NCBI GenBank assembly: GCA_041530395.1
Contig: CP136945.1
Span: 806,001-870,000, forward strand
Source: Thermosynechococcaceae cyanobacterium Okahandja
GTDB lineage: Bacteria > Cyanobacteriota > Cyanobacteriia > Thermosynechococcales > Thermosynechococcaceae
DNA length: 64,000 bases
Direction of reading: 5' to 3'
The notes under the pieces were generated by a model. The model saw nothing but the letters and a program-made list of their open reading frames with translations, had not been told where the DNA came from and searched no databases. Positions 1 to 64,000 of this stretch are shown here, in pieces. Numbering within the stretch: the stretch's first letter is position 1; each line of letters begins with the position of its first letter. Position numbers and translations under genes: made by a program.

Positions 1-210
1 CCCCCGCAACAGCAGCCAACCGAAAATCGGAATATTGTCATAGGCGCGCAGGGGTGTGAGGCAGGCGGGACAACGCGACGGCGGGTAGAATAGCGATCGC
101 CCGTGGGGAATCCGATAGATAACGACATTGAGAAAGCTACCGACGGCAGATCCCAACAGGAAAACTAGGGCGTAACTACTCAGGGTAAAGAGCGTCAGGG
201 CAGTGATAGG
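1..210 (-). CDS. pilD: prepilin peptidase (type IV pilus), 5' part only
   Basis: This is the N-terminal part of an A24-family aspartic prepilin peptidase, which cleaves and N-methylates type IV prepilins in the inner membrane. The minus-strand frame reads [18 protein letters not shown] followed by CPAC and a later IPIFGW, the conserved N-terminal pattern with the first cysteine pair of the cytoplasmic zinc region. The catalytic aspartates lie beyond the window edge. The start is unclear: the frame is closed by a TAG at 211-213 and has no ATG before the conserved block. Translation may begin at a non-standard codon near 196-207, or at a TTG inside the first helix. It overlaps or abuts the 3' end of the small gene at 195-494, so the two may be co-transcribed. 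Confidence 0.8.
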
Positions 211-494
211 CTAGCAACTTCCGGTAAGTGATCAGAGGGGATAAAGCATTCTTGGGGCAGGAGGACGGGTTGAGTTGTAAAAATAACATGACCCCGCAGG
301 GTTTGCCGATTGACCGCCACGCCCGCTGGGGACGTGTTCACCCCATGAACTTGCTGATACAGATTATAAATGGATTGGGCAGCGGCTAATAAGGGTGTAT
401 CTACGGCTTCCATGGCTGGCAGAACTTTCATTTGCCCCACTCCTCGGCAATCGAACAAGAAATTAGGTATGGTGTCTGGCGTTGAGCCATTCAT
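195..494 (-). CDS. small hypothetical protein between mtnA and pilD
   Basis: A 99-residue reading frame begins with ATG at 494, 37 bases after the mtnA stop, and runs in the same direction. I do not recognise the family. The product has no signal peptide or membrane segment. It has a central stretch of about residues 25-50 that could form a helix ([17 protein letters not shown]) and ends in a proline-rich tail. No strong ribosome binding site is visible before the ATG. It is supported mainly by position: it fills the gap between two co-directional genes exactly, and its stop sits at the start of the pilD reading frame. It could still be a chance frame. Confidence 0.45.
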
Positions 495-531
495 CAGTTC
501 TGCTGAAGCCAAGAACCTATGCAAAAGCCAT

Positions 532-1608
532 CTAGGCTGCACCAATTCCCTGAGCCAGATCCGCAGGGGTAAACACCCCCAATTCCGTAATGATGCCGGT
601 AATGAGGTGGGCGGGCGTAACGTCAAAGGCCGGATTGTAGAAGTCAACCCCTGCCGGGGCAATACGGCTGTAGCCCACTTGGTAAATTTCTTGGGGGTGG
701 CGCTCCTCAATAGGAATGTTCGCCCCAGTGGGCATCTGGGTGTCAATGGTAGAGAGGGGGGCAGCCACAAAAAAGGGAATCTGATGCGCTTGCGCCGCCA
801 AGGCAACGCTGTAGGTGCCAATTTTATTGGCGGTGTCACCGTTGCGGGCAATGCGATCAGCCCCGACCACCACGGCATCAATCATGCCCCGCTGCATACA
901 GTGAGCCGCCATGGTATCGGCAATTAGGGTTACCGGAATACCTTCTTGCACACACTCCCACGCCGTTAATTTTGCCCCTTGCAGCCGCGGTCGAGTTTCA
1001 TCCGCATAAAGCCGTTCCAGACGGTTGGCACGCCATGCTGAGCGCACCACCCCAAGGGCGGTACCGTAGCCTGCTGTTGCAAGGGCACCCGCATTGCAGT
1101 GGGTCAAGAGGCGCAGTTTTTCGGGCTGTTTGGGAAGCGCCGCTAAGCCGTGTTCGCCAATGGCTTGACAGGTGGCCACATCCTCACTGGCAATAGCTTG
1201 GGCAGTGGCCAGTAAATGGGCTTGCAGCTCTTCGAGGGTGGCAGTTTGGGTGCGAGCCGCCTCCAACATGCGATCAATGGCCCAAAAAAGATTCACGGCG
1301 GTCGGGCGTGTTTGCCGCAGTTCAGTGGCCACTGACTCTAGATGGGCAAGGAGTCCGGCGCGATCGCTGCCGCTGTACTCACGGGCACCCAACACCATAC
1401 CAAAGGCGGCGGCCACCCCAATGGCCGGAGCACCCCGCACAATCATGGTGCGAATGGCAGTGGCCATCTCTGCCGCCGTGGCAATGTCCTTTAACTCGTA
1501 GTCCGCCGGTAAGCGCGTCTGATCAATAAGCTGGACGCGATCGCCCTGCCACACTACAGGAAAAATAGCTCCCATACTCTCAGACACCAACACCCTGCCT
1601 CCTTGCAC
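532..1608 (-). CDS. mtnA: S-methyl-5-thioribose-1-phosphate isomerase
   Basis: It converts 5-methylthioribose-1-phosphate to 5-methylthioribulose-1-phosphate in the cytosolic methionine salvage pathway. The 358-residue product has the aIF-2B-like isomerase fold. The family's [15 protein letters not shown] segment lies at about residues 56-70. The catalytic cysteine is in [19 protein letters not shown] (Cys171), and the catalytic aspartate is in [18 protein letters not shown] (Asp251). Length is normal for the family. The first ATG is taken as the start; a second ATG twelve codons in would also give a full enzyme. No other methionine salvage gene is in this window. It lies four bases downstream of the small exported-protein gene and may share its transcript. 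Confidence 0.95.
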
Positions 1609-1612
1609 TTGC

Positions 1613-2103
1613 TTAGCGATTGATCTCTCGCAATATACAGCGTAGGCTATCCCAAGTGCTCATATACACCAAATTATCAATTTGCCAGCGATCGCCCGTC
1701 TGCTTCAAAATCACCTTAATGGGCACCGCCGTGCCTTGCCGTCCCCGTAACCCAGCGATGACATCAATGTCCACCTCGGTTTGGCGCGGATCTGTGGCGG
1801 AAGGCCGGACATGGCGCACCCTCATACCCAGCGTGCTCACTTGGGTATAGGAAAAGGGATCAAAATCCAGCCATGCGCCATCTTGGGGCTGCTTGCGAAA
1901 GGCCGCCCTTAGCTCTTTGTACAGCGCCGGTGTCAGGGACTGCTGCTGTTGCTCTAATTGCTCACGGCTGTGATCTGGATGCTGGATCAGCCACTGATAG
2001 AACTGGGTCACGACCATTTGCGGCGGTGGCGTGGCGATCGCTACCGTTGTCAGTGATGTCAGTGACCCGAGGACTCCTATCCCTAGGGCTAGCCCAATTC
2101 GCA

Positions 2104-2104
<1 letters not shown>
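1613..2104 (-). CDS. small exported protein, DUF3828-like
   Basis: The product is 163 residues. It starts with a signal peptide ([18 protein letters not shown], probable cleavage near Ala-Thr-Pro at about 25). The mature part resembles the DUF3828/lumazine-binding-like fold: it opens with [14 protein letters not shown] and ends in a ligand-fold style strand pair with [20 protein letters not shown]. Function is unknown; the family is periplasmic. The ATG at 2104 overlaps the por stop by one base (TAATG on the coding strand), so I prefer it over an upstream start that would extend far into por. That overlap suggests translational coupling to por. The mtnA gene follows after 4 bases. Confidence 0.75.
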
Positions 2105-3108
<1,004 letters not shown>

Positions 3109-3250
3109 CTATTGATCCTGCCACAGAAGCGATCGCCCCCTAGGGGCTGCCCCACCAATAATTTACAGTTACTTAATAAATAGACGAATTACTTCATTAA
3201 GTTCTGTATTTATGCCTCACCTCGGCTATCTTCCCCATTGGCAAGGTTCT

Positions 3251-4120
3251 ATGACGCGTCGTTCCCCTCTCCCACCGTGGCTCCGCAAACCCCTAGGCAA
3301 AGCCAGTGAGCTATCCACCGTGCAGCAGCTTATTCGGCAGCACGGCATTCACACCATTTGTGAAGAGGGGCGCTGCCCCAACCGCGGTGAGTGCTACGCC
3401 CACAAAACAGCCACTTTTTTACTGTTGGGGGCAACCTGCACCCGTGCTTGCGCCTTTTGTCAAGTGGATAAGGGTCATGCCCCCATGACTGTGGATCTGG
3501 ACGAACCGGCAAAAGTGGCGGCAGCCGTAGCCACCCTTGGGTTGGACTACGTTGTGCTCACCAGTGTGGCACGGGATGACTTGCCGGATCAGGGAGCCGG
3601 ACAGTTTGTGGCCACCATACAAGCCATTCGCCACGTTCGCCCCCAGACGCAAATTGAAGTCCTTACCCCGGACTTTCGGATGGATCGGGGGCGGCTGAGC
3701 CAGCGAGACTGCATTGCCCAAATTGTTGCCCTCGAACCCGCCTGTTATAACCACAACCTCGAAACCGTGGAGCGGCTGCAAGGACCGGTACGGCGGGGTG
3801 CCACCTACGCCAGTTCATTGCAGGTACTGGCAACCGTTAAAGACCTCAATCCCCAGATTCCCACCAAATCCGGCCTCATGCTGGGTCTCGGAGAAAGCGA
3901 AGCGGAAATTATTGCCACCCTCAAGGATTTACGAGCCGTCGGGTGCGATCGCCTCACGTTGGGGCAGTACCTTGCCCCGTCCCTTGCTCACCATCCCGTC
4001 GTTAAATACTGGACCCCAGCAGAGTTTAGCCGCCTCGGTGAAATTGCTAAAGCACTGGGGTTCTCTCATGTACGCTCAGGCCCATTGGTGCGCAGTTCCT
4101 ACCATGCCGCGGTGCCGTAG
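3251..4120 (+). CDS. lipA: lipoyl synthase
   Basis: This radical SAM enzyme inserts two sulfurs into octanoyl groups on the lipoyl domains of 2-oxoacid dehydrogenases and the glycine cleavage H protein. From ATG 3251 the product is 289 residues. The auxiliary cluster cysteines are Cys37, Cys42 and Cys48 ([12 protein letters not shown]). The radical SAM CxxxCxxC cluster is Cys63, Cys67 and Cys70 (CTRACAFC). The C-terminal RSSY motif is present (VRSSYHAA). An ATG at 3212 gives 13 extra residues that do not look like the family; the internal start fits better. The gene converges on psbA, with the psbA terminator in between. Cyanobacteria often have more than one lipA, so this may be one of two. 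Confidence 0.94.
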
Positions 4121-4125
4121 CTGCA

Positions 4126-4157
4126 CAAAAAAACCGCCCCTCAGCAAAGAGGCGGTT
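4126..4157 (-). terminator. intrinsic terminator of psbA
   Basis: On the minus strand a stem AACCGCCTC...GAGGGGCGGTT with a short loop is followed directly by a run of seven to eight T residues (A-run at 4126-4133 on the plus strand). It lies 38 bases past the psbA stop, which is the expected place. It is oriented for psbA, not for the convergent lipA. Confidence 0.85.
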
Positions 4158-4194
4158 CCTTAACCTAGCCAATAGCTAGGACTAACTGGGCAAC

Positions 4195-5277
4195 TTAGCC
4201 GTTGATGCTCGGGGCAATCATGGCCACAGGCGCAGACTCCGCACTGGCCAAGTCAAGCGGGAAGTTGTGAGCATTCCGCTCGTGCATCACTTCCATCCCC
4301 AAGTTGGCACGGTTGATGATGTCCGCCCAAGTGTTGATCACGTTGCCTTGAGCGTCAACCACCGAGTGGTTGAAGTTGAACCCGTTCAGGTTGAAGGCCA
4401 TGGTGCTGATGCCGAGAGCGGTGAACCAGATACCAATCACCGGCCACGCAGCCAAGAAGAAGTGCAGCGCACGGCTGTTGTTGAAGCTGGCGTATTGGAA
4501 GATCAGGCGACCAAAGTAACCGTGGGCAGCCACGATGTTGTAGGTCTCTTCTTCCTGACCAAATTTGTAGCCGTAGTTTTGCGACTCGGTTTCGGTGGTT
4601 TCACGAATCAGGCTGGAGGTCACCAGCGAACCGTGCATGGCGGAGAACAGAGCGCCACCAAAGACACCGGCCACACCCAACTGGTGGAAGGGGTGCATCA
4701 GGATGTTGTGCTCCGCTTGGAACACCAACATGAAGTTGAAGGTACCGGAGATACCGAGGGGCATCCCATCGGAGAAGCTGCCTTGACCAATGGGGTAGAT
4801 CAAGAACACAGCGGTAGCGGCAGCCACAGGCGCAGAGTAGGCCACGCAAATCCAAGGACGCATCCCAAGGCGGTAGCTGAGTTCCCACTCCCGACCCATG
4901 TAGCAGAAGACACCAATCAGGAAGTGGAAAATAATGAGCTGGTAAGGGCCACCGTTGTAGAGCCACTCATCAAGAGAAGCGGCTTCCCAGATGGGGTAGA
5001 AGTGCAGACCAATGGCGTTGCTCGAAGGCACAACCGCACCAGTGATGATGTTGTTGCCGTAGATCAACGAGCCAGCCACCGGCTCACGGATACCATCGAT
5101 GTCCACGGGAGGAGCAGCGATGAAGGCAATCACAAAGCAAGCAGTAGCAGCGAGCAGGGTGGGGATCATCAACACACCAAACCAGCCCACATAGAGGCGG
5201 TTGTTGGTGCTGGTGACCCAGCTACAAAATTGCTCCCACAGGTTCAACTGCTCGCGACGTTGTAAAACAGTCGTCAT
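4195..5277 (-). CDS. psbA: photosystem II D1 protein, Glu130 (high-light) form
   Basis: D1 is the reaction-centre core subunit of photosystem II in the thylakoid membrane; it binds P680, pheophytin, QB and most of the Mn4CaO5 cluster. The start chosen ([10 protein letters not shown]) gives the usual 360 residues. Visible key residues are Tyr161 (TyrZ), Asp170, Glu189, His190, His198, His215, Ser264, His272, His332, Glu333 and Asp342. The cleavage site is after Ala344, with a normal 16-residue extension. Residue 130 is Glu, residue 173 is Pro and residue 124 is Phe. This combination marks the high-light/stress D1 variant (PsbA3-like in thermophilic cyanobacteria) rather than the Gln130 form. 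Only one copy is in this window; other psbA genes are expected elsewhere. Confidence 0.98.
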
Positions 5278-5396
5278 AATGATAAGTCCTGTTGAACAAA
5301 ATGAATGAATGTTACAAACCGTGCCCACAGCTTGAACGCTCACCCAGAAGGATATTCGGGGTTGCATCGCAGCTTTATGAGCCGGAATGTAACTTT

Positions 5397-5426
5397 ATAT
5401 TAATCAAATCGCGACCAAATTGTAAA
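5397..5426 (-). promoter_or_regulatory. predicted psbA promoter
   Basis: On the minus strand TTTACA (5426-5421) and TAATAT (5402-5397) are separated by 18 bases and lie about 120 bases before the psbA ATG. This is a sigma70-type arrangement with a long 5' leader, which is typical of psbA genes. It is a sequence prediction only; no start site is known from this window. Confidence 0.55.
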
Positions 5427-5471
5427 GGGTTGTGTCCAAATTTTTGTTTTTATTAATGATTCTCCGGTAGA

Positions 5472-6719
5472 TCAAAAATCACTGCGGGACTGCTGACTGG
5501 GGATCCAAGCTATGGGTAGGGTGCAGAGGTAACTGGCGAGGGTGGCGGTTGTAATCAGGGGGAGCATTGCCGTGTGGGAGATCACCGAGAGGATGATCGC
5601 TAAGCTGAGGGGGGTTTTGGTAACGGCGACCGTTACGGCGGCCATGGTTGTTACCAAGGCAATACTCACAGGAATGCCGGGGAATACCTGATGGGCCGCC
5701 ATGCCCATGCAGGAGCCAACAAACAGGAGGGGAAAGACCACGCCACCGCGGAAGCCCCCGTGCAAGCAGAGGCTGAGGGCGAACACCTTAAAGACAGCAG
5801 CGGCAACTAAAATTTGAGGGCTGTAGTGTGTGCCGATGCGAATGACCTGTTCAATTTGGCGCTCACCATAAAAAAGGGTAATGGGGTGGAGCAGGGCAAT
5901 CAGGCCAATGACCAATCCAACACCAACAATGAGGAGGAGGGGGTGCTGTTTATAGGGGGCGAGCCAGTACCCAAGGAGGCGATGCACCAGAATAAAGAAG
6001 ACCCCCACCGCTGCGCCAAGGAGGCCAAGGGCAAGGGAAATACCAATATCCTCAGGTCGCAGGGCATCGTAGGGGGGCAGACGATAAATGCCACCAATGC
6101 TGGTACCCGTGATCACCCGAAAAATGGTAAAGCCGCAAAAGGCCGAAATCAGGGTTGGAATAATGGCTTCATAAAACTCGAGACTGCGCCGATGGGGTAC
6201 CTCTAGGACAAAGAGGGCGGCCCCCAAGGGGGCGCTAAAAAAGACCCCCATCCCTGCCGCCATGCCGCAGAGGGTAAGGATGCGTGCCACGTTAGCGGAT
6301 ACCTGCAAACGGGTCGCGAACCAACTGGCTAGGCCGCCGCTAATGTCGATAATTGGACTTTCCGGACCAGCGCTACTGCCAAAAAGCAACGAGAGCCACG
6401 AGGCCAGAGCCATCCCCGGCAGGTAGCGATAGCTCAGTTTGCCATCCCGGTGTAGTTCCGCCACGGCATCGGCAAGGCCACCGGTGGCACCGAGAAACTT
6501 GACGGATAAGCCCACCAATAGTCCGCCTGTGGCGGTAATCAGGGGAATGTAGGGGTAGAGGTGTGCCCATGTGCCAATAGTGACTAAGTTGGGTTCGGTG
6601 CCCCACAGCAGGGCAAACCCCAGTTTCAGCACTTGGTAAAAGGTGGTGGAGACTATCCCGCCAAGGATGCCCACAAGCAGGGCGTAGAAGAGCAGGCGAG
6701 GATAGGACAGGCGGGTCAT
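5472..6719 (-). CDS. ClC-family chloride channel or Cl-/H+ antiporter
   Basis: This is a 415-residue multi-span membrane protein of the ClC family without C-terminal CBS domains. The anion-pathway motif GSSAGPESP is at 114-122, corresponding to the GxxxGPESP/GREGP filter region. A second signature GAALFVLE follows at about 164-172. A later TKTPLSLAIILSV segment matches the C-terminal half. Whether it works as channel or exchanger cannot be read from the sequence. It starts only 10 bases after the stop of the GldG-like ABC gene and is co-directional, so it is probably the last gene of a four-gene operon. Confidence 0.9.
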   Translation of the reverse strand: MTRLSYPRLLFYALLVGILGGIVSTTFYQVLKLGFALLWGTEPNLVTIGTWAHLYPYIPLITATGGLLVGLSVKFLGATGGLADAVAELHRDGKLSYRYLPGMALASWLSLLFGSSAGPESPIIDISGGLASWFATRLQVSANVARILTLCGMAAGMGVFFSAPLGAALFVLEVPHRRSLEFYEAIIPTLISAFCGFTIFRVITGTSIGGIYRLPPYDALRPEDIGISLALGLLGAAVGVFFILVHRLLGYWLAPYKQHPLLLIVGVGLVIGLIALLHPITLFYGERQIEQVIRIGTHYSPQILVAAAVFKVFALSLCLHGGFRGGVVFPLLFVGSCMGMAAHQVFPGIPVSIALVTTMAAVTVAVTKTPLSLAIILSVISHTAMLPLITTATLASYLCTLPIAWIPSQQSRSDF

Positions 6720-6729
6720 GGGCGCAGGG

Positions 6730-8271
6730 TTAGCGTCGCCGCCACCACACTACCACAGCCCAGCCGAAGGCCAACAGTGGCAGTAGAAACACGGCGCTTA
6801 TTTCAATCCAACGACTGGTGGTGACATTCAGTTGCAGGCGGCGATTGGTGGTTTCGCGGGGGCGCAAGGAGAGTTCCTGTGCGTCGCGATCGCCCAACCA
6901 GAGCACCGAATTCACAAATAGATCGCTGTTAATGCCTTGGTAGGCAATGACACCATCCGTGGCAAATTCAGAATCCCCAAACACCACGAGCCGCGCTTGC
7001 TGCGGCGGATCCTCACTGAGGGTGCGGGTTACGGCCACAGCCACCGGCAGCGGCCCAAGGGTATCGACTCCTTCGGTAAATTCCAGATCCCCAGACTGCC
7101 AATCGGTTTCTGCCCATGTTTGGGAGCCGGAAAGCGCTAGCTCAACAATATCGTCATCCTTTACCGGTTCAATGCGAATGGCTTGGGCACGGGGGAAGAC
7201 ACTCGGACCTTGGGCAAAGCGTTGGGTAATCGGGTGATTGCCATAGGTGGTCACAATAATAGTGTCGGGGCCAAGCCCCACCTGCTGCCCCACACCAGAG
7301 CCATCAATCACCCAGCGGTTATCAAGGGTTAACCCCCAATCCTTAAGTAGATCCTCTAGACCCACATTGACATCCACATCCAGCATCAGCAGGAGGCTAC
7401 CACCGCCATTCAAATAACTCTTGAGCAGGTCTTCCTCAAGGCGTAAAAAGGGTTGGCGCGGACCGGCCACCACAATGATGTCGGCATCCTCTGGCACGGT
7501 GCCTTTTTCTAGCAGATTCAGGGGCAGCAGTTCAACATCCCGTTGCTCAAGGAGTTTAGCCACTGCTCCCAAGCTGGCGGAGCCACCCGTGAGGGGGAGT
7601 TCGTTGTGCCCGGTGGTAAAGTAGGCGGTGACGGTGCGATCGCTAGTGACCCGAATGATCGCAGGGGTGAGGTTACGCTCTGAGAGGTCTTCATCAATGC
7701 GCTGGGTTTTGCTGCCCGCCTTAACGATGACTTGCCCCACTTGGGTGACGTTGTACTCGCGAGCCACGCTGGGTTGGGCTTGGGGATCGACAAATTCAAA
7801 GGAGAGGCGGTTATTGGATTGGCGACGGTATTGCTCTAACAGGAGGCGATCGCGACTGGCGGCATTGGTATCAAATACCAACACCTGCACAGGTTCCTCC
7901 AAGTTTTGCAGGACATCACGGGTTTCGACGGCAAGGGTAAAGGATTGATTTTCGGTCAGATCAATCTCAACGCTGTAGCGATTGCCGAGAAAATTCACCA
8001 CCGCCACCAGAACAATGACGGCTATCACGGTGAGGATGGCATTCGTACTGGTTTGGGTGGATCGCCGTCCCCAAAACCCGCTGGACACCCGACTTTGCAA
8101 AATGAGCCACAGGAGTAGCGCCCCTCCCCCCCCACTCAACAGGGTCAGGGGCAGCCAATCCCAGCGATCGCTAACGATGCCTGCGGTGGTGCCAGCAATG
8201 ATTAATAGGGGAGCGGCCCATAGGAGTACGTTGGCTAGGGTTGCCGATGAACTAAGGGCAAAGCGTTTCAT
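6730..8271 (-). CDS. GldG-like ABC-transporter auxiliary protein
   Basis: The 513-residue product has two N-terminal membrane segments (about 13-30 and 38-58), a third at about 85-103, a large extracytoplasmic part and a final membrane segment near 490-508 ending in WRRR. The soluble part resembles the GldG / ABC-type auxiliary family (IDLTENQSFTLAVETRDVL, then ITSDRTVTAYFTTGHNE-type strands and FGDSEFATDG). Proteins of this family pair with an ABC-2 permease and ATPase, here encoded immediately upstream. In gliding bacteria the GldAFG set is needed for motility; in cyanobacteria the substrate is not established. It lies 12 bases after the permease gene. Confidence 0.85.
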   Translation of the reverse strand: MKRFALSSSATLANVLLWAAPLLIIAGTTAGIVSDRWDWLPLTLLSGGGGALLLWLILQSRVSSGFWGRRSTQTSTNAILTVIAVIVLVAVVNFLGNRYSVEIDLTENQSFTLAVETRDVLQNLEEPVQVLVFDTNAASRDRLLLEQYRRQSNNRLSFEFVDPQAQPSVAREYNVTQVGQVIVKAGSKTQRIDEDLSERNLTPAIIRVTSDRTVTAYFTTGHNELPLTGGSASLGAVAKLLEQRDVELLPLNLLEKGTVPEDADIIVVAGPRQPFLRLEEDLLKSYLNGGGSLLLMLDVDVNVGLEDLLKDWGLTLDNRWVIDGSGVGQQVGLGPDTIIVTTYGNHPITQRFAQGPSVFPRAQAIRIEPVKDDDIVELALSGSQTWAETDWQSGDLEFTEGVDTLGPLPVAVAVTRTLSEDPPQQARLVVFGDSEFATDGVIAYQGINSDLFVNSVLWLGDRDAQELSLRPRETTNRRLQLNVTTSRWIEISAVFLLPLLAFGWAVVVWWRRR

Positions 8272-8283
8272 GAGTTTGACCCC

Positions 8284-9117
8284 CTAATTCCGTTGGTAGC
8301 GAAAGGCATCGATCGACTGCGCCGTTAAGAAAATGCCTAAAAAGATATAACTGCCAAACACCACAAGGCTACTGGTGCGAAACACCCCCCGCGTTAGGGT
8401 GGAAAAATGCTCAATCGGAGAAAGGTAGGTGAGCACGTCGCTAAGGGTGCCGCCGGTATTCTTCGCCAAAATATCGAGCGTCCACAGGATTAGCAATACC
8501 GCAAACCCCAAAATGGCCGCCAAGATGGTGCTGTCGGTCAGGGACGATAAAAACATCCCCAAGGCTAAGATGGCTGCCGCTAGCAGCAGTAGGCCACCAT
8601 TCCCGGCCAGAATCAGCCAGGGGGAGAGGGGTGGGGTACTGTTTTGGAGGGTAACAAACTGGTAGATGACGACAGGCAGTAACAGGGTGGCATAGAAGGT
8701 GAGGACGGCCAACAGTTTGCTGCTGGCCACGCACCAATTGGTAATGGGCGAGGTGGCCAACAGTTCGAGGGTGCCGCGTTTGCGCTCTTCGGTGTAAAGC
8801 CCCATGGAGAGCATGGGCAAGATCACCTGAGAAATGGATCCCAGTAGCCCTAAAAAACTTTCGAGAATGAGCTTAGGGACATCGACGGCTTGGGCGGGGG
8901 CACCGAACTGCTGTTGTAGCAAATCCTGTTGTGCCACTTGGCCAATGATCGTGGTCATCACCACGACAAAAAAGAGGCCACTGAGCAGCCAGAAGACCCC
9001 GGCAATGACGTAGTAAAAGGGGGCGCTGAAGTAGCTTTGCAGTTCACGGCGATAGATAGCCAAAATGTTGGCCAAAATGACGCGGCCACCTTGGAACGAG
9101 AGGCTAGGCATTGGCAT
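8284..9117 (-). CDS. ABC-2 type permease (GldF-like)
   Basis: The 277-residue product has six predicted membrane segments and the ABC-2 layout: a short cytoplasmic start (IYRRELQSYFSAPFYYVIAG), a long loop after the first helix with the ERKRGTLELLATSPI segment that contacts the ATPase, and a hydrophobic C-terminal half. It forms the membrane pore for the ATPase encoded upstream and is followed by the GldG-like subunit. The start overlaps the ATPase gene by 14 bases. An internal start a few codons later is also possible. Confidence 0.88.
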   Translation of the reverse strand: MPMPSLSFQGGRVILANILAIYRRELQSYFSAPFYYVIAGVFWLLSGLFFVVVMTTIIGQVAQQDLLQQQFGAPAQAVDVPKLILESFLGLLGSISQVILPMLSMGLYTEERKRGTLELLATSPITNWCVASSKLLAVLTFYATLLLPVVIYQFVTLQNSTPPLSPWLILAGNGGLLLLAAAILALGMFLSSLTDSTILAAILGFAVLLILWTLDILAKNTGGTLSDVLTYLSPIEHFSTLTRGVFRTSSLVVFGSYIFLGIFLTAQSIDAFRYQRN

Positions 9118-10090
9118 CCTCCGCGATCGTGACTTCAGCAGGGGTCGGCTCGGCGGCAGTCACATCATCGGTGGTGAGCTTGAGGAACACCTCTTCAAGG
9201 TTGGCTTGGGAGCGGCGCATTTCGTAAAGGTGCATACCATTTTGGACGAGGAGCGTGGCCAGATCGGCACCAATTTCTTCAGGGCTGCTAACCCGCAGTT
9301 GTTGGCGGGGTGCCCCGTCGTTGCTGAGCCAATTGACGTTGTGGAGTTGCGGCATCTGGGTGAGCAGGGCTTGAATCTGCTGGCGATCGCCCACCAGTTC
9401 GAGGTCGTAGGTATAGCTGCCACTAAGCTGCTGCATCAATTCATCTAGCTTGCCCACCCCTGCCACTTCGCCCTTATTAATAATCACAGCGCGATCGCAG
9501 GTCATGCTCACTTCTGCCAAAATGTGGGTGGACAGAATGACCGTATGCTGGCCAGCAAGGGTTTGGATGAGATTGCGCACCTCAATAATTTGACGTGGGT
9601 CTAGTCCCACCGTGGGTTCATCCAGAATAATAGCGGGCGGGTCGTGGACAATGGCTTGGGCAATGCCCACCCGCTGCCGATACCCCTTCGAGAGCTTGCG
9701 AATAATGGTCTGCTGACGATCGAGGAGGCCGCAGCTTTTAAGGGCATAATTCACCCGCGTGGGGCGATCGCCCGCACTCACCCCCTTAATCCGGGCCACA
9801 AAGTGGAGATAGCCCCCTACGGTCATTTCGGTGTAGAGGGGGGGATTCTCTGGCAGGTAGCCAATCCGCTGGCGCACGGCCATTGGATCGGTGTGGACTT
9901 CATAGCCAGCAATGGCGGCGGTGCCACTGGTGGCCGGTAAATAGCCGGCCAAAATGCGCATCGTTGTGGTTTTGCCCGCACCGTTGGGGCCAAGGAGTCC
10001 TAAAATTTCACCCGTCGCTGCCGTAAAGCTAACGTCGCGCAGGGCAACCGTTGTGCCGTACACTTTGGTCAGGTGCTCAACCTGAATCAT
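9104..10090 (-). CDS. ABC transporter ATPase (GldA-like)
   Basis: The 328-residue ATPase has Walker A GPNGAGKTT at 34-42, a signature region LSKGYRQRVGIAQAI at about 133-147 and Walker B ILDEPTVGLDP at about 155-165. A switch histidine follows in ILSTHILAE. The C-terminal 100 residues are the extra domain seen in ABC-2 export ATPases. It is the first gene of the minus-strand run ATPase-permease-GldG-ClC. Exported substrate is unknown. Confidence 0.92.
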   Translation of the reverse strand: MIQVEHLTKVYGTTVALRDVSFTAATGEILGLLGPNGAGKTTTMRILAGYLPATSGTAAIAGYEVHTDPMAVRQRIGYLPENPPLYTEMTVGGYLHFVARIKGVSAGDRPTRVNYALKSCGLLDRQQTIIRKLSKGYRQRVGIAQAIVHDPPAIILDEPTVGLDPRQIIEVRNLIQTLAGQHTVILSTHILAEVSMTCDRAVIINKGEVAGVGKLDELMQQLSGSYTYDLELVGDRQQIQALLTQMPQLHNVNWLSNDGAPRQQLRVSSPEEIGADLATLLVQNGMHLYEMRRSQANLEEVFLKLTTDDVTAAEPTPAEVTIAEDANA

Positions 10091-10171
10091 GGCGTCGCCT
10101 CAACAACCGTGTTCGTCGCTACGGGAAGCACTGGAACACGATCATACCCCCTTTTGCCCCCAGCAAGGGTG

Positions 10172-11410
10172 TTACTCGGCGTTTGGCAGCGGATTGGTGC
10201 GATCCTGCAATTGCAAGGCCGTGCGCGCCACTTCTAGGAGTTGCATCTCTGGGGGGTAGTGGGTTTGCTGCTTCAGCAGTTGCAGATCCTGCTTGCCCAA
10301 TTGCCAGCCCAACTGCCGCGCCAGAGCCGCCAACACGTCCCCCCGATCAATCACACCCGCCACGGCACCGGCAGGCGAGAGTACCGTTAAAAAGCGCTGC
10401 TCTTTTTCTTCAAGGGTGCAGACCACGGTGGCCAGCGGGTCGCTCTCTCGCACCGTCGCGATCGCCGTCAACGGAACGGCTAACTGCTCAATGGCGGTGT
10501 GCTCCCAAGTACTGCGCTCCACATGGTTCAGGGCCTGAGGATCCAGCAGGCCACGATAGCGCCCGTCGGTAGCCACAAAATAGGCCGTGGGCTGACGATC
10601 CGCTAACAGCAGGTAGCGATCGGCAAACTCCCGCAACGAGAGGGTGCCCTCGACGACGCGATAATCCCGCGACATGGCTGCTGCCGCCGTGACCTTGAGC
10701 AAGCCTTCTTGGAGACGACTGAGGCGACTGTACAGGGTCGCATTCTGGAGGGCAAACCACCCCAACAGGCCAATCCAAAGGCCGTTGCCGCTACCCAACA
10801 GGACACCTGCCAAGCCAAGGCTAATGGCCAGCCAGCCCAGCACCTGCCCGGATCGCGCCGCCCAGCAAATCCCTTGGAAGCGGCTGCCGGTAAGTTTCCA
10901 CACCCCCGCCTTCAGAATCTGACCACCGTCAAGGGGCAGCCCGGGTAATAAATTAAACGCCCCCAAGACAAAGTTAATGCTGGCCAGATAAAGCAGCAGT
11001 TCATGCAACGGACTCTCGGCGGGTACCGCCACTGCCCCTAAGCGCAGCAGCACAAACAGGCCAAAACTGACCAATGGCCCCGCGATCGCCACCTGAAACG
11101 CTTGACCCGGGGTTGCCGACTCCCGCTCAATGGCGGCCATCCCCCCAAACAAAAAGAGGGTAATCGAGCGAACCGTAATCCCTTGGGCACGGGCGGCCAA
11201 ACTGTGCCCCAACTCGTGCAACAGTACCGAGCCAAACAACAGCAGCGAAATCACTAACCCCATCAGCCAAGCCCAGAGACCCCACTCAGGATATGTGGCC
11301 TGCCAATCACTGCCGTTGAGGACGCTAAAGAGAAGGATAATGATAAACCACGAGCGATCAATGCGGAGAGGAATCCCAAAGACGCGCCCCACTTGCCAGC
11401 CTTGTCCCAT
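10172..11410 (-). CDS. M50 site-2-type metalloprotease with CBS domains
   Basis: This is an integral membrane zinc protease of the S2P/SpoIVFB type, which cuts substrates within the bilayer. HELGH at 65-69 supplies two zinc ligands and the catalytic Glu. NLLPGLPLDGG at 153-163 supplies the third ligand (Asp161). About six membrane segments occupy residues 20-230. The C-terminal third (about 240-380) contains a pair of CBS domains, which usually bind adenylate ligands and may gate activity. Length (412) is normal for the cyanobacterial M50-CBS group. The universal stress protein gene lies 14 bases upstream in the same direction and probably shares the transcript. Confidence 0.92.
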   Translation of the reverse strand: MGQGWQVGRVFGIPLRIDRSWFIIILLFSVLNGSDWQATYPEWGLWAWLMGLVISLLLFGSVLLHELGHSLAARAQGITVRSITLFLFGGMAAIERESATPGQAFQVAIAGPLVSFGLFVLLRLGAVAVPAESPLHELLLYLASINFVLGAFNLLPGLPLDGGQILKAGVWKLTGSRFQGICWAARSGQVLGWLAISLGLAGVLLGSGNGLWIGLLGWFALQNATLYSRLSRLQEGLLKVTAAAAMSRDYRVVEGTLSLREFADRYLLLADRQPTAYFVATDGRYRGLLDPQALNHVERSTWEHTAIEQLAVPLTAIATVRESDPLATVVCTLEEKEQRFLTVLSPAGAVAGVIDRGDVLAALARQLGWQLGKQDLQLLKQQTHYPPEMQLLEVARTALQLQDRTNPLPNAE

Positions 11411-11424
11411 GCGCTATACCCTGC

Positions 11425-11916
11425 TTAAGAGCTTGGCCGTTGGATGGCCAGCACGGAGCACTGGGCATTGTGCAGGACGTAGTTGCTGACGCTCCCCAAG
11501 AAAAACTCACTCAGACCTTTCAGCCCCCGTCGCCCCATGACGATCAGATCGCTTTCCCAGTCCTTGGCTAGGTCACAAATGGCTCGCCCCGCATCCCCCA
11601 AGGCTTGGGTAAACTCGGTGGCAACCCCCTTGTCGGTGGCCACTTGGGTTAAGTGCCGCAGCATCTCTAAGCCTTTTTGTTCAAAGCTTTCCCACTGCTC
11701 CGCATAGGCGCGCATCACTTCCTCGTGCAGCCCCACATACACCCCCGATGCCAAGGGGGTGGTGAAAATTGGATCCGGATAGGATTCATTCGTCGGAGAG
11801 AGGACATGGATGAGCATCATTTGAGCTTGATAGTGTAAAGCCAAATCTAACGCCGTTTGAAAGGCTAATTCGCCAAGCTCCGTATCATCCACCGCAACCA
11901 AAATTTTTTTATACAT
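11425..11916 (-). CDS. universal stress protein (UspA family)
   Basis: A single UspA domain of 163 residues. It starts MYKKILVAVDDTELGELAFQ, with the early aspartate of the nucleotide-binding fold. It ends with a Walker-like MGRRGLKGLSEFFLGSVSNYVL segment that corresponds to the ATP-binding G-x2-G-x9-G-S motif. The role is stress tolerance or nucleotide sensing in the cytosol; the exact trigger is unknown. It is probably transcribed with the M50 protease that follows. Confidence 0.92.
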   Translation of the reverse strand: MYKKILVAVDDTELGELAFQTALDLALHYQAQMMLIHVLSPTNESYPDPIFTTPLASGVYVGLHEEVMRAYAEQWESFEQKGLEMLRHLTQVATDKGVATEFTQALGDAGRAICDLAKDWESDLIVMGRRGLKGLSEFFLGSVSNYVLHNAQCSVLAIQRPSS

Positions 11917-12175
11917 ACTGGATCACGCTCCTTTCGCGTTAGCGATCGCGCCCTACCTTTAGCTTAATCTATGGGTGGAAGGATTCTGTCGCCAGCGCCA
12001 GATTGGCCTGAGGTGGGTAGCCCTCGAGGGTTTTTTAAGGCATCTTTGCAAAACTTCACTTTAAGATGGCGCACTGGCTATTGACAACACCGCAAAAAGT
12101 CTGGTTCATAAGCTATGGTGAATAAAACCGTGTCGCTTAACCCTCTCTGTTTTTATTCGTATTTGGACAACGGCC

Positions 12176-13300
12176 TTGGAGAATTCAGTCAACGCGCCCC
12201 CTGAAGCACCGAAGCGCAAGCCCGTGGTCATTTGTGTGGATGATGAACCAGCGGTTCTAGAAAGTTTGCGCATTGAGCTACGGCGCGCCCTAGGCGAGGA
12301 GTGCCTCATTGAAACCGCCGAAGATGGTGAGGATGCCCTTGCCCTGATGAGTGAGCTACAGGAAGAGGATCACGAAATTGCCCTTGTCCTTTCAGACTAC
12401 ATCATGCCCAATATCAAAGGGGATGAGTTATTGGCGCGGATGCACCAGATGTCCCCCAATACCCTGAAAATTATGCTCACTGGCCAAGCCAACCTCGAGG
12501 CCGTGGGGAATGCCCTTAAATTGGCCAAGCTCTACCGCTATATGGCCAAGCCTTGGACACCTGAAGACCTAAAAGTGACGGTCTTGGAGGCCGTGCACAG
12601 TTACCTGCAAGATCGCAAGCTAGATGAGCAAAACTATCGCCTACAACTCCTCAATGAGCAGCTTCGCCAAGCCAACACGGAGTTAGAGCGGGTTGTGAAT
12701 CAGCAGGCGGCAATTATTGCGGCACGTACCGCGGAACTCCAAGCGGCCAACCAAGAGTTAATGCACCTGTCGGTCACGGATCCACTGACGGAGCTACCCA
12801 ATCGCCGTCATTTTGATGCCTACCTGCGCCAAGAGTGGCTGGCCGCCATTCGCGATCGCCAACCCCTCTCCCTGATTTTGATTGATGTGGATTGCTTCAA
12901 GGCGTACAACGATCACTACGGTCACCACGCGGGGGATCTGTGCCTCCAGCAAGTGGCTCAGGTGCTGCGGCAGGGAGTGCAGCGCCCACGGGATTTTGTT
13001 GCCCGCTACGGCGGCGAGGAATTCGTCATGATCTTGCCCAATACCGACCTTGGTGGAGCGGAGTTGGTGGCGCGTCAGGTGCAAGAAGCCCTTCAGGATC
13101 GTTGCATTGTCCATGAACATTCCAGCGCTAGCCACTGCCTAACCCTTAGCTTTGGGGTGACCTCCGTCATTCCGGTGGGGGTCGATTCCCCCCTAGAGTT
13201 ATTTAATGCCGCCGATAAGGCCCTTTACGATGCCAAGCGCCAAGGGCGCAACCGCATTGTTGTCAATTCTATTCCCAAGTCTCCCACTGTTCCTTGCTAA
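12176..13300 (+). CDS. response regulator with diguanylate cyclase domain
   Basis: The product joins an N-terminal receiver domain (about 16-140; phospho-acceptor Asp74 in VLSDYIMP, Lys125 in AKPW), a coiled coil (about 145-195) and a GGDEF domain (about 200-365). The active-site loop is GGEEF at 279-283. The inhibitory I-site RPRD (270-273) lies five residues before it, so product feedback is likely. It should make cyclic di-GMP when phosphorylated by an unidentified kinase. The start is TTG at 12176; there is no ATG in frame ahead of the receiver domain and no clear ribosome binding site, so the exact start is uncertain. The aldo/keto reductase follows after 5 bases. Confidence 0.92.
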   Translation: MENSVNAPPEAPKRKPVVICVDDEPAVLESLRIELRRALGEECLIETAEDGEDALALMSELQEEDHEIALVLSDYIMPNIKGDELLARMHQMSPNTLKIMLTGQANLEAVGNALKLAKLYRYMAKPWTPEDLKVTVLEAVHSYLQDRKLDEQNYRLQLLNEQLRQANTELERVVNQQAAIIAARTAELQAANQELMHLSVTDPLTELPNRRHFDAYLRQEWLAAIRDRQPLSLILIDVDCFKAYNDHYGHHAGDLCLQQVAQVLRQGVQRPRDFVARYGGEEFVMILPNTDLGGAELVARQVQEALQDRCIVHEHSSASHCLTLSFGVTSVIPVGVDSPLELFNAADKALYDAKRQGRNRIVVNSIPKSPTVPC

Positions 13301-13305
13301 CCGCT

Positions 13306-14268
13306 ATGCAAACCCGTCTCCTTGGCTGCACAAACCTGAAGATCACGCCCCTCATTCTGGGTACTTGGCAAGCCGGTAAACGCTGGTGGGTCGGCATTGA
13401 GGATGAGGACTCTATCCGCACCATTCGCACGGCGGTTGAGGCCGGGATGACCACCATTGATACGGCGGAAGTCTATGGTGATGGCCACTCAGAGCGGATT
13501 GTGGCTGCTGCGGTCGGTGACTTGCGCGATCGCTGTGTGTATGCCACCAAGGTCTTTGCTAATCACCTACGCTACGCCGATGTGATTGCTGCCTGTGAGC
13601 GATCGCTCCGCAACCTCAACACCGACTACATCGACCTCTACCAAATCCACTGGCCCGCAGGTTCCTTTGGCACCGAGCTTGTCCCGATTGCTGAAACCAT
13701 GAAGGCCATGGTGGAACTGCGGCAGGCGGGCAAAATTCGCGCCATTGGTGTCTCTAACTTTTCCCGGGCGCAACTGCTAGAGGCGATGCAGTACGGTCGC
13801 ATTGACAGCATTCAGCCTCCCTACTCCCTCTTTTGGCGCTGGGCAGAAACAGAACTGGTGCCCTTTTGTATTGAGCACGAGATTACAATCTTGGCCTACT
13901 CCTCCCTTGCCCAGGGGTTACTCACTGGACGCTTTGGCCCCGAGCATCGCTTTGATCCTGAAGACAACCGCGCCAAGAATCAACTGTTTCAGGGGGAAAC
14001 CTACGCCCGTGCCCTTGAAGCCATTGAACTCATGAAACCCATTGCCGCAAGCCTAGGGACAACGGTAGGGAACTTGGCCTTGGCGTGGCTGCTGCACCAA
14101 CCCCAAACCTGTGCCATTGTGGGGGCACGCCATCCAGAGCAGGTACTGGAAAACCTGAAGGCCGCAGAACTTACCCTCGATCAATCAATTCTCGCGATGC
14201 TCGATGAGATTAGCCAACCCGTGCTGGCTACCCTTGACCTTAGCAATCCGGTAATGTGGAAGTGGTGA
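13306..14268 (+). CDS. aldo/keto reductase
   Basis: A 320-residue NADPH-dependent oxidoreductase of the aldo/keto reductase fold. The catalytic tetrad is visible: Asp and Tyr in DTAEVYGDGHSE, Lys in YATKVFAN and His in YQIHWPAG. The C-terminal GARHPEQVLENLKA region carries the cofactor-phosphate-binding residues. Substrate is unknown. The ATG at 13306 is preferred over a TTG four codons upstream. It follows the response regulator by 5 bases, so they may be co-transcribed. Confidence 0.92.
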   Translation: MQTRLLGCTNLKITPLILGTWQAGKRWWVGIEDEDSIRTIRTAVEAGMTTIDTAEVYGDGHSERIVAAAVGDLRDRCVYATKVFANHLRYADVIAACERSLRNLNTDYIDLYQIHWPAGSFGTELVPIAETMKAMVELRQAGKIRAIGVSNFSRAQLLEAMQYGRIDSIQPPYSLFWRWAETELVPFCIEHEITILAYSSLAQGLLTGRFGPEHRFDPEDNRAKNQLFQGETYARALEAIELMKPIAASLGTTVGNLALAWLLHQPQTCAIVGARHPEQVLENLKAAELTLDQSILAMLDEISQPVLATLDLSNPVMWKW

Positions 14269-14289
14269 TGTTGCAAAGACTAAGGGTCT

Positions 14290-14469
14290 ATGGGAATGCT
14301 ACTCGCTGTCGGGGCGATCGCCCTGTACCTGTTCATTGCCATTCGCTTTTGGCAACGCTTTGATCGCACCTACTACAACCAATCCCGGTTTTTGCTGAGT
14401 GCCTTGTGGTTGCCGCTGTTAGTGAATAAGTCCTACCGCGAAAACTTTCGGCGGGCACTGCTAGGTTAA
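14290..14469 (+). CDS. 59-residue single-span membrane protein
   Basis: A short reading frame starts at ATG 14290. It encodes one N-terminal membrane helix (MLLAVGAIALYLFIAI), a basic/aromatic stretch (RFWQRFDRTYYNQSRF), a second weaker hydrophobic part (LLSALWLPLLV) and a basic tail (NKSYRENFRRALLG). The pattern looks like a genuine small thylakoid or plasma membrane protein; I do not know the family name. It sits 21 bases after the aldo/keto reductase and ends 2 bases before the cobK start codon, a spacing that supports translation. Function unknown. Confidence 0.7.
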   Translation: MGMLLAVGAIALYLFIAIRFWQRFDRTYYNQSRFLLSALWLPLLVNKSYRENFRRALLG

Positions 14470-14471
14470 GG

Positions 14472-15224
14472 GTGGCTCGTCCCATTTGGCTCATTGGCGG
14501 CACCAGTGACAGCCGTTGGTTAGCGACCCACCTGCTCGCCGCGGGCTATCCCTGCTGGGTTACGGTCACAACCCCCGATGCCTGTAGCCTCTACCCCAAT
14601 GATCCGCGGCTCACCTGCCATGTGGAGCGTTTGACGGCAGCCTCCGCCCGGCAGTGGGTGCAGCAGCAGCAGATTCAGGCCATTCTGGATGCCTCTCACC
14701 CCTTTGCCGCCGAAATTTCTACCCTAGCCATTGGCCTAAGTCAGGAACTACAACTCCCCTACTTGCGTTTTGAGCGCCCCGACTATAGCCCTACTACTGA
14801 CCGCTGCCTAGACTTAGCAACCCTCCTCCACAGCCAGTGCTTGGTAGGGGAGCGGGTACTGCTGACTATTGGCACAAAATACCTCAGTGCTTTTGCCCCC
14901 TTGCAACAGCAGGCGACCCTGTTTGCCCGCATTTTACCCACCCCTGCCGCTCTTGAGGCCGCCTTGGCCGCTGGCTTTGCACGGCAGCGCCTTGTGGCTC
15001 TCTTTCCCCCCGTGACCCGAGAGCTAGAGCGCGCCCTGTGGCAGCAGTGGCAGATTACCACCGTTGTTACCAAAGCCTCAGGTACCGCCAGCGAGCAACT
15101 TAAACAAGAGCTTGCCCAAGAACTCGGGGTACAACTGATTACCCTCCAGCGCCCCCAAATCCCCTACCCCCATGTCACCCGTAACTGGGCCGGAGTCGCG
15201 GCATTTCTGGCACAGCTAGCGTGA
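14472..15224 (+). CDS. cobK: precorrin-6A reductase
   Basis: CobK/CbiJ reduces precorrin-6A (or the cobalt form) with NADPH in corrin ring synthesis. The 250-residue product opens with the dinucleotide-binding motif LIGGTSDSRWLA. It has the family DASHPFAAEIS segment at about 73-83 and a C-terminal VVTKASGTASEQLKQEL region. Start is GTG at 14472, directly after the small membrane protein. The 3' end overlaps the convergent citrate synthase gene by 9 bases. Another corrin gene, cbiD, is at 30573-31688, so the pathway is scattered. Confidence 0.9.
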   Translation: MARPIWLIGGTSDSRWLATHLLAAGYPCWVTVTTPDACSLYPNDPRLTCHVERLTAASARQWVQQQQIQAILDASHPFAAEISTLAIGLSQELQLPYLRFERPDYSPTTDRCLDLATLLHSQCLVGERVLLTIGTKYLSAFAPLQQQATLFARILPTPAALEAALAAGFARQRLVALFPPVTRELERALWQQWQITTVVTKASGTASEQLKQELAQELGVQLITLQRPQIPYPHVTRNWAGVAAFLAQLA

Positions 15225-16361
15225 TCCCCGCTCGGCCATGGGCACGTAGGGCTGCTGATGGGCACCGGTATAAACTTGGGTGGGACGGTAGATGCGGTTG
15301 GCTTCTAGTTGCTCCTTCCAGTGGGCCAGCCACCCCGCCACCCGAGCGATCGCAAACACCGGCGTAAACAAGTCACTGGGAATGCCAAGGCGACGATAGA
15401 CCAAGCCGGAGTAAAAATCCACATTCGGATAAATGCCCTTGTAACTGAGGTACTCGCCGACCACCTCCTCCAGCTTCAGGGCAATATCGTAGTAGCGATC
15501 GCCCCCAAACTTATCAAACAACTGCTCCGCCAACTTCTGCAAAATGGTTGCGCGGGGGTCCTTCACCTTATAGACACGGTGACCAAAGCCAGCAATTTTA
15601 ATCTTGTTGTTGACGCACTTTTCCACGTAGGGACGGACATTTTCCACACTGCCGATTTCTTCGAGCATATTAATCACATCCTCATTAGCACCGCCGTGCA
15701 GCGGTCCGGCAAGGGTTCCCACCGCCGATGCCACCACCGCGTAGGGGTCCGTCAGGGTGGACGCCGTCACCCGCGCTGAAAAGGTCGAGGCATTCATCGT
15801 ATGTTCGGCGTGCAGAATCAGGCAAATATCAAACACCCGCGCCGCAAAGGGATCCGGGCGCTGCTCATTGAGCATATAGAGGAAATTGGCCGCATAGTCT
15901 AATTCATCACAGGGCATGACCGGATCATTCCCCTTCCGGATAAGCTGGAAGGCGGCCACCATCGTTGGAATTTTGGCCAGCAGCCGAATCACCGCCGCCC
16001 GAATATAGGCCGGATCATCTAGTGCCCGCCGCGAGTAAAACAGCCCCAACGCTCCCGCTGACGCTTGTAGGGCATCCATAGGGTGGCCGCTATCGGGAAA
16101 ACACTTCATCATGTCACGGATGCGGTACTTAACGCGACGGTGGTAGGTAATATCGTGCTCAAACGCCGCCAGTTCCTCTTGGGTGGGCCAATAGCCCCAG
16201 ATCAGTAAAAACGAAGTCTCGAGAAAAGTACTTTTTTCCGCAAGTTCCTCGATCGGGACACCGCGATATTCAAGTACGCCTGCTTGGCCATCCACATAAC
16301 TAATGGCCGATTGAGCAACGGGAATACCGTCAAGACCGGGACTAAATTCGCAAGCAACCAT
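15216..16361 (-). CDS. gltA: citrate synthase
   Basis: It condenses oxaloacetate and acetyl-CoA to citrate, the entry to the (in cyanobacteria, modified) tricarboxylic acid route that feeds 2-oxoglutarate for nitrogen assimilation. The 381-residue product shows the family histidines in HAEHTMNASTFSAR and GPLHGGANEDVI, and the substrate-binding GFGHRVYKVKDPRA. The catalytic aspartate lies in the NVDFYSGLVYRRLGI region. Length fits the short bacterial type II-like form. The 195-base gap to chlB must contain divergent promoters. Confidence 0.96.
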   Translation of the reverse strand: MVACEFSPGLDGIPVAQSAISYVDGQAGVLEYRGVPIEELAEKSTFLETSFLLIWGYWPTQEELAAFEHDITYHRRVKYRIRDMMKCFPDSGHPMDALQASAGALGLFYSRRALDDPAYIRAAVIRLLAKIPTMVAAFQLIRKGNDPVMPCDELDYAANFLYMLNEQRPDPFAARVFDICLILHAEHTMNASTFSARVTASTLTDPYAVVASAVGTLAGPLHGGANEDVINMLEEIGSVENVRPYVEKCVNNKIKIAGFGHRVYKVKDPRATILQKLAEQLFDKFGGDRYYDIALKLEEVVGEYLSYKGIYPNVDFYSGLVYRRLGIPSDLFTPVFAIARVAGWLAHWKEQLEANRIYRPTQVYTGAHQQPYVPMAERGSR

Positions 16362-16556
16362 GCTGGGGTGTCCTTACTGGCAACAAATCTCTATCAATTT
16401 TAGGGGACGCAGGGAAATGATATTTGTATGTTAAGCTGCACCCCCCCATTCCTCCAAACTTTTGCTAAGTTCGGCAGCGACGGCAAACCCTCCTGATACG
16501 ATCGCTACTCAGAGGCTTGCTGCCCCTGCTGACCCTCACACCCAGGACTGTGACCT

Positions 16557-18083
16557 ATGAAACTTGCCTATTGGATGTACGCTGGCCCGGCTCACATTGG
16601 TACCCTGCGCATTGCCAGTTCCTTTCAAAACGTCCATGGCATTATGCACGCCCCCCTTGGGGATGACTACTTCAACGTCATGCGATCCATGCTGGAGCGG
16701 GAGCGCAACTTTACCCCCGTGACCGCCAGTATTGTCGATCGCCATGTGTTGGCACGCGGCTCGCAAGAAAAAGTGGTTGACAATATTACCCGCAAAGACA
16801 GCGAAGAGCATCCCGATTTAATTGTCCTGACCCCCACCTGTACCTCCAGCATTCTCCAAGAAGACCTACAAAACTTTGTCCAGCGAGCCAGCCTCAGTAC
16901 CACTGCCGATGTTATTTTGGCGGATGTCAACCACTACCGCGTCAATGAACTGCAAGCCGCCGATCGCACCCTAGATCAAATTATCCAGTTTTACATTGAT
17001 AAGGCGCGCCGCCAAGGGACGCTCGTTACCAGCAAAACTGCCACGCCCAGCGTGAACATTATTGGCCTCACAACTCTAGGGTTCCATAACCAGCACGACT
17101 GCCGCGAACTCAAGCAACTCATGGCGGACTTAGGCATTCACGTGAACCTTGTGTTGCCCGCAGGTGCCTCGGTACACGACTTGGCACGTCTGCCCCAGGC
17201 ATGGTTTAACCTCGTGCCCTACCGTGAAATCGGCGGCCTGAGTGCCCAGTACCTTGCCAAGGAATTTGATATGCCTAGCGTCAGCATTACGCCCATGGGG
17301 GTGGTGGAAACGGCACGCTGCATCCGAGCCATCCAAGCCGTACTGAACGCCCAAGGGGCAGATGTGGACTACGAGCCGTTTATTGAGCGGCAAACCCGCG
17401 AGGTCTCCCAAGCGGCTTGGTTTTCCCGCTCGATTGACTGCCAGAACCTCACCGGTAAAAAAGCCGTTGTCTTTGGTGACAATACCCATGCTGCCGCCAT
17501 GACCAAAATCCTGAGCCGTGAAATGGGCATTCATGTGGTGTGGGCGGGCACCTACTGCACCTACGATGCCGATTGGTTCCGGGAGCAGGTGGCAGGTCTA
17601 TGCGATGAGGTCCTGATTACCGATGACCACACGGTTGTGGGTGATGCCATTGCCCGAGTTGAACCGGCGGCCATCTTTGGCACCCAAATGGAGCGCCATG
17701 TGGGGAAACGGCTGAGTATTCCCTGCGGTGTCATCGCCGCCCCGATTCATATTCAAGATTTTCCGGTGGGCTATCGCCCCTTTTTGGGGTACGAGGGTAC
17801 CAACCAACTGGTGGATCTCATCTATAACTCCTTTACCCTTGGCATGGAAGATCACCTGCTGGAAATTTTTGGCGGCCACGATACCAAAGAAGTCATCCAC
17901 AAAGGCTTGTCAGCAACCGCAGATTTAACCTGGACCACGGATGGGTTAGCGGAACTGAATAAGATCCCGGGTTTTGTGCGCGGTAAAGTGAAGCGCAACA
18001 CCGAAAAGTTTGCCCGCGAGCAAGGGATTACCCAGATTACGGTTGAAGTCCTTTATGCCGCGAAGGAAGCCGTTGGTGCTTAG
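16557..18083 (+). CDS. chlB: dark-operative protochlorophyllide reductase subunit B
   Basis: ChlB with ChlN forms the catalytic NB component of the nitrogenase-like, light-independent protochlorophyllide reductase; ChlL is the electron donor. The 508-residue sequence starts [18 protein letters not shown]. It carries Asp36 (HAPLGDD), the unusual aspartate ligand of the NB cluster. It has the conserved [14 protein letters not shown] cysteine region and the C-terminal DUF/light-independent helper domain ([20 protein letters not shown]). Neither chlL nor chlN is adjacent. Having por in the same window shows the organism can make chlorophyll in light and dark. Confidence 0.98.
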
Positions 18084-18086
18084 GAA

Positions 18087-18461
18087 CTAAGGCTGAGAAT
18101 GCTTCTCAAAGTGGGTGGCAAACTGTTCTAAAAGTTGGCGAATCTTTTGTAACTCCGTGAGAATTTTGCCGAGAAGTTCATCGGCTGGATCCTCCGGTAG
18201 AGTTTGAATTTCAACGTGAAGATTGGTGATACCCATCACGTCCCGCGCAAATCGTGCCACTTCGTTGGGATGAAACAGTAATGGCTCGCGGCGACTGCTG
18301 CGGTGTTCGGGATTGAGCCGATTGGGATCAAAGGGGGGATTGATGACGTAGTTATCGGTATTGACATAGCGATAGATAGAAGCGCGGGAGCGGTGCAGGG
18401 TTTGCTGAACTTGTTCAATGGTCATTAAGCCATGATCACCAGAGGGTGGTTGAGGTCGCTG
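18087..18461 (-). CDS. small HTH (MerR/resolvase-like) protein
   Basis: From ATG 18461 the product is 124 residues. It has a predicted helix-turn-helix at about 13-35 (LMTIEQVQQTLHRSRASIYR), a linker rich in Asn/Pro/Arg, and a C-terminal helical or coiled-coil part (DELLGKILTELQKIRQLLEQ). It probably binds DNA as a dimer. I do not recognise a named regulator. The upstream ATG (18494) adds eleven residues without family support. It lies downstream of recN on the same strand and converges on chlB with only 3 bases between stops. Confidence 0.7.
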   Translation of the reverse strand, partial: QRPQPPSGDHGLMTIEQVQQTLHRSRASIYRYVNTDNYVINPPFDPNRLNPEHRSSRREPLLFHPNEVARFARDVMGITNLHVEIQTLPEDPADELLGKILTELQKIRQLLEQFATHFEKHSQP

Positions 18462-18528
18462 CATTAAGAATAGTTTGGGGGTTATTGTTATCAATCTTGT
18501 TTCAATGTAAGTGTAGAATACTCGATTG

Positions 18529-20244
18529 TCAAGATTTAATGGGAACCTGCGGATGGGGTTGCTGTATTTGTCGCTGTTGTTGTTGCTCTAGCAACCGGCT
18601 GGCAAAGGAGAGAGCCGCAGCGGAGCGATCGCCCCCGGCTAAATCCGCCAGCGCGTGCAGGCGTTCTTCTGCGTCAAGGTAATGGACGGCAACGGTAGTG
18701 GTGGCGTGACGACTGAGCTTATGGACGTGGTAATGGTGATCCGCTGCCGCCGCAATGAGGGATTGATGGGTCACACACAGGGTTTGATGGTGGCGGCTCA
18801 ACTGCTGCAAACGGTCGGCGATCGCCGCGGCAATGCGACCCGATACCCCGGCATCAATTTCATCAAAAATCAATGTTTTCGCCGTTTGTTGTGTTGTTAG
18901 GCAGGTTTCTAATGCCAACAGAAACCGACTCATTTCACCACCGGAGGCCACCTCTCCGAGGGGTTGCAGGGGCTGTCCCGGGTTGGCGCTCCACAAAAAG
19001 GTGACCTGATCCCCACCGTAGCTACTGGGGGGCACGGACTCGAAGTGCACCTGAAAACGGGCATGAGCTAGCCCCAATGGCTGGAGATGGTCTAGGAGTT
19101 CCGCCTCTAGGCGCTCAGCCGCCTGTTGCCGCAGGTGATGAAGCTGGTCACTGGCGCTGCGGAGTTCGGCCAGTAGTTCTTGGCTGCGCTGGTGCAGGTG
19201 TTCATAATTAGCGTGGTGATCCTGCAATTCCCGCAGTTGGGCAGCGGTGCGATCGCGGAAGGCAATCACGCTGGCGAGATCCGGTCCGTACTTACGACAC
19301 AGCCGTTGCAGTACGTGAATGCGGCTGCCAATTCGATCCAATGCATCTGGCTGAGCCTCGAGGGTATCGGCGTAGCTGCGCAGTTGCCGGGCGGCCTCTT
19401 CCCCTTGGGCGATCGCCCCCTCTAGCAGTTCGAGGACTGGGGCTAGGGTGGGGTCGAGGGGGATCAAGGCCTCTAGCGCCACCTGCGCTTGTCCTAATAA
19501 TTCCCTAGCACTGGGTTCTGCCTCCTCCAGCCAATAGTAGGCGCGCTGGCTTTGCTCCTGTAACTCGTGGAGGTGGCTCAGCCGCTGATAGTCCTGCTGT
19601 AACTGCTCTAGCTCTTGGGCATCCTCAAGGTTGGCCGACTCAAGCTCCCTCAGTTGAAATTGCAGCAGATCCAGCCGTTGTAATCGCTGCTGTTCTACCT
19701 CTTGGAACGCCGTTAGTTGGCGCTGATTCTCCTGCCATGCCCGGTAGCACTCAGACACCCGCTGCCGCTGAGCCAAGAGATTCGCGCCACCATAGTGATC
19801 CAACCACTCCCGCTGCTGGGCGGGGTTGGCCAGTTGCACCGCTTGCCCCTGAGCCGTGAACCGCACCAAGTAGGGGCGCAACTCCTGTAGCTGTTGCCGA
19901 TTCACTAGGACGCCATTGACGCGACTCCGGCTGCGGAGGGTCTCCCCCTTCAGGCTAAAGTCACGGCTGCACAGCAGTTCCCCCTCAAGCGGCTCAATCT
20001 CCATCCGCTCGAGCCATGCCTCCAGTTCGGGGGTCAGACGAAAGACCGCTTCGATACGTCCTTGGGTGGCCTCAGCCCGCAGGTGCCGTGCTGTTAGCTT
20101 GCCCCCAAGCAGGGCATCAATGGCATCTAAGAGGATTGACTTGCCCGCCCCCGTTTCCCCCGTCAGCACGTTCAGCCCCCCGTGGAACGTTACCTCCAGC
20201 GCCGTGATCAGGGCAAAGTTCTCAATCCGCAGTGTTTGCAGCAT
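18529..20244 (-). CDS. recN: DNA repair protein RecN
   Basis: RecN is an SMC-like ATPase acting at double-strand breaks. The 571-residue product has Walker A GETGAGKSILLDAI at about 29-42, a long coiled coil (about 160-360) with many Gln/Leu/Glu, and the C-terminal ATP cassette with GGEMSRFLLALE and Walker B TLIFDEIDAGVSG. It starts MLQTLRIENFALI, as usual for RecN. The small HTH gene follows 67 bases after its stop. Confidence 0.96.
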   Translation of the reverse strand: MLQTLRIENFALITALEVTFHGGLNVLTGETGAGKSILLDAIDALLGGKLTARHLRAEATQGRIEAVFRLTPELEAWLERMEIEPLEGELLCSRDFSLKGETLRSRSRVNGVLVNRQQLQELRPYLVRFTAQGQAVQLANPAQQREWLDHYGGANLLAQRQRVSECYRAWQENQRQLTAFQEVEQQRLQRLDLLQFQLRELESANLEDAQELEQLQQDYQRLSHLHELQEQSQRAYYWLEEAEPSARELLGQAQVALEALIPLDPTLAPVLELLEGAIAQGEEAARQLRSYADTLEAQPDALDRIGSRIHVLQRLCRKYGPDLASVIAFRDRTAAQLRELQDHHANYEHLHQRSQELLAELRSASDQLHHLRQQAAERLEAELLDHLQPLGLAHARFQVHFESVPPSSYGGDQVTFLWSANPGQPLQPLGEVASGGEMSRFLLALETCLTTQQTAKTLIFDEIDAGVSGRIAAAIADRLQQLSRHHQTLCVTHQSLIAAAADHHYHVHKLSRHATTTVAVHYLDAEERLHALADLAGGDRSAAALSFASRLLEQQQQRQIQQPHPQVPIKS

Positions 20245-20408
20245 TTGCTTCAGAACTCCGGTGCTTCGGCGACTCTATTGTGACACTATTCCTTGGGTGG
20301 AGACTAGGACAATCGACTTTGGGAACGATGCGACTTGATTTTGTACCGCCGATTAGCCTACATAGTAGAAGGTAATATTTTGCAACATTTTGAGGAGCGA
20401 CTGCTCGG

Positions 20409-21326
20409 ATGATCACGGAGGCCGCAGCGATCCCGGCAACGGTTCCCAAGGAGTTTTTGGGGCCGCCGGTGGGGTTCAATCCAACCTTAGTCATGTTTTT
20501 TGCCGCATTTGCGATCGCGATTCTTTCAACGTGGGGCTACTTCCAATGGCACTGGCCGGGTTGGGTATCCTTTGGTGCCAATATGCTGGCGCTGCACCTA
20601 ATGGGAACGGTGATTCACGATGCCTCCCACAATGTTGCCCACAGCAATCGTATAGTTAATGCCATTATGGGGCACGGCAGTGCGCTACTTCTTGGCTTTG
20701 TCTTTCCGGTGTTTACGCGGGTGCACATGCAACACCACGCTAACGTCAATGATCCCGATAACGACCCGGATCACTACGTCTCGAAGGGTGGGCCGCTGTG
20801 GTTGATTGCCCCTCGATTTTTTTACCATGAAATTTTCTTTTTCAAGCGGCAACTCTGGCGCAAGTACGAACTCCTTGAGTGGGCCATTAGCCGTCTTGTG
20901 TTAATTGGCATTGTGATCTTTGCGGCCACCCACGGCTACCTTGACTACGTGCTGAACTATTGGTTTTTGCCTGCGGGGGTGGTGGGGTTGATGCTGGGAC
21001 TCTTTTTTGACTATTTGCCGCACCGTCCTCACACCGAGCGCGATCGCTGGCACAATGCCCGCGTCTATCCCAGTCCCATTTTGAACCTGCTGATCTTGGG
21101 GCAGAACTACCACCTGATCCATCACCTGTGGCCCAACATCCCTTGGTATAAGGTGCAACCCGCCTACCACGCGGTCAAGCCCCTGCTCGATGCCCACGGT
21201 TGTAAACAAACCCTTGGTATATTGGAACCGGGGAACTTCCTGCCCTTTTTGTACGATGCCTTAGTGGGGCTGCACTTTCATCGGTCTGCCGCCCCTACCG
21301 AGTCTAAGACACCTCCTGCCGCTTGA
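20409..21326 (+). CDS. crtR: beta-carotene hydroxylase (desaturase-type)
   Basis: CrtR is the di-iron, fatty-acid-desaturase-like hydroxylase that adds 3-hydroxyl groups to beta-ionone rings, giving zeaxanthin and related carotenoids in cyanobacteria. The 305-residue membrane protein has the histidine boxes HDASH (70-74), HMQHH (106-110), HRPH with a following RWH, and NYHLIHHLWP near 232-241. A ribosome binding site (GAGGAG) precedes the ATG. The ABC ATPase gene starts 8 bases after the stop and may be co-transcribed, though a functional link is not obvious. Confidence 0.95.
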   Translation: MITEAAAIPATVPKEFLGPPVGFNPTLVMFFAAFAIAILSTWGYFQWHWPGWVSFGANMLALHLMGTVIHDASHNVAHSNRIVNAIMGHGSALLLGFVFPVFTRVHMQHHANVNDPDNDPDHYVSKGGPLWLIAPRFFYHEIFFFKRQLWRKYELLEWAISRLVLIGIVIFAATHGYLDYVLNYWFLPAGVVGLMLGLFFDYLPHRPHTERDRWHNARVYPSPILNLLILGQNYHLIHHLWPNIPWYKVQPAYHAVKPLLDAHGCKQTLGILEPGNFLPFLYDALVGLHFHRSAAPTESKTPPAA

Positions 21327-21334
21327 GGGGTTCC

Positions 21335-22294
21335 ATGGTGGTTGAAGCCAGCGCCGATCGCCCCGCCGTTGTGGTGGTCGAAAATCTGCAGAAATCCTAT
21401 CGCACCGGATTTTGGCTGCGGACGGTGGTCACGCCCCTGAAATCAGTGTCGCTACAGGTACAGCAAGGGGAAACCTTTGGCCTGCTCGGGCCGAATGGAG
21501 CTGGTAAAACAACGCTCCTGAAAACCCTGTTGGGGCTGGTGCAACCCAGTGCGGGTCAGGGGTTACTGTTGGGCAAACCCTTGGGCGATCGCGCCGTGCG
21601 CCAGCAGATTGGCTACCTACCGGAAAACCCCTACTTTTACGACTATTTGACGGGCTGGGAATTCTTGGAGTTTACCGCCGGTCTGTTTGGCCTGAGTAAA
21701 GCTCAACGCCAAGAGCGAATTCCCCTGCTGCTAGAAATGGTGGGCTTAAACCTGAAGGATGCCCGCAAAAAGCAAATGCGCCGCTACTCGAAGGGGATGG
21801 TGCAGCGGGTGGGTCTGGCCCAAGCCCTCATTAACGATCCGGCAGTGGTCTTTCTGGATGAACCCATGTCCGGCTTGGATCCCCTTGGCCGCTATCAAAT
21901 TCGTGAGATTATCCTCTCCCTGAAACAACAGGGCAAAACCATCTTTTTTAATAGCCATGTCTTGGCGGATGTGGAGGCCATCTGCGATCGCATCGGTATT
22001 TTGGCGCAGGGGGAACTGATTTGTATTGGTAGTGTTAACGAACTGCTCGGCAGCAGCGAAGCCTATCATGTGGTGGGCAGCGGCGGTCATATCGACGGCC
22101 TACAGGAGTGGCTGCATCCGCTGGACATCCAGGGCGATCGCTGGCAAGGGGTCATCAAGATTCCACCCCAGCGCTTTCTTACCCTTGTAACAGAAATGGG
22201 GGGGCAAATTTTACAGTTGCGCCTCGCCCGCCCCACCCTCGAAGAATTTTTTGTGGATCAACTGCGGCAGCGGGGCATTTACGTGACCCACTAG
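21335..22294 (+). CDS. ABC transporter ATPase (export type)
   Basis: A 319-residue ATPase with Walker A GPNGAGKTTLLK, the signature-like RYSKGMVQRVGLAQALIN, Walker B VVFLDEPMSGLDPLG and a switch histidine in FFNSHVLADVE. A C-terminal accessory domain follows. It resembles the ATPases of ABC-2 systems of cyanobacteria, but no permease gene lies next to it, so its partner must be elsewhere. ATG 21335 is preferred over a TTG four codons upstream. Confidence 0.9.
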   Translation: MVVEASADRPAVVVVENLQKSYRTGFWLRTVVTPLKSVSLQVQQGETFGLLGPNGAGKTTLLKTLLGLVQPSAGQGLLLGKPLGDRAVRQQIGYLPENPYFYDYLTGWEFLEFTAGLFGLSKAQRQERIPLLLEMVGLNLKDARKKQMRRYSKGMVQRVGLAQALINDPAVVFLDEPMSGLDPLGRYQIREIILSLKQQGKTIFFNSHVLADVEAICDRIGILAQGELICIGSVNELLGSSEAYHVVGSGGHIDGLQEWLHPLDIQGDRWQGVIKIPPQRFLTLVTEMGGQILQLRLARPTLEEFFVDQLRQRGIYVTH

Positions 22295-22351
22295 GGGACA
22301 AATCCCGCAGGGTTTACGTCAACGTCCTTGGTGACCTGTTGGAGGTACAAC

Positions 22352-23593
22352 GTGTTCAAGGGTCTGCGCTATTTGCTGCTACTGTGCCTGAGTGCCGCGC
22401 TGGTGTTTGCCTGTGCCCCCCGATCCGTAACCGCTCCAACGGATGGGTTAACCGCCCAAATTCCACTCCTGCGACAGGGACCCCTGACGGTTATTGTCCA
22501 GAATGCCCAAGGACAGCCGATTGCCAATGCCAACCTCACCCTGACGCAACAAAGCCATGCCTTCCCCTTTGGTGTGGCCTTAGATACCGCCATGTTCGAG
22601 CCATCGCCCCCCGCTGCCGCCACATGGTACCGGAACATCGCCCGCCAAAACTTTAATGCGGCCGTTCATGAAAATGCCCTGAAGTGGTATGCCCTTGAAC
22701 CTGAGCCGGGCAAGCTCGACTTTACAATGGCCGATCGCATCCTCGCCTGGAGTGAGGCCCAAGGCTGGCCGATGCGCGGACATACCCTCTTTTGGGAAGT
22801 GGAGCAGTTTAACCCCGAATGGCTAAAAACCCTACCGCCCGAGCAACTGCGCGCTGCCGTCAAGAACCACGCGATCGCCGTGTGCCGCCATTACCGTGGC
22901 CGAATCAATGAATTTGATGTCAATAACGAAATGCTCCACGGTAACTTTTTCCGCAGCCGCTTGGGGGATGGCATTGTCAAGGAGATGTTTGAGTGGTGTT
23001 TAGAGGGGAACCCTGATGCGGTTCTCTACGTGAACGACTACGGCATTATCGAGGGCGATCGCCTCGGGGACTATGTCCAGCAGATTCGCAATTTACTGGC
23101 TCAGGGGGTACCCCTTGGAGGCATTGGCATTCAAGCGCATTTGGAATACCCCCTTGACACCGCCAAAATGCAGCGCGCCCTAGATACCCTAGCCCAATTT
23201 AGCCTGCCCCTAAAAATCACAGAAGTGAGCGTTAGCTTGGCCGACGAGCAGCAGCAGGCGCAGACCCTACGGGACATCTACCGCATTGCCTTTGCCCACC
23301 CGGCCGTCAAAGAAATCCTCCTCTGGGGGTTTTGGGAAGGCAACCATTGGCGGCCACAAGCGGGGTTGTACCGCCGTGACTTTTCGCCCAAACCCGCCGC
23401 CGATGCCTATCGCCAACTCCTCTTTCAAGAGTGGTGGACTACCAGCAGCGGCAAAACCAATCCAGAAGGACGCTGGCAAATCCGTGGCTATCCTGGGCGC
23501 TATCGCCTGAGGGTAACGGCCAACGGCCAAACCATCAACCGCGATTTTGAGCTAGCGGAACTCGGCACAACAGTGACCGTTCAAGTCCCCTGA
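22352..23593 (+). CDS. GH10 endo-1,4-beta-xylanase-like lipoprotein
   Basis: The product is a 413-residue glycoside hydrolase family 10 protein. It starts with a lipoprotein signal ([19 protein letters not shown]; lipobox cysteine at about 21), so it is probably membrane-anchored and outside the cytoplasm. The core begins with the family's [10 protein letters not shown] segment. It has the acid/base Glu in [10 protein letters not shown] and the nucleophile Glu in LKITEVSV. A beta-rich C-terminal module ([19 protein letters not shown]) follows. GTG 22352 is chosen because GGAGGT stands 7 bases before it. The pattern DVNNEMLHG is like plant-type and cyanobacterial GH10 members. The substrate could be xylan from outside or a cell-envelope polysaccharide. 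Confidence 0.88.
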
Positions 23594-23677
23594 GGGATGG
23601 GCGGCAACCCCATTTGCGCTGATGGAGCACGATATACTGGTTAGGGGCAACGACGCTGAACAGTTCTGGCTGAACAA

Positions 23678-23727
23678 TTCTGACCGAATAGTTCTGACCA
23701 TTCTGACCACTCTGACAACTCTGACCA
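23678..23727. repeat. tandem 9-mer repeats upstream of ribH
   Basis: Four contiguous 9-base units, TTCTGACCA, TTCTGACCA, CTCTGACAA and CTCTGACCA, occupy 23692-23727. A fifth copy, TTCTGACCG, lies at 23678. They end 20 bases before the ribH ATG, so they lie in its leader. They could be read through as codons in one frame, but the family start is at 23748. Confidence 0.8.
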
Positions 23728-23747
23728 TTATTGACGGCACCTCACCT

Positions 23748-24308
23748 ATGGCTGTTTTTGAAGGCACCTATCAAGTTCTTGGCTCACCGCGATTTGCCAT
23801 TGTCATTTCCCGCTTTAATGACTTGATTACCACCAAGCTCCTAGAAGGGTGCCAAGATTGTCTGCGCCGCCATGGGGTTGATCCCAATCCCGACGGGGTT
23901 CAGGTGGACTATGCATGGGTGCCCGGTAGCTTTGAAATTCCCCTTGTGGCAGCACAACTGGCCGCGAGTCGGCGCTACGCGGCGATCATCTGCTTGGGGG
24001 CGATCATCCGCGGTCAAACCCCCCACTTCGACTATGTTGCTGCCGAAGTCACCAAAGGCATTGCCACCGCCGCAATGCAAACCGGAGTTCCCATTGTCTA
24101 TGGCATCCTCACCACGGATACGATGCAACAGGCGCTCGAACGGGCTGGCATTAAAAGTAATAAAGGCTGGGAGTACGCCCTCAATGCTCTAGAAATGGCC
24201 AACCTGCTCCAGGCCCTCAAACTGCCCCCGGGGATCGAATCAGCCCAATTACGCCCGGGTGCCACCCTCATCGAAGATTCATGGCCCCCGCCCAGCACCT
24301 CCCTGTAA
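23748..24308 (+). CDS. ribH: 6,7-dimethyl-8-ribityllumazine synthase
   Basis: It condenses 5-amino-6-ribitylaminouracil with dihydroxybutanone phosphate, the penultimate step of riboflavin synthesis; the protein forms pentamers or 60-mers. The 186-residue product has [10 protein letters not shown], the substrate-binding [23 protein letters not shown] with the catalytic histidine, and [11 protein letters not shown]. The last 25 or so residues ([13 protein letters not shown] onward) extend past the usual end. ATG 23748 matches the family start (MAVFEGTYQ). An upstream in-frame ATG would add 42 residues translated from the 9-mer repeats and is unlikely. A NADAR gene, which may act on riboflavin intermediates, lies on the far side of the IS. 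Confidence 0.95.
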
Positions 24309-24351
24309 CACGCTCTCCCTCAGGAATTGATCAACTCCCTAGAACAAGCCT

Positions 24352-24395
24352 AGCGAATTTAATTGTTAAAATAAGCGAATTTAATTGTTAAAATA
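24352..24395. repeat. perfect 22-bp tandem duplication
   Basis: The unit AGCGAATTTAATTGTTAAAA plus TA occurs twice back to back (24352-24373 and 24374-24395). It is AT-rich and lies between ribH and the IS left end. Each copy contains AATTTAATTGTTAAAAT, which could bind a regulator or supply promoter-like AT boxes. It is not part of the hairpin ends of the IS. Confidence 0.85.
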
Positions 24396-24458
24396 GTTTA
24401 CCTGTTGTCACTCAGGGGTATTTTGTCATAGAATTAGGTTAACTCTTCTCGCGGAATT

Positions 24459-24481
24459 CCCCATCCGCCTACACGGTGGGG
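24459..24481. repeat. left-end hairpin of IS605-type element
   Basis: CCCCATCCGCCTACACGGTGGGG can fold with CCCC pairing GGGG and a CCG/CGG inner stem. The matching right-end copy differs at four positions. The tnpA stop codon lies inside it. Such imperfect hairpins are the transposase recognition sites in this family. Confidence 0.75.
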
Positions 24482-24912
24482 ATGGATAGCGACAGGGCGC
24501 AAGCTCTCCCACCGGATTGACTTTGAATATACTCTTTGACAGTCTCTAGCGGCGCGCCTCCACAAGAAATGATGCACTTAGAATCATGCCAGCGTTTTGC
24601 TTTTCCCCAATAGACTTTATCGATTTCTTCCTTGAACTGTTGCCTGAGAATTCGACTAGATGTGGATTTGAGTGACGCTATCAGATCAGAAATATTATTA
24701 TCTGGGTGTAAATCAATTAGGAGATGAACATGATCCGGTTCACCATTAAACTCGACTAGAGAACTTTGATTTGCAGACAACACCCGTTCCAGAACCGGTT
24801 TCATCGCTTCAAGCATGGGTTGGGTCAGCACTTCACGCCTGTATTTTGTAACAAATACGATATGCAAGTGAATCCTGAAAACAACGTGAGAACCTTTTCT
24901 AAGCTGAGTCAT
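24469..24912 (-). CDS. tnpA: IS200/IS605 Y1 transposase TnpA
   Basis: A 147-residue HUH-type single-strand transposase. The HUH metal-binding pair is visible in PDHVHLLIDLH at about 60-70. The catalytic tyrosine is in the final helix (GGAPLETVKEYIQSQ). The N-terminal RIHLHIVFVTKYRREVL matches the family. Length is full, with no frameshift, so it may be active. It is transcribed away from tnpB; the 63-base gap must hold both promoters. Confidence 0.92.
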   Translation of the reverse strand: MTQLRKGSHVVFRIHLHIVFVTKYRREVLTQPMLEAMKPVLERVLSANQSSLVEFNGEPDHVHLLIDLHPDNNISDLIASLKSTSSRILRQQFKEEIDKVYWGKAKRWHDSKCIISCGGAPLETVKEYIQSQSGGRACALSLSIPTV

Positions 24913-24975
24913 ATGGATTTCTAGTCAGTCCCAAAAAATGTGCTATACTCATTACTAAATTGAGGAAATTATCTT

Positions 24976-26331
24976 GTGGTAACGAGAAGACAGACATTTC
25001 GACTGTATCCAAACAAGGCGCAAGAAAAAGCCTTGTTTGCGGCACGTCGTTTGCACTGTTATCTCTACAATGCTTGTATCTCGCATCGTCAATTCGAGTA
25101 TAAGCGCCATCGCAAGTTGATTAGCTACTTTGACCAGCAAAATCTCCTACCCGCGTTCAAGGCGGAATGGGAAGAATTTGCAATGCTGCACTCGCAAGCA
25201 CTGCAATCAACAGTGAAACGAGTTGATTTGGCATACCAGTCATTCTTCAAGGGATTGCACGGTAAGCCGAAATTCAAATCGATTCGCAATTACTCAGGAT
25301 GGGGGTATCCTGCAAAGTCTGGATGGAAAGTTGACAGCACTGGCAAGCATGGAACGGTGAAGCTGAATGATTTGGGTATCACCGTCAAGATGCGCGGAAA
25401 GGCAAAACATTGGGGGACTCCAACGACCCTCACCATTGTTTACAAGCCGTCTAAGCGCCAGTGGTTTGCATCCTTCACTGTTGAGGTTGCCACCCCCGCA
25501 CCGAAGTTTGGCTCTGAGTCTGAACTGTCGTATCAGTCGATTGTGGCCTATGACTTGGGGACTGAAACGGCTCTGACGTGGTTTGATGGGTCTAACTTTG
25601 AGGAAATCGAAAATCCTCGTTTCACCCATAAAAATGAAGAGCAAGTTCGCAAAGTTGCCAAACAAAAACGACGGAAACGCGCCCCAAAGAAAGGGGTCAA
25701 GGCTTCCCGTCGTTGGCGGAAAATCAACAAACGGGAATCTAATCTAAAAGCTAAGGTTGCACGTCAGCGTAGAGACTGGCAACACAAAGTCACTTCAGAG
25801 ATTGCACGTCGTTATGACATCGGAGTGACTGAAAAGCTGAATACGAAAGGGATGACCCGTGCTGCAAAGAAAGGAAGCAAGCGGAGGAAGCAAAAGGCAG
25901 GACTCAACAAATCGATTCTCTCGGTCGGTTTTGGGATTCTCAACAGGATGATCTCGTACAAGATCGAGCAGAAAGGGGGGTTGGTGCTGCAGCTTCCAAC
26001 ACGGGAAATCAAACCATCGCAGCGTTGTCCTAAGTGTGGAGCAATTCACAAAGAATGGGCTGAACTTGGGAATCGTTACCACGTTTGTTCTGACTGTGGT
26101 TTTGAGGTTTCCAGAGACAAGGGAGCTGCGATGGTGATGTACAACGTTGCAACGAATCAGCAACTGGGGGTTGGAACGACCCTCGTTAGTCTTGGATGTC
26201 TTAGCTCTACTTCAGAGACTCGTAAGCATACGGGTTCGATGAAGCAACTAGGGCAGAAGAAGAGACGGAAATCCTCTGCTACGGTGGAATCTGGGGTCTT
26301 AGAAACCCCATCTGCCTGTGCGGTGGGGTAG
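24976..26331 (+). CDS. tnpB: TnpB, RNA-guided nuclease of IS605 element
   Basis: TnpB is the IS605-encoded RuvC nuclease, ancestor-type of Cas12, guided by a right-end-derived RNA. The 451-residue protein has an N-terminal helical domain (TFRLYPNKAQEKALFAARRL). The RuvC acidic residues are in IVAYDLGTETALTW (Asp), IGVTEKLNTKGM (Glu) and SRDKGAAMVM (Asp). A zinc ribbon lies between CPKCG and CSDCG. The motifs differ from the second TnpB in this window (AYDLGTE against GIDVGLT). The last 50 or so residues are an extension encoded across the right-end region, with the stop directly after the hairpin. Start GTG 24976 follows GAGGA at 24962-24966. Confidence 0.9.
   Translation: MVTRRQTFRLYPNKAQEKALFAARRLHCYLYNACISHRQFEYKRHRKLISYFDQQNLLPAFKAEWEEFAMLHSQALQSTVKRVDLAYQSFFKGLHGKPKFKSIRNYSGWGYPAKSGWKVDSTGKHGTVKLNDLGITVKMRGKAKHWGTPTTLTIVYKPSKRQWFASFTVEVATPAPKFGSESELSYQSIVAYDLGTETALTWFDGSNFEEIENPRFTHKNEEQVRKVAKQKRRKRAPKKGVKASRRWRKINKRESNLKAKVARQRRDWQHKVTSEIARRYDIGVTEKLNTKGMTRAAKKGSKRRKQKAGLNKSILSVGFGILNRMISYKIEQKGGLVLQLPTREIKPSQRCPKCGAIHKEWAELGNRYHVCSDCGFEVSRDKGAAMVMYNVATNQQLGVGTTLVSLGCLSSTSETRKHTGSMKQLGQKKRRKSSATVESGVLETPSACAVG
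26306..26328. repeat. right-end hairpin of IS605-type element
   Basis: CCCCATCTGCCTGTGCGGTGGGG mirrors the left-end hairpin. It lies inside the last codons of tnpB and is followed by TAGTTCAT. The region just upstream is where a guide (omega) RNA scaffold is expected for TnpB; this is inference from the family. Confidence 0.72.
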
Positions 26332-26349
26332 TTCATAAAGGTTAACAAA

Positions 26350-26931
26350 ATGCTAACAGAGACCATCAGAAGTCGTGATGACTTAGTACGTGCCATACGT
26401 AGTGGCCGACGGCCAGAACTGTTCCTTTTTTGGGGGCACAAGCCACTGCCGAACGGTATCATCGGTAAATCCTGCCTGTCCCAGTGGTGGCCTGCCCGCT
26501 TCTGCGTTGAGGGTGTGACTTACCCAACGGCAGAGCATTTTATGATGGCAGAGAAAGCTCGCCTTTTTGGCGATGAGAGTACGCGGGCAAGAATTCTGAC
26601 CACCAGACATCCCAAAACCGCAAAGGAACTGGGTCGGGAAGTTAGGCACTTTAAGCAGGATGTGTGGCACAAGGAACGCTTCCACATTGTGGTTAGGGGC
26701 AATTTGGCAAAGTTTGAGCAGAACCGTGACCTTGGCGACTACCTGCTGAGCACGGGGGATAAGGTGTTGGTGGAAGCAAGCCCCTACGACGACATTTGGG
26801 GCATTGGCTTGGCTGCCGACGATCAGCGAGCCAAGAATCCAGCCCAATGGCGGGGCTTAAATTTATTGGGCTTTGCCTTAATGGAGGTGCGCCAGATACT
26901 TCGCACGGGCGGCTCTGATTCCCAAACCTAA
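26350..26931 (+). CDS. NADAR-domain N-glycosidase (YbiA-like)
   Basis: The 193-residue product carries a NADAR domain (DUF1768) at about residues 22-185. The signature parts are FLFWGH, FSQWWPA-type SQWWPARF, TYPTAEHFMMAEKARLFGD, KAKELGR-like TAKELGREV and the C-terminal SPYDDIWGIGL...PAQWRGLNLLG. NADAR proteins are known to hydrolyse N-glycosidic bonds in early riboflavin-pathway intermediates; some members remove ADP-ribose from nucleic acids or nucleotides. The first role is favoured here because ribH lies just beyond the IS insertion. The IS right end is 14 bases upstream of the ATG, so its native promoter has probably been displaced. Confidence 0.88.
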   Translation: MLTETIRSRDDLVRAIRSGRRPELFLFWGHKPLPNGIIGKSCLSQWWPARFCVEGVTYPTAEHFMMAEKARLFGDESTRARILTTRHPKTAKELGREVRHFKQDVWHKERFHIVVRGNLAKFEQNRDLGDYLLSTGDKVLVEASPYDDIWGIGLAADDQRAKNPAQWRGLNLLGFALMEVRQILRTGGSDSQT

Positions 26932-27311
26932 GGCGTGAGTACTTTAAGGGATTGTTAAGTTCAAGACAAACCCAATTTTGCTGGTTCACAATAGAACTAT
27001 AGGGCATTGAATTCAACCACCGTCGTCCATTTTCCTGCACAAACAGACGCAGTTGGGAGAGTCTGCTAACCTAACAGGGCGAGGACATAACGAACCTTAA
27101 AAAACAAGACACAACTACCGTGAACCAACAGTGGTATCACGTTGCTTTTTGTTAAACTACCGACCTCTGGGCAGCGCGGATGTGTCGCCCTTAGAGAGTT
27201 GTTAATTCCTATTGATAAGTAGGGATTAAAAGCCACTCCAATAAACCTCAAATGACCGATTGTACGGGCACGCTGCCCACAGTTGTGAATCACTTTTTGG
27301 GAGAGTAAACC
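26932..27311. promoter_or_regulatory. 380-base gene-free leader upstream of ppsA
   Basis: No convincing gene was found on either strand. The stretch includes AT-rich parts around 26940-27010 and 27100-27240. A GGGAG ribosome binding site stands 11 bases before the ppsA ATG. I could not identify a riboswitch or terminator. It most likely holds the ppsA promoter and a long leader. Confidence 0.4.
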
Positions 27312-29750
27312 ATGACTCAATCTATCTCCAGACCAACAACGACAACAGCGGATCGCGAGACGGCGTTGGTTCTAGAACTGAACTCCCTAAGCTTAAAAGA
27401 TCTGCCATTGGTGGGGGGCAAAAACTCTTCCCTTGGGGAAATGCTGCAACAGCTAACGCCAAAGGGAATTAATGTGCCGGATGGCTTTGCAACCACCGCC
27501 TACGCCTATCGTTACTTTATTCAAGCCGGTAACCTTGATCAGCAACTCCGCCGTCTGTTGGAGGGGCTAGATGTTGAAGATGTCAGTGAACTTCATCGGG
27601 TGGGTCAAGCGATTCGCTCGCTGATTCTGCACACGCCATTTCCACAAGAGTTAACGGATGCGATCGCCAATGCCTACCAAAAGATGTGCGATCGCTACGG
27701 TGCCAATACCGATGTGGCGGTGCGCTCTAGTGCCACTGCCGAAGACCTGCCCGATGCCAGTTTTGCCGGTCAGCAGGAAACGTACCTGAACGTGCATGGC
27801 CTCAAGGGTGTTCTCGATGCTTGCCATCGCTGCTTTGCCTCCCTGTTTACCGATCGCGCCATCTCTTACCGCCAGATTAAGGGCTTTGATCACTTTAATG
27901 TGGCCCTCTCGGTGGGGGTACAAAAAATGGTGCGCTCGGATTTGGCCTGCTCGGGGGTGATGTTCTCCATTGATACGGAAACCGGGTTTAAGGATACGGC
28001 CTTAATTACTGCGGCCTACGGCTTGGGCGAAAACGTGGTTCAGGGTGCGGTTAACCCGGATGAGTACCTCGTCTTTAAGCCCACCTTAAAGGCAGGGTAT
28101 AAACCCATCCTCAAAAAAGCCTTGGGAACCAAGGAAATTCGCATGGTCTATGATCTGGGGGGCACAAAGCTCACCCGCAACGAGCCGGTGCCGGACACCC
28201 TGCGCAAGCAGTTTGCCCTCACGGACGCAGAAATTCTCACCTTGGGTCGCTGGGCCTGCACAATTGAGGAGCACTACTCGACTCTGCGGGGGGCCTATAC
28301 CCCCATGGACATTGAGTGGGCTAAAGATGGTATCACTGGCGAGCTATTTATTGTCCAGGCGCGCCCGGAAACGGTGCAATCCCAAAAAGCGGGGAATGTG
28401 CTGCGCAGTTACCACCTTGAACAAAAAGGAACGGTACTGGCCACAGGTCGCGCCGTGGGTGAAATGATTGGTCAAGGGCGAGCACGGGTGATCCGCAATG
28501 TGGCCAACATTGATCAGTTCCAAGCTGGGGAAGTGCTGGTGACCCACCGCACCGATCCCGACTGGGAGCCAATCATGAAAAAAGCCAGCGCCATCGTCAC
28601 CGATCAGGGGGGGCGCACCTGCCATGCGGCCATTATTGCGCGGGAAATGGGGATTCCGGCCATTGTCGGCTGTGGCAATGCCACCGAGGCCATCCCCAAC
28701 GGCGTAGAGGTGACCGTCTCCTGTGCGGAAGGGGAGGAAGGTCACATTTACAGTGGACTACTGCCGTTCCATGTGGAGGAGGTGGCCCTAGCCAACTTAC
28801 CGCGCACCCGCACCCAAATTCTCATGAATGTGGGCAACCCGGAGGAAGCCTTTAGCTTGGCCGCGATTCCCAACGATGGCGTGGGGTTAGCGCGGATGGA
28901 GTTTATTATTGCCAACCACATTCAAGCCCACCCCTTAGCGCTGCTGCACTACGACGAGCTAGAGGATGAGGTGGCGAAGCTAAAAATTGCCGAACTGACC
29001 CAGCAGTACAGCAATAAGGCCGAGTTCTTTGTAGATAAGCTAGCGCAAGGGATTGGGGCGATCGCCGCCGCCTTTTACCCCAAACCGGTGGTGGTGCGGA
29101 TGTCGGACTTCAAGAGTAACGAGTACGCCAACCTTTTGGGCGGTCGCCAATTTGAACCCCACGAAGAAAACCCCATGATTGGCTGGCGCGGTGCCTCGCG
29201 CTACTACGATCCTAAGTATGCTGAAGGCTTTGCCCTTGAGTGCCAAGCCATGAAGCGGGTGCGGGATGAGATGGGTCTTACCAATGTCATCCTGATGATC
29301 CCCTTCTGTCGCACCCCAGACGAAGGACGGCGGGTACTCGCAGAAATGGCCAAACACGGCCTCCAGCAAGGGGAAAATGGCCTACAGGTCTATGTGATGT
29401 GCGAACTCCCCAGTAACGTGGTGCTAGCGGATGCCTTTGCCGATGTCTTTGATGGCTTCTCCATTGGCTCGAATGACCTCACCCAGTTAACGTTGGGCTT
29501 AGACCGCGACTCTGCCTTGGTGGCGCACCTGTTTGATGAGCGCAATGAGGCCGTGAAGCGGATGGTGGCGCAAGCCATTCAAACCGCCAAGGCGAAAGGG
29601 CGCAAAATTGGCATCTGTGGCCAAGCCCCCAGTGACTATCCTGAGTTTGCGCGGTTCCTTGTCAGCCTCGGGATTGACTCGATTAGCCTTAACCCTGACT
29701 CGGTGCTGAAAACCTTACTACAGATTGCTGAGGCGGAAGCTCAAGGCTAA
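27312..29750 (+). CDS. ppsA: phosphoenolpyruvate synthase
   Basis: PpsA converts pyruvate, ATP and water to phosphoenolpyruvate, AMP and phosphate, for gluconeogenic flux. The 812-residue product has the three expected parts: an N-terminal ATP-grasp domain (VAVRSSATAEDLPDASFAGQ), the swivelling phosphohistidine domain with His438 in QGGRTCHAAIIAREMG, and a C-terminal PEP/pyruvate barrel ending in IGICGQAPSDYPEFARFL with the catalytic cysteine. Length is normal. It is monocistronic by appearance, with a clear terminator downstream. Confidence 0.96.
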   Translation: MTQSISRPTTTTADRETALVLELNSLSLKDLPLVGGKNSSLGEMLQQLTPKGINVPDGFATTAYAYRYFIQAGNLDQQLRRLLEGLDVEDVSELHRVGQAIRSLILHTPFPQELTDAIANAYQKMCDRYGANTDVAVRSSATAEDLPDASFAGQQETYLNVHGLKGVLDACHRCFASLFTDRAISYRQIKGFDHFNVALSVGVQKMVRSDLACSGVMFSIDTETGFKDTALITAAYGLGENVVQGAVNPDEYLVFKPTLKAGYKPILKKALGTKEIRMVYDLGGTKLTRNEPVPDTLRKQFALTDAEILTLGRWACTIEEHYSTLRGAYTPMDIEWAKDGITGELFIVQARPETVQSQKAGNVLRSYHLEQKGTVLATGRAVGEMIGQGRARVIRNVANIDQFQAGEVLVTHRTDPDWEPIMKKASAIVTDQGGRTCHAAIIAREMGIPAIVGCGNATEAIPNGVEVTVSCAEGEEGHIYSGLLPFHVEEVALANLPRTRTQILMNVGNPEEAFSLAAIPNDGVGLARMEFIIANHIQAHPLALLHYDELEDEVAKLKIAELTQQYSNKAEFFVDKLAQGIGAIAAAFYPKPVVVRMSDFKSNEYANLLGGRQFEPHEENPMIGWRGASRYYDPKYAEGFALECQAMKRVRDEMGLTNVILMIPFCRTPDEGRRVLAEMAKHGLQQGENGLQVYVMCELPSNVVLADAFADVFDGFSIGSNDLTQLTLGLDRDSALVAHLFDERNEAVKRMVAQAIQTAKAKGRKIGICGQAPSDYPEFARFLVSLGIDSISLNPDSVLKTLLQIAEAEAQG

Positions 29751-29774
29751 GCTGTTCGCCATACTCCTAAGTGC

Positions 29775-29816
29775 AGAGCAGGGACTTGATGCCGCGATCG
29801 CCCTGCTCTTCTTTTT
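29775..29816 (+). terminator. intrinsic terminator of ppsA
   Basis: A perfect 9-base inverted repeat (AGAGCAGGG at 29775-29783, CCCTGCTCT at 29801-29809) is followed by TCTTTTT. The 17-base loop contains a HIP1-like GCGATCG. It lies 25 bases after the ppsA stop. Confidence 0.88.
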
Positions 29817-29900
29817 GTGACCTTTTTTGTATCCCTCTTGTGCTCTTGGCTCGGTTCCCCAATCGCAGTAGGATCAAGGGAACAGGTTGAGGTCATTGGG

Positions 29901-30563
29901 GTGGATACAACCGGGATTCAGCAGCTCTTAACATCGGCGGATGCCGGCGATCGCCTACAGGGGCTGAACCAATTGCGCTCCCTTGATCCCCAGATGGCTT
30001 TTCCCCTCATTGAGCCGCTGATTCAGGATCAAAATGCGCGGATTCGCTACGCAGCAGTCAGCCAAGTAGCCACCCTTGGCCGGGTCAACCTCCCCCAAGC
30101 GCAGGAGCTATTGCGCGATCGCCTCCTCAACGATAGCGAAACGGACGTGCGTGCTGCTGCTGCCGATGCCATGGCGGCACTACAAGTACCCTTTGCCCTC
30201 GAAGACCTCGAGACCGCCTACCGCAGTACCGAGGACTGGCTGCTACAGTTTAGTATCATTGCTGCCCTTGGTGCGTTGGCTAACCCCGCCGCCGTCAGCC
30301 TCCTCAAAGAGGCTCTCAATAGCCCTCAAGAACTGGTGATGCTGGCGGCCATTGGCTCCCTAGGGGAACTCAGGCAACCGGATACGGTGGCTCTGCTGCG
30401 TCCCTTTGTGGACTATCCCGATTGGCAGGTGCGGCACCGGCTGGCGATCGCCCTAGGGCAGATTGGCACCCCTGAGGCCAAGGAACTGCTGGAGCAACTG
30501 CAAACTGATAGTGCCCAAGCGGTGGCAGCGGCGGCCCAAACCAGTCTGGCGCAGTGGAGTTAA
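29901..30563 (+). CDS. HEAT-repeat protein, NblB-like
   Basis: The 220-residue product is built of HEAT/PBS-lyase-like helical repeats (for example DARIRYAAVSQVATLG-type NARIRYAAVSQVATLG, DVRAAAADAMAAL, WQVRHRLAIALGQIG). The opening (IQQLLTSADAGDRLQGLNQL) resembles the phycobilisome degradation protein NblB, which dismantles phycobilisomes under nutrient stress; I hold the name loosely. A GTG at 29817 sits at the base of the ppsA terminator and would add 28 residues without family support, so I prefer GTG 29901. The cbiD gene follows after 9 bases, in the same direction. Confidence 0.72.
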   Translation: MDTTGIQQLLTSADAGDRLQGLNQLRSLDPQMAFPLIEPLIQDQNARIRYAAVSQVATLGRVNLPQAQELLRDRLLNDSETDVRAAAADAMAALQVPFALEDLETAYRSTEDWLLQFSIIAALGALANPAAVSLLKEALNSPQELVMLAAIGSLGELRQPDTVALLRPFVDYPDWQVRHRLAIALGQIGTPEAKELLEQLQTDSAQAVAAAAQTSLAQWS

Positions 30564-30572
30564 CTGGGCGGC

Positions 30573-31688
30573 TTGGCACCTCCTGAGGGCTACACCTTAC
30601 CGGTTTTTGCGGCGGCAGCAGCAGTGGCCGCCTTGCGCTGCTTAAGTGAAGGCACCTGCCCAACCGCGGTAACCTTGGCACTGCTCAACCCCAATCGCTG
30701 CCAAACGATCCCTATTGCTGAAGGTGCCTGCTTAGATTCCCACCAAGCACTGGCCATTACCTATAGCCAACCCAGCGATGCCCTCGATATTACACGGCAC
30801 ACGCCGGTATGGGCTTGGGTGAGATGGGCAGATGCTAGCACCTGTCCCCGCATTCAGGTGGAGGGGGGGGTAGGCATTGGTCGCCACCAAACCACTGGTG
30901 AGGCGGCCATCTACCGCTATGCACGACTGCTGTTAACCACAAACCTAGAACTGTACTGCCCCCGCGATCGCGCCGTGCGGGTCACCATTATCTTGCCCCA
31001 AGGCGTACAGTTGGCGGAGCGCACCTCTAATGCGGCCTTTGGTGTGGTTGAAGGCTTATCTCTGTTGGGGACGAGTGCCATTGCCCAACCCTTGACTGCA
31101 CCGGAGCAATTGGCTCAGTACCGGGCTGAACTGGCAACCAAGGCGGCTCAGTCTTCGACCCTCGTCTTCTGTATTGGCGAAAATGGCCTTCAGGTGGCGC
31201 ACGCCCTTGGCATTCCGCCCCAGTTATGTGTCAAAACCGCCAATTGGTTAGGTCCCATGCTGGTTGCTGCCGCGGAACACTCTCTCCACGCCCTGCTCCT
31301 GTTGGGCTACCACGGCAAGCTGATTAAGCTGGCGGCAGGCATTTTTCACACCCATCATCACTTGGCAGATGCTCGCCAAGAAGTCTTTGTGGCGTTTTGC
31401 GCCCTTGCCGGTATCACAGGCCCGCTGCTGGATGAACTGTGGCGATCGCCCACCCTTGAAGCAGCCTGTCAGATACTTGCCGCCAGAGAACCCGCTCAGT
31501 TAGCCAGTATTTTAAGTCACATTGCCAACCGTATTGAAGAGCGCACCCTTGAGTACATTCATCGTCACTGCCCCGCGCCCGTGGGGCGATCAATGGAGGT
31601 GGGGGCCATCCTATTTCAGCGCGATCGCCAGATTGTGGCCACCAGCCCAGCCGCCAAACGGCTTTTAGGAATACTCACCAGCCCCTAA
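30573..31688 (+). CDS. cbiD: cobalt-precorrin-5B C1-methyltransferase
   Basis: CbiD methylates C1 of cobalt-precorrin-5B in the anaerobic (early cobalt insertion) cobalamin/pseudocobalamin route. The 371-residue product has the family start GYTLPVFAAAAAVAAL, the GGVGIGRHQTTGEAAI segment (about 91-107), LLLGYHGKLIKLAAGIFHTHHH (about 247-268) and ERTLEYIHRH near the end. Start is TTG at 30573. It overlaps the convergent diacylglycerol kinase gene by 4 bases. Confidence 0.92.
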   Translation: MAPPEGYTLPVFAAAAAVAALRCLSEGTCPTAVTLALLNPNRCQTIPIAEGACLDSHQALAITYSQPSDALDITRHTPVWAWVRWADASTCPRIQVEGGVGIGRHQTTGEAAIYRYARLLLTTNLELYCPRDRAVRVTIILPQGVQLAERTSNAAFGVVEGLSLLGTSAIAQPLTAPEQLAQYRAELATKAAQSSTLVFCIGENGLQVAHALGIPPQLCVKTANWLGPMLVAAAEHSLHALLLLGYHGKLIKLAAGIFHTHHHLADARQEVFVAFCALAGITGPLLDELWRSPTLEAACQILAAREPAQLASILSHIANRIEERTLEYIHRHCPAPVGRSMEVGAILFQRDRQIVATSPAAKRLLGILTSP

Positions 31689-32137
31689 AACAGCGTTCCT
31701 AACACGGGATAGACCAAAGGGGGTAAAATCAACGCCACCGCCACCGCCACCGCCGCCGTCGCCCCTAGCAGGACAGCACCTGCCGCACAGTCTTTAGCAA
31801 CACGGGCAAGATCGTGGTACTCCTTGCCTACCGTTAAATCCACCACCGCTTCTAAGGCCGTATTCATCAGCTCTAGCCCCATCACCAAGGCAATGGTAAG
31901 GATAATGACCGTCAGTTCCACCGGGGATAACTTGAGAATACCGCCCAGAGCGATCGCCGTCACCGCGATCGCCGTGTGAATGCGAAAATTCCGCTGGGTT
32001 TGGAACGCATACTGCACCCCTGCCCACGCATAACGAAAACTACTGAGCAAAGATGCTGCAACTCGGTAAGATCGCTGCCGCAGGTGGGGGGCACCTGTCG
32101 CTTTTTCGGCATAGGCAGCAAGTAATTTTTGGGTCAT
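31685..32137 (-). CDS. dgkA: diacylglycerol kinase (prokaryotic DgkA)
   Basis: An integral membrane lipid kinase that phosphorylates diacylglycerol or undecaprenol. The 150-residue protein has a cytoplasmic start (LLSSFRYAWAGVQYAFQTQRNFRIH), three membrane helices, and the active-site ELMNTALEAVVDLTVG followed by HDLARVAKDCAAGAVLL. ATG 32137 is chosen; GTG codons up to 32146 are alternatives. It has a longer N-terminal lead (about 25 residues) than the E. coli enzyme. Confidence 0.93.
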   Translation of the reverse strand: MTQKLLAAYAEKATGAPHLRQRSYRVAASLLSSFRYAWAGVQYAFQTQRNFRIHTAIAVTAIALGGILKLSPVELTVIILTIALVMGLELMNTALEAVVDLTVGKEYHDLARVAKDCAAGAVLLGATAAVAVAVALILPPLVYPVLGTLF

Positions 32138-32347
32138 GTCCACCACACCTTACACTAAAAAATAAACCCTACAGCCGATGGCAGCACTCAAGTGGTTGCT
32201 CTCCATAGTATTCCCTGCCCCAGCGGCAGAGACGGCTGTAATTCACACACTTTAACAAAAAAAGATCAAAAATCTGCTAGTAAACGCTAACCATTTAAGC
32301 ACACCTCTCCCCATTTCGTCTCCAATGGTTGTTGCCGCATTGGGGCA

Positions 32348-34483
32348 TTAGGCTCTTTGGCTTTCCCTGAGCAGTTGATCCACCTGTTCTACGGTCAACG
32401 GTGGCGAAAAATAATACCCTTGGCCATAATCGCACCCCAATTCCCGCAGGCGCACCAGTTGATAGGGTCGCTCAATCCCTTCCGCAATCAGCTCTAGCCC
32501 CAGTCCCTGCGCCAAACTCAGGATGGCATCAATCACCGAGTGCTGCTGGCTTTCGGCAGTAATTAACTTTACAAACGAGCGATCTACCTTGAGAATGTCG
32601 ATGGGTAACTGGGTCAGATAACTCAGCGACGAGTACCCCGTCCCAAAATCATCCATACTGAGTTTGATCCCCTGAGCCTTGAGGGCACAGAGAATTTCCC
32701 GCACCTGCTCGGGTTGATCAATGCCAACGCTTTCGGTCATTTCAAGGTGCAAGGAGGAGGGGGGGACTTGGGTTTGCTCAAGGGCAGCCAATACCTGCTC
32801 CACCAGTGCCGGATGGGTTAGTTGGCGATTCGACAAATTCACATGCACACAGGGGGCGTGCTGCGGGTAGCGCTCTTGCCAACGCTGCAAATCGCGACAG
32901 GCTCGCCAAATGACCCAATCGCCAATCGGTAAAATTAAGTTTGTTTCTTCGGCTAAGGCAATAAACCGCTCGGGACTGAGCAACCCTTCCGTGGGATGCT
33001 GCCAGCGAATCAGTGCTTCAAAGCCGTACAGACGATTGTCCCTCAGACGATAAATGGGCTGATAGTAGAGGGTAAATTCATCCCGCTCAATGGCCTGCCG
33101 CAGCCCCACTTCTAACGACAGGCGATCGCGGGCTATGAGGTGCATTTCTTCACTAAAAATTTGATAGCGACTGCCCCCCGCCAGTTTGGCGCGATACATA
33201 GCAATGTCGGCATTACGGAGGTAATCTTCAGCCTTTTCAAGGTGGGGGGTACGGGTGGCCACGCCAATACTCACCTGCAGGATAATCTGCTGCTCTTTGA
33301 CCGTAAAAGGAGTGTCTAATTCTTGGCGAATGCGATCGCACACCCCCAAGGCATCCTCATTGCTGGTAATGTCATCGAGCAAAATCACAAACTCATCGCC
33401 GCCAATGCGAGCCACCGTATCATCCGGACGCACAATCCGCTGAAGTCGCTGCCCCAATTCAATTAAAATCGTATCGCCGCAACTGTGCCCCAAGCTGTCG
33501 TTAATCACCTTAAAGCGGTCAATGTCAATAAACAAAATGGCAAATTTGTAGTCAGGACGGCGACGACCATGGCGAGCAGCCTGCTCAATCCGGTCAAACA
33601 GCAGGGTGCGGTTCGCTAACCCCGTTAACGAATCGTGGAGGGCATCGTGCAGTAACTGCGCCTCTGCCAAGCGATGTTCGGTTAAATCCGTTAATGAGCC
33701 GGCAACACGATAGGATTTGCCGTGGGCATCCCGCAACACTAAGCCGCGAGCTAAGACCCAGCGATAGGAGCCATTGCGGTGCTGCATCCGAAACTCTTGG
33801 TGGAAATGGGGCGTTTGACCGCGCACGTGTAAGGTTAAATTGAGCTTGACCCGCTCGGCATCCTGCGGGTGGATGCGCTTCAGCCACTCGTCAATGTGGT
33901 TACCAATTTCGTGGTCTTGGTACCCCAGTAACGTTTTCCAGCGCGAGGAGTAAAAGGTTTCATCGGTCACTAGGTTCCAGTCCCACACGCCATCATTCAT
34001 GCCCCGGGTCAGCAGGGCGTAGCGATCGCTGGTTTCAAGCAATGCCGTTTGGGTAAACTTGGTATCGGTAATGTTGTACCCACAAACCAAGCCTGACCCA
34101 TTAGGAAAACGCACAAACGCCCAGAGCATCTCCACCACTTGACCATCAATCGCGTGGGTGGGGAGCTCCTGCCAGCCCATCGGCGGATGTAGCATCCAGT
34201 AACGAAACTGGCGGCGGGTTTCCGGATCCGGAAAACACTCACTTAAAAAATCGCGGCGGAGCAAATCGCCCGTGTCCCACCCTAAATGGGTTGTCACCTC
34301 TTGGTTCAGGGACAGAATTTGCCCCTCGTTACCGTAAAAGATCATTGCAAGGGGTAACCGCGCACACACTGTCCGCACTAACTCGTAGGGATCCGCCATT
34401 GCAGGGAAATCAAACCCATAACTCTGAAAGTCCATCATGCGCACATCCCGAAAGTTAGGCAAAAAGGGATCATCATTTTTCAT
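32348..34483 (-). CDS. PAS-PAS-GGDEF-EAL cyclic-di-GMP protein
   Basis: The 711-residue cytosolic protein has two PAS domains (about 30-145 and 150-275, the second with a PAC-type ending EFRMQHRNGSYRWVLARGLVL). A GGDEF domain follows (about 280-445) with intact GGDEF in ARIGGDEFVILL and an RPDD I-site five residues before it. The EAL domain (about 455-705) has EALIRW, the metal-binding DDFGTGYSSLSYL and a late KVDRSF. Both catalytic motifs look intact, so it could make or break cyclic di-GMP; which activity dominates cannot be read from sequence. No membrane segments or chromophore-binding GAF domain are seen. Confidence 0.94.
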   Translation of the reverse strand: MKNDDPFLPNFRDVRMMDFQSYGFDFPAMADPYELVRTVCARLPLAMIFYGNEGQILSLNQEVTTHLGWDTGDLLRRDFLSECFPDPETRRQFRYWMLHPPMGWQELPTHAIDGQVVEMLWAFVRFPNGSGLVCGYNITDTKFTQTALLETSDRYALLTRGMNDGVWDWNLVTDETFYSSRWKTLLGYQDHEIGNHIDEWLKRIHPQDAERVKLNLTLHVRGQTPHFHQEFRMQHRNGSYRWVLARGLVLRDAHGKSYRVAGSLTDLTEHRLAEAQLLHDALHDSLTGLANRTLLFDRIEQAARHGRRRPDYKFAILFIDIDRFKVINDSLGHSCGDTILIELGQRLQRIVRPDDTVARIGGDEFVILLDDITSNEDALGVCDRIRQELDTPFTVKEQQIILQVSIGVATRTPHLEKAEDYLRNADIAMYRAKLAGGSRYQIFSEEMHLIARDRLSLEVGLRQAIERDEFTLYYQPIYRLRDNRLYGFEALIRWQHPTEGLLSPERFIALAEETNLILPIGDWVIWRACRDLQRWQERYPQHAPCVHVNLSNRQLTHPALVEQVLAALEQTQVPPSSLHLEMTESVGIDQPEQVREILCALKAQGIKLSMDDFGTGYSSLSYLTQLPIDILKVDRSFVKLITAESQQHSVIDAILSLAQGLGLELIAEGIERPYQLVRLRELGCDYGQGYYFSPPLTVEQVDQLLRESQRA

Positions 34484-34549
34484 AGCGCGATCTGTAGCTC
34501 AATTTTAGATTGTTTTCCAACGAGAAAAAAGCTTAACTAATGAGGGGTT

Positions 34550-34595
34550 CGGGGAGCAATAAGTCCCGCGCTGGTCGGGATACATGGACTCCCCG
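34550..34595. repeat. left-end nested hairpin of tnpB-only IS
   Basis: CGGGGAG at 34550-34556 pairs with CTCCCCG at 34589-34595. Inside, TCCC and GGGA form a second short stem. This is the expected place for the left-end recognition structure, 13 bases inside the TTAAC flank. Confidence 0.6.
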
Positions 34596-34681
34596 CGCTT
34601 GTCGATTTGGCTCGATGCCAATGAGACAAGCACCCTAGATTTTTGCTACCATAAGCTTATCGCTATTCAAAAGTGCCGATA

Positions 34682-35875
34682 ATGTACAAAGCCTACAAGT
34701 TCCGAATCTACCCCACACCAGAACAAGAGGTTTTATTGGCGAAATCTTTTGGGTGTGCTAGGTGGTTTTGGAACTATGCACTCAATCTCTGCCAAGAGAC
34801 TTATCGGGCAACAGGAAAAGGGTTGTCAAGAGGGTACATTCAGGGTTTATTGCCAGCTCTCAAGAAAGAGCATGAATGGCTAAAAGAGGTATATTCCCAG
34901 TGCTTGCAGGCAGTCGCCCTGAATTTATCAACCGCCTACAAAAACTTCTTTGAAAAACGGGCAAAGTTGCCACGATTCAAATCAAAAAAAGGTAGGCAGT
35001 CTATCAGTTACCCTCAAAACGTCAAACTAGAAGGGGACACCATCTATCTTCCTAAAATTGGACGAGTTGCTTGCCGTCGCCACCGTGATTTTGAGGGAAA
35101 GATAAAAACCGTTACAATATCACGTAATCCTGATGGCAGGTATTTTGCATCAATTTTGGTAGATGATGGACAGCCTATCCCCCAAGCCACAACAGAAGGC
35201 AAAGCCATTGGTATTGACGTGGGATTAACGCATTTCGTGATTACCAGTGACGGTTCTAAGTTTGACAATCCTAAGTTCTTTATCAAACATCAGCGCAACC
35301 TGAAGCGCAAACAGCAAAAGCTATCCAAGAAAAAGAAGGGTAGTCGGAACCGTGAAAAAGCAAGATTGGCAGTGGCGAAAGTCCATTCCAAGATTGCCCG
35401 ATGTCGAGAGGATTTTCTGCACAAGCTATCCCGCAAGATAGTAAACGAAAACCAAGTGATTGTGACAGAGAACCTCAATGTGAAAGGCATGGTCAAGAAT
35501 CACAACCTAGCCAAAGCTATTAGCGATGCGGGTTGGGGTCAGTTGTGTACCATGCTCAAGTACAAGGCAGAGCGTGAAGGCAAAACCTATATCGAGATTG
35601 ATAGATGGTTTCCTAGCTCTAAAACCTGCCATGTATGTCTGAGTCGAGTTGATAACCTCAGTCTTGATGTAAGGACGTGGACTTGCCCGCATTGTGGCAC
35701 GCGCCATGACCGTGATGTCAACGCGGCAATCAACATCAGGAATGAAGGCTTGCGGATATTGTCGTTGGGAACCAGCGATACTGCCTGTGGAGGGAATGTA
35801 AGACGGACTGGTAAAACTTCGGTTTTGCTGGACGCTATTCCCGATGAAGCAGGAAGCCCACGCTCTATCGCATAG
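34682..35875 (+). CDS. tnpB: TnpB, RNA-guided nuclease (second element)
   Basis: The 397-residue protein has the classic TnpB layout: an N-terminal domain (AYKFRIYPTPEQEVLLAKSF), then RuvC residues in IGIDVGLTHFVITSDG (Asp), VIVTENLNVKGM (Glu) and HDRDVNAAINIRNEG (Asp), with a zinc ribbon between CHVC and CPHCG. A basic helix (KRKQQKLSKKKKGSRNREK) precedes the second motif. All catalytic residues are present and the frame is open, so nuclease function may be retained. ATG 34682 is preferred over a GTG three codons upstream. Confidence 0.93.
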   Translation: MYKAYKFRIYPTPEQEVLLAKSFGCARWFWNYALNLCQETYRATGKGLSRGYIQGLLPALKKEHEWLKEVYSQCLQAVALNLSTAYKNFFEKRAKLPRFKSKKGRQSISYPQNVKLEGDTIYLPKIGRVACRRHRDFEGKIKTVTISRNPDGRYFASILVDDGQPIPQATTEGKAIGIDVGLTHFVITSDGSKFDNPKFFIKHQRNLKRKQQKLSKKKKGSRNREKARLAVAKVHSKIARCREDFLHKLSRKIVNENQVIVTENLNVKGMVKNHNLAKAISDAGWGQLCTMLKYKAEREGKTYIEIDRWFPSSKTCHVCLSRVDNLSLDVRTWTCPHCGTRHDRDVNAAINIRNEGLRILSLGTSDTACGGNVRRTGKTSVLLDAIPDEAGSPRSIA

Positions 35876-35889
35876 CGATGAGCGTTGGG
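35857..35889. repeat. right-end hairpin of tnpB-only IS
   Basis: CCCA-CGCTC-ATCGC pairs with GCGAT-GAGCG-TGGG with one or two bulges, giving a 13- to 14-pair stem. It spans the tnpB stop codon (35873-35875) and is followed by TAGTTCAC. It would also form the scaffold end of a TnpB guide RNA. Confidence 0.7.
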
Positions 35890-36173
35890 TAGTTCACTCC
35901 CAAAAGCCAAAAAATCTGGGCTGTAATTTTTGCCTGCTGAGGAGCACCAAGGCGATCGCTATGCTGATGAAGTAGCACTAACGTCTCTAGCTGCTGACGA
36001 ATGGTGGCATTCTCCTCCTCGTCGGGGTAGAGACTGTCTAGAACAGCGTCTAAATCTGCCTCCCCATTGGCCACTAAGCCCGCCCCCGGACAAATCACAG
36101 AGGTTAGGTTCTGCTCATGCTGCCGCAGCAATCGCCGTAGATAGTAGGTTATTGAGACCCCTAACTTTGTCAT
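35865..36173 (-). CDS. small gene truncated and re-terminated by IS insertion
   Basis: The reading frame begins at ATG 36173 and encodes 102 residues. Residues 1 to about 92 are native: an N-terminal basic helix (YYLRRLLRQHEQ), an acidic middle (DLDAVLDSLYPDEEENATIR) and a helical end (LVLLHQHSDRLGAPQQAKITAQIFWLLG). From about 35897 leftwards the codons come from the IS right end, adding VNYPTLIAMR and a new stop. I do not recognise the family; it is soluble and helical. The native end may be recoverable on the far side of the IS. Confidence 0.6.
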   Translation of the reverse strand: MTKLGVSITYYLRRLLRQHEQNLTSVICPGAGLVANGEADLDAVLDSLYPDEEENATIRQQLETLVLLHQHSDRLGAPQQAKITAQIFWLLGVNYPTLIAMR

Positions 36174-36788
36174 AACTCTATCTCTCCATTAGGACAAGGC
36201 CGTAAACTCTTTAGTTCCCTCAATTAAGCTTAATAGAGCAGTATTAACTGTCTTGTTATCTAAGCTACATAAAGTACGGAAGAAATTATAAAAAAATAAA
36301 TTAAATTTTCATATCAGGATATAGGCTGTATTTTATAATAGTGATCTTTTGCTGTATGGCTATATGATACTAGTTTTTACTATGTGCTTATTTTCACGGT
36401 TTTTGGGGTATCTAGGGAATTATTAGCCAAATTTCTCTTTCCTGGCAGTTAGGAATTTTTGTTAAAAATTGATATTAGCGGAGCCTTAGGGTGCCCTCAG
36501 TCAGGCTGTCGAGGAAGCCTTTTGGGCCATGCGGCAAGCGGCGGAGGTGGGGGTAGGGGCAGAGTAGCGCCAGAACTCTTAGGGGGGGTGCTCTGCCAGC
36601 AGCGCTCAGGAACGACGTGACCTGATATTATTGAATCACCTGTAAGGGTCGTGAACTGCCCTTGGCCATTGGTGGCCACTGTGCAACAGCCTTTACCCCG
36701 CGCAGGGGATGGCAATGTACCCATGACCTAGTTTTGATCCTGACCCGCTGTTTTGAATGACCTGTGAAATCTTGGGAGGTAACGCAAT
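36174..36788. other. AT-rich gene-free region before psbU
   Basis: From 36180 to about 36480 the sequence is strongly AT-rich compared with all neighbours and holds no open frame of note. At 36490-36567 a short plus-strand frame (ALSQAVEEAFWAMRQAAEVG) ends in TAG and looks like the tail of a lost gene. From 36570 to 36788 lies a normal-composition leader of psbU. TTGAATCACCTGTAA (about 36632) and TTGAATGACCTGTGAA (about 36753) are near-repeats. The ribosome binding site GGGAGG stands 8 bases before the psbU ATG. Confidence 0.5.
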
Positions 36789-37193
36789 ATGCAACGTTTT
36801 GGCCGCTGGCTAGCACTGGTTTATCTGCTTGGGGTTAGCCTTCTTGGCTGGATGCACTGGGGCGCGCCCGCGTTCGCTGCCACCGCACCTGCTACAGAAG
36901 AGTTGGTCAATGTGGTGGACGAAAAACTGGGCAGTGCTTACGGTGAAAAAATTGACCTCAACAATACGAATATTGCGGCATTTATTCAATACCGTGGTCT
37001 GTATCCTACGTTAGCCAAGCTGATTGTTAAAAATGCCCCCTACGCGTCGGTGGAGGATGTGTTGAATATCCCCGGCCTGACGGAGCGGCAAAAGGAAATT
37101 CTGCGGGCAAATTTGGATAAATTTACGGTAACGGAGGTGGAAACTGCCCTTGTTGAGGGGGGCGATCGCTATAATAATGGGCTATACAAGTAA
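36789..37193 (+). CDS. psbU: photosystem II 12 kDa extrinsic protein
   Basis: PsbU binds the lumenal side of cyanobacterial photosystem II and stabilises the oxygen-evolving complex. The 134-residue precursor has a Sec-type signal peptide ending in APAFA (about residue 30). The mature part carries a double helix-hairpin-helix fold ([37 protein letters not shown]). The C-terminal Tyr/Lys end (GLYK) is typical. GGGAGG precedes the ATG. It lies 53 bases upstream of nadB. Confidence 0.97.
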
Positions 37194-37246
37194 GCTCTTG
37201 TAAGTGTTTATCGTCTAAAACGCGAAGAGGGTGCGTTGGGTTAACG

Positions 37247-38905
37247 TTGTCTGCCGCCACGTCTGGGTTTGATATTCTCATCATTGGCAGTGGAGCCGCG
37301 GGGTTAAGTGCAGCGTTAGCCCTTCCCGCATCCTATCGGATAGGGCTGATTACCAAAAACGACCTACGGCAGTCCGCTAGTGGCTGGGCGCAGGGGGGAA
37401 TGGCCGCGGCGATCGCCCCCGATGATTCGCCCCTATTACACGCCCAAGATACCCTGAATGCCGGTGCCGGCCTGTGCGACCCCGAGAGCGTTAACTTTTT
37501 AGTGGAGCACGCCCCCGCGCAAGTGGAGCGACTACTGGCTATGGGGGTGGCCTTCGATCGCCAAGGCGATCGCCCCGCGTTAACCCTTGAGGCAGCGCAC
37601 TCACGACCGCGGGTTCTCCATGCTGCCGATACGACCGGACAGGCGCTGGTCACCACCCTGTTGCAACAGGTAACTGCCCAGGCGCATATTACCCTGCTGC
37701 CCAATACCTTTGTCTTTGATCTGTGGATCGAGAAGGGAGTGTGCCGGGGTGTCTGTTTGCTGCGCGATCGCCAAATACAGTGGTTAACGACCAGAGCAGT
37801 GATCATTGCCACTGGGGGCGGTGGCCAAGTCTTTTCCCAAACGACGAACCCCCCCCTGAGCACTGGGGATGGGGTAGCTATGGCATGGCGCGCCGGGGCA
37901 CAGATTCGTGATGTGGAATTTTTTCAGTTTCACCCCACGGCGCTAACGGTACCCAATGCACCGCGATTTTTAATTAGCGAAGCGGTTCGTGGCGAAGGTG
38001 CCCACCTCATTGATAGCCGGGGGTACCGCTTTGTGGCGGACTACCATCCGGCTGCCGAGTTAGCCCCCCGCGATGTGGTCAGCCGTGCCATTTACCGTCA
38101 CCTGCAGCAGTCCCGCGCTCCCCATGTGTGGCTAGATTTGCGCCCGATTCCCCGCGATCGCCTCCATTACCGCTTCCCAAAAATTATTGGGGTTTGTCGC
38201 CAGTGGGGCATTGATGTTGAAAGGGCACCCATCCCGGTGGCTCCGGCAGCCCACTACTGGATGGGAGGAGTCGTCACCAACCTAGAGGCTCAGACCACCA
38301 TCCCCGGACTCTATGCCGTCGGCGAAGTGGCCAGCACAGGAGTCCATGGTGCTAACCGTCTGGCCAGTAACTCCCTGCTAGAGTGCTTTGTTTTTTCTGC
38401 TCAGCTTGCCCATTTGCGCCCTCTGCCAGCCTTGGGGAGTACATCTCTGGTACCAATCCCCCTTGAGGTTCCTACAGACCCAACACCCCTTGAAAACTGG
38501 CGCACAGCCCTACGGGAACTGGTCTGGGACAGTGCCGGTATTTGCCGGGATGCCCCCATGCTGATGAGCGCCCTCACCCAAGTAAAAGCGTGGCGTGAGG
38601 ACCTGCCCCATTACCTGCAACCCCTGTCGCCACAGCACATTGGCCAACTGAATACCGATGCCCAGCAGGCCTACCTCTGGCACTGGGGCGAGTTGCGCAA
38701 CCTCCTCGACATTGCCTACCTCATTTTGAAAAGCGCCCTCTTTCGGGAAGAAAGCCGTGGTGGCCATTACCGCCAAGATTATCCGCAGCCAGATCCCGCA
38801 TGGCAAATGCATACCCTCATCTGGGGTGAGCACTGGCAAAAAACCCCCATTCAAGGCGGGCGCACCTCACTGCCAGACTGCCCCAATAAATTTGGTTCTA
38901 GCTAG
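37247..38905 (+). CDS. nadB: L-aspartate oxidase
   Basis: NadB oxidises L-aspartate to iminoaspartate for quinolinate and NAD synthesis. The 552-residue flavoprotein has the FAD motif ILIIGSGAAGLSAALAL at about 9-25, the SGWAQGGMAAAI segment, FFQFHPTAL with the catalytic-region His, EAVRGEGAHLID, and YAVGEVASTGVHGANRLASNSLLE near 360-385. The C-terminal three-helix domain is present. Start is TTG 37247; no ATG in frame lies nearby. The following gene on the same strand is a tRNA. Confidence 0.95.
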   Translation: MSAATSGFDILIIGSGAAGLSAALALPASYRIGLITKNDLRQSASGWAQGGMAAAIAPDDSPLLHAQDTLNAGAGLCDPESVNFLVEHAPAQVERLLAMGVAFDRQGDRPALTLEAAHSRPRVLHAADTTGQALVTTLLQQVTAQAHITLLPNTFVFDLWIEKGVCRGVCLLRDRQIQWLTTRAVIIATGGGGQVFSQTTNPPLSTGDGVAMAWRAGAQIRDVEFFQFHPTALTVPNAPRFLISEAVRGEGAHLIDSRGYRFVADYHPAAELAPRDVVSRAIYRHLQQSRAPHVWLDLRPIPRDRLHYRFPKIIGVCRQWGIDVERAPIPVAPAAHYWMGGVVTNLEAQTTIPGLYAVGEVASTGVHGANRLASNSLLECFVFSAQLAHLRPLPALGSTSLVPIPLEVPTDPTPLENWRTALRELVWDSAGICRDAPMLMSALTQVKAWREDLPHYLQPLSPQHIGQLNTDAQQAYLWHWGELRNLLDIAYLILKSALFREESRGGHYRQDYPQPDPAWQMHTLIWGEHWQKTPIQGGRTSLPDCPNKFGSS

Positions 38906-38948
38906 CGGACAAGGAGATTTTTGATCTAGAATAGGGAACGCTCCAAAG

Positions 38949-39040
38949 GGAGAGATGGCTGAGTGGTCGAAAGCGGCAGATTGCTAATCTGTTGATAGGC
39001 AGGTAACTCCTATCCGAGGGTTCGAATCCCTCTCTCTCCG
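38949..39040 (+). tRNA. trnS-GCU: tRNA-Ser (anticodon GCU)
   Basis: The 92-base sequence folds as a class II tRNA. Acceptor GGAGAGA pairs with TCTCTCC with discriminator G at 39040. The anticodon loop TTGCTAA gives GCT at 38983-38985. A long variable arm (TAGGCAGGTAACTCCTA) follows, and the T loop is TTCGAAT. The 3' CCA is not encoded. It reads AGC/AGU serine codons. Confidence 0.96.
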
Positions 39041-39050
39041 TTATCACAGT

Positions 39051-40481
39051 TCAGGGTGATGGCAGGCGACCGTACTGATCCTCAAAGCGCACAATATCAT
39101 CCTCGCCAAGGTAGGCACCGGACTGCACCTCAATCATTTCCAAGGGAATTTTGCCCGGATTAGCCAAGCGGTGAACCGCCCCAATGGGAATATAGGTGGA
39201 CTCGTTTTCCGTTAGCAGAAACGTTTTGCCATTGCAGGTGACTTCGGCGGTGCCACTGACCACAATCCAGTGCTCGGCACGGTGGTGGTGCTGCTGCAAC
39301 GAAAGGCTGGCTCCAGGTTTGACGGTAATCCGCTTAACCTGAAAGCGATGCCCCTGATCAATCGAGTCGTAGGCCCCCCATGGCCGATAAACTTGGCGGT
39401 GAGACTGAGCTTCGGGCCGCTGTCGCTGTTGTAAATCTTCCACCAGCCGCTTGACCTCTTGGGCGGCCTCCTGCTGGGCAATGAGTACCGCATCCGCCGT
39501 TTCCACCACAATGAGGTTTTCAACCCCAAGAAGGGTCACCAAACGGTGCTGACTGTGAACCAAACAGTCTTTGCTATTGTAGGTGAGCACATCACCCCGA
39601 CAGCTATTGCCCAACTCGTCCTTGGGGGTCACCTCCCACAGGCTAGACCAAGAGCCAACATCGCTCCAGCCGCACTCTAAGGGAACCGTTGCCGCCTTCG
39701 CGGTTTTTTCCATCACCGCATAGTCCACAGAAATGGCCGCGCATTGGGCAAAGGGGTCTTGGGCAAGACGGGTAAAATCTAAATCCTGCCGCCCTTGGTG
39801 CAGCGCCAACCGACACTGCTGCACAATCTCGGGTTGGTATTGCCCGAGCTCCTCTAAGAAGGTTTGGGCACGGAAGAGGAAGATGCCGCTATTCCAACGG
39901 TAGTTCCCCGCTTGCAGGTAGGCTTCGGCGGTGGCCAGATCAGGTTTTTCAACAAACGTGCTCACCCGGTGCGTATGGGGATACGGCAGCGGCTCACCGC
40001 AGCAAAGGTAGCCGTAGCCCGTGTGGGGGCACGTCGGTGTAATGCCAAAGGTCACTAACCAGTCTGCGCGGGCGGGCACCATTGCCCACTGCAAACTGCG
40101 CTGAAAGGCAGCCACATCTTGGATAAAGTGATCCGCGGGCAGAACCAACAGGAGGGCATCGGTTTTGAGGATATCCGTCACGTACAGGGCGGCAGTGGCA
40201 ATTGCCGGAGCCGTATTGCGTCCCACCGGTTCCAATAAAATTTGTGTGGGCGTGACCCCGAGTTGCTGAAACTGCTCGGCCACCAAAAAGCGATGATGCT
40301 CATTAGCCATGACTAGGGGGGGCTGCACCATGGGTAACCCCTCTACTCGCTGCCATGTTTGCTGCAGCAGGCTCGTGCCATCCCCGGTGAGGGTAATAAA
40401 CTGCTTCGGGTGCGTCTGGCGCGACAGCGGCCACAGGCGACTGCCGGATCCCCCTGACAAAATAACGGGAATACAGTTCAC
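39051..40481 (-). CDS. manC: mannose-1-phosphate guanylyltransferase / mannose-6-phosphate isomerase
   Basis: This bifunctional type II enzyme makes GDP-mannose for polysaccharide and glycan synthesis. The 476-residue product has the nucleotidyl-transfer motif LSGGSGSRLWPLSRQTHPKQF at 9-29 and FVEKP at about 177-181. A C-terminal cupin isomerase domain (about 360-476) has YRPWGAYDSIDQGHRFQVKRI and the metal-binding QQHHHRAEHWIVVSG. Start is GTG at 40481. It converges on the nadB-tRNA side and diverges from the symporter gene. Confidence 0.95.
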   Translation of the reverse strand: MNCIPVILSGGSGSRLWPLSRQTHPKQFITLTGDGTSLLQQTWQRVEGLPMVQPPLVMANEHHRFLVAEQFQQLGVTPTQILLEPVGRNTAPAIATAALYVTDILKTDALLLVLPADHFIQDVAAFQRSLQWAMVPARADWLVTFGITPTCPHTGYGYLCCGEPLPYPHTHRVSTFVEKPDLATAEAYLQAGNYRWNSGIFLFRAQTFLEELGQYQPEIVQQCRLALHQGRQDLDFTRLAQDPFAQCAAISVDYAVMEKTAKAATVPLECGWSDVGSWSSLWEVTPKDELGNSCRGDVLTYNSKDCLVHSQHRLVTLLGVENLIVVETADAVLIAQQEAAQEVKRLVEDLQQRQRPEAQSHRQVYRPWGAYDSIDQGHRFQVKRITVKPGASLSLQQHHHRAEHWIVVSGTAEVTCNGKTFLLTENESTYIPIGAVHRLANPGKIPLEMIEVQSGAYLGEDDIVRFEDQYGRLPSP

Positions 40482-40553
40482 CGGCCCCTCCTTCGGTCTG
40501 CCCAGTTTGCTTGACCGTATTCTATTATGGCGACAATGGCTTAGCGTGATGGG

Positions 40554-41984
40554 ATGTTTCAGTTAATTACGGTTTTTTGGGCGTTTATTTTTATTGGTGT
40601 TCTGTTGCTGGTTGGGCGAATAGTGCGCCAACGCTGGGCGTTAATGCGATCGCTGTATATGCCCAGTTCAATTATTGCCGGGGTTGTGGGGTTACTCCTT
40701 GGGCCGGCGGTACTCGGGGCGATCGCTCAAGCCTTCAACCCAGATACCCCATGGGTCAATGGCCTCTTTGCCGAAGACATCCGTGAGGTGTGGCGGCAGT
40801 CCCCCGGCATTTTTATCAACATTGTTTTTGCCTGTTTATTCCTAGGCGAAGTGATCCCCAGTCCGCGGGAAATTTGGCAAAAAGCATCGCCACAGGTGGC
40901 CTTTGGTCAGATTTTGGCTTGGGGGCAGTACGTGGTGGGGTTGGGGTTGACCTTGCTCATCCTTGTGCCGCTGTTCAATGTGGACCCGGTAATGGGGGCG
41001 CTGATTGAAGTGGCCTTTGAGGGGGGGCATGGCACGGCAGCAGGGATGGCCGCAACGTTTACAGAGCTCAATTTTGCCGCCGGAGCCGATATGGCCTTAG
41101 GCTTAGCCACCGTAGGGATTGTCTCTGGGGTGGTAGCCGGTGTGGGGCTGATTAACTGGGCACGACGCACGAATCGCCTCCAAGTCACGGGGGCGATCGC
41201 CCCGGCGGAGGCGGAGCACAGTGATCCTCACCCCCACGATGATCCCGCCACGAAAGTGGCCCGCCGCCAACTGCTGCGGGATCTGCTCATCGACCCCCTA
41301 TCCCTCAATTTTTGCTTTGTGGGGTTGGCAATTATTGTGGGGTGGGTCATCCTCGAAGGCTTGCGCCAAATAGAAGCCCTCACATGGGGGCAAACGGGGC
41401 TGAAACTCATGACCTATGTGCCCTTGTTTCCCCTCGCCTTAATTGGTGGCATTCTGGTGCAACTACTGCTGGTACGGCTGCGCAAGCAATACCTGATTAG
41501 CCGTCCCCTGATTAACCACATTGGTGGGGTAGCCCTAGATGTAACGATTGTTACCGCCTTAGCGACGCTCTCCCTTGCCGCCATTGGGGAAAATTTACTC
41601 CCTTTTCTCCTGTTAAGTATTGGCGGTATTGCGTGGAATGTGTTTGTGATGCTTTATCTTGGCCCGCGCATTTTACCCACGTTTTGGTTTGAGCGCGGCA
41701 TTGGCGATATGGGGCAGTCGATGGGGGTCACCTCCACCGGCCTGCTATTAATTCGCATGGTGGATCCCTACAACCAATCCGGTGCGTTAGAAAGCTTTGC
41801 CTACAAACAAATTCTGTTTGAGCCAATTGTTGGCGGCGGGTTATTTACAGCAGCGGCTCCCATTCTTATTCGCAATGTTGGCGCTGTACCCGTGTTCTTG
41901 GTAACAACCCTACTGCTGGTGTTTTGGTTAGTGTTTGGCCTGTGGAACTATCGTCAAATTCGGCGATCGCCCCTTGTTTCTTGA
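40554..41984 (+). CDS. GltS-like sodium:glutamate symporter
   Basis: A 476-residue transporter with about 10-12 membrane segments in two inverted halves. The re-entrant loop motif EVAFEGGHGTAAGMA lies in the first half and FERGIGDMGQSMGVTSTGLLL in the second, matching the ESS/GltS pattern of GG-rich pore loops. A hydrophilic His/Asp stretch (EAEHSDPHPHDDPATK) separates the halves. It may move glutamate or another dicarboxylate; substrate is inferred from family only. It is longer than E. coli GltS (about 400). Confidence 0.85.
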   Translation: MFQLITVFWAFIFIGVLLLVGRIVRQRWALMRSLYMPSSIIAGVVGLLLGPAVLGAIAQAFNPDTPWVNGLFAEDIREVWRQSPGIFINIVFACLFLGEVIPSPREIWQKASPQVAFGQILAWGQYVVGLGLTLLILVPLFNVDPVMGALIEVAFEGGHGTAAGMAATFTELNFAAGADMALGLATVGIVSGVVAGVGLINWARRTNRLQVTGAIAPAEAEHSDPHPHDDPATKVARRQLLRDLLIDPLSLNFCFVGLAIIVGWVILEGLRQIEALTWGQTGLKLMTYVPLFPLALIGGILVQLLLVRLRKQYLISRPLINHIGGVALDVTIVTALATLSLAAIGENLLPFLLLSIGGIAWNVFVMLYLGPRILPTFWFERGIGDMGQSMGVTSTGLLLIRMVDPYNQSGALESFAYKQILFEPIVGGGLFTAAAPILIRNVGAVPVFLVTTLLLVFWLVFGLWNYRQIRRSPLVS

Positions 41985-42190
41985 CCTGACCAAGGGCACA
42001 AACCTAGAATGGAAAGAGTGCTTCAAACACCTAGAGATAGCTCCGCGGTCGGCAATACGTGTATTGAGACCGGAGAGAGGGGAGTGCCTTCGTCTTCAAG
42101 GCTATAAGGACTGGCTAGCAGCCGCTAAGAAACGTGCCGCAGCGGAACTGCGTCTAGGGTTAAGGTATTGCTGTGATCTAGGTTTTTTCG

Positions 42191-44614
42191 ATGACATCCC
42201 TCCTTCTCAAATCAGTCGTTGAGAGCGACGAGCGCGCTGACCTGCGGCAATTTGCCCGGGTGTTACAACTGGGTGAAAAGCGCTATCTGCTGCGGAACGA
42301 AATTTTAACGGCCTTTGATGAGTACTGCCGTGAACAGAATAAACCCACCATAGCAATGACCCAGTCCCGATTGGGCAAGCTGATTTTCTATACCCAAGAA
42401 ATTATTGTTGACAATGAAAGCCTCTGCTGGATCATTCGCCCCCGCATTGCCCACCAAGAGGTGTATCGGCTGCTGGAAGATTTGACCATTGTGCCCATGT
42501 CGGTGCCAGAGCTACTGGACCTGCGCGATCGCTTTGTGAATCGGTACCATCCCAACGAAGGGGATGTGTTTGAAATTGATGTGCAGCCCTTTTACGACTA
42601 TTCGCCAATTATTCGGGATGCCAAAAACATTGGCAAAGGTGTAGCTTTTCTTAACCGCTACCTCTCCAGTAAGCTCTTTCAGGATCCGCGTCAGTGGCAG
42701 CAGAACCTGTTTAACTTCCTGCAAGTTCACTGCTATAACGGCTATCAATTGCTGATTAACGAACGCATTCGCTCGCCCCAGCACCTTTCGGAGCAGGTAA
42801 AGCAGGCTATTATTAGCCTTGGCGATCGCCCGGCGACGGAACCCTACAGTGAGTTTCGCTTTGATTTACAAACCCTTGGCTTTGAACCTGGGTGGGGGAA
42901 CACGGCTGCGCGGGTACGGGAGACCCTCGAAATCCTTGACCAACTGCTAGACTCTCCCGATCACCAAGTGTTGGAAGCCTTTGTGTCCCGCATTCCGATG
43001 ATCTTTCGCATTGCCCTGATTTCACCCCACGGCTGGTTTGGCCAGGAGGGGGTGCTAGGACGACCCGACACCGGCGGCCAAGTGGTCTATATCTTGGATC
43101 AAGTCAAAAGTCTGGAAAAACAAATTCGTGAGGATCTGGCACTGGCGGGCTTAGATGTGCTGGAAGTCCACCCCAAAATTATTGTGCTAACGCGCCTGAT
43201 CCCCAACGCCGATGGCACCCTTTGCAATCAGCGCCTTGAAAAGATCTACGGCACCACGGATGCTTGGATTTTGCGAGTACCCTTCCGCGAGTTTAACCCT
43301 AAGATCACCCAGAATTGGATTTCCCGCTTTGAAATTTGGCCGTACCTTGAAACCTTTGCCATTGATGCGGAACGGGAACTGCGGGCGGAGTTTGGCCATG
43401 TCCCTGACCTGATTATTGGCAACTATTCCGATGGTAACCTTGTGGCCTTTTTGTTGGCGCGGCGACTCAAAGTAACCCAGTGTAATATTGCCCACGCCCT
43501 TGAAAAATCAAAGTATCTCTTTAGTAACCTCTACTGGCAAGACCTTGAGGATAAGTACCATTTTTCGCTTCAGTTTACGGCAGATCTCATTGCCATGAAT
43601 GCCGCCAATTTTATTATTAGTAGTACCTACCAAGAAATTGTGGGCACCCCCGACAGCATTGGTCAGTATGAATCTTACCAGTCCTTTACGATGCCGGACT
43701 TATACCATGTTGTCAATGGCATTGAATTGTTTAGCCCCAAGTTTAATGTGGTGCCTCCGGGGGTGAATGAGCAGGTGTATTTCCCCTACTACGAGCAAGC
43801 AGAACGCCTCGAGGGCGATCGCCACCGTTTAGAAGAGTTACTCTTTACCCTTGAGGATCCGCAGCAGGTCTATGGCCACCTCAGTGATCCGGCAAAACGT
43901 CCCCTCTTTTCTATGGCGCGCCTTGACCGCATTAAAAACCTGACGGGTTTAGCGGAAGCCTTTGGCCGCAGTAAAGCCCTCCAAGAGCGCTGCAATCTGA
44001 TTTTGGTGGCGGGTAAATTGCGCACCGAAGACTCCAGCGATCGCGAAGAAGTCAGCGAAATTGAAAAGCTTTATCAAATTATTCACGAGTACGACTTGCA
44101 CGGCAAAATCCGTTGGTTAGGGGTGCGCCTACCGAAGGCCGATTCAGGGGAAATTTATCGCATCATTGCCGATCATCAAGGGGTCTTTGTTCAGCCCGCC
44201 CTTTTTGAAGCCTTTGGTCTAACGATTTTAGAAGCGATGATTAGTGGCTTGCCCACCTTTGGCACCCGCTTTGGCGGCCCCCTCGAAATTATTCAAGATG
44301 GGGTGAATGGCTTTTATATTAACCCCACCCACCTAGAGGAAATGGCAGACAAAATTGTGGCCTTTTTAGAGCGGTGCGATCGCGATCCCGAGTACTGGCA
44401 CACCATTTCTAAAGCCGGTATTGAGCGGGTTTACAGTACCTATACCTGGAAAATTCACTGTACGCGGCTGCTCTCCCTTGCCAAAATCTACGGCTTCTGG
44501 AATTTTTCATCCCAAGAGAACCGCGAAGATATGATGCGCTATATGGAATCACTGTTTTATCTGCTCTATAAACCCCGCGCCCAAGCGCTGCTTGCCGAGC
44601 ATCTTAACCGCTAG
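42191..44614 (+). CDS. susA: sucrose synthase
   Basis: SuSy reversibly converts sucrose and a nucleoside diphosphate (ADP or UDP) to fructose and NDP-glucose. The 807-residue product has the N-terminal regulatory region (about 1-270) and a GT-B catalytic domain beginning ALISPHGWFGQEGVLGRPDTGGQV. It has the acceptor-side HALEKSKYLFSNLYW and the E-x7-E region FVQPALFEAFGLTILEAM. The size and order match plant-like cyanobacterial enzymes. In cyanobacteria it links sucrose to glycogen or polysaccharide pools. The 206-base upstream gap has no recognised motif and no clear ribosome binding site. Confidence 0.96.
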   Translation: MTSLLLKSVVESDERADLRQFARVLQLGEKRYLLRNEILTAFDEYCREQNKPTIAMTQSRLGKLIFYTQEIIVDNESLCWIIRPRIAHQEVYRLLEDLTIVPMSVPELLDLRDRFVNRYHPNEGDVFEIDVQPFYDYSPIIRDAKNIGKGVAFLNRYLSSKLFQDPRQWQQNLFNFLQVHCYNGYQLLINERIRSPQHLSEQVKQAIISLGDRPATEPYSEFRFDLQTLGFEPGWGNTAARVRETLEILDQLLDSPDHQVLEAFVSRIPMIFRIALISPHGWFGQEGVLGRPDTGGQVVYILDQVKSLEKQIREDLALAGLDVLEVHPKIIVLTRLIPNADGTLCNQRLEKIYGTTDAWILRVPFREFNPKITQNWISRFEIWPYLETFAIDAERELRAEFGHVPDLIIGNYSDGNLVAFLLARRLKVTQCNIAHALEKSKYLFSNLYWQDLEDKYHFSLQFTADLIAMNAANFIISSTYQEIVGTPDSIGQYESYQSFTMPDLYHVVNGIELFSPKFNVVPPGVNEQVYFPYYEQAERLEGDRHRLEELLFTLEDPQQVYGHLSDPAKRPLFSMARLDRIKNLTGLAEAFGRSKALQERCNLILVAGKLRTEDSSDREEVSEIEKLYQIIHEYDLHGKIRWLGVRLPKADSGEIYRIIADHQGVFVQPALFEAFGLTILEAMISGLPTFGTRFGGPLEIIQDGVNGFYINPTHLEEMADKIVAFLERCDRDPEYWHTISKAGIERVYSTYTWKIHCTRLLSLAKIYGFWNFSSQENREDMMRYMESLFYLLYKPRAQALLAEHLNR

Positions 44615-44681
44615 AGAGGCTGCTTTATACCAACGGGGCAAAATATGTTACCATCTCTTAGGATGCCGCACGTCAACGAGT

Positions 44682-45179
44682 ATGGCAAAGGTTTTGGTAC
44701 TCAATGCCTCCTACGAACCACTCAACATTACGAGTTGGCAGCGGGCTGTTGTCCTTTTAATTAAAGGCAAAGCGGAGCAGGTTGAGCACAACGGCAAGCT
44801 GGTCTATAACAATTTTCCTTTGCCGACGGTCATTCGCCTGCGGCATTACGTGGTCACCCCCTACAAGGAAATTCCCCTCACCCGCCGTAATATCTTGCAC
44901 CGCGATAGCCATTCCTGTCAGTACTGTGGCTACACAGGCGATGAGCTAACCCTTGATCACGTGGTGCCCAAGTCCCGTGGCGGTGGTGAAACGTGGGAAA
45001 ACATTGTCACGGCCTGTGTGCGCTGTAACGTGAAAAAGGGCAACCGCACCCCAAAAGAAGCGGGTATGCCCCTGCGCCAAACCCCCCGCCGCCCCATTAG
45101 CAGCTTATACTTTGAAGTCACCAAGCACGTGCGCACGGGCACCCATCAGGAGTGGCGTAAGTACGTTATCGGGATTTAA
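44682..45179 (+). CDS. HNH endonuclease domain protein
   Basis: The 165-residue product starts MAKVLVLNASYEPLNITSW and has an HNH zinc-finger nuclease module at about 85-130. CQYCG and CVRCN hold the zinc, and DHVVPKSRGG supplies the catalytic His. This single-domain form is common and conserved in cyanobacteria, but its biological role is not settled. The start 44682 is preferred over an upstream frame extension that overlaps susA. Confidence 0.9.
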   Translation: MAKVLVLNASYEPLNITSWQRAVVLLIKGKAEQVEHNGKLVYNNFPLPTVIRLRHYVVTPYKEIPLTRRNILHRDSHSCQYCGYTGDELTLDHVVPKSRGGGETWENIVTACVRCNVKKGNRTPKEAGMPLRQTPRRPISSLYFEVTKHVRTGTHQEWRKYVIGI

Positions 45180-45182
45180 CGA

Positions 45183-46142
45183 TCATCCCCCACTCACCAG
45201 CAAAGCAACGAGGAAAACAGGGTAGGCCAACAGCAAAATAAGGCCGGCACCCTTGTGCAGATAGCCGTTGCCGGCCGCTAACCCAATCACCAAGACGAGG
45301 GAACCCAGCATCACCAGTAATGGCAGGTGCAGGAGGCGGGCATCTACAATCTGGAGGGGGCGGGCGATCGCGGCAGCGCCAAGAGTCATGGTGACATTGT
45401 AGGTAAACGAGCCGACCACCCCAGCAACGGTGCCCTCGGTCATACCACGGCGCGCGGTGGACCACGCAAGAACAACCAGTTCAAACGCAGTGGCAAAGCC
45501 AACAAGAGAGAGCGCTACCTTAGTCTGGGTGGCCTCCAAGGGACTCAGCTGGCGAACCGCCTCGACTAACAGGAGGGAACCAGCGACCATGGCCACAACG
45601 CCAGCAAAAACCCAAATGAGATCCTTCCCCAACCGCGGCGGCATGGTTAGGATAGCGGCTGCCGCTTCCTCTAGTTCGTCAGTTTCGCCCAAGGCGGGGG
45701 GGCGGCGTTCTGCCCACCAAATTCCCGCCACGTAAAGAACGTACAGCCCCACTAAGAGCCATCCTTCAAGGCGGCTAATCTGGCCATTCCACATCAACAC
45801 GGTGGCAATACCCCCCATCGGTACCCCCAATAGGGCATAGCGCATGACCCGTTTGCCAAAGGGTAAAGGCGTGATCCACGCACCAACCCCCAGCGCCACT
45901 AAGCAAATGGCAATATTGGCTCCCACCACATCGCCAAAGGCAATGGCCGGTACCTCCCTAAAGGCAGCCGCCACAGCCGTGGCCAGTTCTTCCGGTTCCG
46001 CCCCCGCCAGCAGTAGCGCCAAGGCAAACGCACTCACGTGTAGTCGCACCGCCGCCGCCCCCAAATGCTGCGCAAAGGTTTCAGCCCCCCAAACAATGAG
46101 GGCAACGCCAGCAATAATCAGCACACTCCAAAGAACCGCCAT
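45183..46142 (-). CDS. calcium/sodium antiporter, CaCA family (YrbG-like)
   Basis: From ATG 46142 the protein is 319 residues with about ten membrane helices. The two alpha-repeat ion-binding motifs are visible: ALLLAGAEPEELATAVAAA in the first half and GFATAFELVVLAWSTARRG in the second. An acidic cytoplasmic loop (LGETDELEEAAAAIL) separates them. The motif is modified: AGAEPEE replaces the usual GTSxPE. It probably exchanges Ca2+ or another cation for Na+ or H+. An upstream start (46220) would add 26 residues without hydrophobic character. Confidence 0.85.
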   Translation of the reverse strand: MAVLWSVLIIAGVALIVWGAETFAQHLGAAAVRLHVSAFALALLLAGAEPEELATAVAAAFREVPAIAFGDVVGANIAICLVALGVGAWITPLPFGKRVMRYALLGVPMGGIATVLMWNGQISRLEGWLLVGLYVLYVAGIWWAERRPPALGETDELEEAAAAILTMPPRLGKDLIWVFAGVVAMVAGSLLLVEAVRQLSPLEATQTKVALSLVGFATAFELVVLAWSTARRGMTEGTVAGVVGSFTYNVTMTLGAAAIARPLQIVDARLLHLPLLVMLGSLVLVIGLAAGNGYLHKGAGLILLLAYPVFLVALLVSGG

Positions 46143-46300
46143 AGGCGCACCTAAACGCCACTCTCCAAAGTCTGCCACGGCTTGCCCGGCAATGGCGAGG
46201 CCGCCGTCTGAGCCACACACAAACAGTGCCGCACCAAGCGGGTGGTGGTTGACCCTGTTTGAGCTACACTAGACAAGATTTTGAGTAATAGGGAGAAGGG

Positions 46301-47566
46301 ATGGCGGGCATCGGATCTGCCCTACGGGTGTTTCAAAGCCGCAAGATGGCGGCACTACTGCTGTTAGGGTTTTCCTCCGGTTTGCCCCTCTTTCTGACCA
46401 GTCGTACCCTCCAAGCATGGATGACGGTGGCGGGGGTTGATCTCACGGCCATTGGGCTGTTTAGCTTGGTGGGTTTGCCCTACTCCCTCAAGTTTCTGTG
46501 GTCGCCGCTATTAGATCGCTATACGTTACCGTTTTTGGGTCGGCGGCGTGGCTGGCTGTTACTGGTGCAGCTACTACTCTTGGTGGCGATCGCCCTGATG
46601 GGCTTGCAAAATCCAAGTGCCAGCCTGCGGTTACTGGCCATCAATGCCTTTACGATTGCCTTTTTGAGTGCCAGCCAAGATATTGCCGTGGATGCCTACC
46701 GTGCCGATGTCCTTGACCCCCTTGAAATGGGTGCAGGGGCAGGTATTTACGTGCTGGGGTACCGAATTGCGCTGCTCATTACCGGGTCTGCCGCCCTGAT
46801 GCTGGCGGATCAACTGCCGTGGCCAATGGTCTATACGCTGATGTCCCTGTTGATGGTGGTGGGCATGATCACCACCCTATGGGCACCGGAACCGGAGGTG
46901 CAGCCACCGCTGCCGCGGTCTCTGAGCCAAGCGGTTTTCCAGCCCTTTTTAGATTTTTTTCAGCGCTATGGCGGGTTCACGGGTCTCATTATCTTGGTGT
47001 TTATTTGTCTGTATCGCCTTGGAGATGCCCTCACGGGCAATATGATGACCCCCTTTTTGCTCCAGCAGGGGTTTAGCCAAACAGAAATTGGTGCGGTGCA
47101 GGGGGGCATTGGCCTCATTGCCACGATTCTGGGTGCCCTTGCGGGCGGGGCGGCCATTAGCCAAATAGGCATTCACCGCGCCCTGTGGATTATGGGGGCG
47201 TTCCAAGCCTCCAGTAATGTCTCCTACTTTGTTCTGGCCAATGTCGGTGCCAATCCGCTGGTGATGATTGCGGCCATTAGTATTGATAATTTTTGTGCTG
47301 GGTTGGCGATCGCGGCGTTGACGGCCTTTTTAATGAGTCTGTGCAATCCTCAATTCAGTGCCACACAGTACGCCCTGCTCTCAAGTTTGTTTGCCTTTAG
47401 CCGCGATGTGTTGGCGGCCCCTGCCGGTAAAGCCGCCGAGGTGATGGGGTGGCCGTTATTTTTCCTGTTTACCATTGGTGCTGCCCTGCCTGCACTCCTG
47501 CTGCTGCCGTTTTTTGCCCCTTGGCAACCCAAACCTGATCTGCCCCGCCCCGGAAGTGATGCTTAA
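46301..47566 (+). CDS. AmpG-like MFS permease
   Basis: A 421-residue major facilitator with 12 membrane segments. The start MAALLLLGFSSGLPLFLTSRTLQAWM, the LPYSLKFLWSPLLDRY motif A and SASQDIAVDAYRADVLDP match AmpG, which imports muropeptides for peptidoglycan recycling. In a cyanobacterium its cargo may differ. It overlaps the gamma-glutamyltransferase gene by 8 bases, so they are likely co-transcribed. The pairing suggests a joint role in peptide or glutathione-conjugate salvage. Confidence 0.9.
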   Translation: MAGIGSALRVFQSRKMAALLLLGFSSGLPLFLTSRTLQAWMTVAGVDLTAIGLFSLVGLPYSLKFLWSPLLDRYTLPFLGRRRGWLLLVQLLLLVAIALMGLQNPSASLRLLAINAFTIAFLSASQDIAVDAYRADVLDPLEMGAGAGIYVLGYRIALLITGSAALMLADQLPWPMVYTLMSLLMVVGMITTLWAPEPEVQPPLPRSLSQAVFQPFLDFFQRYGGFTGLIILVFICLYRLGDALTGNMMTPFLLQQGFSQTEIGAVQGGIGLIATILGALAGGAAISQIGIHRALWIMGAFQASSNVSYFVLANVGANPLVMIAAISIDNFCAGLAIAALTAFLMSLCNPQFSATQYALLSSLFAFSRDVLAAPAGKAAEVMGWPLFFLFTIGAALPALLLLPFFAPWQPKPDLPRPGSDA

Positions 47567-49250
47567 CCGTTTTGCAACGTTCTCTGTATCAACTCTGGCC
47601 GGGTTAACGCTGGCCCTATTGGCTGTCTGTGCCAGTGCTGCCCCACTCCAGCGCCGCCAAGCAATGGTGGTGGCCCCCCATGCCGCCGCTACTGCCGTAG
47701 GGGTTGACCTCCTGAAGGCGGGGGGCAATGCCGTTGATGCCGCCGTGGCCACCGCCCTGATGATCTCGGTGGTGGAGCCTTTTTCAGCGGGAATTGGCGG
47801 GGGTGGCTTTGCCCTTGTGTATGAGGCCGCCTCCCAAAAGATTACGGCCTTGGATTTTCGCGAGCGGGCACCCCTAAACGCCACTGCCGAGATGTATTTG
47901 GATGCCATCCCACGCGCCAGTTTAGATGGCGTGCTGGCAGCGGGCACCCCGGGAACCATTGCCGGTTTAGCGGCGCTTCACGACCGCTACGGTCAACTGC
48001 CGTGGTCGCAGGTGGTTGCCCCCGCCATCCAAGCGGCAGAAACGGGGTTTAGGGTCAGCGAACGCTATCAGCGAGCCGCCAGCCTCCGCCTTGAGGTACT
48101 GCAAGCGGATCCCACGGCTCGCAGGATTTTTCTGGATCAGGGGCAAGTTCCCGCTCTAGGGACGCTGATTCGTCAGCCAGAGTTGGCCAACACCTTAAGG
48201 GCGATCGCTGCCGATCCCAACAGCTTCTACAACGGTTGGATTGCCGAGGCGACCGCGGATTTTATGGCTCGGGCGGGGGGAACGATCAGCCGCGCTGATT
48301 TAACCCAATATCAACCGGTGTGGCGATCGCCCGTGTGTGGCCATTACCGTGTTTTTCAGGTGTGCTCGATGCCACCCCCTTCTTCTGGCGGTGTGGCGCT
48401 TGTGCAAATGCTCAACCTGCTGCAAGCCTTGACCCCTGCCGCTAGTGCTGCCGATCGCGGCCACCAGTTAGCCGCCGTCATGCAAATTGCCTACACCGAT
48501 CGCGCCCACTACTTGGGAGATAGTGATTTTGTCGCCGTGCCCATTGCCACCCTCACCAGCCCGGCGTATGCCCGGCAGCGCGCCCGCGAGATTCGTCCTC
48601 GCCAAGCCCGTCCCCAGAGCGCCGTGCCCCCTGCTCAGGTTCCCCGTCAGGAATCTGGCAATACCAGCCATCTGACGGTCGTGGATGCCCAGCGCAATGC
48701 CGTCAGCCTAACCTTTACGGTAAATGGTGCCTTTGGTGCGGGCGTAGTGGTTCCCAGAACGGGAATCCTGCTGAATAACGAAATGGATGACTTTGCGATC
48801 GCCCCCAATCAGCCGAATCTTTTTGGGGTTGTGGGGATTGCCCTCAGCGATCGCCCCCTTGCCAACGGTATTGCTCCCGGTAAGCGTCCCCTCTCCAGCA
48901 TGACCCCAACCTTAGTGACCCGCGACGGCCAACTGGTGATGGCGATGGGATCCACCGGCGGCAGCCGCATTATTACGGCGGTGCTGCAACTGTTCCTCAA
49001 CGTGGTGGATCACAACCAAGATGCAGCCACCGCTCTCGCCAGCCCTCGCCTGCACCATCAATGGTTGCCCGATGTTCTCTACGTGGAACCGGGTGTCCCC
49101 CCCGCATGGCGAGCCGCTTGGCAGCAGTGGGGCTATCAAGTGCAGGAAACCCGCCCGTGGGGCAATGCCAACCTGATCCGCGTACTGGATAATGGAACCT
49201 TGGAAGGGGCTGCAGATCCTCGCGGTGAAGGGGTTGCAGCCGGATTTTAG
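47559..49250 (+). CDS. ggt: gamma-glutamyltransferase
   Basis: GGT hydrolyses or transfers the gamma-glutamyl group of glutathione and related peptides, in the periplasm. The 563-residue precursor has a signal peptide (about 1-27, ending CASAA). Its large chain carries GGNAVDAAVATALMISVVEPFS, and the autoprocessing/catalytic Thr369 stands in SGNTSHLTVVD, where the precursor splits into two chains. The small chain contains RPLSSMTPTLVTRDG and GSTGGSRI. ATG 47559 overlaps the end of the AmpG-like gene. Confidence 0.95.
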   Translation: MLNRFATFSVSTLAGLTLALLAVCASAAPLQRRQAMVVAPHAAATAVGVDLLKAGGNAVDAAVATALMISVVEPFSAGIGGGGFALVYEAASQKITALDFRERAPLNATAEMYLDAIPRASLDGVLAAGTPGTIAGLAALHDRYGQLPWSQVVAPAIQAAETGFRVSERYQRAASLRLEVLQADPTARRIFLDQGQVPALGTLIRQPELANTLRAIAADPNSFYNGWIAEATADFMARAGGTISRADLTQYQPVWRSPVCGHYRVFQVCSMPPPSSGGVALVQMLNLLQALTPAASAADRGHQLAAVMQIAYTDRAHYLGDSDFVAVPIATLTSPAYARQRAREIRPRQARPQSAVPPAQVPRQESGNTSHLTVVDAQRNAVSLTFTVNGAFGAGVVVPRTGILLNNEMDDFAIAPNQPNLFGVVGIALSDRPLANGIAPGKRPLSSMTPTLVTRDGQLVMAMGSTGGSRIITAVLQLFLNVVDHNQDAATALASPRLHHQWLPDVLYVEPGVPPAWRAAWQQWGYQVQETRPWGNANLIRVLDNGTLEGAADPRGEGVAAGF

Positions 49251-49270
49251 CGTCACAGTTGAGGCAACCA

Positions 49271-49852
49271 ATGGCAGAAGTGACCCTAGCCGCACTAGTG
49301 TCAGCAGTGCGCTCCGGTAATTGGCTGATTAGCTTTCCCACCGATACGGTACCCGCCCTCGCCAGCCGTTGCGATCGCGGCGATCTCATTTATGCAGCCA
49401 AGGAACGCCAACCCGATAAACCCTTGATTTTGATGGGGGCTAACCCCGAACAACTCTGGCCATTTGTGCGGGGCACGGCTGCTGAATTGCAGATATGGCA
49501 AAGCGTTGCCGAGCGTTACTGGCCGGGCGCAGTGACCCTCGTGCTACCGGCGGCTGAACTGCCTAGCGGACTGAATCCCCAGAACACGGGCACAATTGGG
49601 TTGCGAGTCCCCGCATGGCCGATGGCGCAGACCTTGCTCGAACAAACCGGCCCCTTGGCCACCACCAGTATTAATCGTTCGGGAGAACCGCCCCTAACGC
49701 AGCTAGCGGCGATCGCCGCCACCTTTCCTCAGGTGTTAACGCTCCACCCGTGGCAGTTACCCACCACGCCACCTCAGCCCTCCACCGTCGTGCAGTGGCA
49801 GGGGGGTACATGGCAGGTGCTGCGCCAAGGACAGGTTGAATTCCAGCCCTAG
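49271..49852 (+). CDS. tsaC: L-threonylcarbamoyladenylate synthase (YrdC/TsaC)
   Basis: TsaC makes threonylcarbamoyl-AMP from Thr, bicarbonate and ATP for t6A37 modification of ANN-decoding tRNAs. The 193-residue single-domain protein has the YrdC signature: SFPTDTVPALASRC, then KERQPDKPLILM, RYWPGAVTLVLP, GTIGLRVPA, and TTSINRSGEPP. The basic residues around the KxR motif are present. It ends overlapping the stop of the next, convergent small gene. Confidence 0.93.
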   Translation: MAEVTLAALVSAVRSGNWLISFPTDTVPALASRCDRGDLIYAAKERQPDKPLILMGANPEQLWPFVRGTAAELQIWQSVAERYWPGAVTLVLPAAELPSGLNPQNTGTIGLRVPAWPMAQTLLEQTGPLATTSINRSGEPPLTQLAAIAATFPQVLTLHPWQLPTTPPQPSTVVQWQGGTWQVLRQGQVEFQP

Positions 49853-50034
49853 TACTGCGAGTCCACCTCCCCCGATGCAACCCGCTCGAGGAGATCGTGG
49901 AGAATTTTCTCCTCCTCCTCAGAAATGTTGCCATCGGCCAGCACCGCGTCAATAATTTGGCCGTGCTCTTCAAGGGTGAGAATTTTATCCTCAAGGGCTT
50001 TTTCAACAAGAGCTTTAATTTGGGCTGCATCCAT
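49849..50034 (-). CDS. small acidic helical protein
   Basis: A 61-residue protein starting MDAAQIKALVEKALEDKILT. It is highly acidic and helical (EEHGQIIDAVLADGNISEEE), with an EF-hand-like Asp/Gly stretch but no full calcium loop. I recognise it as a type of short conserved cyanobacterial protein, without a known role. The downstream ATG 50034 is preferred over one eleven codons upstream. It converges with tsaC, with stops overlapping. Confidence 0.65.
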   Translation of the reverse strand: MDAAQIKALVEKALEDKILTLEEHGQIIDAVLADGNISEEEEKILHDLLERVASGEVDSQY

Positions 50035-50111
50035 AGGAGTGCTCCATGCCATTTTGCTACCTATCATACTGCCTCAACCGCTCAGGGATAGGTCGTGCAG
50101 CAGCACAGTCC

Positions 50112-51077
50112 CTACAAGGGCTTGCCAAGGCAATCCGGCTCAAAACGGGTAAAAGTACTCTTCTGCATCTCCTTGTCCCAAGGGGACACACTGAGACTGT
50201 TGCCTGCCTTCTGAGGGTCGTAGATCGGCCTATCCATCGGACGAGTTCGCAACGTTCCTGCTAACTCCTGCTGAATTCTTGCGCGTGCCAGTGTGACGTA
50301 CTTGGGAAAAATTTCGGCACCCATGCCCCGCCGTTCATGCCGAATGGCAGCAATCACCGTTGTTCCGGTTCCAAGGAAGGGATCAAAGACCCAATCTCCC
50401 TCATGGGTGAGAGAGAGCACCAAACGTTCAACGAGCTCAACGGGGAACTGGCAGGGATGCTCAGTTTTCTCCACATGGTTGTTCTTCACATTTGGAATCA
50501 CCCACAGATCGCCCGGATTTTTGCCCAGTGGATTACAGGAGTACTGACCCGCTTTCGGCCCTTTGAAATACTTCTTCCCGGGGTATTTTTGGGGAATGCG
50601 CACCGGGTCAAGATTAAACACGTACTCGTCAGACTTCGTGAACCAGAGGATTGTTTCATACCGCCCAGAGAAACGGCGGCGGCAGTGGAGGCCATGCTCA
50701 AAGTGCCAGATAATGCGGTTACGCATCCGCAAACCCAAATTTGAGAAGATGGGGTAAAGCACCGCATCCAAGGGAATGATTGCCCCTCGGTCAACGTAGT
50801 TTCCAACCTGCCAGCAAATACTCCCCCGTGGAGACAAAATCCGCATACATTCAGCAATGATCTGTTCTTGCTGGCGCAAGTAAAGGGCTAGATCCAGCCG
50901 CTTCTCGTACTCCTTGCCAATGTTGTAAGGTGGCGATGTGACAATTAACTGTACTACTTCATCGGGAATACTCTTGATAAGATCAAGGCAGTCACCGCCA
51001 TAGACAACGATCGATGCCGAACCTGAGAATTCTGGGGCGATCGCGGTGTTCTCGCTAAACAAGCATTGAGGGTTCAT
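50112..51077 (-). CDS. solitary DNA methyltransferase (beta class, N6A/N4C)
   Basis: A site-specific DNA methyltransferase of 321 residues. The catalytic motif IV TSPPYNIG is at 47-54 and precedes the AdoMet motif I FDPFLGTGTT at 231-240, so it is beta class; it methylates adenine N6 or cytosine N4. Between them lies the target-recognition part (WHFEHGLHCRRRFSGRYETI, PQKYPGKKYFKGPKAGQ). No restriction endonuclease gene adjoins it. The next genes on the same strand are a DprA-like protein and a phosphoribosyltransferase. The target sequence cannot be told from here. Roles could be orphan regulation or DNA marking, or one half of a defence locus. Confidence 0.92.
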   Translation of the reverse strand: MNPQCLFSENTAIAPEFSGSASIVVYGGDCLDLIKSIPDEVVQLIVTSPPYNIGKEYEKRLDLALYLRQQEQIIAECMRILSPRGSICWQVGNYVDRGAIIPLDAVLYPIFSNLGLRMRNRIIWHFEHGLHCRRRFSGRYETILWFTKSDEYVFNLDPVRIPQKYPGKKYFKGPKAGQYSCNPLGKNPGDLWVIPNVKNNHVEKTEHPCQFPVELVERLVLSLTHEGDWVFDPFLGTGTTVIAAIRHERRGMGAEIFPKYVTLARARIQQELAGTLRTRPMDRPIYDPQKAGNSLSVSPWDKEMQKSTFTRFEPDCLGKPL

Positions 51078-51226
51078 TCTTCTGATTTTCCTGTTACCTT
51101 CTGAAACCCAACGTTTCGGTTAAGTGGCTATCAATAACCTCTGAATTGAATCTCAACCAAAACTCTCACAAGTCTTCTCCAAACAATTTTTTAGGTAGAG
51201 CTAAGTTTACGGAGGAAGCTTTAGCT

Positions 51227-52282
51227 TTAACTCAATGGTAGCTTTAACTGAGTGGTTTCTTCCTGTTTATCTGTACTAGTTAATTTACGATTTGACGTTG
51301 AAGAAGCCTTTTGTTTATCTATATCAATTGACTCACGCTTTAACCTTGAAAGAATTTCCTGAATAGCATTTTGTGGCAAAATCTCATGACAGCCAAGCTG
51401 AATCAAGTCGGTGTTTCCAACAGGAGGTTGATTAAAGCATTGAGGAGAAAGAACAAAAACAGGTATGTTCATTTCCAATGCACTTTTAGCAGTGTCAAAA
51501 GTGCCACTCATTCTTCCTTGGTTATCAATTTCCTGTCCAGAAGCTATGACAATCACTGCATCTGATAGAGCACAGACTAATTTATTTCGCGCCATTGCAT
51601 TGCGAGCAAGCCATTTATCCGTTGGGTTAAATTGGGAGAGAACGAGTGTATTGTAGCGAGAAAATAAAGGTTTAAAGTCTTTCTTGACTTCAAAGTTTAA
51701 AATTCCCAAGCCAAGAACGATCGTAGTAGTTCCCTCTACTTCTAATGCACCTAGATGAGCGGTGGAGTCAACACCTTTTGCATAACCGGAAACAATATTA
51801 AAGCCTTCTCTTGCTAGCTCTTTTGCCAACTTAGATGTAATTGAAAGGGCTTCCTCACCAATATTTCGAGAACCAACAATAGCAATAGAATTGACTTCTT
51901 GAGAATTTGAATTTGCAAGAGGAACATACCCCCTTGCATATAGCAGGGGAGGAATTCCATACTTTCTTCCGTAACGCTTGAGCCTTTCAGGGAAATGAGG
52001 GGATTCTACATCCAGTATCTTGACCTTATTTTCCTCAAGATGCTCAAAAGCCTTCCTAAGAGCTTCATAATCTTGGTTAATTATAGATGAAGAAAGTTTC
52101 TTTCTTAATTTAGTTGGTAGGCTTGTGGTATCTATTTTATCACCAATAAGTAGATCACTCAAGAGATCACTCAAGCTACGTGACTCTTTACTTACAAAGT
52201 CATAAACATCCCAGAGAAATTTGACTCCTATCCCCCTAGTTTGTGCTAACCGAAACCAATCGAAGCTGCTTGTATGAGTCAC
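51227..52282 (-). CDS. DprA/Smf-like SLOG-domain protein
   Basis: The 351-residue product has a helical N-terminal part (about 1-110, FRLAQTRGIGVKFLWDVYDF). A Rossmann-like DprA/SLOG domain follows (about 130-320). The motifs are SIAIVGSRNIGEEA, FNIVSGYAKGVDSTAHLGAL, ARNAMARNKLVCALSDAVIVI and MSGTFDTAKSALEMNIPVFVL. It ends in a charged, Ser/Lys/Gln-rich tail. DprA loads RecA onto incoming single strands in transformation, but SLOG domains also sense nucleotide signals in immunity. The gene is clearly more AT-rich than its neighbours and overlaps the phosphoribosyltransferase by one base, so it is probably a foreign paralogue rather than the housekeeping dprA. Confidence 0.85.
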   Translation of the reverse strand: MTHTSSFDWFRLAQTRGIGVKFLWDVYDFVSKESRSLSDLLSDLLIGDKIDTTSLPTKLRKKLSSSIINQDYEALRKAFEHLEENKVKILDVESPHFPERLKRYGRKYGIPPLLYARGYVPLANSNSQEVNSIAIVGSRNIGEEALSITSKLAKELAREGFNIVSGYAKGVDSTAHLGALEVEGTTTIVLGLGILNFEVKKDFKPLFSRYNTLVLSQFNPTDKWLARNAMARNKLVCALSDAVIVIASGQEIDNQGRMSGTFDTAKSALEMNIPVFVLSPQCFNQPPVGNTDLIQLGCHEILPQNAIQEILSRLKRESIDIDKQKASSTSNRKLTSTDKQEETTQLKLPLS

Positions 52283-52608
52283 TACTTTGTCCTCGTCCTC
52301 GTCACAGTCAGCACATAGATACGCTCCTTATCAACATTACCTTGAGTTTTAAGCGCGCTGGATACTGCATTCAACGTTTCCCCTGACCTAAAAAGATCAT
52401 CAAACAACAGGATAGACTCCTGTGAGTATCTTTGGTCAGTAACTTGGAAGGCATTTTGCAGTTTCTGACGTCTTAGTTCAGCATCTTCAATTAACGCTAT
52501 CCTTCGCATTCGCCTAACCTTGATAAGGTAATCATCCGGCACAGGCAAATTGGTTTTGCTACCGAGAGCCTTTGCCAATTCTAGCACTGGCTGAAAGGGC
52601 AACCCCAT
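52282..52608 (-). CDS. short ComF-type phosphoribosyltransferase (N-terminal half missing)
   Basis: The 108-residue product matches the C-terminal half of ComFC-like phosphoribosyltransferases. The PRPP-binding motif SILLFDDLFRSGETLN is at about 65-80, followed by the VYVLTVTRTR-type strand. The usual first half of the family (zinc finger and/or hood, about 100 residues) is absent. An in-frame TGA stands 18 codons upstream of the ATG. Sequence just upstream has another, out-of-frame coding-like stretch. It is the first gene of the pair with the DprA-like gene (one-base overlap). It is either a genuine short form or a truncated remnant. Confidence 0.7.
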   Translation of the reverse strand: MGLPFQPVLELAKALGSKTNLPVPDDYLIKVRRMRRIALIEDAELRRQKLQNAFQVTDQRYSQESILLFDDLFRSGETLNAVSSALKTQGNVDKERIYVLTVTRTRTK

Positions 52609-52827
52609 ATCGCCATGAACCTTTGATAACCTTTGGGTGGATCCTCATGTGGTAGGTCAATTGTAATGTACTGCCCTCGCAGGTACTCTCAGCTAACTAA
52701 CGACTGAATTCACCCACTGTTACTGACTTTCGATACATAAAAATTTGGCATAGGCTCAGGTGAAGTGATTGGCCATATTGGGAAGATCTTACACCCAGCG
52801 TCCCTGTACCGACAACATCACAATGGG

Positions 52828-54546
52828 CTAGCCATCGCTGGCCAGCAAATCCTTGGCCAGTTGGGGCACCCCCCAAACCACCGTGGCCTGATCGTAAATG
52901 ACCATGCCGGGGCTAGCGCCCTTGGGCTTTTGCACATTTTTGCGTAGGGTATAAACCACGGGCACCTGAGCGCTTTGCCGGGCTTGACTGTGGTAGGCGG
53001 CAATGGCTGCCACTGCCTGAATATCTTTTTCGCTGGGGCACTCACCCGCTTCAAGGCGCAAAATGACATGGCTGCCGGGAATTTCTTGGCTGTGAAACCA
53101 CCAGTCGTAGGGGCTGGCCACGCGGAGGGTTAAGTCATCGTTTTGGCGATTGTTGCGCCCCACCAAGACGGTATAGCCGCTGGGGGTTGTATAGCGCAGG
53201 TAAGGGGTTGGCGTTTGTGGCGGGCGGTAGTAGTCGGGCTGCTTGAGATACCCCTGTTGAATCAGTTCCGCCCGAATTTCCTCTAGCAGTTCAAGGGTGT
53301 GGGCGCTCTCAAGGGTGGCTTGCACTTGGTCGAGGTAGGCCAGTTCCGCTTGCGCTGCCTTGAGCAATGGCCGCAGGTGCGCTTGGGCCCGTTTTAGTTT
53401 TTGGTGCTGTTTGTAGAGATCCTGGGCGGTCTGAATCGCTGTCTTGTCGGGAGAGAGGGGAATGGTAACGGGGGCATTGGTCTCAAAGTCTGTTACCGTA
53501 AGCGCCTGTAGTCCGGGTCGCCAGAGGTGGCCATGGGCCATCAGGAGGTCCGCCATACGACGGTGGCGATCGCCCTCGCGAGCGGCTGCCAATCGGCTCT
53601 CAAAGTCCTCAACGTTTGCCCGCACCCGTTGGCGTTGCTGGTGTACGACGTGGCGGAGTTGCTGCTGTAACTGCTGGGTTTGCTGCTGGCTAAGGGCCTG
53701 GTGGTAGTAGTGAGCCAACAGCGGGTGGAGCGGTTCGCAGGTGGCTAGCGTCTGGCCAAGGGGCGGGGTAACCCGATAGCCCTCCGGCGTTAACTGGGGT
53801 GCAAACCGTTGCTGTGCCAAGCACTCTAGCCAATGCTGCCAGTGCTCAAAGAGATGCTGCCACTGTTGAAGCGTTAACTCATGGGTGGGGAGGTTACCTG
53901 CTAGCCCCGCATCTTCCAGCAGGTGCTGCACAAGGGTAGGACTCAGGCCACGGTACGCCTTCAGAAGTTGCTGCTGTAGCGTTCCCGGAATTAGGCTCAC
54001 CTGTGCCCGCCACTGATCAAAGGCCTCCTCGATGTTGGGGATAGGGGCACGCAGGGGTGGGGGCGGCACGTAAGGGGTTCCCGTAAGAATTGGCCGCAAA
54101 CGGGATTGCTGTGGGCTGACTTGGTGCGCTGCCGTAACAATGTCGCCAGCAGCATTCACAAGGATGACGTTACTGTACTTGCCCATAATTTCCACGTAGA
54201 GGTGCCACAAAATCGGGGCGTGGGGGCGTTGCGCAAACTGCAGATCTACCACTCGCTCCCAGTCGTTCAGTAAGCGAATTTCGACAAGGGCTAGGCGGTT
54301 CAGTTGATGATGTAGCTGTTGGCTAAACGTAAAGGTATCGGGTTGGCGGGGGGGGGGCGGCTCAAGGCAAAGGCGTGCCGCTTGGGGATGCCAACTGAGG
54401 GTCAGCCAGTACTGTTGATCCAGCGTGCGTAGCGCTAGGGCAAGGGTGTGGCGATCGCGCTGATAGACCGTTTCAAGGCGGGCGGGCAACAGACCTTGGA
54501 GGCTGGCACCAATAGCGCGCAGGGTGGTGAGATCAACTGGTTGCAC
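52828..54546 (-). CDS. rqcH: RqcH/NFACT-family ribosome-quality-control factor
   Basis: RqcH binds obstructed 50S subunits and, with alanyl-tRNA, adds Ala tails to stalled chains. The 572-residue product has the NFACT-N domain (start MQPVDLTTLRAIGASLQG, later HLYVEIMGKYSNVILVN). A central coiled coil spans about 280-440, and a C-terminal NFACT-R domain carries YTVLVGRNNRQNDDLTLRVASPYDWWFHSQ and GSHVILR. This family was formerly annotated as fibronectin-binding. The domain order is complete. Confidence 0.93.
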   Translation of the reverse strand: MQPVDLTTLRAIGASLQGLLPARLETVYQRDRHTLALALRTLDQQYWLTLSWHPQAARLCLEPPPPRQPDTFTFSQQLHHQLNRLALVEIRLLNDWERVVDLQFAQRPHAPILWHLYVEIMGKYSNVILVNAAGDIVTAAHQVSPQQSRLRPILTGTPYVPPPPLRAPIPNIEEAFDQWRAQVSLIPGTLQQQLLKAYRGLSPTLVQHLLEDAGLAGNLPTHELTLQQWQHLFEHWQHWLECLAQQRFAPQLTPEGYRVTPPLGQTLATCEPLHPLLAHYYHQALSQQQTQQLQQQLRHVVHQQRQRVRANVEDFESRLAAAREGDRHRRMADLLMAHGHLWRPGLQALTVTDFETNAPVTIPLSPDKTAIQTAQDLYKQHQKLKRAQAHLRPLLKAAQAELAYLDQVQATLESAHTLELLEEIRAELIQQGYLKQPDYYRPPQTPTPYLRYTTPSGYTVLVGRNNRQNDDLTLRVASPYDWWFHSQEIPGSHVILRLEAGECPSEKDIQAVAAIAAYHSQARQSAQVPVVYTLRKNVQKPKGASPGMVIYDQATVVWGVPQLAKDLLASDG

Positions 54547-54702
54547 CGTTCAAGCTCCAACGTACCAAGGCCGCTTTTTTATCGTGGCATACTCCCTGCC
54601 CTCCGGCTAGCTCATGCCTGTCGTAGAGCACCACTAAAATTGGCAAAGAGAGGGTAACCAAAATCGGTATAATCGCTGTTGAAAGTTCAGGGGCGAACCG
54701 TT

Positions 54703-55104
54703 ATGCGTGTTTATGTCTTGCTCTACAATCCGGGAACTGAACAGGAGGGCATTCACTCGCTGCAACTGGGCGATCGCAACCTAATTCTCATGTTTGAATG
54801 CGCCGACGATGCCGAGCGCTATGCCTTACTACTAGAGGCACAGGATTTTCATCTCCCCAATGTTGTTAGTATTGATGCCAAGGAAATCGAGGAATTTTGT
54901 CAGGCCTCCGGCTATGAATGCCAACTCGTGCCCACGGGCTTTGTGCCCACCAATGATGCCGAGCGCCTCTTTCTGGCACCCCCCGAGCGAAATGTGGCAG
55001 AAACGGACTGGGAGGCCCAAAACCGCGTTCCGCCAGCGGCAGAAGGGGAATTTTCCGAGCATGAACTCAATCGGTTGCGGCAGAAACTAGAAAACTTGCT
55101 CTAG
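54703..55104 (+). CDS. DUF3110 cyanobacterial protein
   Basis: A 133-residue conserved protein of cyanobacteria and plastids. The N-terminal about 90 residues form the DUF3110 domain (MRVYVLLYNPGTEQEGIHSL, VMFECADDAERYALLLEAQDF-type LMFECADDAERYALLLEAQ). A linker and acidic tail follow. The function is unknown. A -10-like TATAAT stands at 54670-54675, 28 bases before ATG 54703. It is followed after 7 bases by the glycosyltransferase gene, so the two may be co-transcribed. Confidence 0.85.
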   Translation: MRVYVLLYNPGTEQEGIHSLQLGDRNLILMFECADDAERYALLLEAQDFHLPNVVSIDAKEIEEFCQASGYECQLVPTGFVPTNDAERLFLAPPERNVAETDWEAQNRVPPAAEGEFSEHELNRLRQKLENLL

Positions 55105-55111
55105 CGCCACC

Positions 55112-56200
55112 ATGCCACAGGTCTCTGCCTGCTTAATTGTCAGAAATGAAGCGGCTAACCTACAGCGCTGCTTGAGTAGTGTCCAAGCCGTTGTCGATGA
55201 AATCGTTGTGGTGGATACCGGCTCAACGGACGATACGGTGGCGATCGCCCGTCAGTTTACCGACAAACTCTTTAGCCTGCCGTGGGGCGATGACTTTGCC
55301 GCCGCCCGAAACTACTCCCTTGAGCAGGCGACGGGAGATTGGATCTTGGTGATTGATGCCGATGAAGTGTTGGTGCGCCTCAGCGATACCCCCCTACAAG
55401 CACAGTTAGCCCCCTTAACCCACCTGCAGGCCTGTGAACTGCTGCGCCGCGAAATCGGCACAGGACAGCAATTTTCCGATTTTGCCATTGTGCGCCTCTT
55501 CCGTAACCTGCCAACGCTGCGCTATCGGGGACGGTTTCACGAACAGTTGGTTTCTAGCGGTGCTGACCCCATTGCCACGACCCGTCTGAGTACACTCCGA
55601 ATTGATCACTACGGCTATCAACCCGCTGACCTACAGGCCAAGATGCGCGATCGCAACATTCCCATTTTGGAGCGCATCCGTGCCAGTGAAGGGCTAAGCC
55701 TCAGCCTCCTGTTTGCCTTGGCACAGATGTATAGCGCGGTCAATAACCCCACCGCCGCAACGGAGTGCTTTGAAGAGCTTTACGAACGCCTATTCCCCCA
55801 CCTGCTCACCGGCCAACTGCCGGACGAGGTGCCCGGTGCCCTGCCGGAAATCCTCCATCAACTGGGGCGGCGACTCTTGGCCGCCACGGATCACGATGCG
55901 CTGCAACTGCTGTGTCAACAGAGTTTGACTTGGTTTCCCACCTATCCCCCCCTAAACCACTTGGCGGGGTGTTGGCTCATGGCCTTGGGTTTTCCCCTTG
56001 GGGCCACCGCCTATTTTGAATACTGCCTAGAGTTAGGGCGCACTCACCGCTACAGCAAGCAGATGCCGTTCCCCCTTGGCTATGTGGGCGAACTGGCGGC
56101 TCAGCAGTTGGCCCAAGCTTACCAAGCCTTGGGAGATCCTGAGCGCGCTGAGCACTACCATCAACAGGCAGCGGCCCTTAGCACTGCAGCTCTAGAATAG
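55112..56200 (+). CDS. family 2 glycosyltransferase with TPR-like C-terminus
   Basis: The 362-residue protein starts with a GT2 fold: VSACLIVRNEAANLQRCLSSV, then VVDTGSTDDTVAIARQF, ARNYSLEQATGDWILVIDADE (the DxD metal site). The second half (about 200-355) is all-helical with TPR-like repeats (FALAQMYSAVNNPTAATECFEELY, ALGDPERAEHYHQQAAAL). Such proteins glycosylate or act as SPINDLY-type enzymes; the acceptor is unknown. It lies directly after the DUF3110 gene. Confidence 0.88.
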   Translation: MPQVSACLIVRNEAANLQRCLSSVQAVVDEIVVVDTGSTDDTVAIARQFTDKLFSLPWGDDFAAARNYSLEQATGDWILVIDADEVLVRLSDTPLQAQLAPLTHLQACELLRREIGTGQQFSDFAIVRLFRNLPTLRYRGRFHEQLVSSGADPIATTRLSTLRIDHYGYQPADLQAKMRDRNIPILERIRASEGLSLSLLFALAQMYSAVNNPTAATECFEELYERLFPHLLTGQLPDEVPGALPEILHQLGRRLLAATDHDALQLLCQQSLTWFPTYPPLNHLAGCWLMALGFPLGATAYFEYCLELGRTHRYSKQMPFPLGYVGELAAQQLAQAYQALGDPERAEHYHQQAAALSTAALE

Positions 56201-56213
56201 GGAGCCATCCACC

Positions 56214-57338
56214 CTAGGGTTGCTGGGACGTGATGTCAAAAACCGGTAGGGTGAAATGGAAACAACTGCCTTTACCGAGGTGAGAGTCCACCCAAATTTG
56301 ACCGTAGTGCATCCGGATAATTTGGCGGCAGAGGGCAAGACCAATGCCATAGCCTTCAATGGCGCGATCGCGATCGAGGCGCACCGTCTCGCCAAAAATT
56401 TTCTCCTGTTGCTCCGGCGGAATACCGGGACCGGTGTCACAGACGGTCACTTGTACCTTCTGAGTCATGCGGTGTAGCACGCTCAAGTGAATGGTGCCCC
56501 CCACAGGGGTGTATTTACAGGCATTATCGAGCAGGTTGACCAGTACTTGCCGGATGCGATCGCCGTCCCCATAGACCAAGGGAATATCGAGGGGCAAGTC
56601 GGTTGTGAAGCTTTGCTGCTTGCGTTCAAAGTTTAAGCGCACATCGTTAATGGTTTCTTGGCAGAGGCGGCACAGATCCAGTTGCCGCGGCATAATTTGC
56701 AAGCTATCTTGGGGGCCGCGGGCCGCCAACAGTAGGTCGGTAATCAATTGCCCCATCACAGTGGCTTGGCTGCGGGCATGGTGAAATAGCCGCTGCATAT
56801 CCTCGCGTTTCAGTTGGCCACTGGGGTCGTCCTGCCACTGCGCCTCTAGGGTTTCAAGGGCAATACCCACAGCGGTGAGGGGGTTGCGCAGTTCGTGAGC
56901 CAACAGCCCAATGATCCGATCCTTAAAGTGCAGTTGTTCACTGAGGCGATCGCACTGTTGCCGCAGTTGAAATATCTCATCCTGCAGACGTACCAGTTCC
57001 ATACTGCAATCGGACTGCTCCGCCGCACTTTTTTCCATATCGGCCTGCAGGATCATGGCCACCTCCCGCTGCCAGCGCGGCCACCAGTAGTCCACTTTTT
57101 GTAATAACTTGCGGCCAGCAAGGGTTTGGCGTGGCTCAGGACGTACCTTAATGAGCGCTGGCGTTGCCACCAGCTTATACTCTTCTAGTAGGTAGGGCTG
57201 CTCACCAATGGGGACAACCTTTAGCTCAAAACTAAAGTTTGAAGGCAACTGCTGAATATGGGCTTGAATCGCGGCGGTTTCCTCTTCATCTCCTGGGCGA
57301 TCCGCAACAAAAAGCAGCAAGCTAAGGGGAGGAGCCAT
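56214..57338 (-). CDS. sasA: circadian clock output kinase SasA
   Basis: SasA is the histidine kinase that reads KaiC and phosphorylates RpaA. From ATG 57338 the product is 374 residues. It has a KaiB-like thioredoxin-fold sensor (about 1-95: LSLLLFVADRPGDEEETAAI, LVATPALIKVRPEPRQTLAG), a coiled coil (about 105-140), HisKA with phospho-acceptor His148 in LLAHELRNPLTAVG, and a HATPase with NLLDNACKYTPVGG and DTGPGIPPEQQ. An ATG 14 codons upstream is possible. No kai genes are in this window. Confidence 0.94.
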   Translation of the reverse strand: MAPPLSLLLFVADRPGDEEETAAIQAHIQQLPSNFSFELKVVPIGEQPYLLEEYKLVATPALIKVRPEPRQTLAGRKLLQKVDYWWPRWQREVAMILQADMEKSAAEQSDCSMELVRLQDEIFQLRQQCDRLSEQLHFKDRIIGLLAHELRNPLTAVGIALETLEAQWQDDPSGQLKREDMQRLFHHARSQATVMGQLITDLLLAARGPQDSLQIMPRQLDLCRLCQETINDVRLNFERKQQSFTTDLPLDIPLVYGDGDRIRQVLVNLLDNACKYTPVGGTIHLSVLHRMTQKVQVTVCDTGPGIPPEQQEKIFGETVRLDRDRAIEGYGIGLALCRQIIRMHYGQIWVDSHLGKGSCFHFTLPVFDITSQQP

Positions 57339-57485
57339 TGGCGGGTCGTGATTACAAGTTGGATCAGCAAAGGCTTTCATTCCACCACCAGCATTACGTC
57401 AGTTGCGATCGCTGCATGTTCCCATAGAAACCGCACCTTTGTAAAGTTCAATTAAATTTTAGCGGATTCCTAGCTGGAACCCAAC

Positions 57486-57815
57486 CTAGGACTGTTGGCC
57501 GTCGCGGCGACCTAGCTCGTAAATGCCACCGCCTATCATCCCCATTAAACCTAAGCTCAAGGCCCAGCTTTGTCCTAGGCCAAGGCTGAGTCCCAAAAAG
57601 CAAACCATCCCTAAACCCACAAAGGGAAGCACCCCCAGCATACCGGCCCAAAAGTCAGCAGGAGCATCGGCGCGAAATCCCTTGAGCCAAGTGGCGAGCC
57701 GCTGAATCAAGGCTTGAGTGGTGGGATAAAAGCCCCAATATAAGGCGATCGCCCACAGCCCAGACCCGGCCACGGCAATCGGCGAAAAGGAAAGTTGCTG
57801 TAGGTTTTGAATCAT
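57486..57815 (-). CDS. small membrane protein, unknown
   Basis: A 109-residue protein with about three membrane segments: about 11-32 (IAVAGSGLWAIALYWGFY), about 55-78 (AGMLGVLPFVGLGMVCFLGLSLGLG) and about 82-98 (LSLGLMGMIGGGIYEL). It ends in a short charged tail. I do not recognise it. It overlaps the stop of the upstream 326-residue gene by 4 bases, so they are translationally coupled. Confidence 0.75.
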   Translation of the reverse strand: MIQNLQQLSFSPIAVAGSGLWAIALYWGFYPTTQALIQRLATWLKGFRADAPADFWAGMLGVLPFVGLGMVCFLGLSLGLGQSWALSLGLMGMIGGGIYELGRRDGQQS

Positions 57816-58792
57816 ACCAATCCTTGGAAAATTTTGGGATCAAACATCTCCCGCAGCGCCAGATAGTAAGGGATGAACACACTTGTATCATGTTCTGCGG
57901 CTCGTGCCTCAATCTCTTTCCCCAACAGGTGCACCATCTGAAAGACAAGCTCCCAAGTCACATTTAAGGAGGGGTACAGCATCAAACAGAGGGGGAATAG
58001 CTCCCGCTGCAAGGCATCGAGGCGCTGCTCAAGTAAACACACCCACAGGTAAATCTGAAACATTTCCACGTCGCGAATACTGGAGATCCGCACGCTCGGT
58101 TGAGTTAACAAGCCACTAAAACAGCGGTGCTTCGGGTTCAGTTCAGCAACCCGTTCACAAATCCGGGTGGCGATCGCGGTGCTTTGGGGCAGCAGATGAC
58201 GCACCAGTTGTAGGACTGGGGCATCGTAATCGTAGTTGGCCGCCGCATCGTAAGCCCGATGCAAGGGCATGTAGAGGTGGTCATCAATGACCTTAAAAAA
58301 GCTGCTCAAGATGGGGCGTTGACTGGCAGGGGCAGCCTCCAACAACAGCACACCCGTATGGTGAAACTGCATACTCACAAAGCCAATCACCCGTGGATCC
58401 TCTGCCGTATAGCGGGCGCGCACCTCACTGATGGCACTGGCCACCTTTGTTGTCATCTGCTGGGTGCTTTTGTGCTCTTGGTACAGCTTGAGGGTTCGCT
58501 GATAGATGTCATGAATATCTTTGGAAATCTGCCACGGATCCACAAGCTCCGCCGCAATGCCATGGCGGATCATCTCGGCAGCCAAAAAGCCTTCTGTGCG
58601 CTGCCATGCCTTGACACTGGCATTACGTAGCTCCGAGAGCAACCGCGGCGCAACAACAATCGGGTCGTCCTCGGCAACAGCGGTGGTGTTCAAGGTAGTG
58701 ATGTAGCGCTTTGCCCACGCCTGCGCCAGACTCTTGAGGGAAGACGTAGAATCGGTTGCGATCGCAACCGCCGCGCGAGGGTCATCAAACAT
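57812..58792 (-). CDS. conserved hypothetical protein, 326 residues
   Basis: A soluble, mostly helical protein (SSLKSLAQAWAKRYITTL, STQQMTTKVASAISEVRARY, QLVRHLLPQSTAIATRICERV). I recognise no catalytic motif. The composition is rich in Leu/Ala with several His/Tyr/Phe clusters, such as FVSMQFHHTGVLLLE and SSFFKVIDDHLYMPLHRAYD. It appears to be a normal cyanobacterial core gene by GC and codon use. The membrane protein gene follows with a 4-base overlap, suggesting a joint function. Confidence 0.75.
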   Translation of the reverse strand: MFDDPRAAVAIATDSTSSLKSLAQAWAKRYITTLNTTAVAEDDPIVVAPRLLSELRNASVKAWQRTEGFLAAEMIRHGIAAELVDPWQISKDIHDIYQRTLKLYQEHKSTQQMTTKVASAISEVRARYTAEDPRVIGFVSMQFHHTGVLLLEAAPASQRPILSSFFKVIDDHLYMPLHRAYDAAANYDYDAPVLQLVRHLLPQSTAIATRICERVAELNPKHRCFSGLLTQPSVRISSIRDVEMFQIYLWVCLLEQRLDALQRELFPLCLMLYPSLNVTWELVFQMVHLLGKEIEARAAEHDTSVFIPYYLALREMFDPKIFQGLV

Positions 58793-58970
58793 AGGGATGC
58801 TACCAGCTAAACATTAGCCCGACAGATGCAAGATATTAAGAATTGTAACGCAATTCTCAAGAACCTGCCATCCCTGCGGCCACCCCAGCGCCGCTAACTC
58901 TTCCGTAGGGGGTAGTTTCTGCGGCGATTATGTCCTAGGGTAAAACGGTGACGAATTGGAGGAACTCCCC

Positions 58971-60398
58971 ATGCCACCCGAGGTCATCACCGTTTGGACG
59001 GGCATTGTCCAGATTGTGGAGACCCCCATTTTCCAACTAGGCAGTGAGCCAATCTCTATCCGCTGGATTTTTCAGGTCATTTTGCTCCTCGTTTTGGTAG
59101 CCATTCTGGCGCGTTTTTTTAAGGGGGTACTCAAAAATCAATTGTTGCCGCGCCTTGGCCTTGACTTAGGCAACCGCGAAGCCATTTCCACGGTGGTGAG
59201 CGGGGCGGGAGGTGCCTTGGGTTACATTGTTGTTCTGCAAGCAGTTGGCATTAACCTTGATTCCCTAGCCGTTATTATTGGTGGCCTTGGGGTGGGGATT
59301 GGTTTTGGCTTGCAGGATGTCACCCGTAACCTCATTAGTGGTTTTACATTACTGATTGAGCGTAAGGTGCGGGTGGGCGACTTTGTGGAAATTGAAAACA
59401 TTAGCGGCTACGTCCAAGAAGTCTCGATGCGGGCAACGGTGATTCAAACTTTCAATGGCTCCAATGTGGTGGTGCCCAACACCTACTTGGCCGATAGTCC
59501 GGTATTGAACTGGTACTATGAGACCCATCGCGGGCGCATTGACATTCCTATTGGTGTTGCCTACGGTAGCGATCCGGTACTGGTGACCGAGGTATTGCTG
59601 AACATTGCCTATTCTGAGCCGGAGGTGCTGAGCCAGCCAGCACCCAAGGTTATTTTTCGTGAGTTTGGCGACTCTGCCCTTCATTTTGAACTGTGGGTAT
59701 GGACGGATGCCATCGAGCGGCGCATCTTTATTAAAAGCAGTTTGAACTTTAAGATTGACTACTACTTCCGTCAGCACAATATTTCTATTCCCTTTCCGCA
59801 GCGGGATTTGTGGATTCGCAATGGAACAGTAGCCTTGCAGGGGGAAACAGCGGCGGCTGAGCCACAGGTACTAGCGCCAATGACCCCCTCCCTCAAAGAC
59901 CTGTTGAAGGAGGTGAGTTACTTTAGCTGCATGAACGATTTGCAGTTGCGGTTTTTAATTGAGGCGGGGTATCGCAAGCACTTACAGGCCAACGAGATTT
60001 TGTTTCAGGCGCAGGAGTTCACCACCAATTTTTATATTGTTCTCAAGGGACAAATGGCGGCAGTCTATGAGCAGGATGGCGAACTCAAGCAGATGTTTAC
60101 CCTCAATGAGGGGGATCATTTTGGCGAATTGCCCCTGATGCTGGGGATTGCCTGCCCCACCACCATGATGGCGCTGACGGATACGGTACTGTTTGTGCTA
60201 CCCCGAGAAGGGTTCGAGCAACTGCTGAGGCAGCATCCCTATCTTGCGGACGACATTGCCGGGGCGATCGCCCAACGCCAAGATGTTATTGCCCAGCACC
60301 AAGAGGCATTACGGCAACCAAGCCCCTCAGGTGCGAATGGTCCTGGCGACTGGATTCGCGATCGCCTCCAAAAGTTGCTGGGTTGGGGCAAGGCCTGA
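58971..60398 (+). CDS. MscS-type mechanosensitive channel with cyclic-nucleotide-binding domain
   Basis: The 475-residue protein has three membrane helices at the N-terminus (about 33-53, 80-105, 85-125 region). The MscS pore and beta domain (about 100-280) shows GGLGVGIGFGLQDVTRNLISGF followed by RKVRVGDFVEIENISG and NGSNVVVPN. A C-terminal cNMP-binding domain (about 315-435) has FGELPLMLGIACPTTMMALTDTVLFVLPREGF. The usual cNMP-contacting Arg/Thr/Ser pair of the phosphate cassette is altered (GELPLMLGIACPTT), so nucleotide binding is uncertain. GGAGGA precedes the ATG. It would be a gated osmotic valve. Confidence 0.92.
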   Translation: MPPEVITVWTGIVQIVETPIFQLGSEPISIRWIFQVILLLVLVAILARFFKGVLKNQLLPRLGLDLGNREAISTVVSGAGGALGYIVVLQAVGINLDSLAVIIGGLGVGIGFGLQDVTRNLISGFTLLIERKVRVGDFVEIENISGYVQEVSMRATVIQTFNGSNVVVPNTYLADSPVLNWYYETHRGRIDIPIGVAYGSDPVLVTEVLLNIAYSEPEVLSQPAPKVIFREFGDSALHFELWVWTDAIERRIFIKSSLNFKIDYYFRQHNISIPFPQRDLWIRNGTVALQGETAAAEPQVLAPMTPSLKDLLKEVSYFSCMNDLQLRFLIEAGYRKHLQANEILFQAQEFTTNFYIVLKGQMAAVYEQDGELKQMFTLNEGDHFGELPLMLGIACPTTMMALTDTVLFVLPREGFEQLLRQHPYLADDIAGAIAQRQDVIAQHQEALRQPSPSGANGPGDWIRDRLQKLLGWGKA

Positions 60399-60412
60399 CA
60401 TTCTGCCGATGT

Positions 60413-60913
60413 TTACCCTAAGGGGTTGAGTTCTTTCACAGCCTGTAAGACCTCTGCATACAACTGGGCATCGATCCAGAAGCCAACTTGCTCAATCAAG
60501 GTATCCAGTAATGGTTTGACCTCAGGAATCAAGGTATTTCGCTTAGCGGCAATCAGAATACCCAACACCCCTGTGACTTGTAGCCCTGCTCGCATTGCAG
60601 CGGCTCTCCCGAGTCGGTCATCTATGAGAAGGCGATCGGCGTTCACTTCCAGCGCTAGGGCGATCGCCTCAGCTTCACCGGGGTCGAGTTCGGCTCTTAA
60701 CCCGTTGACCAATTCCTGATTCGTGGCAGATTGTATTTTAATCCAGCCTAGGGTCGGCACAACCCTAGCACTGGCATCGGTGTTGCCTACATTGGTGATT
60801 TCGCTGAAAACTGTTGTTGGAATCAGGAGTTCATCGTAGAGGTGGCGGAGCAAATCGAGATGACCAATGGTGGACAGGTAAACGATCGGCGACGTATTAC
60901 TGACTACAATCAT
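60413..60913 (-). CDS. DUF3368 PIN-like toxin
   Basis: A 166-residue PIN-like protein. It opens VSNTSPIVYLSTIGHLDLL with the first acidic/SNTSP motif. ELDPGEAEAIALALE and ADRLLIDDRLGRAAAMRAGL hold the later acidic residues. Such DUF3368 proteins are toxins, probably RNases, paired with UPF0175. It overlaps the antitoxin gene by 4 bases (ATGA), typical of a type II toxin-antitoxin operon. Confidence 0.9.
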   Translation of the reverse strand: MIVVSNTSPIVYLSTIGHLDLLRHLYDELLIPTTVFSEITNVGNTDASARVVPTLGWIKIQSATNQELVNGLRAELDPGEAEAIALALEVNADRLLIDDRLGRAAAMRAGLQVTGVLGILIAAKRNTLIPEVKPLLDTLIEQVGFWIDAQLYAEVLQAVKELNPLG

Positions 60914-61155
60914 CGCCAGTCGTTTGCTTCTAGGGTTTTAAGGTCTTGCCGGAAGTCTTCAACGCCGTAATGAATGGGGATTTTACGACTACCTAAGATA
61001 CGTTGAAACTCCAGTTGATTCATCTGTGCAAACTGGCTGGCTGTGCCCAGAGTAATCTTTTCCTGCTGAAATAGCAGAATGGCAATTTCGAGTTTGAGAT
61101 CGGCTTCAGTAATATGCGCCGCTTGCAGAAACTCATCGGGAATGACCAAGCTCAT
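60910..61155 (-). CDS. UPF0175 antitoxin
   Basis: An 81-residue protein of the UPF0175 family. The pattern is MSLVIPDEFLQAA, then LEIAILLFQQEKITLGTASQFA, FQRILGSRKIPIHYGVEDFRQDL. The central helix-turn-helix (ITLGTASQFAQMNQLEFQRIL) binds DNA for auto-repression; the C-terminus neutralises the toxin. It is the first gene of the pair. Confidence 0.9.
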   Translation of the reverse strand: MSLVIPDEFLQAAHITEADLKLEIAILLFQQEKITLGTASQFAQMNQLEFQRILGSRKIPIHYGVEDFRQDLKTLEANDWR

Positions 61156-61315
61156 GGTTCTAATCTCCGGTGTGTATTTGCTTTACTGAACAACTACCCT
61201 CAAGCTCTGCTACCCAAACTTTATGGAGGACACATTCGACCCAATCAGCGCGATCCGTTGTAGCACATGCGCAGAAGCAGGTACATATAGCCCTCCGAAC
61301 TCCCCAAAGCTAAAT

Positions 61316-62218
61316 TCACTGGTTCTTAAAGCTGTAGGAGCCGCGATAGTTGCTGAGTTGCCCCAATTCCGTTAGCGATCGCGTCCCTGAGTAGAGTTGG
61401 TCGTTAATTTCCCACGTGGGGTAGCCTTGAATGCCCTTGGCACGGCAGCGCTCCACTTGAGGGTTGGCACCATTGGCATCGCATTCAACGTAGGTCAACT
61501 CCCGCACCGCTTGTTTGCCAAACAGTTCTTTTTGATCGTGGCAGTGACTACACCAATAGGCTCCGTACATCACCGCCCCAGTTTGGGTCAGGTGCCGCGC
61601 TAAGGCAATTTCTGCCGGTCCAGAGGTGTTGACAATCGGAATGCCCGGTCCGCCGTCATCCCGCACCATCGTGGTGTTGTAAATGCCAAACACGCCCACA
61701 AGGGTAATCACCGCCACAATAAAGCCGGTAAAAACCAATTGACCGCGATCGCCCCAGTCATGGCCAACAATGGTCAACCCCAAAAACGCCCAGCTAAAAA
61801 TAGCGGAGGCAATGCAGTAAGGACAAGATGCCTGAATCGCTGTTACCAGAATGTACATCAGGTAGCTGCTAAAGGCAGCCATGGCGGTCGCACCTATAAA
61901 CAGCAGCGTCCACGTTGTGCCCTCTACCCGTTTGCGCAACTCCTTTTGCTGGGGCTGATTCAACAGCAACGGCAGCACCGCCAGCGATAGCATTCCCGTG
62001 TAAGCCACAAACCCCAGCAGAGACAGGGGAATACCAAAGACCGTTGCCCAGGGGCTGTTCAGGACAATATCACACCCATCCGTCGGACAGGTCACGTCCT
62101 GATTGGTGAGCTTAGCAATCGTTAAGTAGGCGGTAACCGCCATGCCTGCTAGGGCAATGCCACTGATCAACCCGCGCGACCAGCGATGAATCCAAGGAGT
62201 TGAGCGACGCCGAACCAT
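61316..62218 (-). CDS. VKOR-thioredoxin fusion (disulfide-forming oxidase)
   Basis: The 300-residue membrane protein joins a vitamin K epoxide reductase domain to a thioredoxin-like domain. The four-helix VKOR part has Cys44 and Cys49 (CPTDGC), the conserved Ser near NSPWATVFGIPLSLLG, and the redox CPYC at 132-135. The C-terminal domain has CSHC at 223-226 and the cis-proline YPTW, plus Cys246 and Cys258. Cyanobacteria use this fusion (in place of DsbB-DsbA) to form disulfides in exported proteins; in chloroplasts its homologue assists photosystem II. Five helices are predicted; the thioredoxin domain faces the periplasm or lumen. Confidence 0.95.
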   Translation of the reverse strand: MVRRRSTPWIHRWSRGLISGIALAGMAVTAYLTIAKLTNQDVTCPTDGCDIVLNSPWATVFGIPLSLLGFVAYTGMLSLAVLPLLLNQPQQKELRKRVEGTTWTLLFIGATAMAAFSSYLMYILVTAIQASCPYCIASAIFSWAFLGLTIVGHDWGDRGQLVFTGFIVAVITLVGVFGIYNTTMVRDDGGPGIPIVNTSGPAEIALARHLTQTGAVMYGAYWCSHCHDQKELFGKQAVRELTYVECDANGANPQVERCRAKGIQGYPTWEINDQLYSGTRSLTELGQLSNYRGSYSFKNQ

Positions 62219-62256
62219 ACGTTAACCTCCGGATGAGGATACAAGCACCCTCAGGA

Positions 62257-62291
62257 ATTCGTTCAAATTCGTTCAATTCACGTTCAATTCA
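62257..62291. repeat. three iterated GAATTGAACG-type repeats
   Basis: On the minus strand TGAATTGAACG occurs twice in a row and a third, degenerate copy AATTTGAACG follows. They lie between the VKOR gene (39 bases upstream of its ATG) and cofH (99 bases upstream of its start). The 11-base spacing puts copies about one helical turn apart, so they could be a regulator site. Confidence 0.75.
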
Positions 62292-62389
62292 TTATAGCCT
62301 TGGGGTTGCGAGCCTCAGTGCCCACCCAAGACCCATAAAAACAGGCAAAATATATGCAAAATATTAGGATACGTTGCAGGGGTTTGCCT

Positions 62390-63592
62390 ATGGCTGCGGC
62401 GGCACTCCATTCGCTGTTAGATTTAGCCTTGTCAGAGGACATTCTGCACACCAATGGCTTAACGGCCACAACGGCCCTAGCCCTCCTAGAGACGGCTCTG
62501 CCCCTCGCCATGACGGTGCCCGCCACCACCACAGACTTGCCGCCACTGCTCCTTGCCCTGCAAGCCAGTGCGGATCGGCTGCGACAGCAACAGGTAGGCG
62601 ACACCGTAACCTATGTGGTTAACCGCAACATTAACTTTACGAATATTTGCGAGCAACACTGCGGCTTTTGCGCCTTTCGCCGCGATCCTACGGCTGGGGA
62701 TGCCTACTGGTTGACGCTTGACGAAATCTTGGCCAAAGTAGCAGCGGCTCTCACCCAAGGTGCCACCGAAATTTGTATGCAGGGGGGGCTGAATCCGGCG
62801 GCAAAGCTGCGGGGGTCAAGCCTGCGTTACTATCAGCAGTTGGTGCAGCAAATTAAAGCCGCTTTTCCCCAGGTGCACCTCCATGCCTTTTCCCCTCAAG
62901 AAGTACAATTTGTTGCCCGCGAAGATGGATGCTCCTACGCTGAGGTGATTGCCACCCTACAAGAAGCGGGGGTGGACTCCATGCCCGGAACTGCCGCAGA
63001 AGTATTAGTCGATCGGGTGCGCGCTAAAATTTGCCCTGAAAAAATTAATACCGCCACATGGCTTGAAATTGTCGGCACGGCGCACCGACTGGGGATGTGG
63101 ACCACCAGTACGCTGCTGTGTGGCCACATTGAAACGCCACGGGATCAACTCACCCATTTGCAGCACCTCGCGCAACTTCAGCGCACGGCGCTCGCAAAGG
63201 ACTATCCTGGCCGGATTAGTGAATTTATTCTGCTGCCCTACGTTGGGGAACACGCCCCTAAGGCCATGCGACAATGGGTAGGGCACGTGCAGCCGCAGTT
63301 ATGGCCAACCTTGGTATTGACGGCAGTAGCACGTCTGTTTTTGGGGCAGTGGATTCCTAACCACCAACCCAGTTGGGTCAAGCTAGGATTGGCCGGAGCG
63401 ACCATGGCTCTGACGTGGGGCTGTAATGACTTAGGGGGCACCCTCATGGAAGAGCACATTACCTCGGTGGCAGGCGCGCGCGGTGGCACGGCCCTGACGG
63501 TGGCTGATCTAGAAGGAGCTATTCGCTCCCTTGGGCGCGTTCCTTGTCAACGCACGACCCTTTACCATTGCCTTGGAGAGGATTCCTTATGA
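62390..63592 (+). CDS. cofH: FO synthase subunit 2 (CofH)
   Basis: CofH, with CofG, builds the deazaflavin FO (8-HDF) from tyrosine and a ribityl-pyrimidine; in cyanobacteria FO is the antenna cofactor of DNA photolyase. From ATG 62390 the product is 400 residues. The radical SAM cluster is in [12 protein letters not shown] (CxxxCxxC). Further family parts are [46 protein letters not shown] and [18 protein letters not shown]. The cofG subunit is not in this window. An upstream ATG (62354) would add twelve residues with no family support. The next gene overlaps by 4 bases. Confidence 0.94.
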
Positions 63593-64000
63593 CAACCCAG
63601 TCTAAACCTTCGCTGTCGCGGTCACGGCGGCCTCGCTTTTGGTTGTGGGGCGGTGTCGCCGTTGTGGTGATTGGGGCGGGGGCGGCAGCCGGTTTCTGGC
63701 TGTGGCAGCAGTGGAGTCGTCGTCCGGTGGCGGCGGGGATGGCGATCGCCCCCCCAGAGGCGCTGTTTACCCTATCGTTACCGACCGATCCCAGCCCATG
63801 GCAGGCGGTAGCTGAAAGTGGCCTGCTGCAACGGCAGCCATGGTTAGCTCAGCCCTATGGACCGGTCTCCCCTGAGGGGGTGGCCCTAGCAGACTACGAC
63901 TACCTGAAAGATGTGCGCCCCTTCATTGGCGACCAAGCCACCCTTGTGGTGTTACCGATGACACCGGAGTCGGTGCGGGAGTTGCCGGAACCCCCGTTTG
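63589..64000 (+). CDS. DUF3352 protein, N-terminal part (cut by window end)
   Basis: The first 137 residues are visible. It has a basic start ([10 protein letters not shown]), one membrane anchor (about 19-41, [22 protein letters not shown]) and the beginning of an extracytoplasmic DUF3352 domain ([20 protein letters not shown], later [20 protein letters not shown]). DUF3352 proteins are common in cyanobacteria with no established function. ATG 63589 overlaps the cofH stop (ATGA), so translation is coupled. Confidence 0.85.

What the first reader, a model, noticed from the sequence alone, without database searches (positions are those of the whole stretch)
34500..36173. In-silico excision of the tnpB-only IS restores the end of the broken small gene
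Seen: the minus-strand gene starting at 36173 runs through the IS right border and stops inside the IS. Joining its native part (to 35898) with the sequence left of TTAAC at 34537 gives a frame ending VKLFSRWKTI and a TAA near 34505. If the border is one base different, it gives an immediate stop (GG then TAA). Either way the original stop lay at or just beyond the insertion site. This also supports TTAAC as the insertion target.
Basis: partly seen in the sequence, partly recalled or inferred. Interest (0 to 1): 0.5.

Follow-up and report, generated by a model that had tools for sequence, protein, structure and literature searches.

The report
Mobile element swaps a gene's tail

Summary
The element is an IS200/IS605-type, TnpB-only insertion at 34538-35897 behind TTAAC (34533-34537). 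But the restored ending is not the genus ending. In seven Thermosynechococcus genomes the orthologue lies upstream of the same GGDEF-EAL gene and its end reads LKY...S(V/M)(T/S)(A/G)*. A possible remnant of that tail (VGKQS, 34521-34507) lies in the left flank in another frame (2 of 1000 shuffles as good). The gap to the GGDEF gene is 54 nt here against 165-187 nt in those seven. 'Broken' is too strong: 92 native codons stay, one 10-residue tail replaces another (VNYPTLIAMR), and length stays 102 aa. The gene may be dispensable: one of the seven carries an unrelated DDE-type IS in it, and in another genome it was not found at this place. The joint sequence was not found in this assembly. Ordinary insertion-sequence biology.

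The parts
34538..35897 (+). TnpB-only IS200/IS605-type element, 1360 bp
   Evidence: Second copy at G000:2209794-2211186 with different flanks; 17 mismatches and 27 gap columns against it; ends fixed by related copies
34533..34537 (+). TTAAC target / predicted TAM, present once
   Evidence: Same pentamer in front of 15 of 16 left ends read
34682..35875 (+). tnpB (397 aa), open frame, with OrfB_IS605, Cas12f1-like_TNB and HTH_OrfB_IS605 domains
   Evidence: Pfam and NCBIfam IS200_TnpB above cut-off; motifs GIDVG, TENL, two CxxC, RDVNAA located
34538..34640 (+). left end with subterminal hairpins
   Evidence: single-strand DNA fold z -4.38 against 200 shuffles, window 34533-34640
35800..35897 (+). 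right end with hairpin, ends GTTCAC; expected 3' part of the guide RNA scaffold
   Evidence: single-strand DNA fold z -3.70; guide-RNA role inferred from ISDra2
35898..35917 (+). right flank = predicted TnpB guide (TCCCAAAAGCCAAAAAATCT), inside the small gene
   Evidence: inferred from ISDra2 TnpB (PMC8612924 passages); with up to 3 mismatches the joint sequence (20 bases) matches in the own genome only at the IS right junction
35898..36173 (-). native part of the small gene, codons 1-92
   Evidence: about 54-62% identical orthologues in the genus
35865..35897 (-). IS-derived tail VNYPTLIAMR (35897-35868) and stop TAG
34505..34537 (-). tail and stop given by the excision joint: VKLFSRWKTI, TAA
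   Evidence: not matched by orthologues
34507..34521 (-). possible remnant of the orthologous tail (VGKQS), in another frame than the joint's reading
   Evidence: 2 of 1000 shuffles and 7 of 1320 window stretches score as well; DNA-level test weaker (150 of 3000); position checked
34490..34499 (-). promoter-like box AGCTACAGAT, at the place of AAGCTAGGAT (AAGCTAGAAT in G009) in the 8 relatives
   Evidence: fraction 0.0034 of 5000 shuffles, 5 of 4922 window positions as good; relatives
32348..34483 (-). PAS-GGDEF-EAL gene downstream of the small gene
   Evidence: Pfam; found in 9 of 11 genomes of the genus, this one included

Best explanation
A 1360-bp TnpB-only element of the IS200/IS605 kind inserted on the + strand 3' of a TTAAC inside codons 93-94 of a small minus-strand gene, with no target duplication. 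Exact removal gives the donor joint TTAAC|TCCCAAAAGCC and a 102-aa reading ending VKLFSRWKTI*. That is the state just before insertion if nothing changed in the flank afterwards, but it is a lineage-specific ending. The genus ending (LKY...SVTA*) is not restored; its possible remnant lies in another frame, and the stretch to the GGDEF-EAL gene is 111-133 nt shorter than in seven relatives. The insertion exchanges one 10-residue tail for another and probably leaves the folded part of the protein intact. Shown: borders, frames, orthologues, spacing. Inferred: single-strand transposition by a TnpA acting in trans, TnpB guided by the right flank, the order of the indels and the insertion, retained protein function.
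For: Borders from 16 left ends and 10 right ends. Frames. Orthologues next to the same GGDEF-EAL gene. A scan of 11 genus genomes with the 20-base joint sequence, up to 3 mismatches, gave 6 matches: two are the orthologous uninterrupted positions in G002 and G006 (TTTAATCCCAAAATCCAAAA), one is the IS right junction in G000, three lie elsewhere. Spacing 54 nt against 165-187 nt in 7 of 7. VGKQS remnant. Model of the IS-fused protein: helices 6-18, 41-48, 52-70, 77-90, pLDDT under 50 only at 99-102.
Against: No other strain of the species and no reads were available, so the empty site itself was never seen. The nearest genus member by GGDEF protein (G003, 83%) has no small gene here. The remnant is short and was found after looking; the DNA-level test is marginal (150 of 3000 shuffles as good), and an earlier local alignment of the flank to 8 relatives' spacers gave nothing consistent. 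The tail could simply have diverged. In one search the reversed control pattern also gave 2 matches, so single matches there mean little apart from their place. The Y of the IS-derived VNY matches the orthologues' invariant Y, so by that one residue the IS-derived tail fits better than the excised one.
Confidence: 0.8

Rival explanations
1. One reading: VKLFSRWKTI* (or an immediate stop) is the gene's original end, and excision restores the gene.
For: The frame is open across the exact joint and keeps G-V-K, like G-L-K in orthologues.
Against: Seven genus genomes share a different tail and a stop 16 codons after the conserved G, followed by a longer spacer. The possible tail remnant is in another frame. 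Immediate-stop borders contradict ten right ends.
Confidence: 0.3
2. The missing spacer and the changed tail were caused by the element itself (aberrant insertion, or imprecise repair after TnpB cut the empty site).
For: The length change lies within about 55 bp of the insertion; TnpB cuts the donor joint in ISDra2 (PMC8612924, passages).
Against: Both element ends and the single TTAAC are intact. If VGKQS is a real remnant, the spacer loss lies about 30 bp or more away from the element, not at its edge. The two element copies differ by 17 mismatches and 27 gap columns, while the gene is saturated at synonymous sites against its six intact relatives, so more time for such change lay before the insertion than after.
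Confidence: 0.12
3. The IS-derived tail has been kept because it serves the protein (G-V-N-Y resembles G-L-K-Y): a small domestication.
For: Length unchanged at 102 aa; no frameshift or stop in 92 native codons; Y matches the invariant Y of orthologues.
Against: V-N-Y-P is simply what the right end GTGAACTACCC encodes in this frame; the insertion looks young; no expression or selection data.
Confidence: 0.05

Closest known systems
ISDra2 (Deinococcus radiodurans, IS200/IS605 family)
   Same: Insertion 3' of a fixed pentamer with no target duplication, palindromic subterminal ends, a TnpB nuclease whose guide comes from the right end plus flank in ISDra2 (PMC8612924 and PMC2806898, passages seen)
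   Different: Pentamer TTAAC instead of TTGAT; no tnpA inside the element; the guide RNA and cleavage were not tested here
IS1341-type TnpB-only elements (label recalled, not from a call)
   Same: tnpB alone between IS605-like ends
   Different: Not compared with ISfinder entries, which were not available
Small helical protein family next to GGDEF-EAL genes in Thermosynechococcus
   Same: The interrupted gene belongs to it; a relative is the front part of a response regulator-PAS protein (L015)
   Different: No Pfam or NCBIfam match at E 0.1 and no PDB fold match at E 0.001

Membership tests
IS200/IS605 family (TnpB-only) | TnpB of the IS200/IS605 type | tested here: met
   NF038281 IS200_TnpB 437.7 bits against cut-off 425; OrfB_IS605, Cas12f1-like_TNB and HTH_OrfB_IS605 above cut-off
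IS200/IS605 family (TnpB-only) | Fixed short target 5' of the left end, no target duplication | tested here: met
   TTAAC before 15 of 16 left ends read; not repeated directly after the right end in the window and copy 2
IS200/IS605 family (TnpB-only) | Subterminal hairpins at both ends | tested here: met
   DNA fold z -4.38 (left) and -3.70 (right) on the + strand; the minus strand folds too (z -5.14, -3.37)
IS200/IS605 family (TnpB-only) | Y1 (HUH) TnpA supplied by the element or in trans | tested here: inconclusive
   None in the element's own interval; 12 Y1_Tnp matches elsewhere in the genome (11 over cut-off, several of them fragments), none shown to act on these ends
IS200/IS605 family (TnpB-only) | Guide RNA from right end plus flank, TAM equals target | not testable with these tools
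   Needs RNA or cleavage data; at gathering score Rfam gave only one tRNA in the window

The most novel reading that the evidence does not exclude
The element's right end, read in this frame, supplies a working replacement tail (V-N-Y in place of L-K-Y), so that a TnpB element can sit at gene ends at little cost to the host while its guide points at the same gene's empty allele.
Probability: 0.06. Interest if true: 0.45.

Novelty: new member of a known kind. Interest (0 to 1): 0.2.

Why it matters
It settles where one TnpB element begins and ends and which sequence its guide would read. It also shows a limit of in-silico excision: an open frame across the joint is not proof of the ancestral gene end, because the flank can change by itself. 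Comparison with orthologues was needed to see that.

Tried and rejected
Search for a named close relative: the first genome-contig scan found nothing; the second found two Thermosynechococcus MAG contigs and no conspecific (the tool warns that records of the window's own genome or one very near it may be left out). Local alignment of the 54-nt left flank to the relatives' spacers gave no consistent significant match (8 relatives, shuffle fractions 0.026 to 0.738). I first read this as a deletion flush with the IS and dropped that reading after the tail-remnant test; the DNA-level version of that test was marginal. Sister elements as a check of exact excision gave little: for L039 (383 bp), 4 of the 6 homologous stretches (own genome and G005, G007, G008) align from residue 13-15 across the joint at residue 20, two (G005, G001) start beyond it, so support is weak; for L043 the protein searched did not cross the joint, so says nothing on it. 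The joined flanks of the second copy were only read in a script, not searched. The Foldseek PDB search for the small protein had no match at E <= 0.001. Five paper searches were run. Two aimed at this element: TnpB + IS605 + Thermosynechococcus, 0 papers; IS605/TTAAC/cyanobacteria/insertion sequence with at least 3 of 4 terms, 53 papers, of which the 20 listed show no TTAAC. Three were general. Only passages of two papers were read.

Full report
Setting. The window is bases 806001-870000 of a 2.8-Mb genome with one contig. Thermosynechococcus MAG contigs carry the closest named copies of the small gene (L111 and L112; L111's contig has the same length, 32286, as G009:C94), and psbU lies at 36789. 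The element lies between a PAS-GGDEF-EAL gene (34483-32348, minus) and the bulk of a small minus-strand gene that starts at 36173.

What was claimed and what is there. The ORF 36173-35865 has 102 codons before its stop and ends inside the element. Joining its native part to the sequence ending at 34537 gives VKLFSRWKTI and TAA at 34507-34505. With one base more on the right flank the reading stops at once; with one base fewer there is a third, longer reading; with two fewer it stops at once again.

Where the element ends. A second copy elsewhere in the genome shares everything from TTAAC to TTCACT, so it cannot place the last base. More distant right ends can. Ten right ends of this type were read; all end TTCAC or TTTAC and are followed by T, T, A, T, A, G, T, C, C, G (window, copy 2, L033, L049, L050, L041, L046, L138, L139, L140). 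Of 16 left ends read, 15 follow TTAAC and one TCAAC. Twelve of the 14 left-end loci have another right end, GATGTCAC. Hence the element is 34538-35897, and only the VKLFSRWKTI joint is exact. Left and right ends fold as single strands much better than shuffles (z -4.38 and -3.70). TnpB is a full open frame with IS200/IS605-type models above cut-off. No transposase match lies in the element; 12 Y1 transposase matches (11 over cut-off) and 37 TnpB TNB-domain matches (35 over cut-off, the element's own included) lie in the genome.

The uninterrupted gene. Of 11 genomes of the genus, this one included, 9 match the GGDEF-EAL gene stretch. In six (G002, G004, G005, G006, G008, G009) the small gene lies intact directly upstream. 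In G001 it is interrupted by a DDE-transposase element with a 9-bp duplication CTTCTCTCT. In G003 no small gene was found in the 7 kb fetched around the GGDEF-EAL gene. G007 has the gene at a contig end. G010's only match is of the paralogue type by its sequence. Eight of eight read G-L-K-Y at the site; the seven whose end can be read continue to a tail ending S[VM][TS][AG], stop 16 codons after the G. After excision this genome reads G-V-K-L-F-S-R-W-K-T-I; with the IS it reads G-V-N-Y-P-T-L-I-A-M-R. The scan of the 11 genomes with the 20-base joint sequence, up to 3 mismatches, gave 6 matches: the orthologous position in G002 and in G006, the right junction in this genome (1 mismatch), and three places elsewhere in G003, G008 and G010; the reversed-pattern control gave 2 matches. 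So no empty copy was found in this assembly.

Does excision restore the native end? Only partly. From codon 92 to the GGDEF start there are 54 nt here once the IS is taken out, against 178, 177, 165, 187, 166, 183 and 182 nt in G001, G002, G004, G005, G006, G008 and G009. The left flank has no consistent significant DNA match to the relatives' spacers, except that a promoter-like box AGCTACAGAT stands at the place of their AAGCTAGGAT (fraction 0.0034 of 5000 shuffles; 5 of 4922 window positions as good). A test of the three frames of the flank beyond the target against the seven tails found VGKQS at the right register of the tail, in a frame other than the joint's (2 of 1000 shuffles and 7 of 1320 real stretches as good; DNA-level sum, 150 of 3000 shuffles as good). 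I take it as a probable, not proven, remnant of the genus tail, which supports that the left flank is the gene's other half and that in this lineage the tail has been shifted out of frame and the spacer shortened. Whether that happened before or after the insertion cannot be told. The two element copies differ by 17 mismatches and 27 gap columns, while the gene is saturated at synonymous sites against all six intact relatives (pS 0.74-0.85, pN 0.25-0.29), so more time lay before than after.

Is the gene broken? The insertion keeps codons 1-92 and replaces a 10-residue tail by a 10-residue tail. The model of the protein as it now stands (18 sequences, mean pLDDT 85.9) has its last long helix at 77-90 and falls under pLDDT 50 only at 99-102. 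The ends beyond G-L-K are the variable part of the family alignment. So loss of function is not shown. The gene is interrupted in G001 and was not found at this place in G003, which suggests that it can be spared.

Mechanism. By analogy with ISDra2 (passages of PMC8612924 and PMC2806898) the element most likely moved as a single strand with a TnpA made elsewhere, and its TnpB would use the flank from 35898 as guide and TTAAC as TAM, cutting the empty joint. None of this was tested here.

Verdict. A correct observation with a partly correct reading; ordinary IS biology with one useful caution about in-silico excision.

Noticed in passing
G000 whole genome; loci L034-L048: Sixteen elements read share this left end (15 after TTAAC), including eight copies of 305-523 bp without a full tnpB (L037-L043, L048) that end in GATGTCAC or, for L041, GTTTAC: likely non-autonomous relatives.
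   Followed up: partly
window about 24517-26136 (G000:830517-832136): A Y1 transposase match (minus) and a TnpB match (plus) lie close together inside the window: a probable complete IS605-type element.
   Followed up: no
L060, about 2352-3458 (G001): Independent insertion of a DDE-transposase IS with a 9-bp target duplication in the orthologue of the same small gene.
   Followed up: partly
L015, L016, L021, L022: The small domain also occurs at the front of longer open frames in other cyanobacteria; in L015 it is followed by a response regulator and a PAS domain (the other three were not scanned). It may be an unnamed signalling domain.
   Followed up: partly
G000:358583-358864: A paralogue of the small gene (51% identical) elsewhere in the genome; several genus members also have a second, similar match.
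   Followed up: no
G000:2209794-2211186: The second copy of the element lies among Uma2-like genes (label recalled, not searched); its left end is 27 bases longer through a partly repeated stretch.
   Followed up: no
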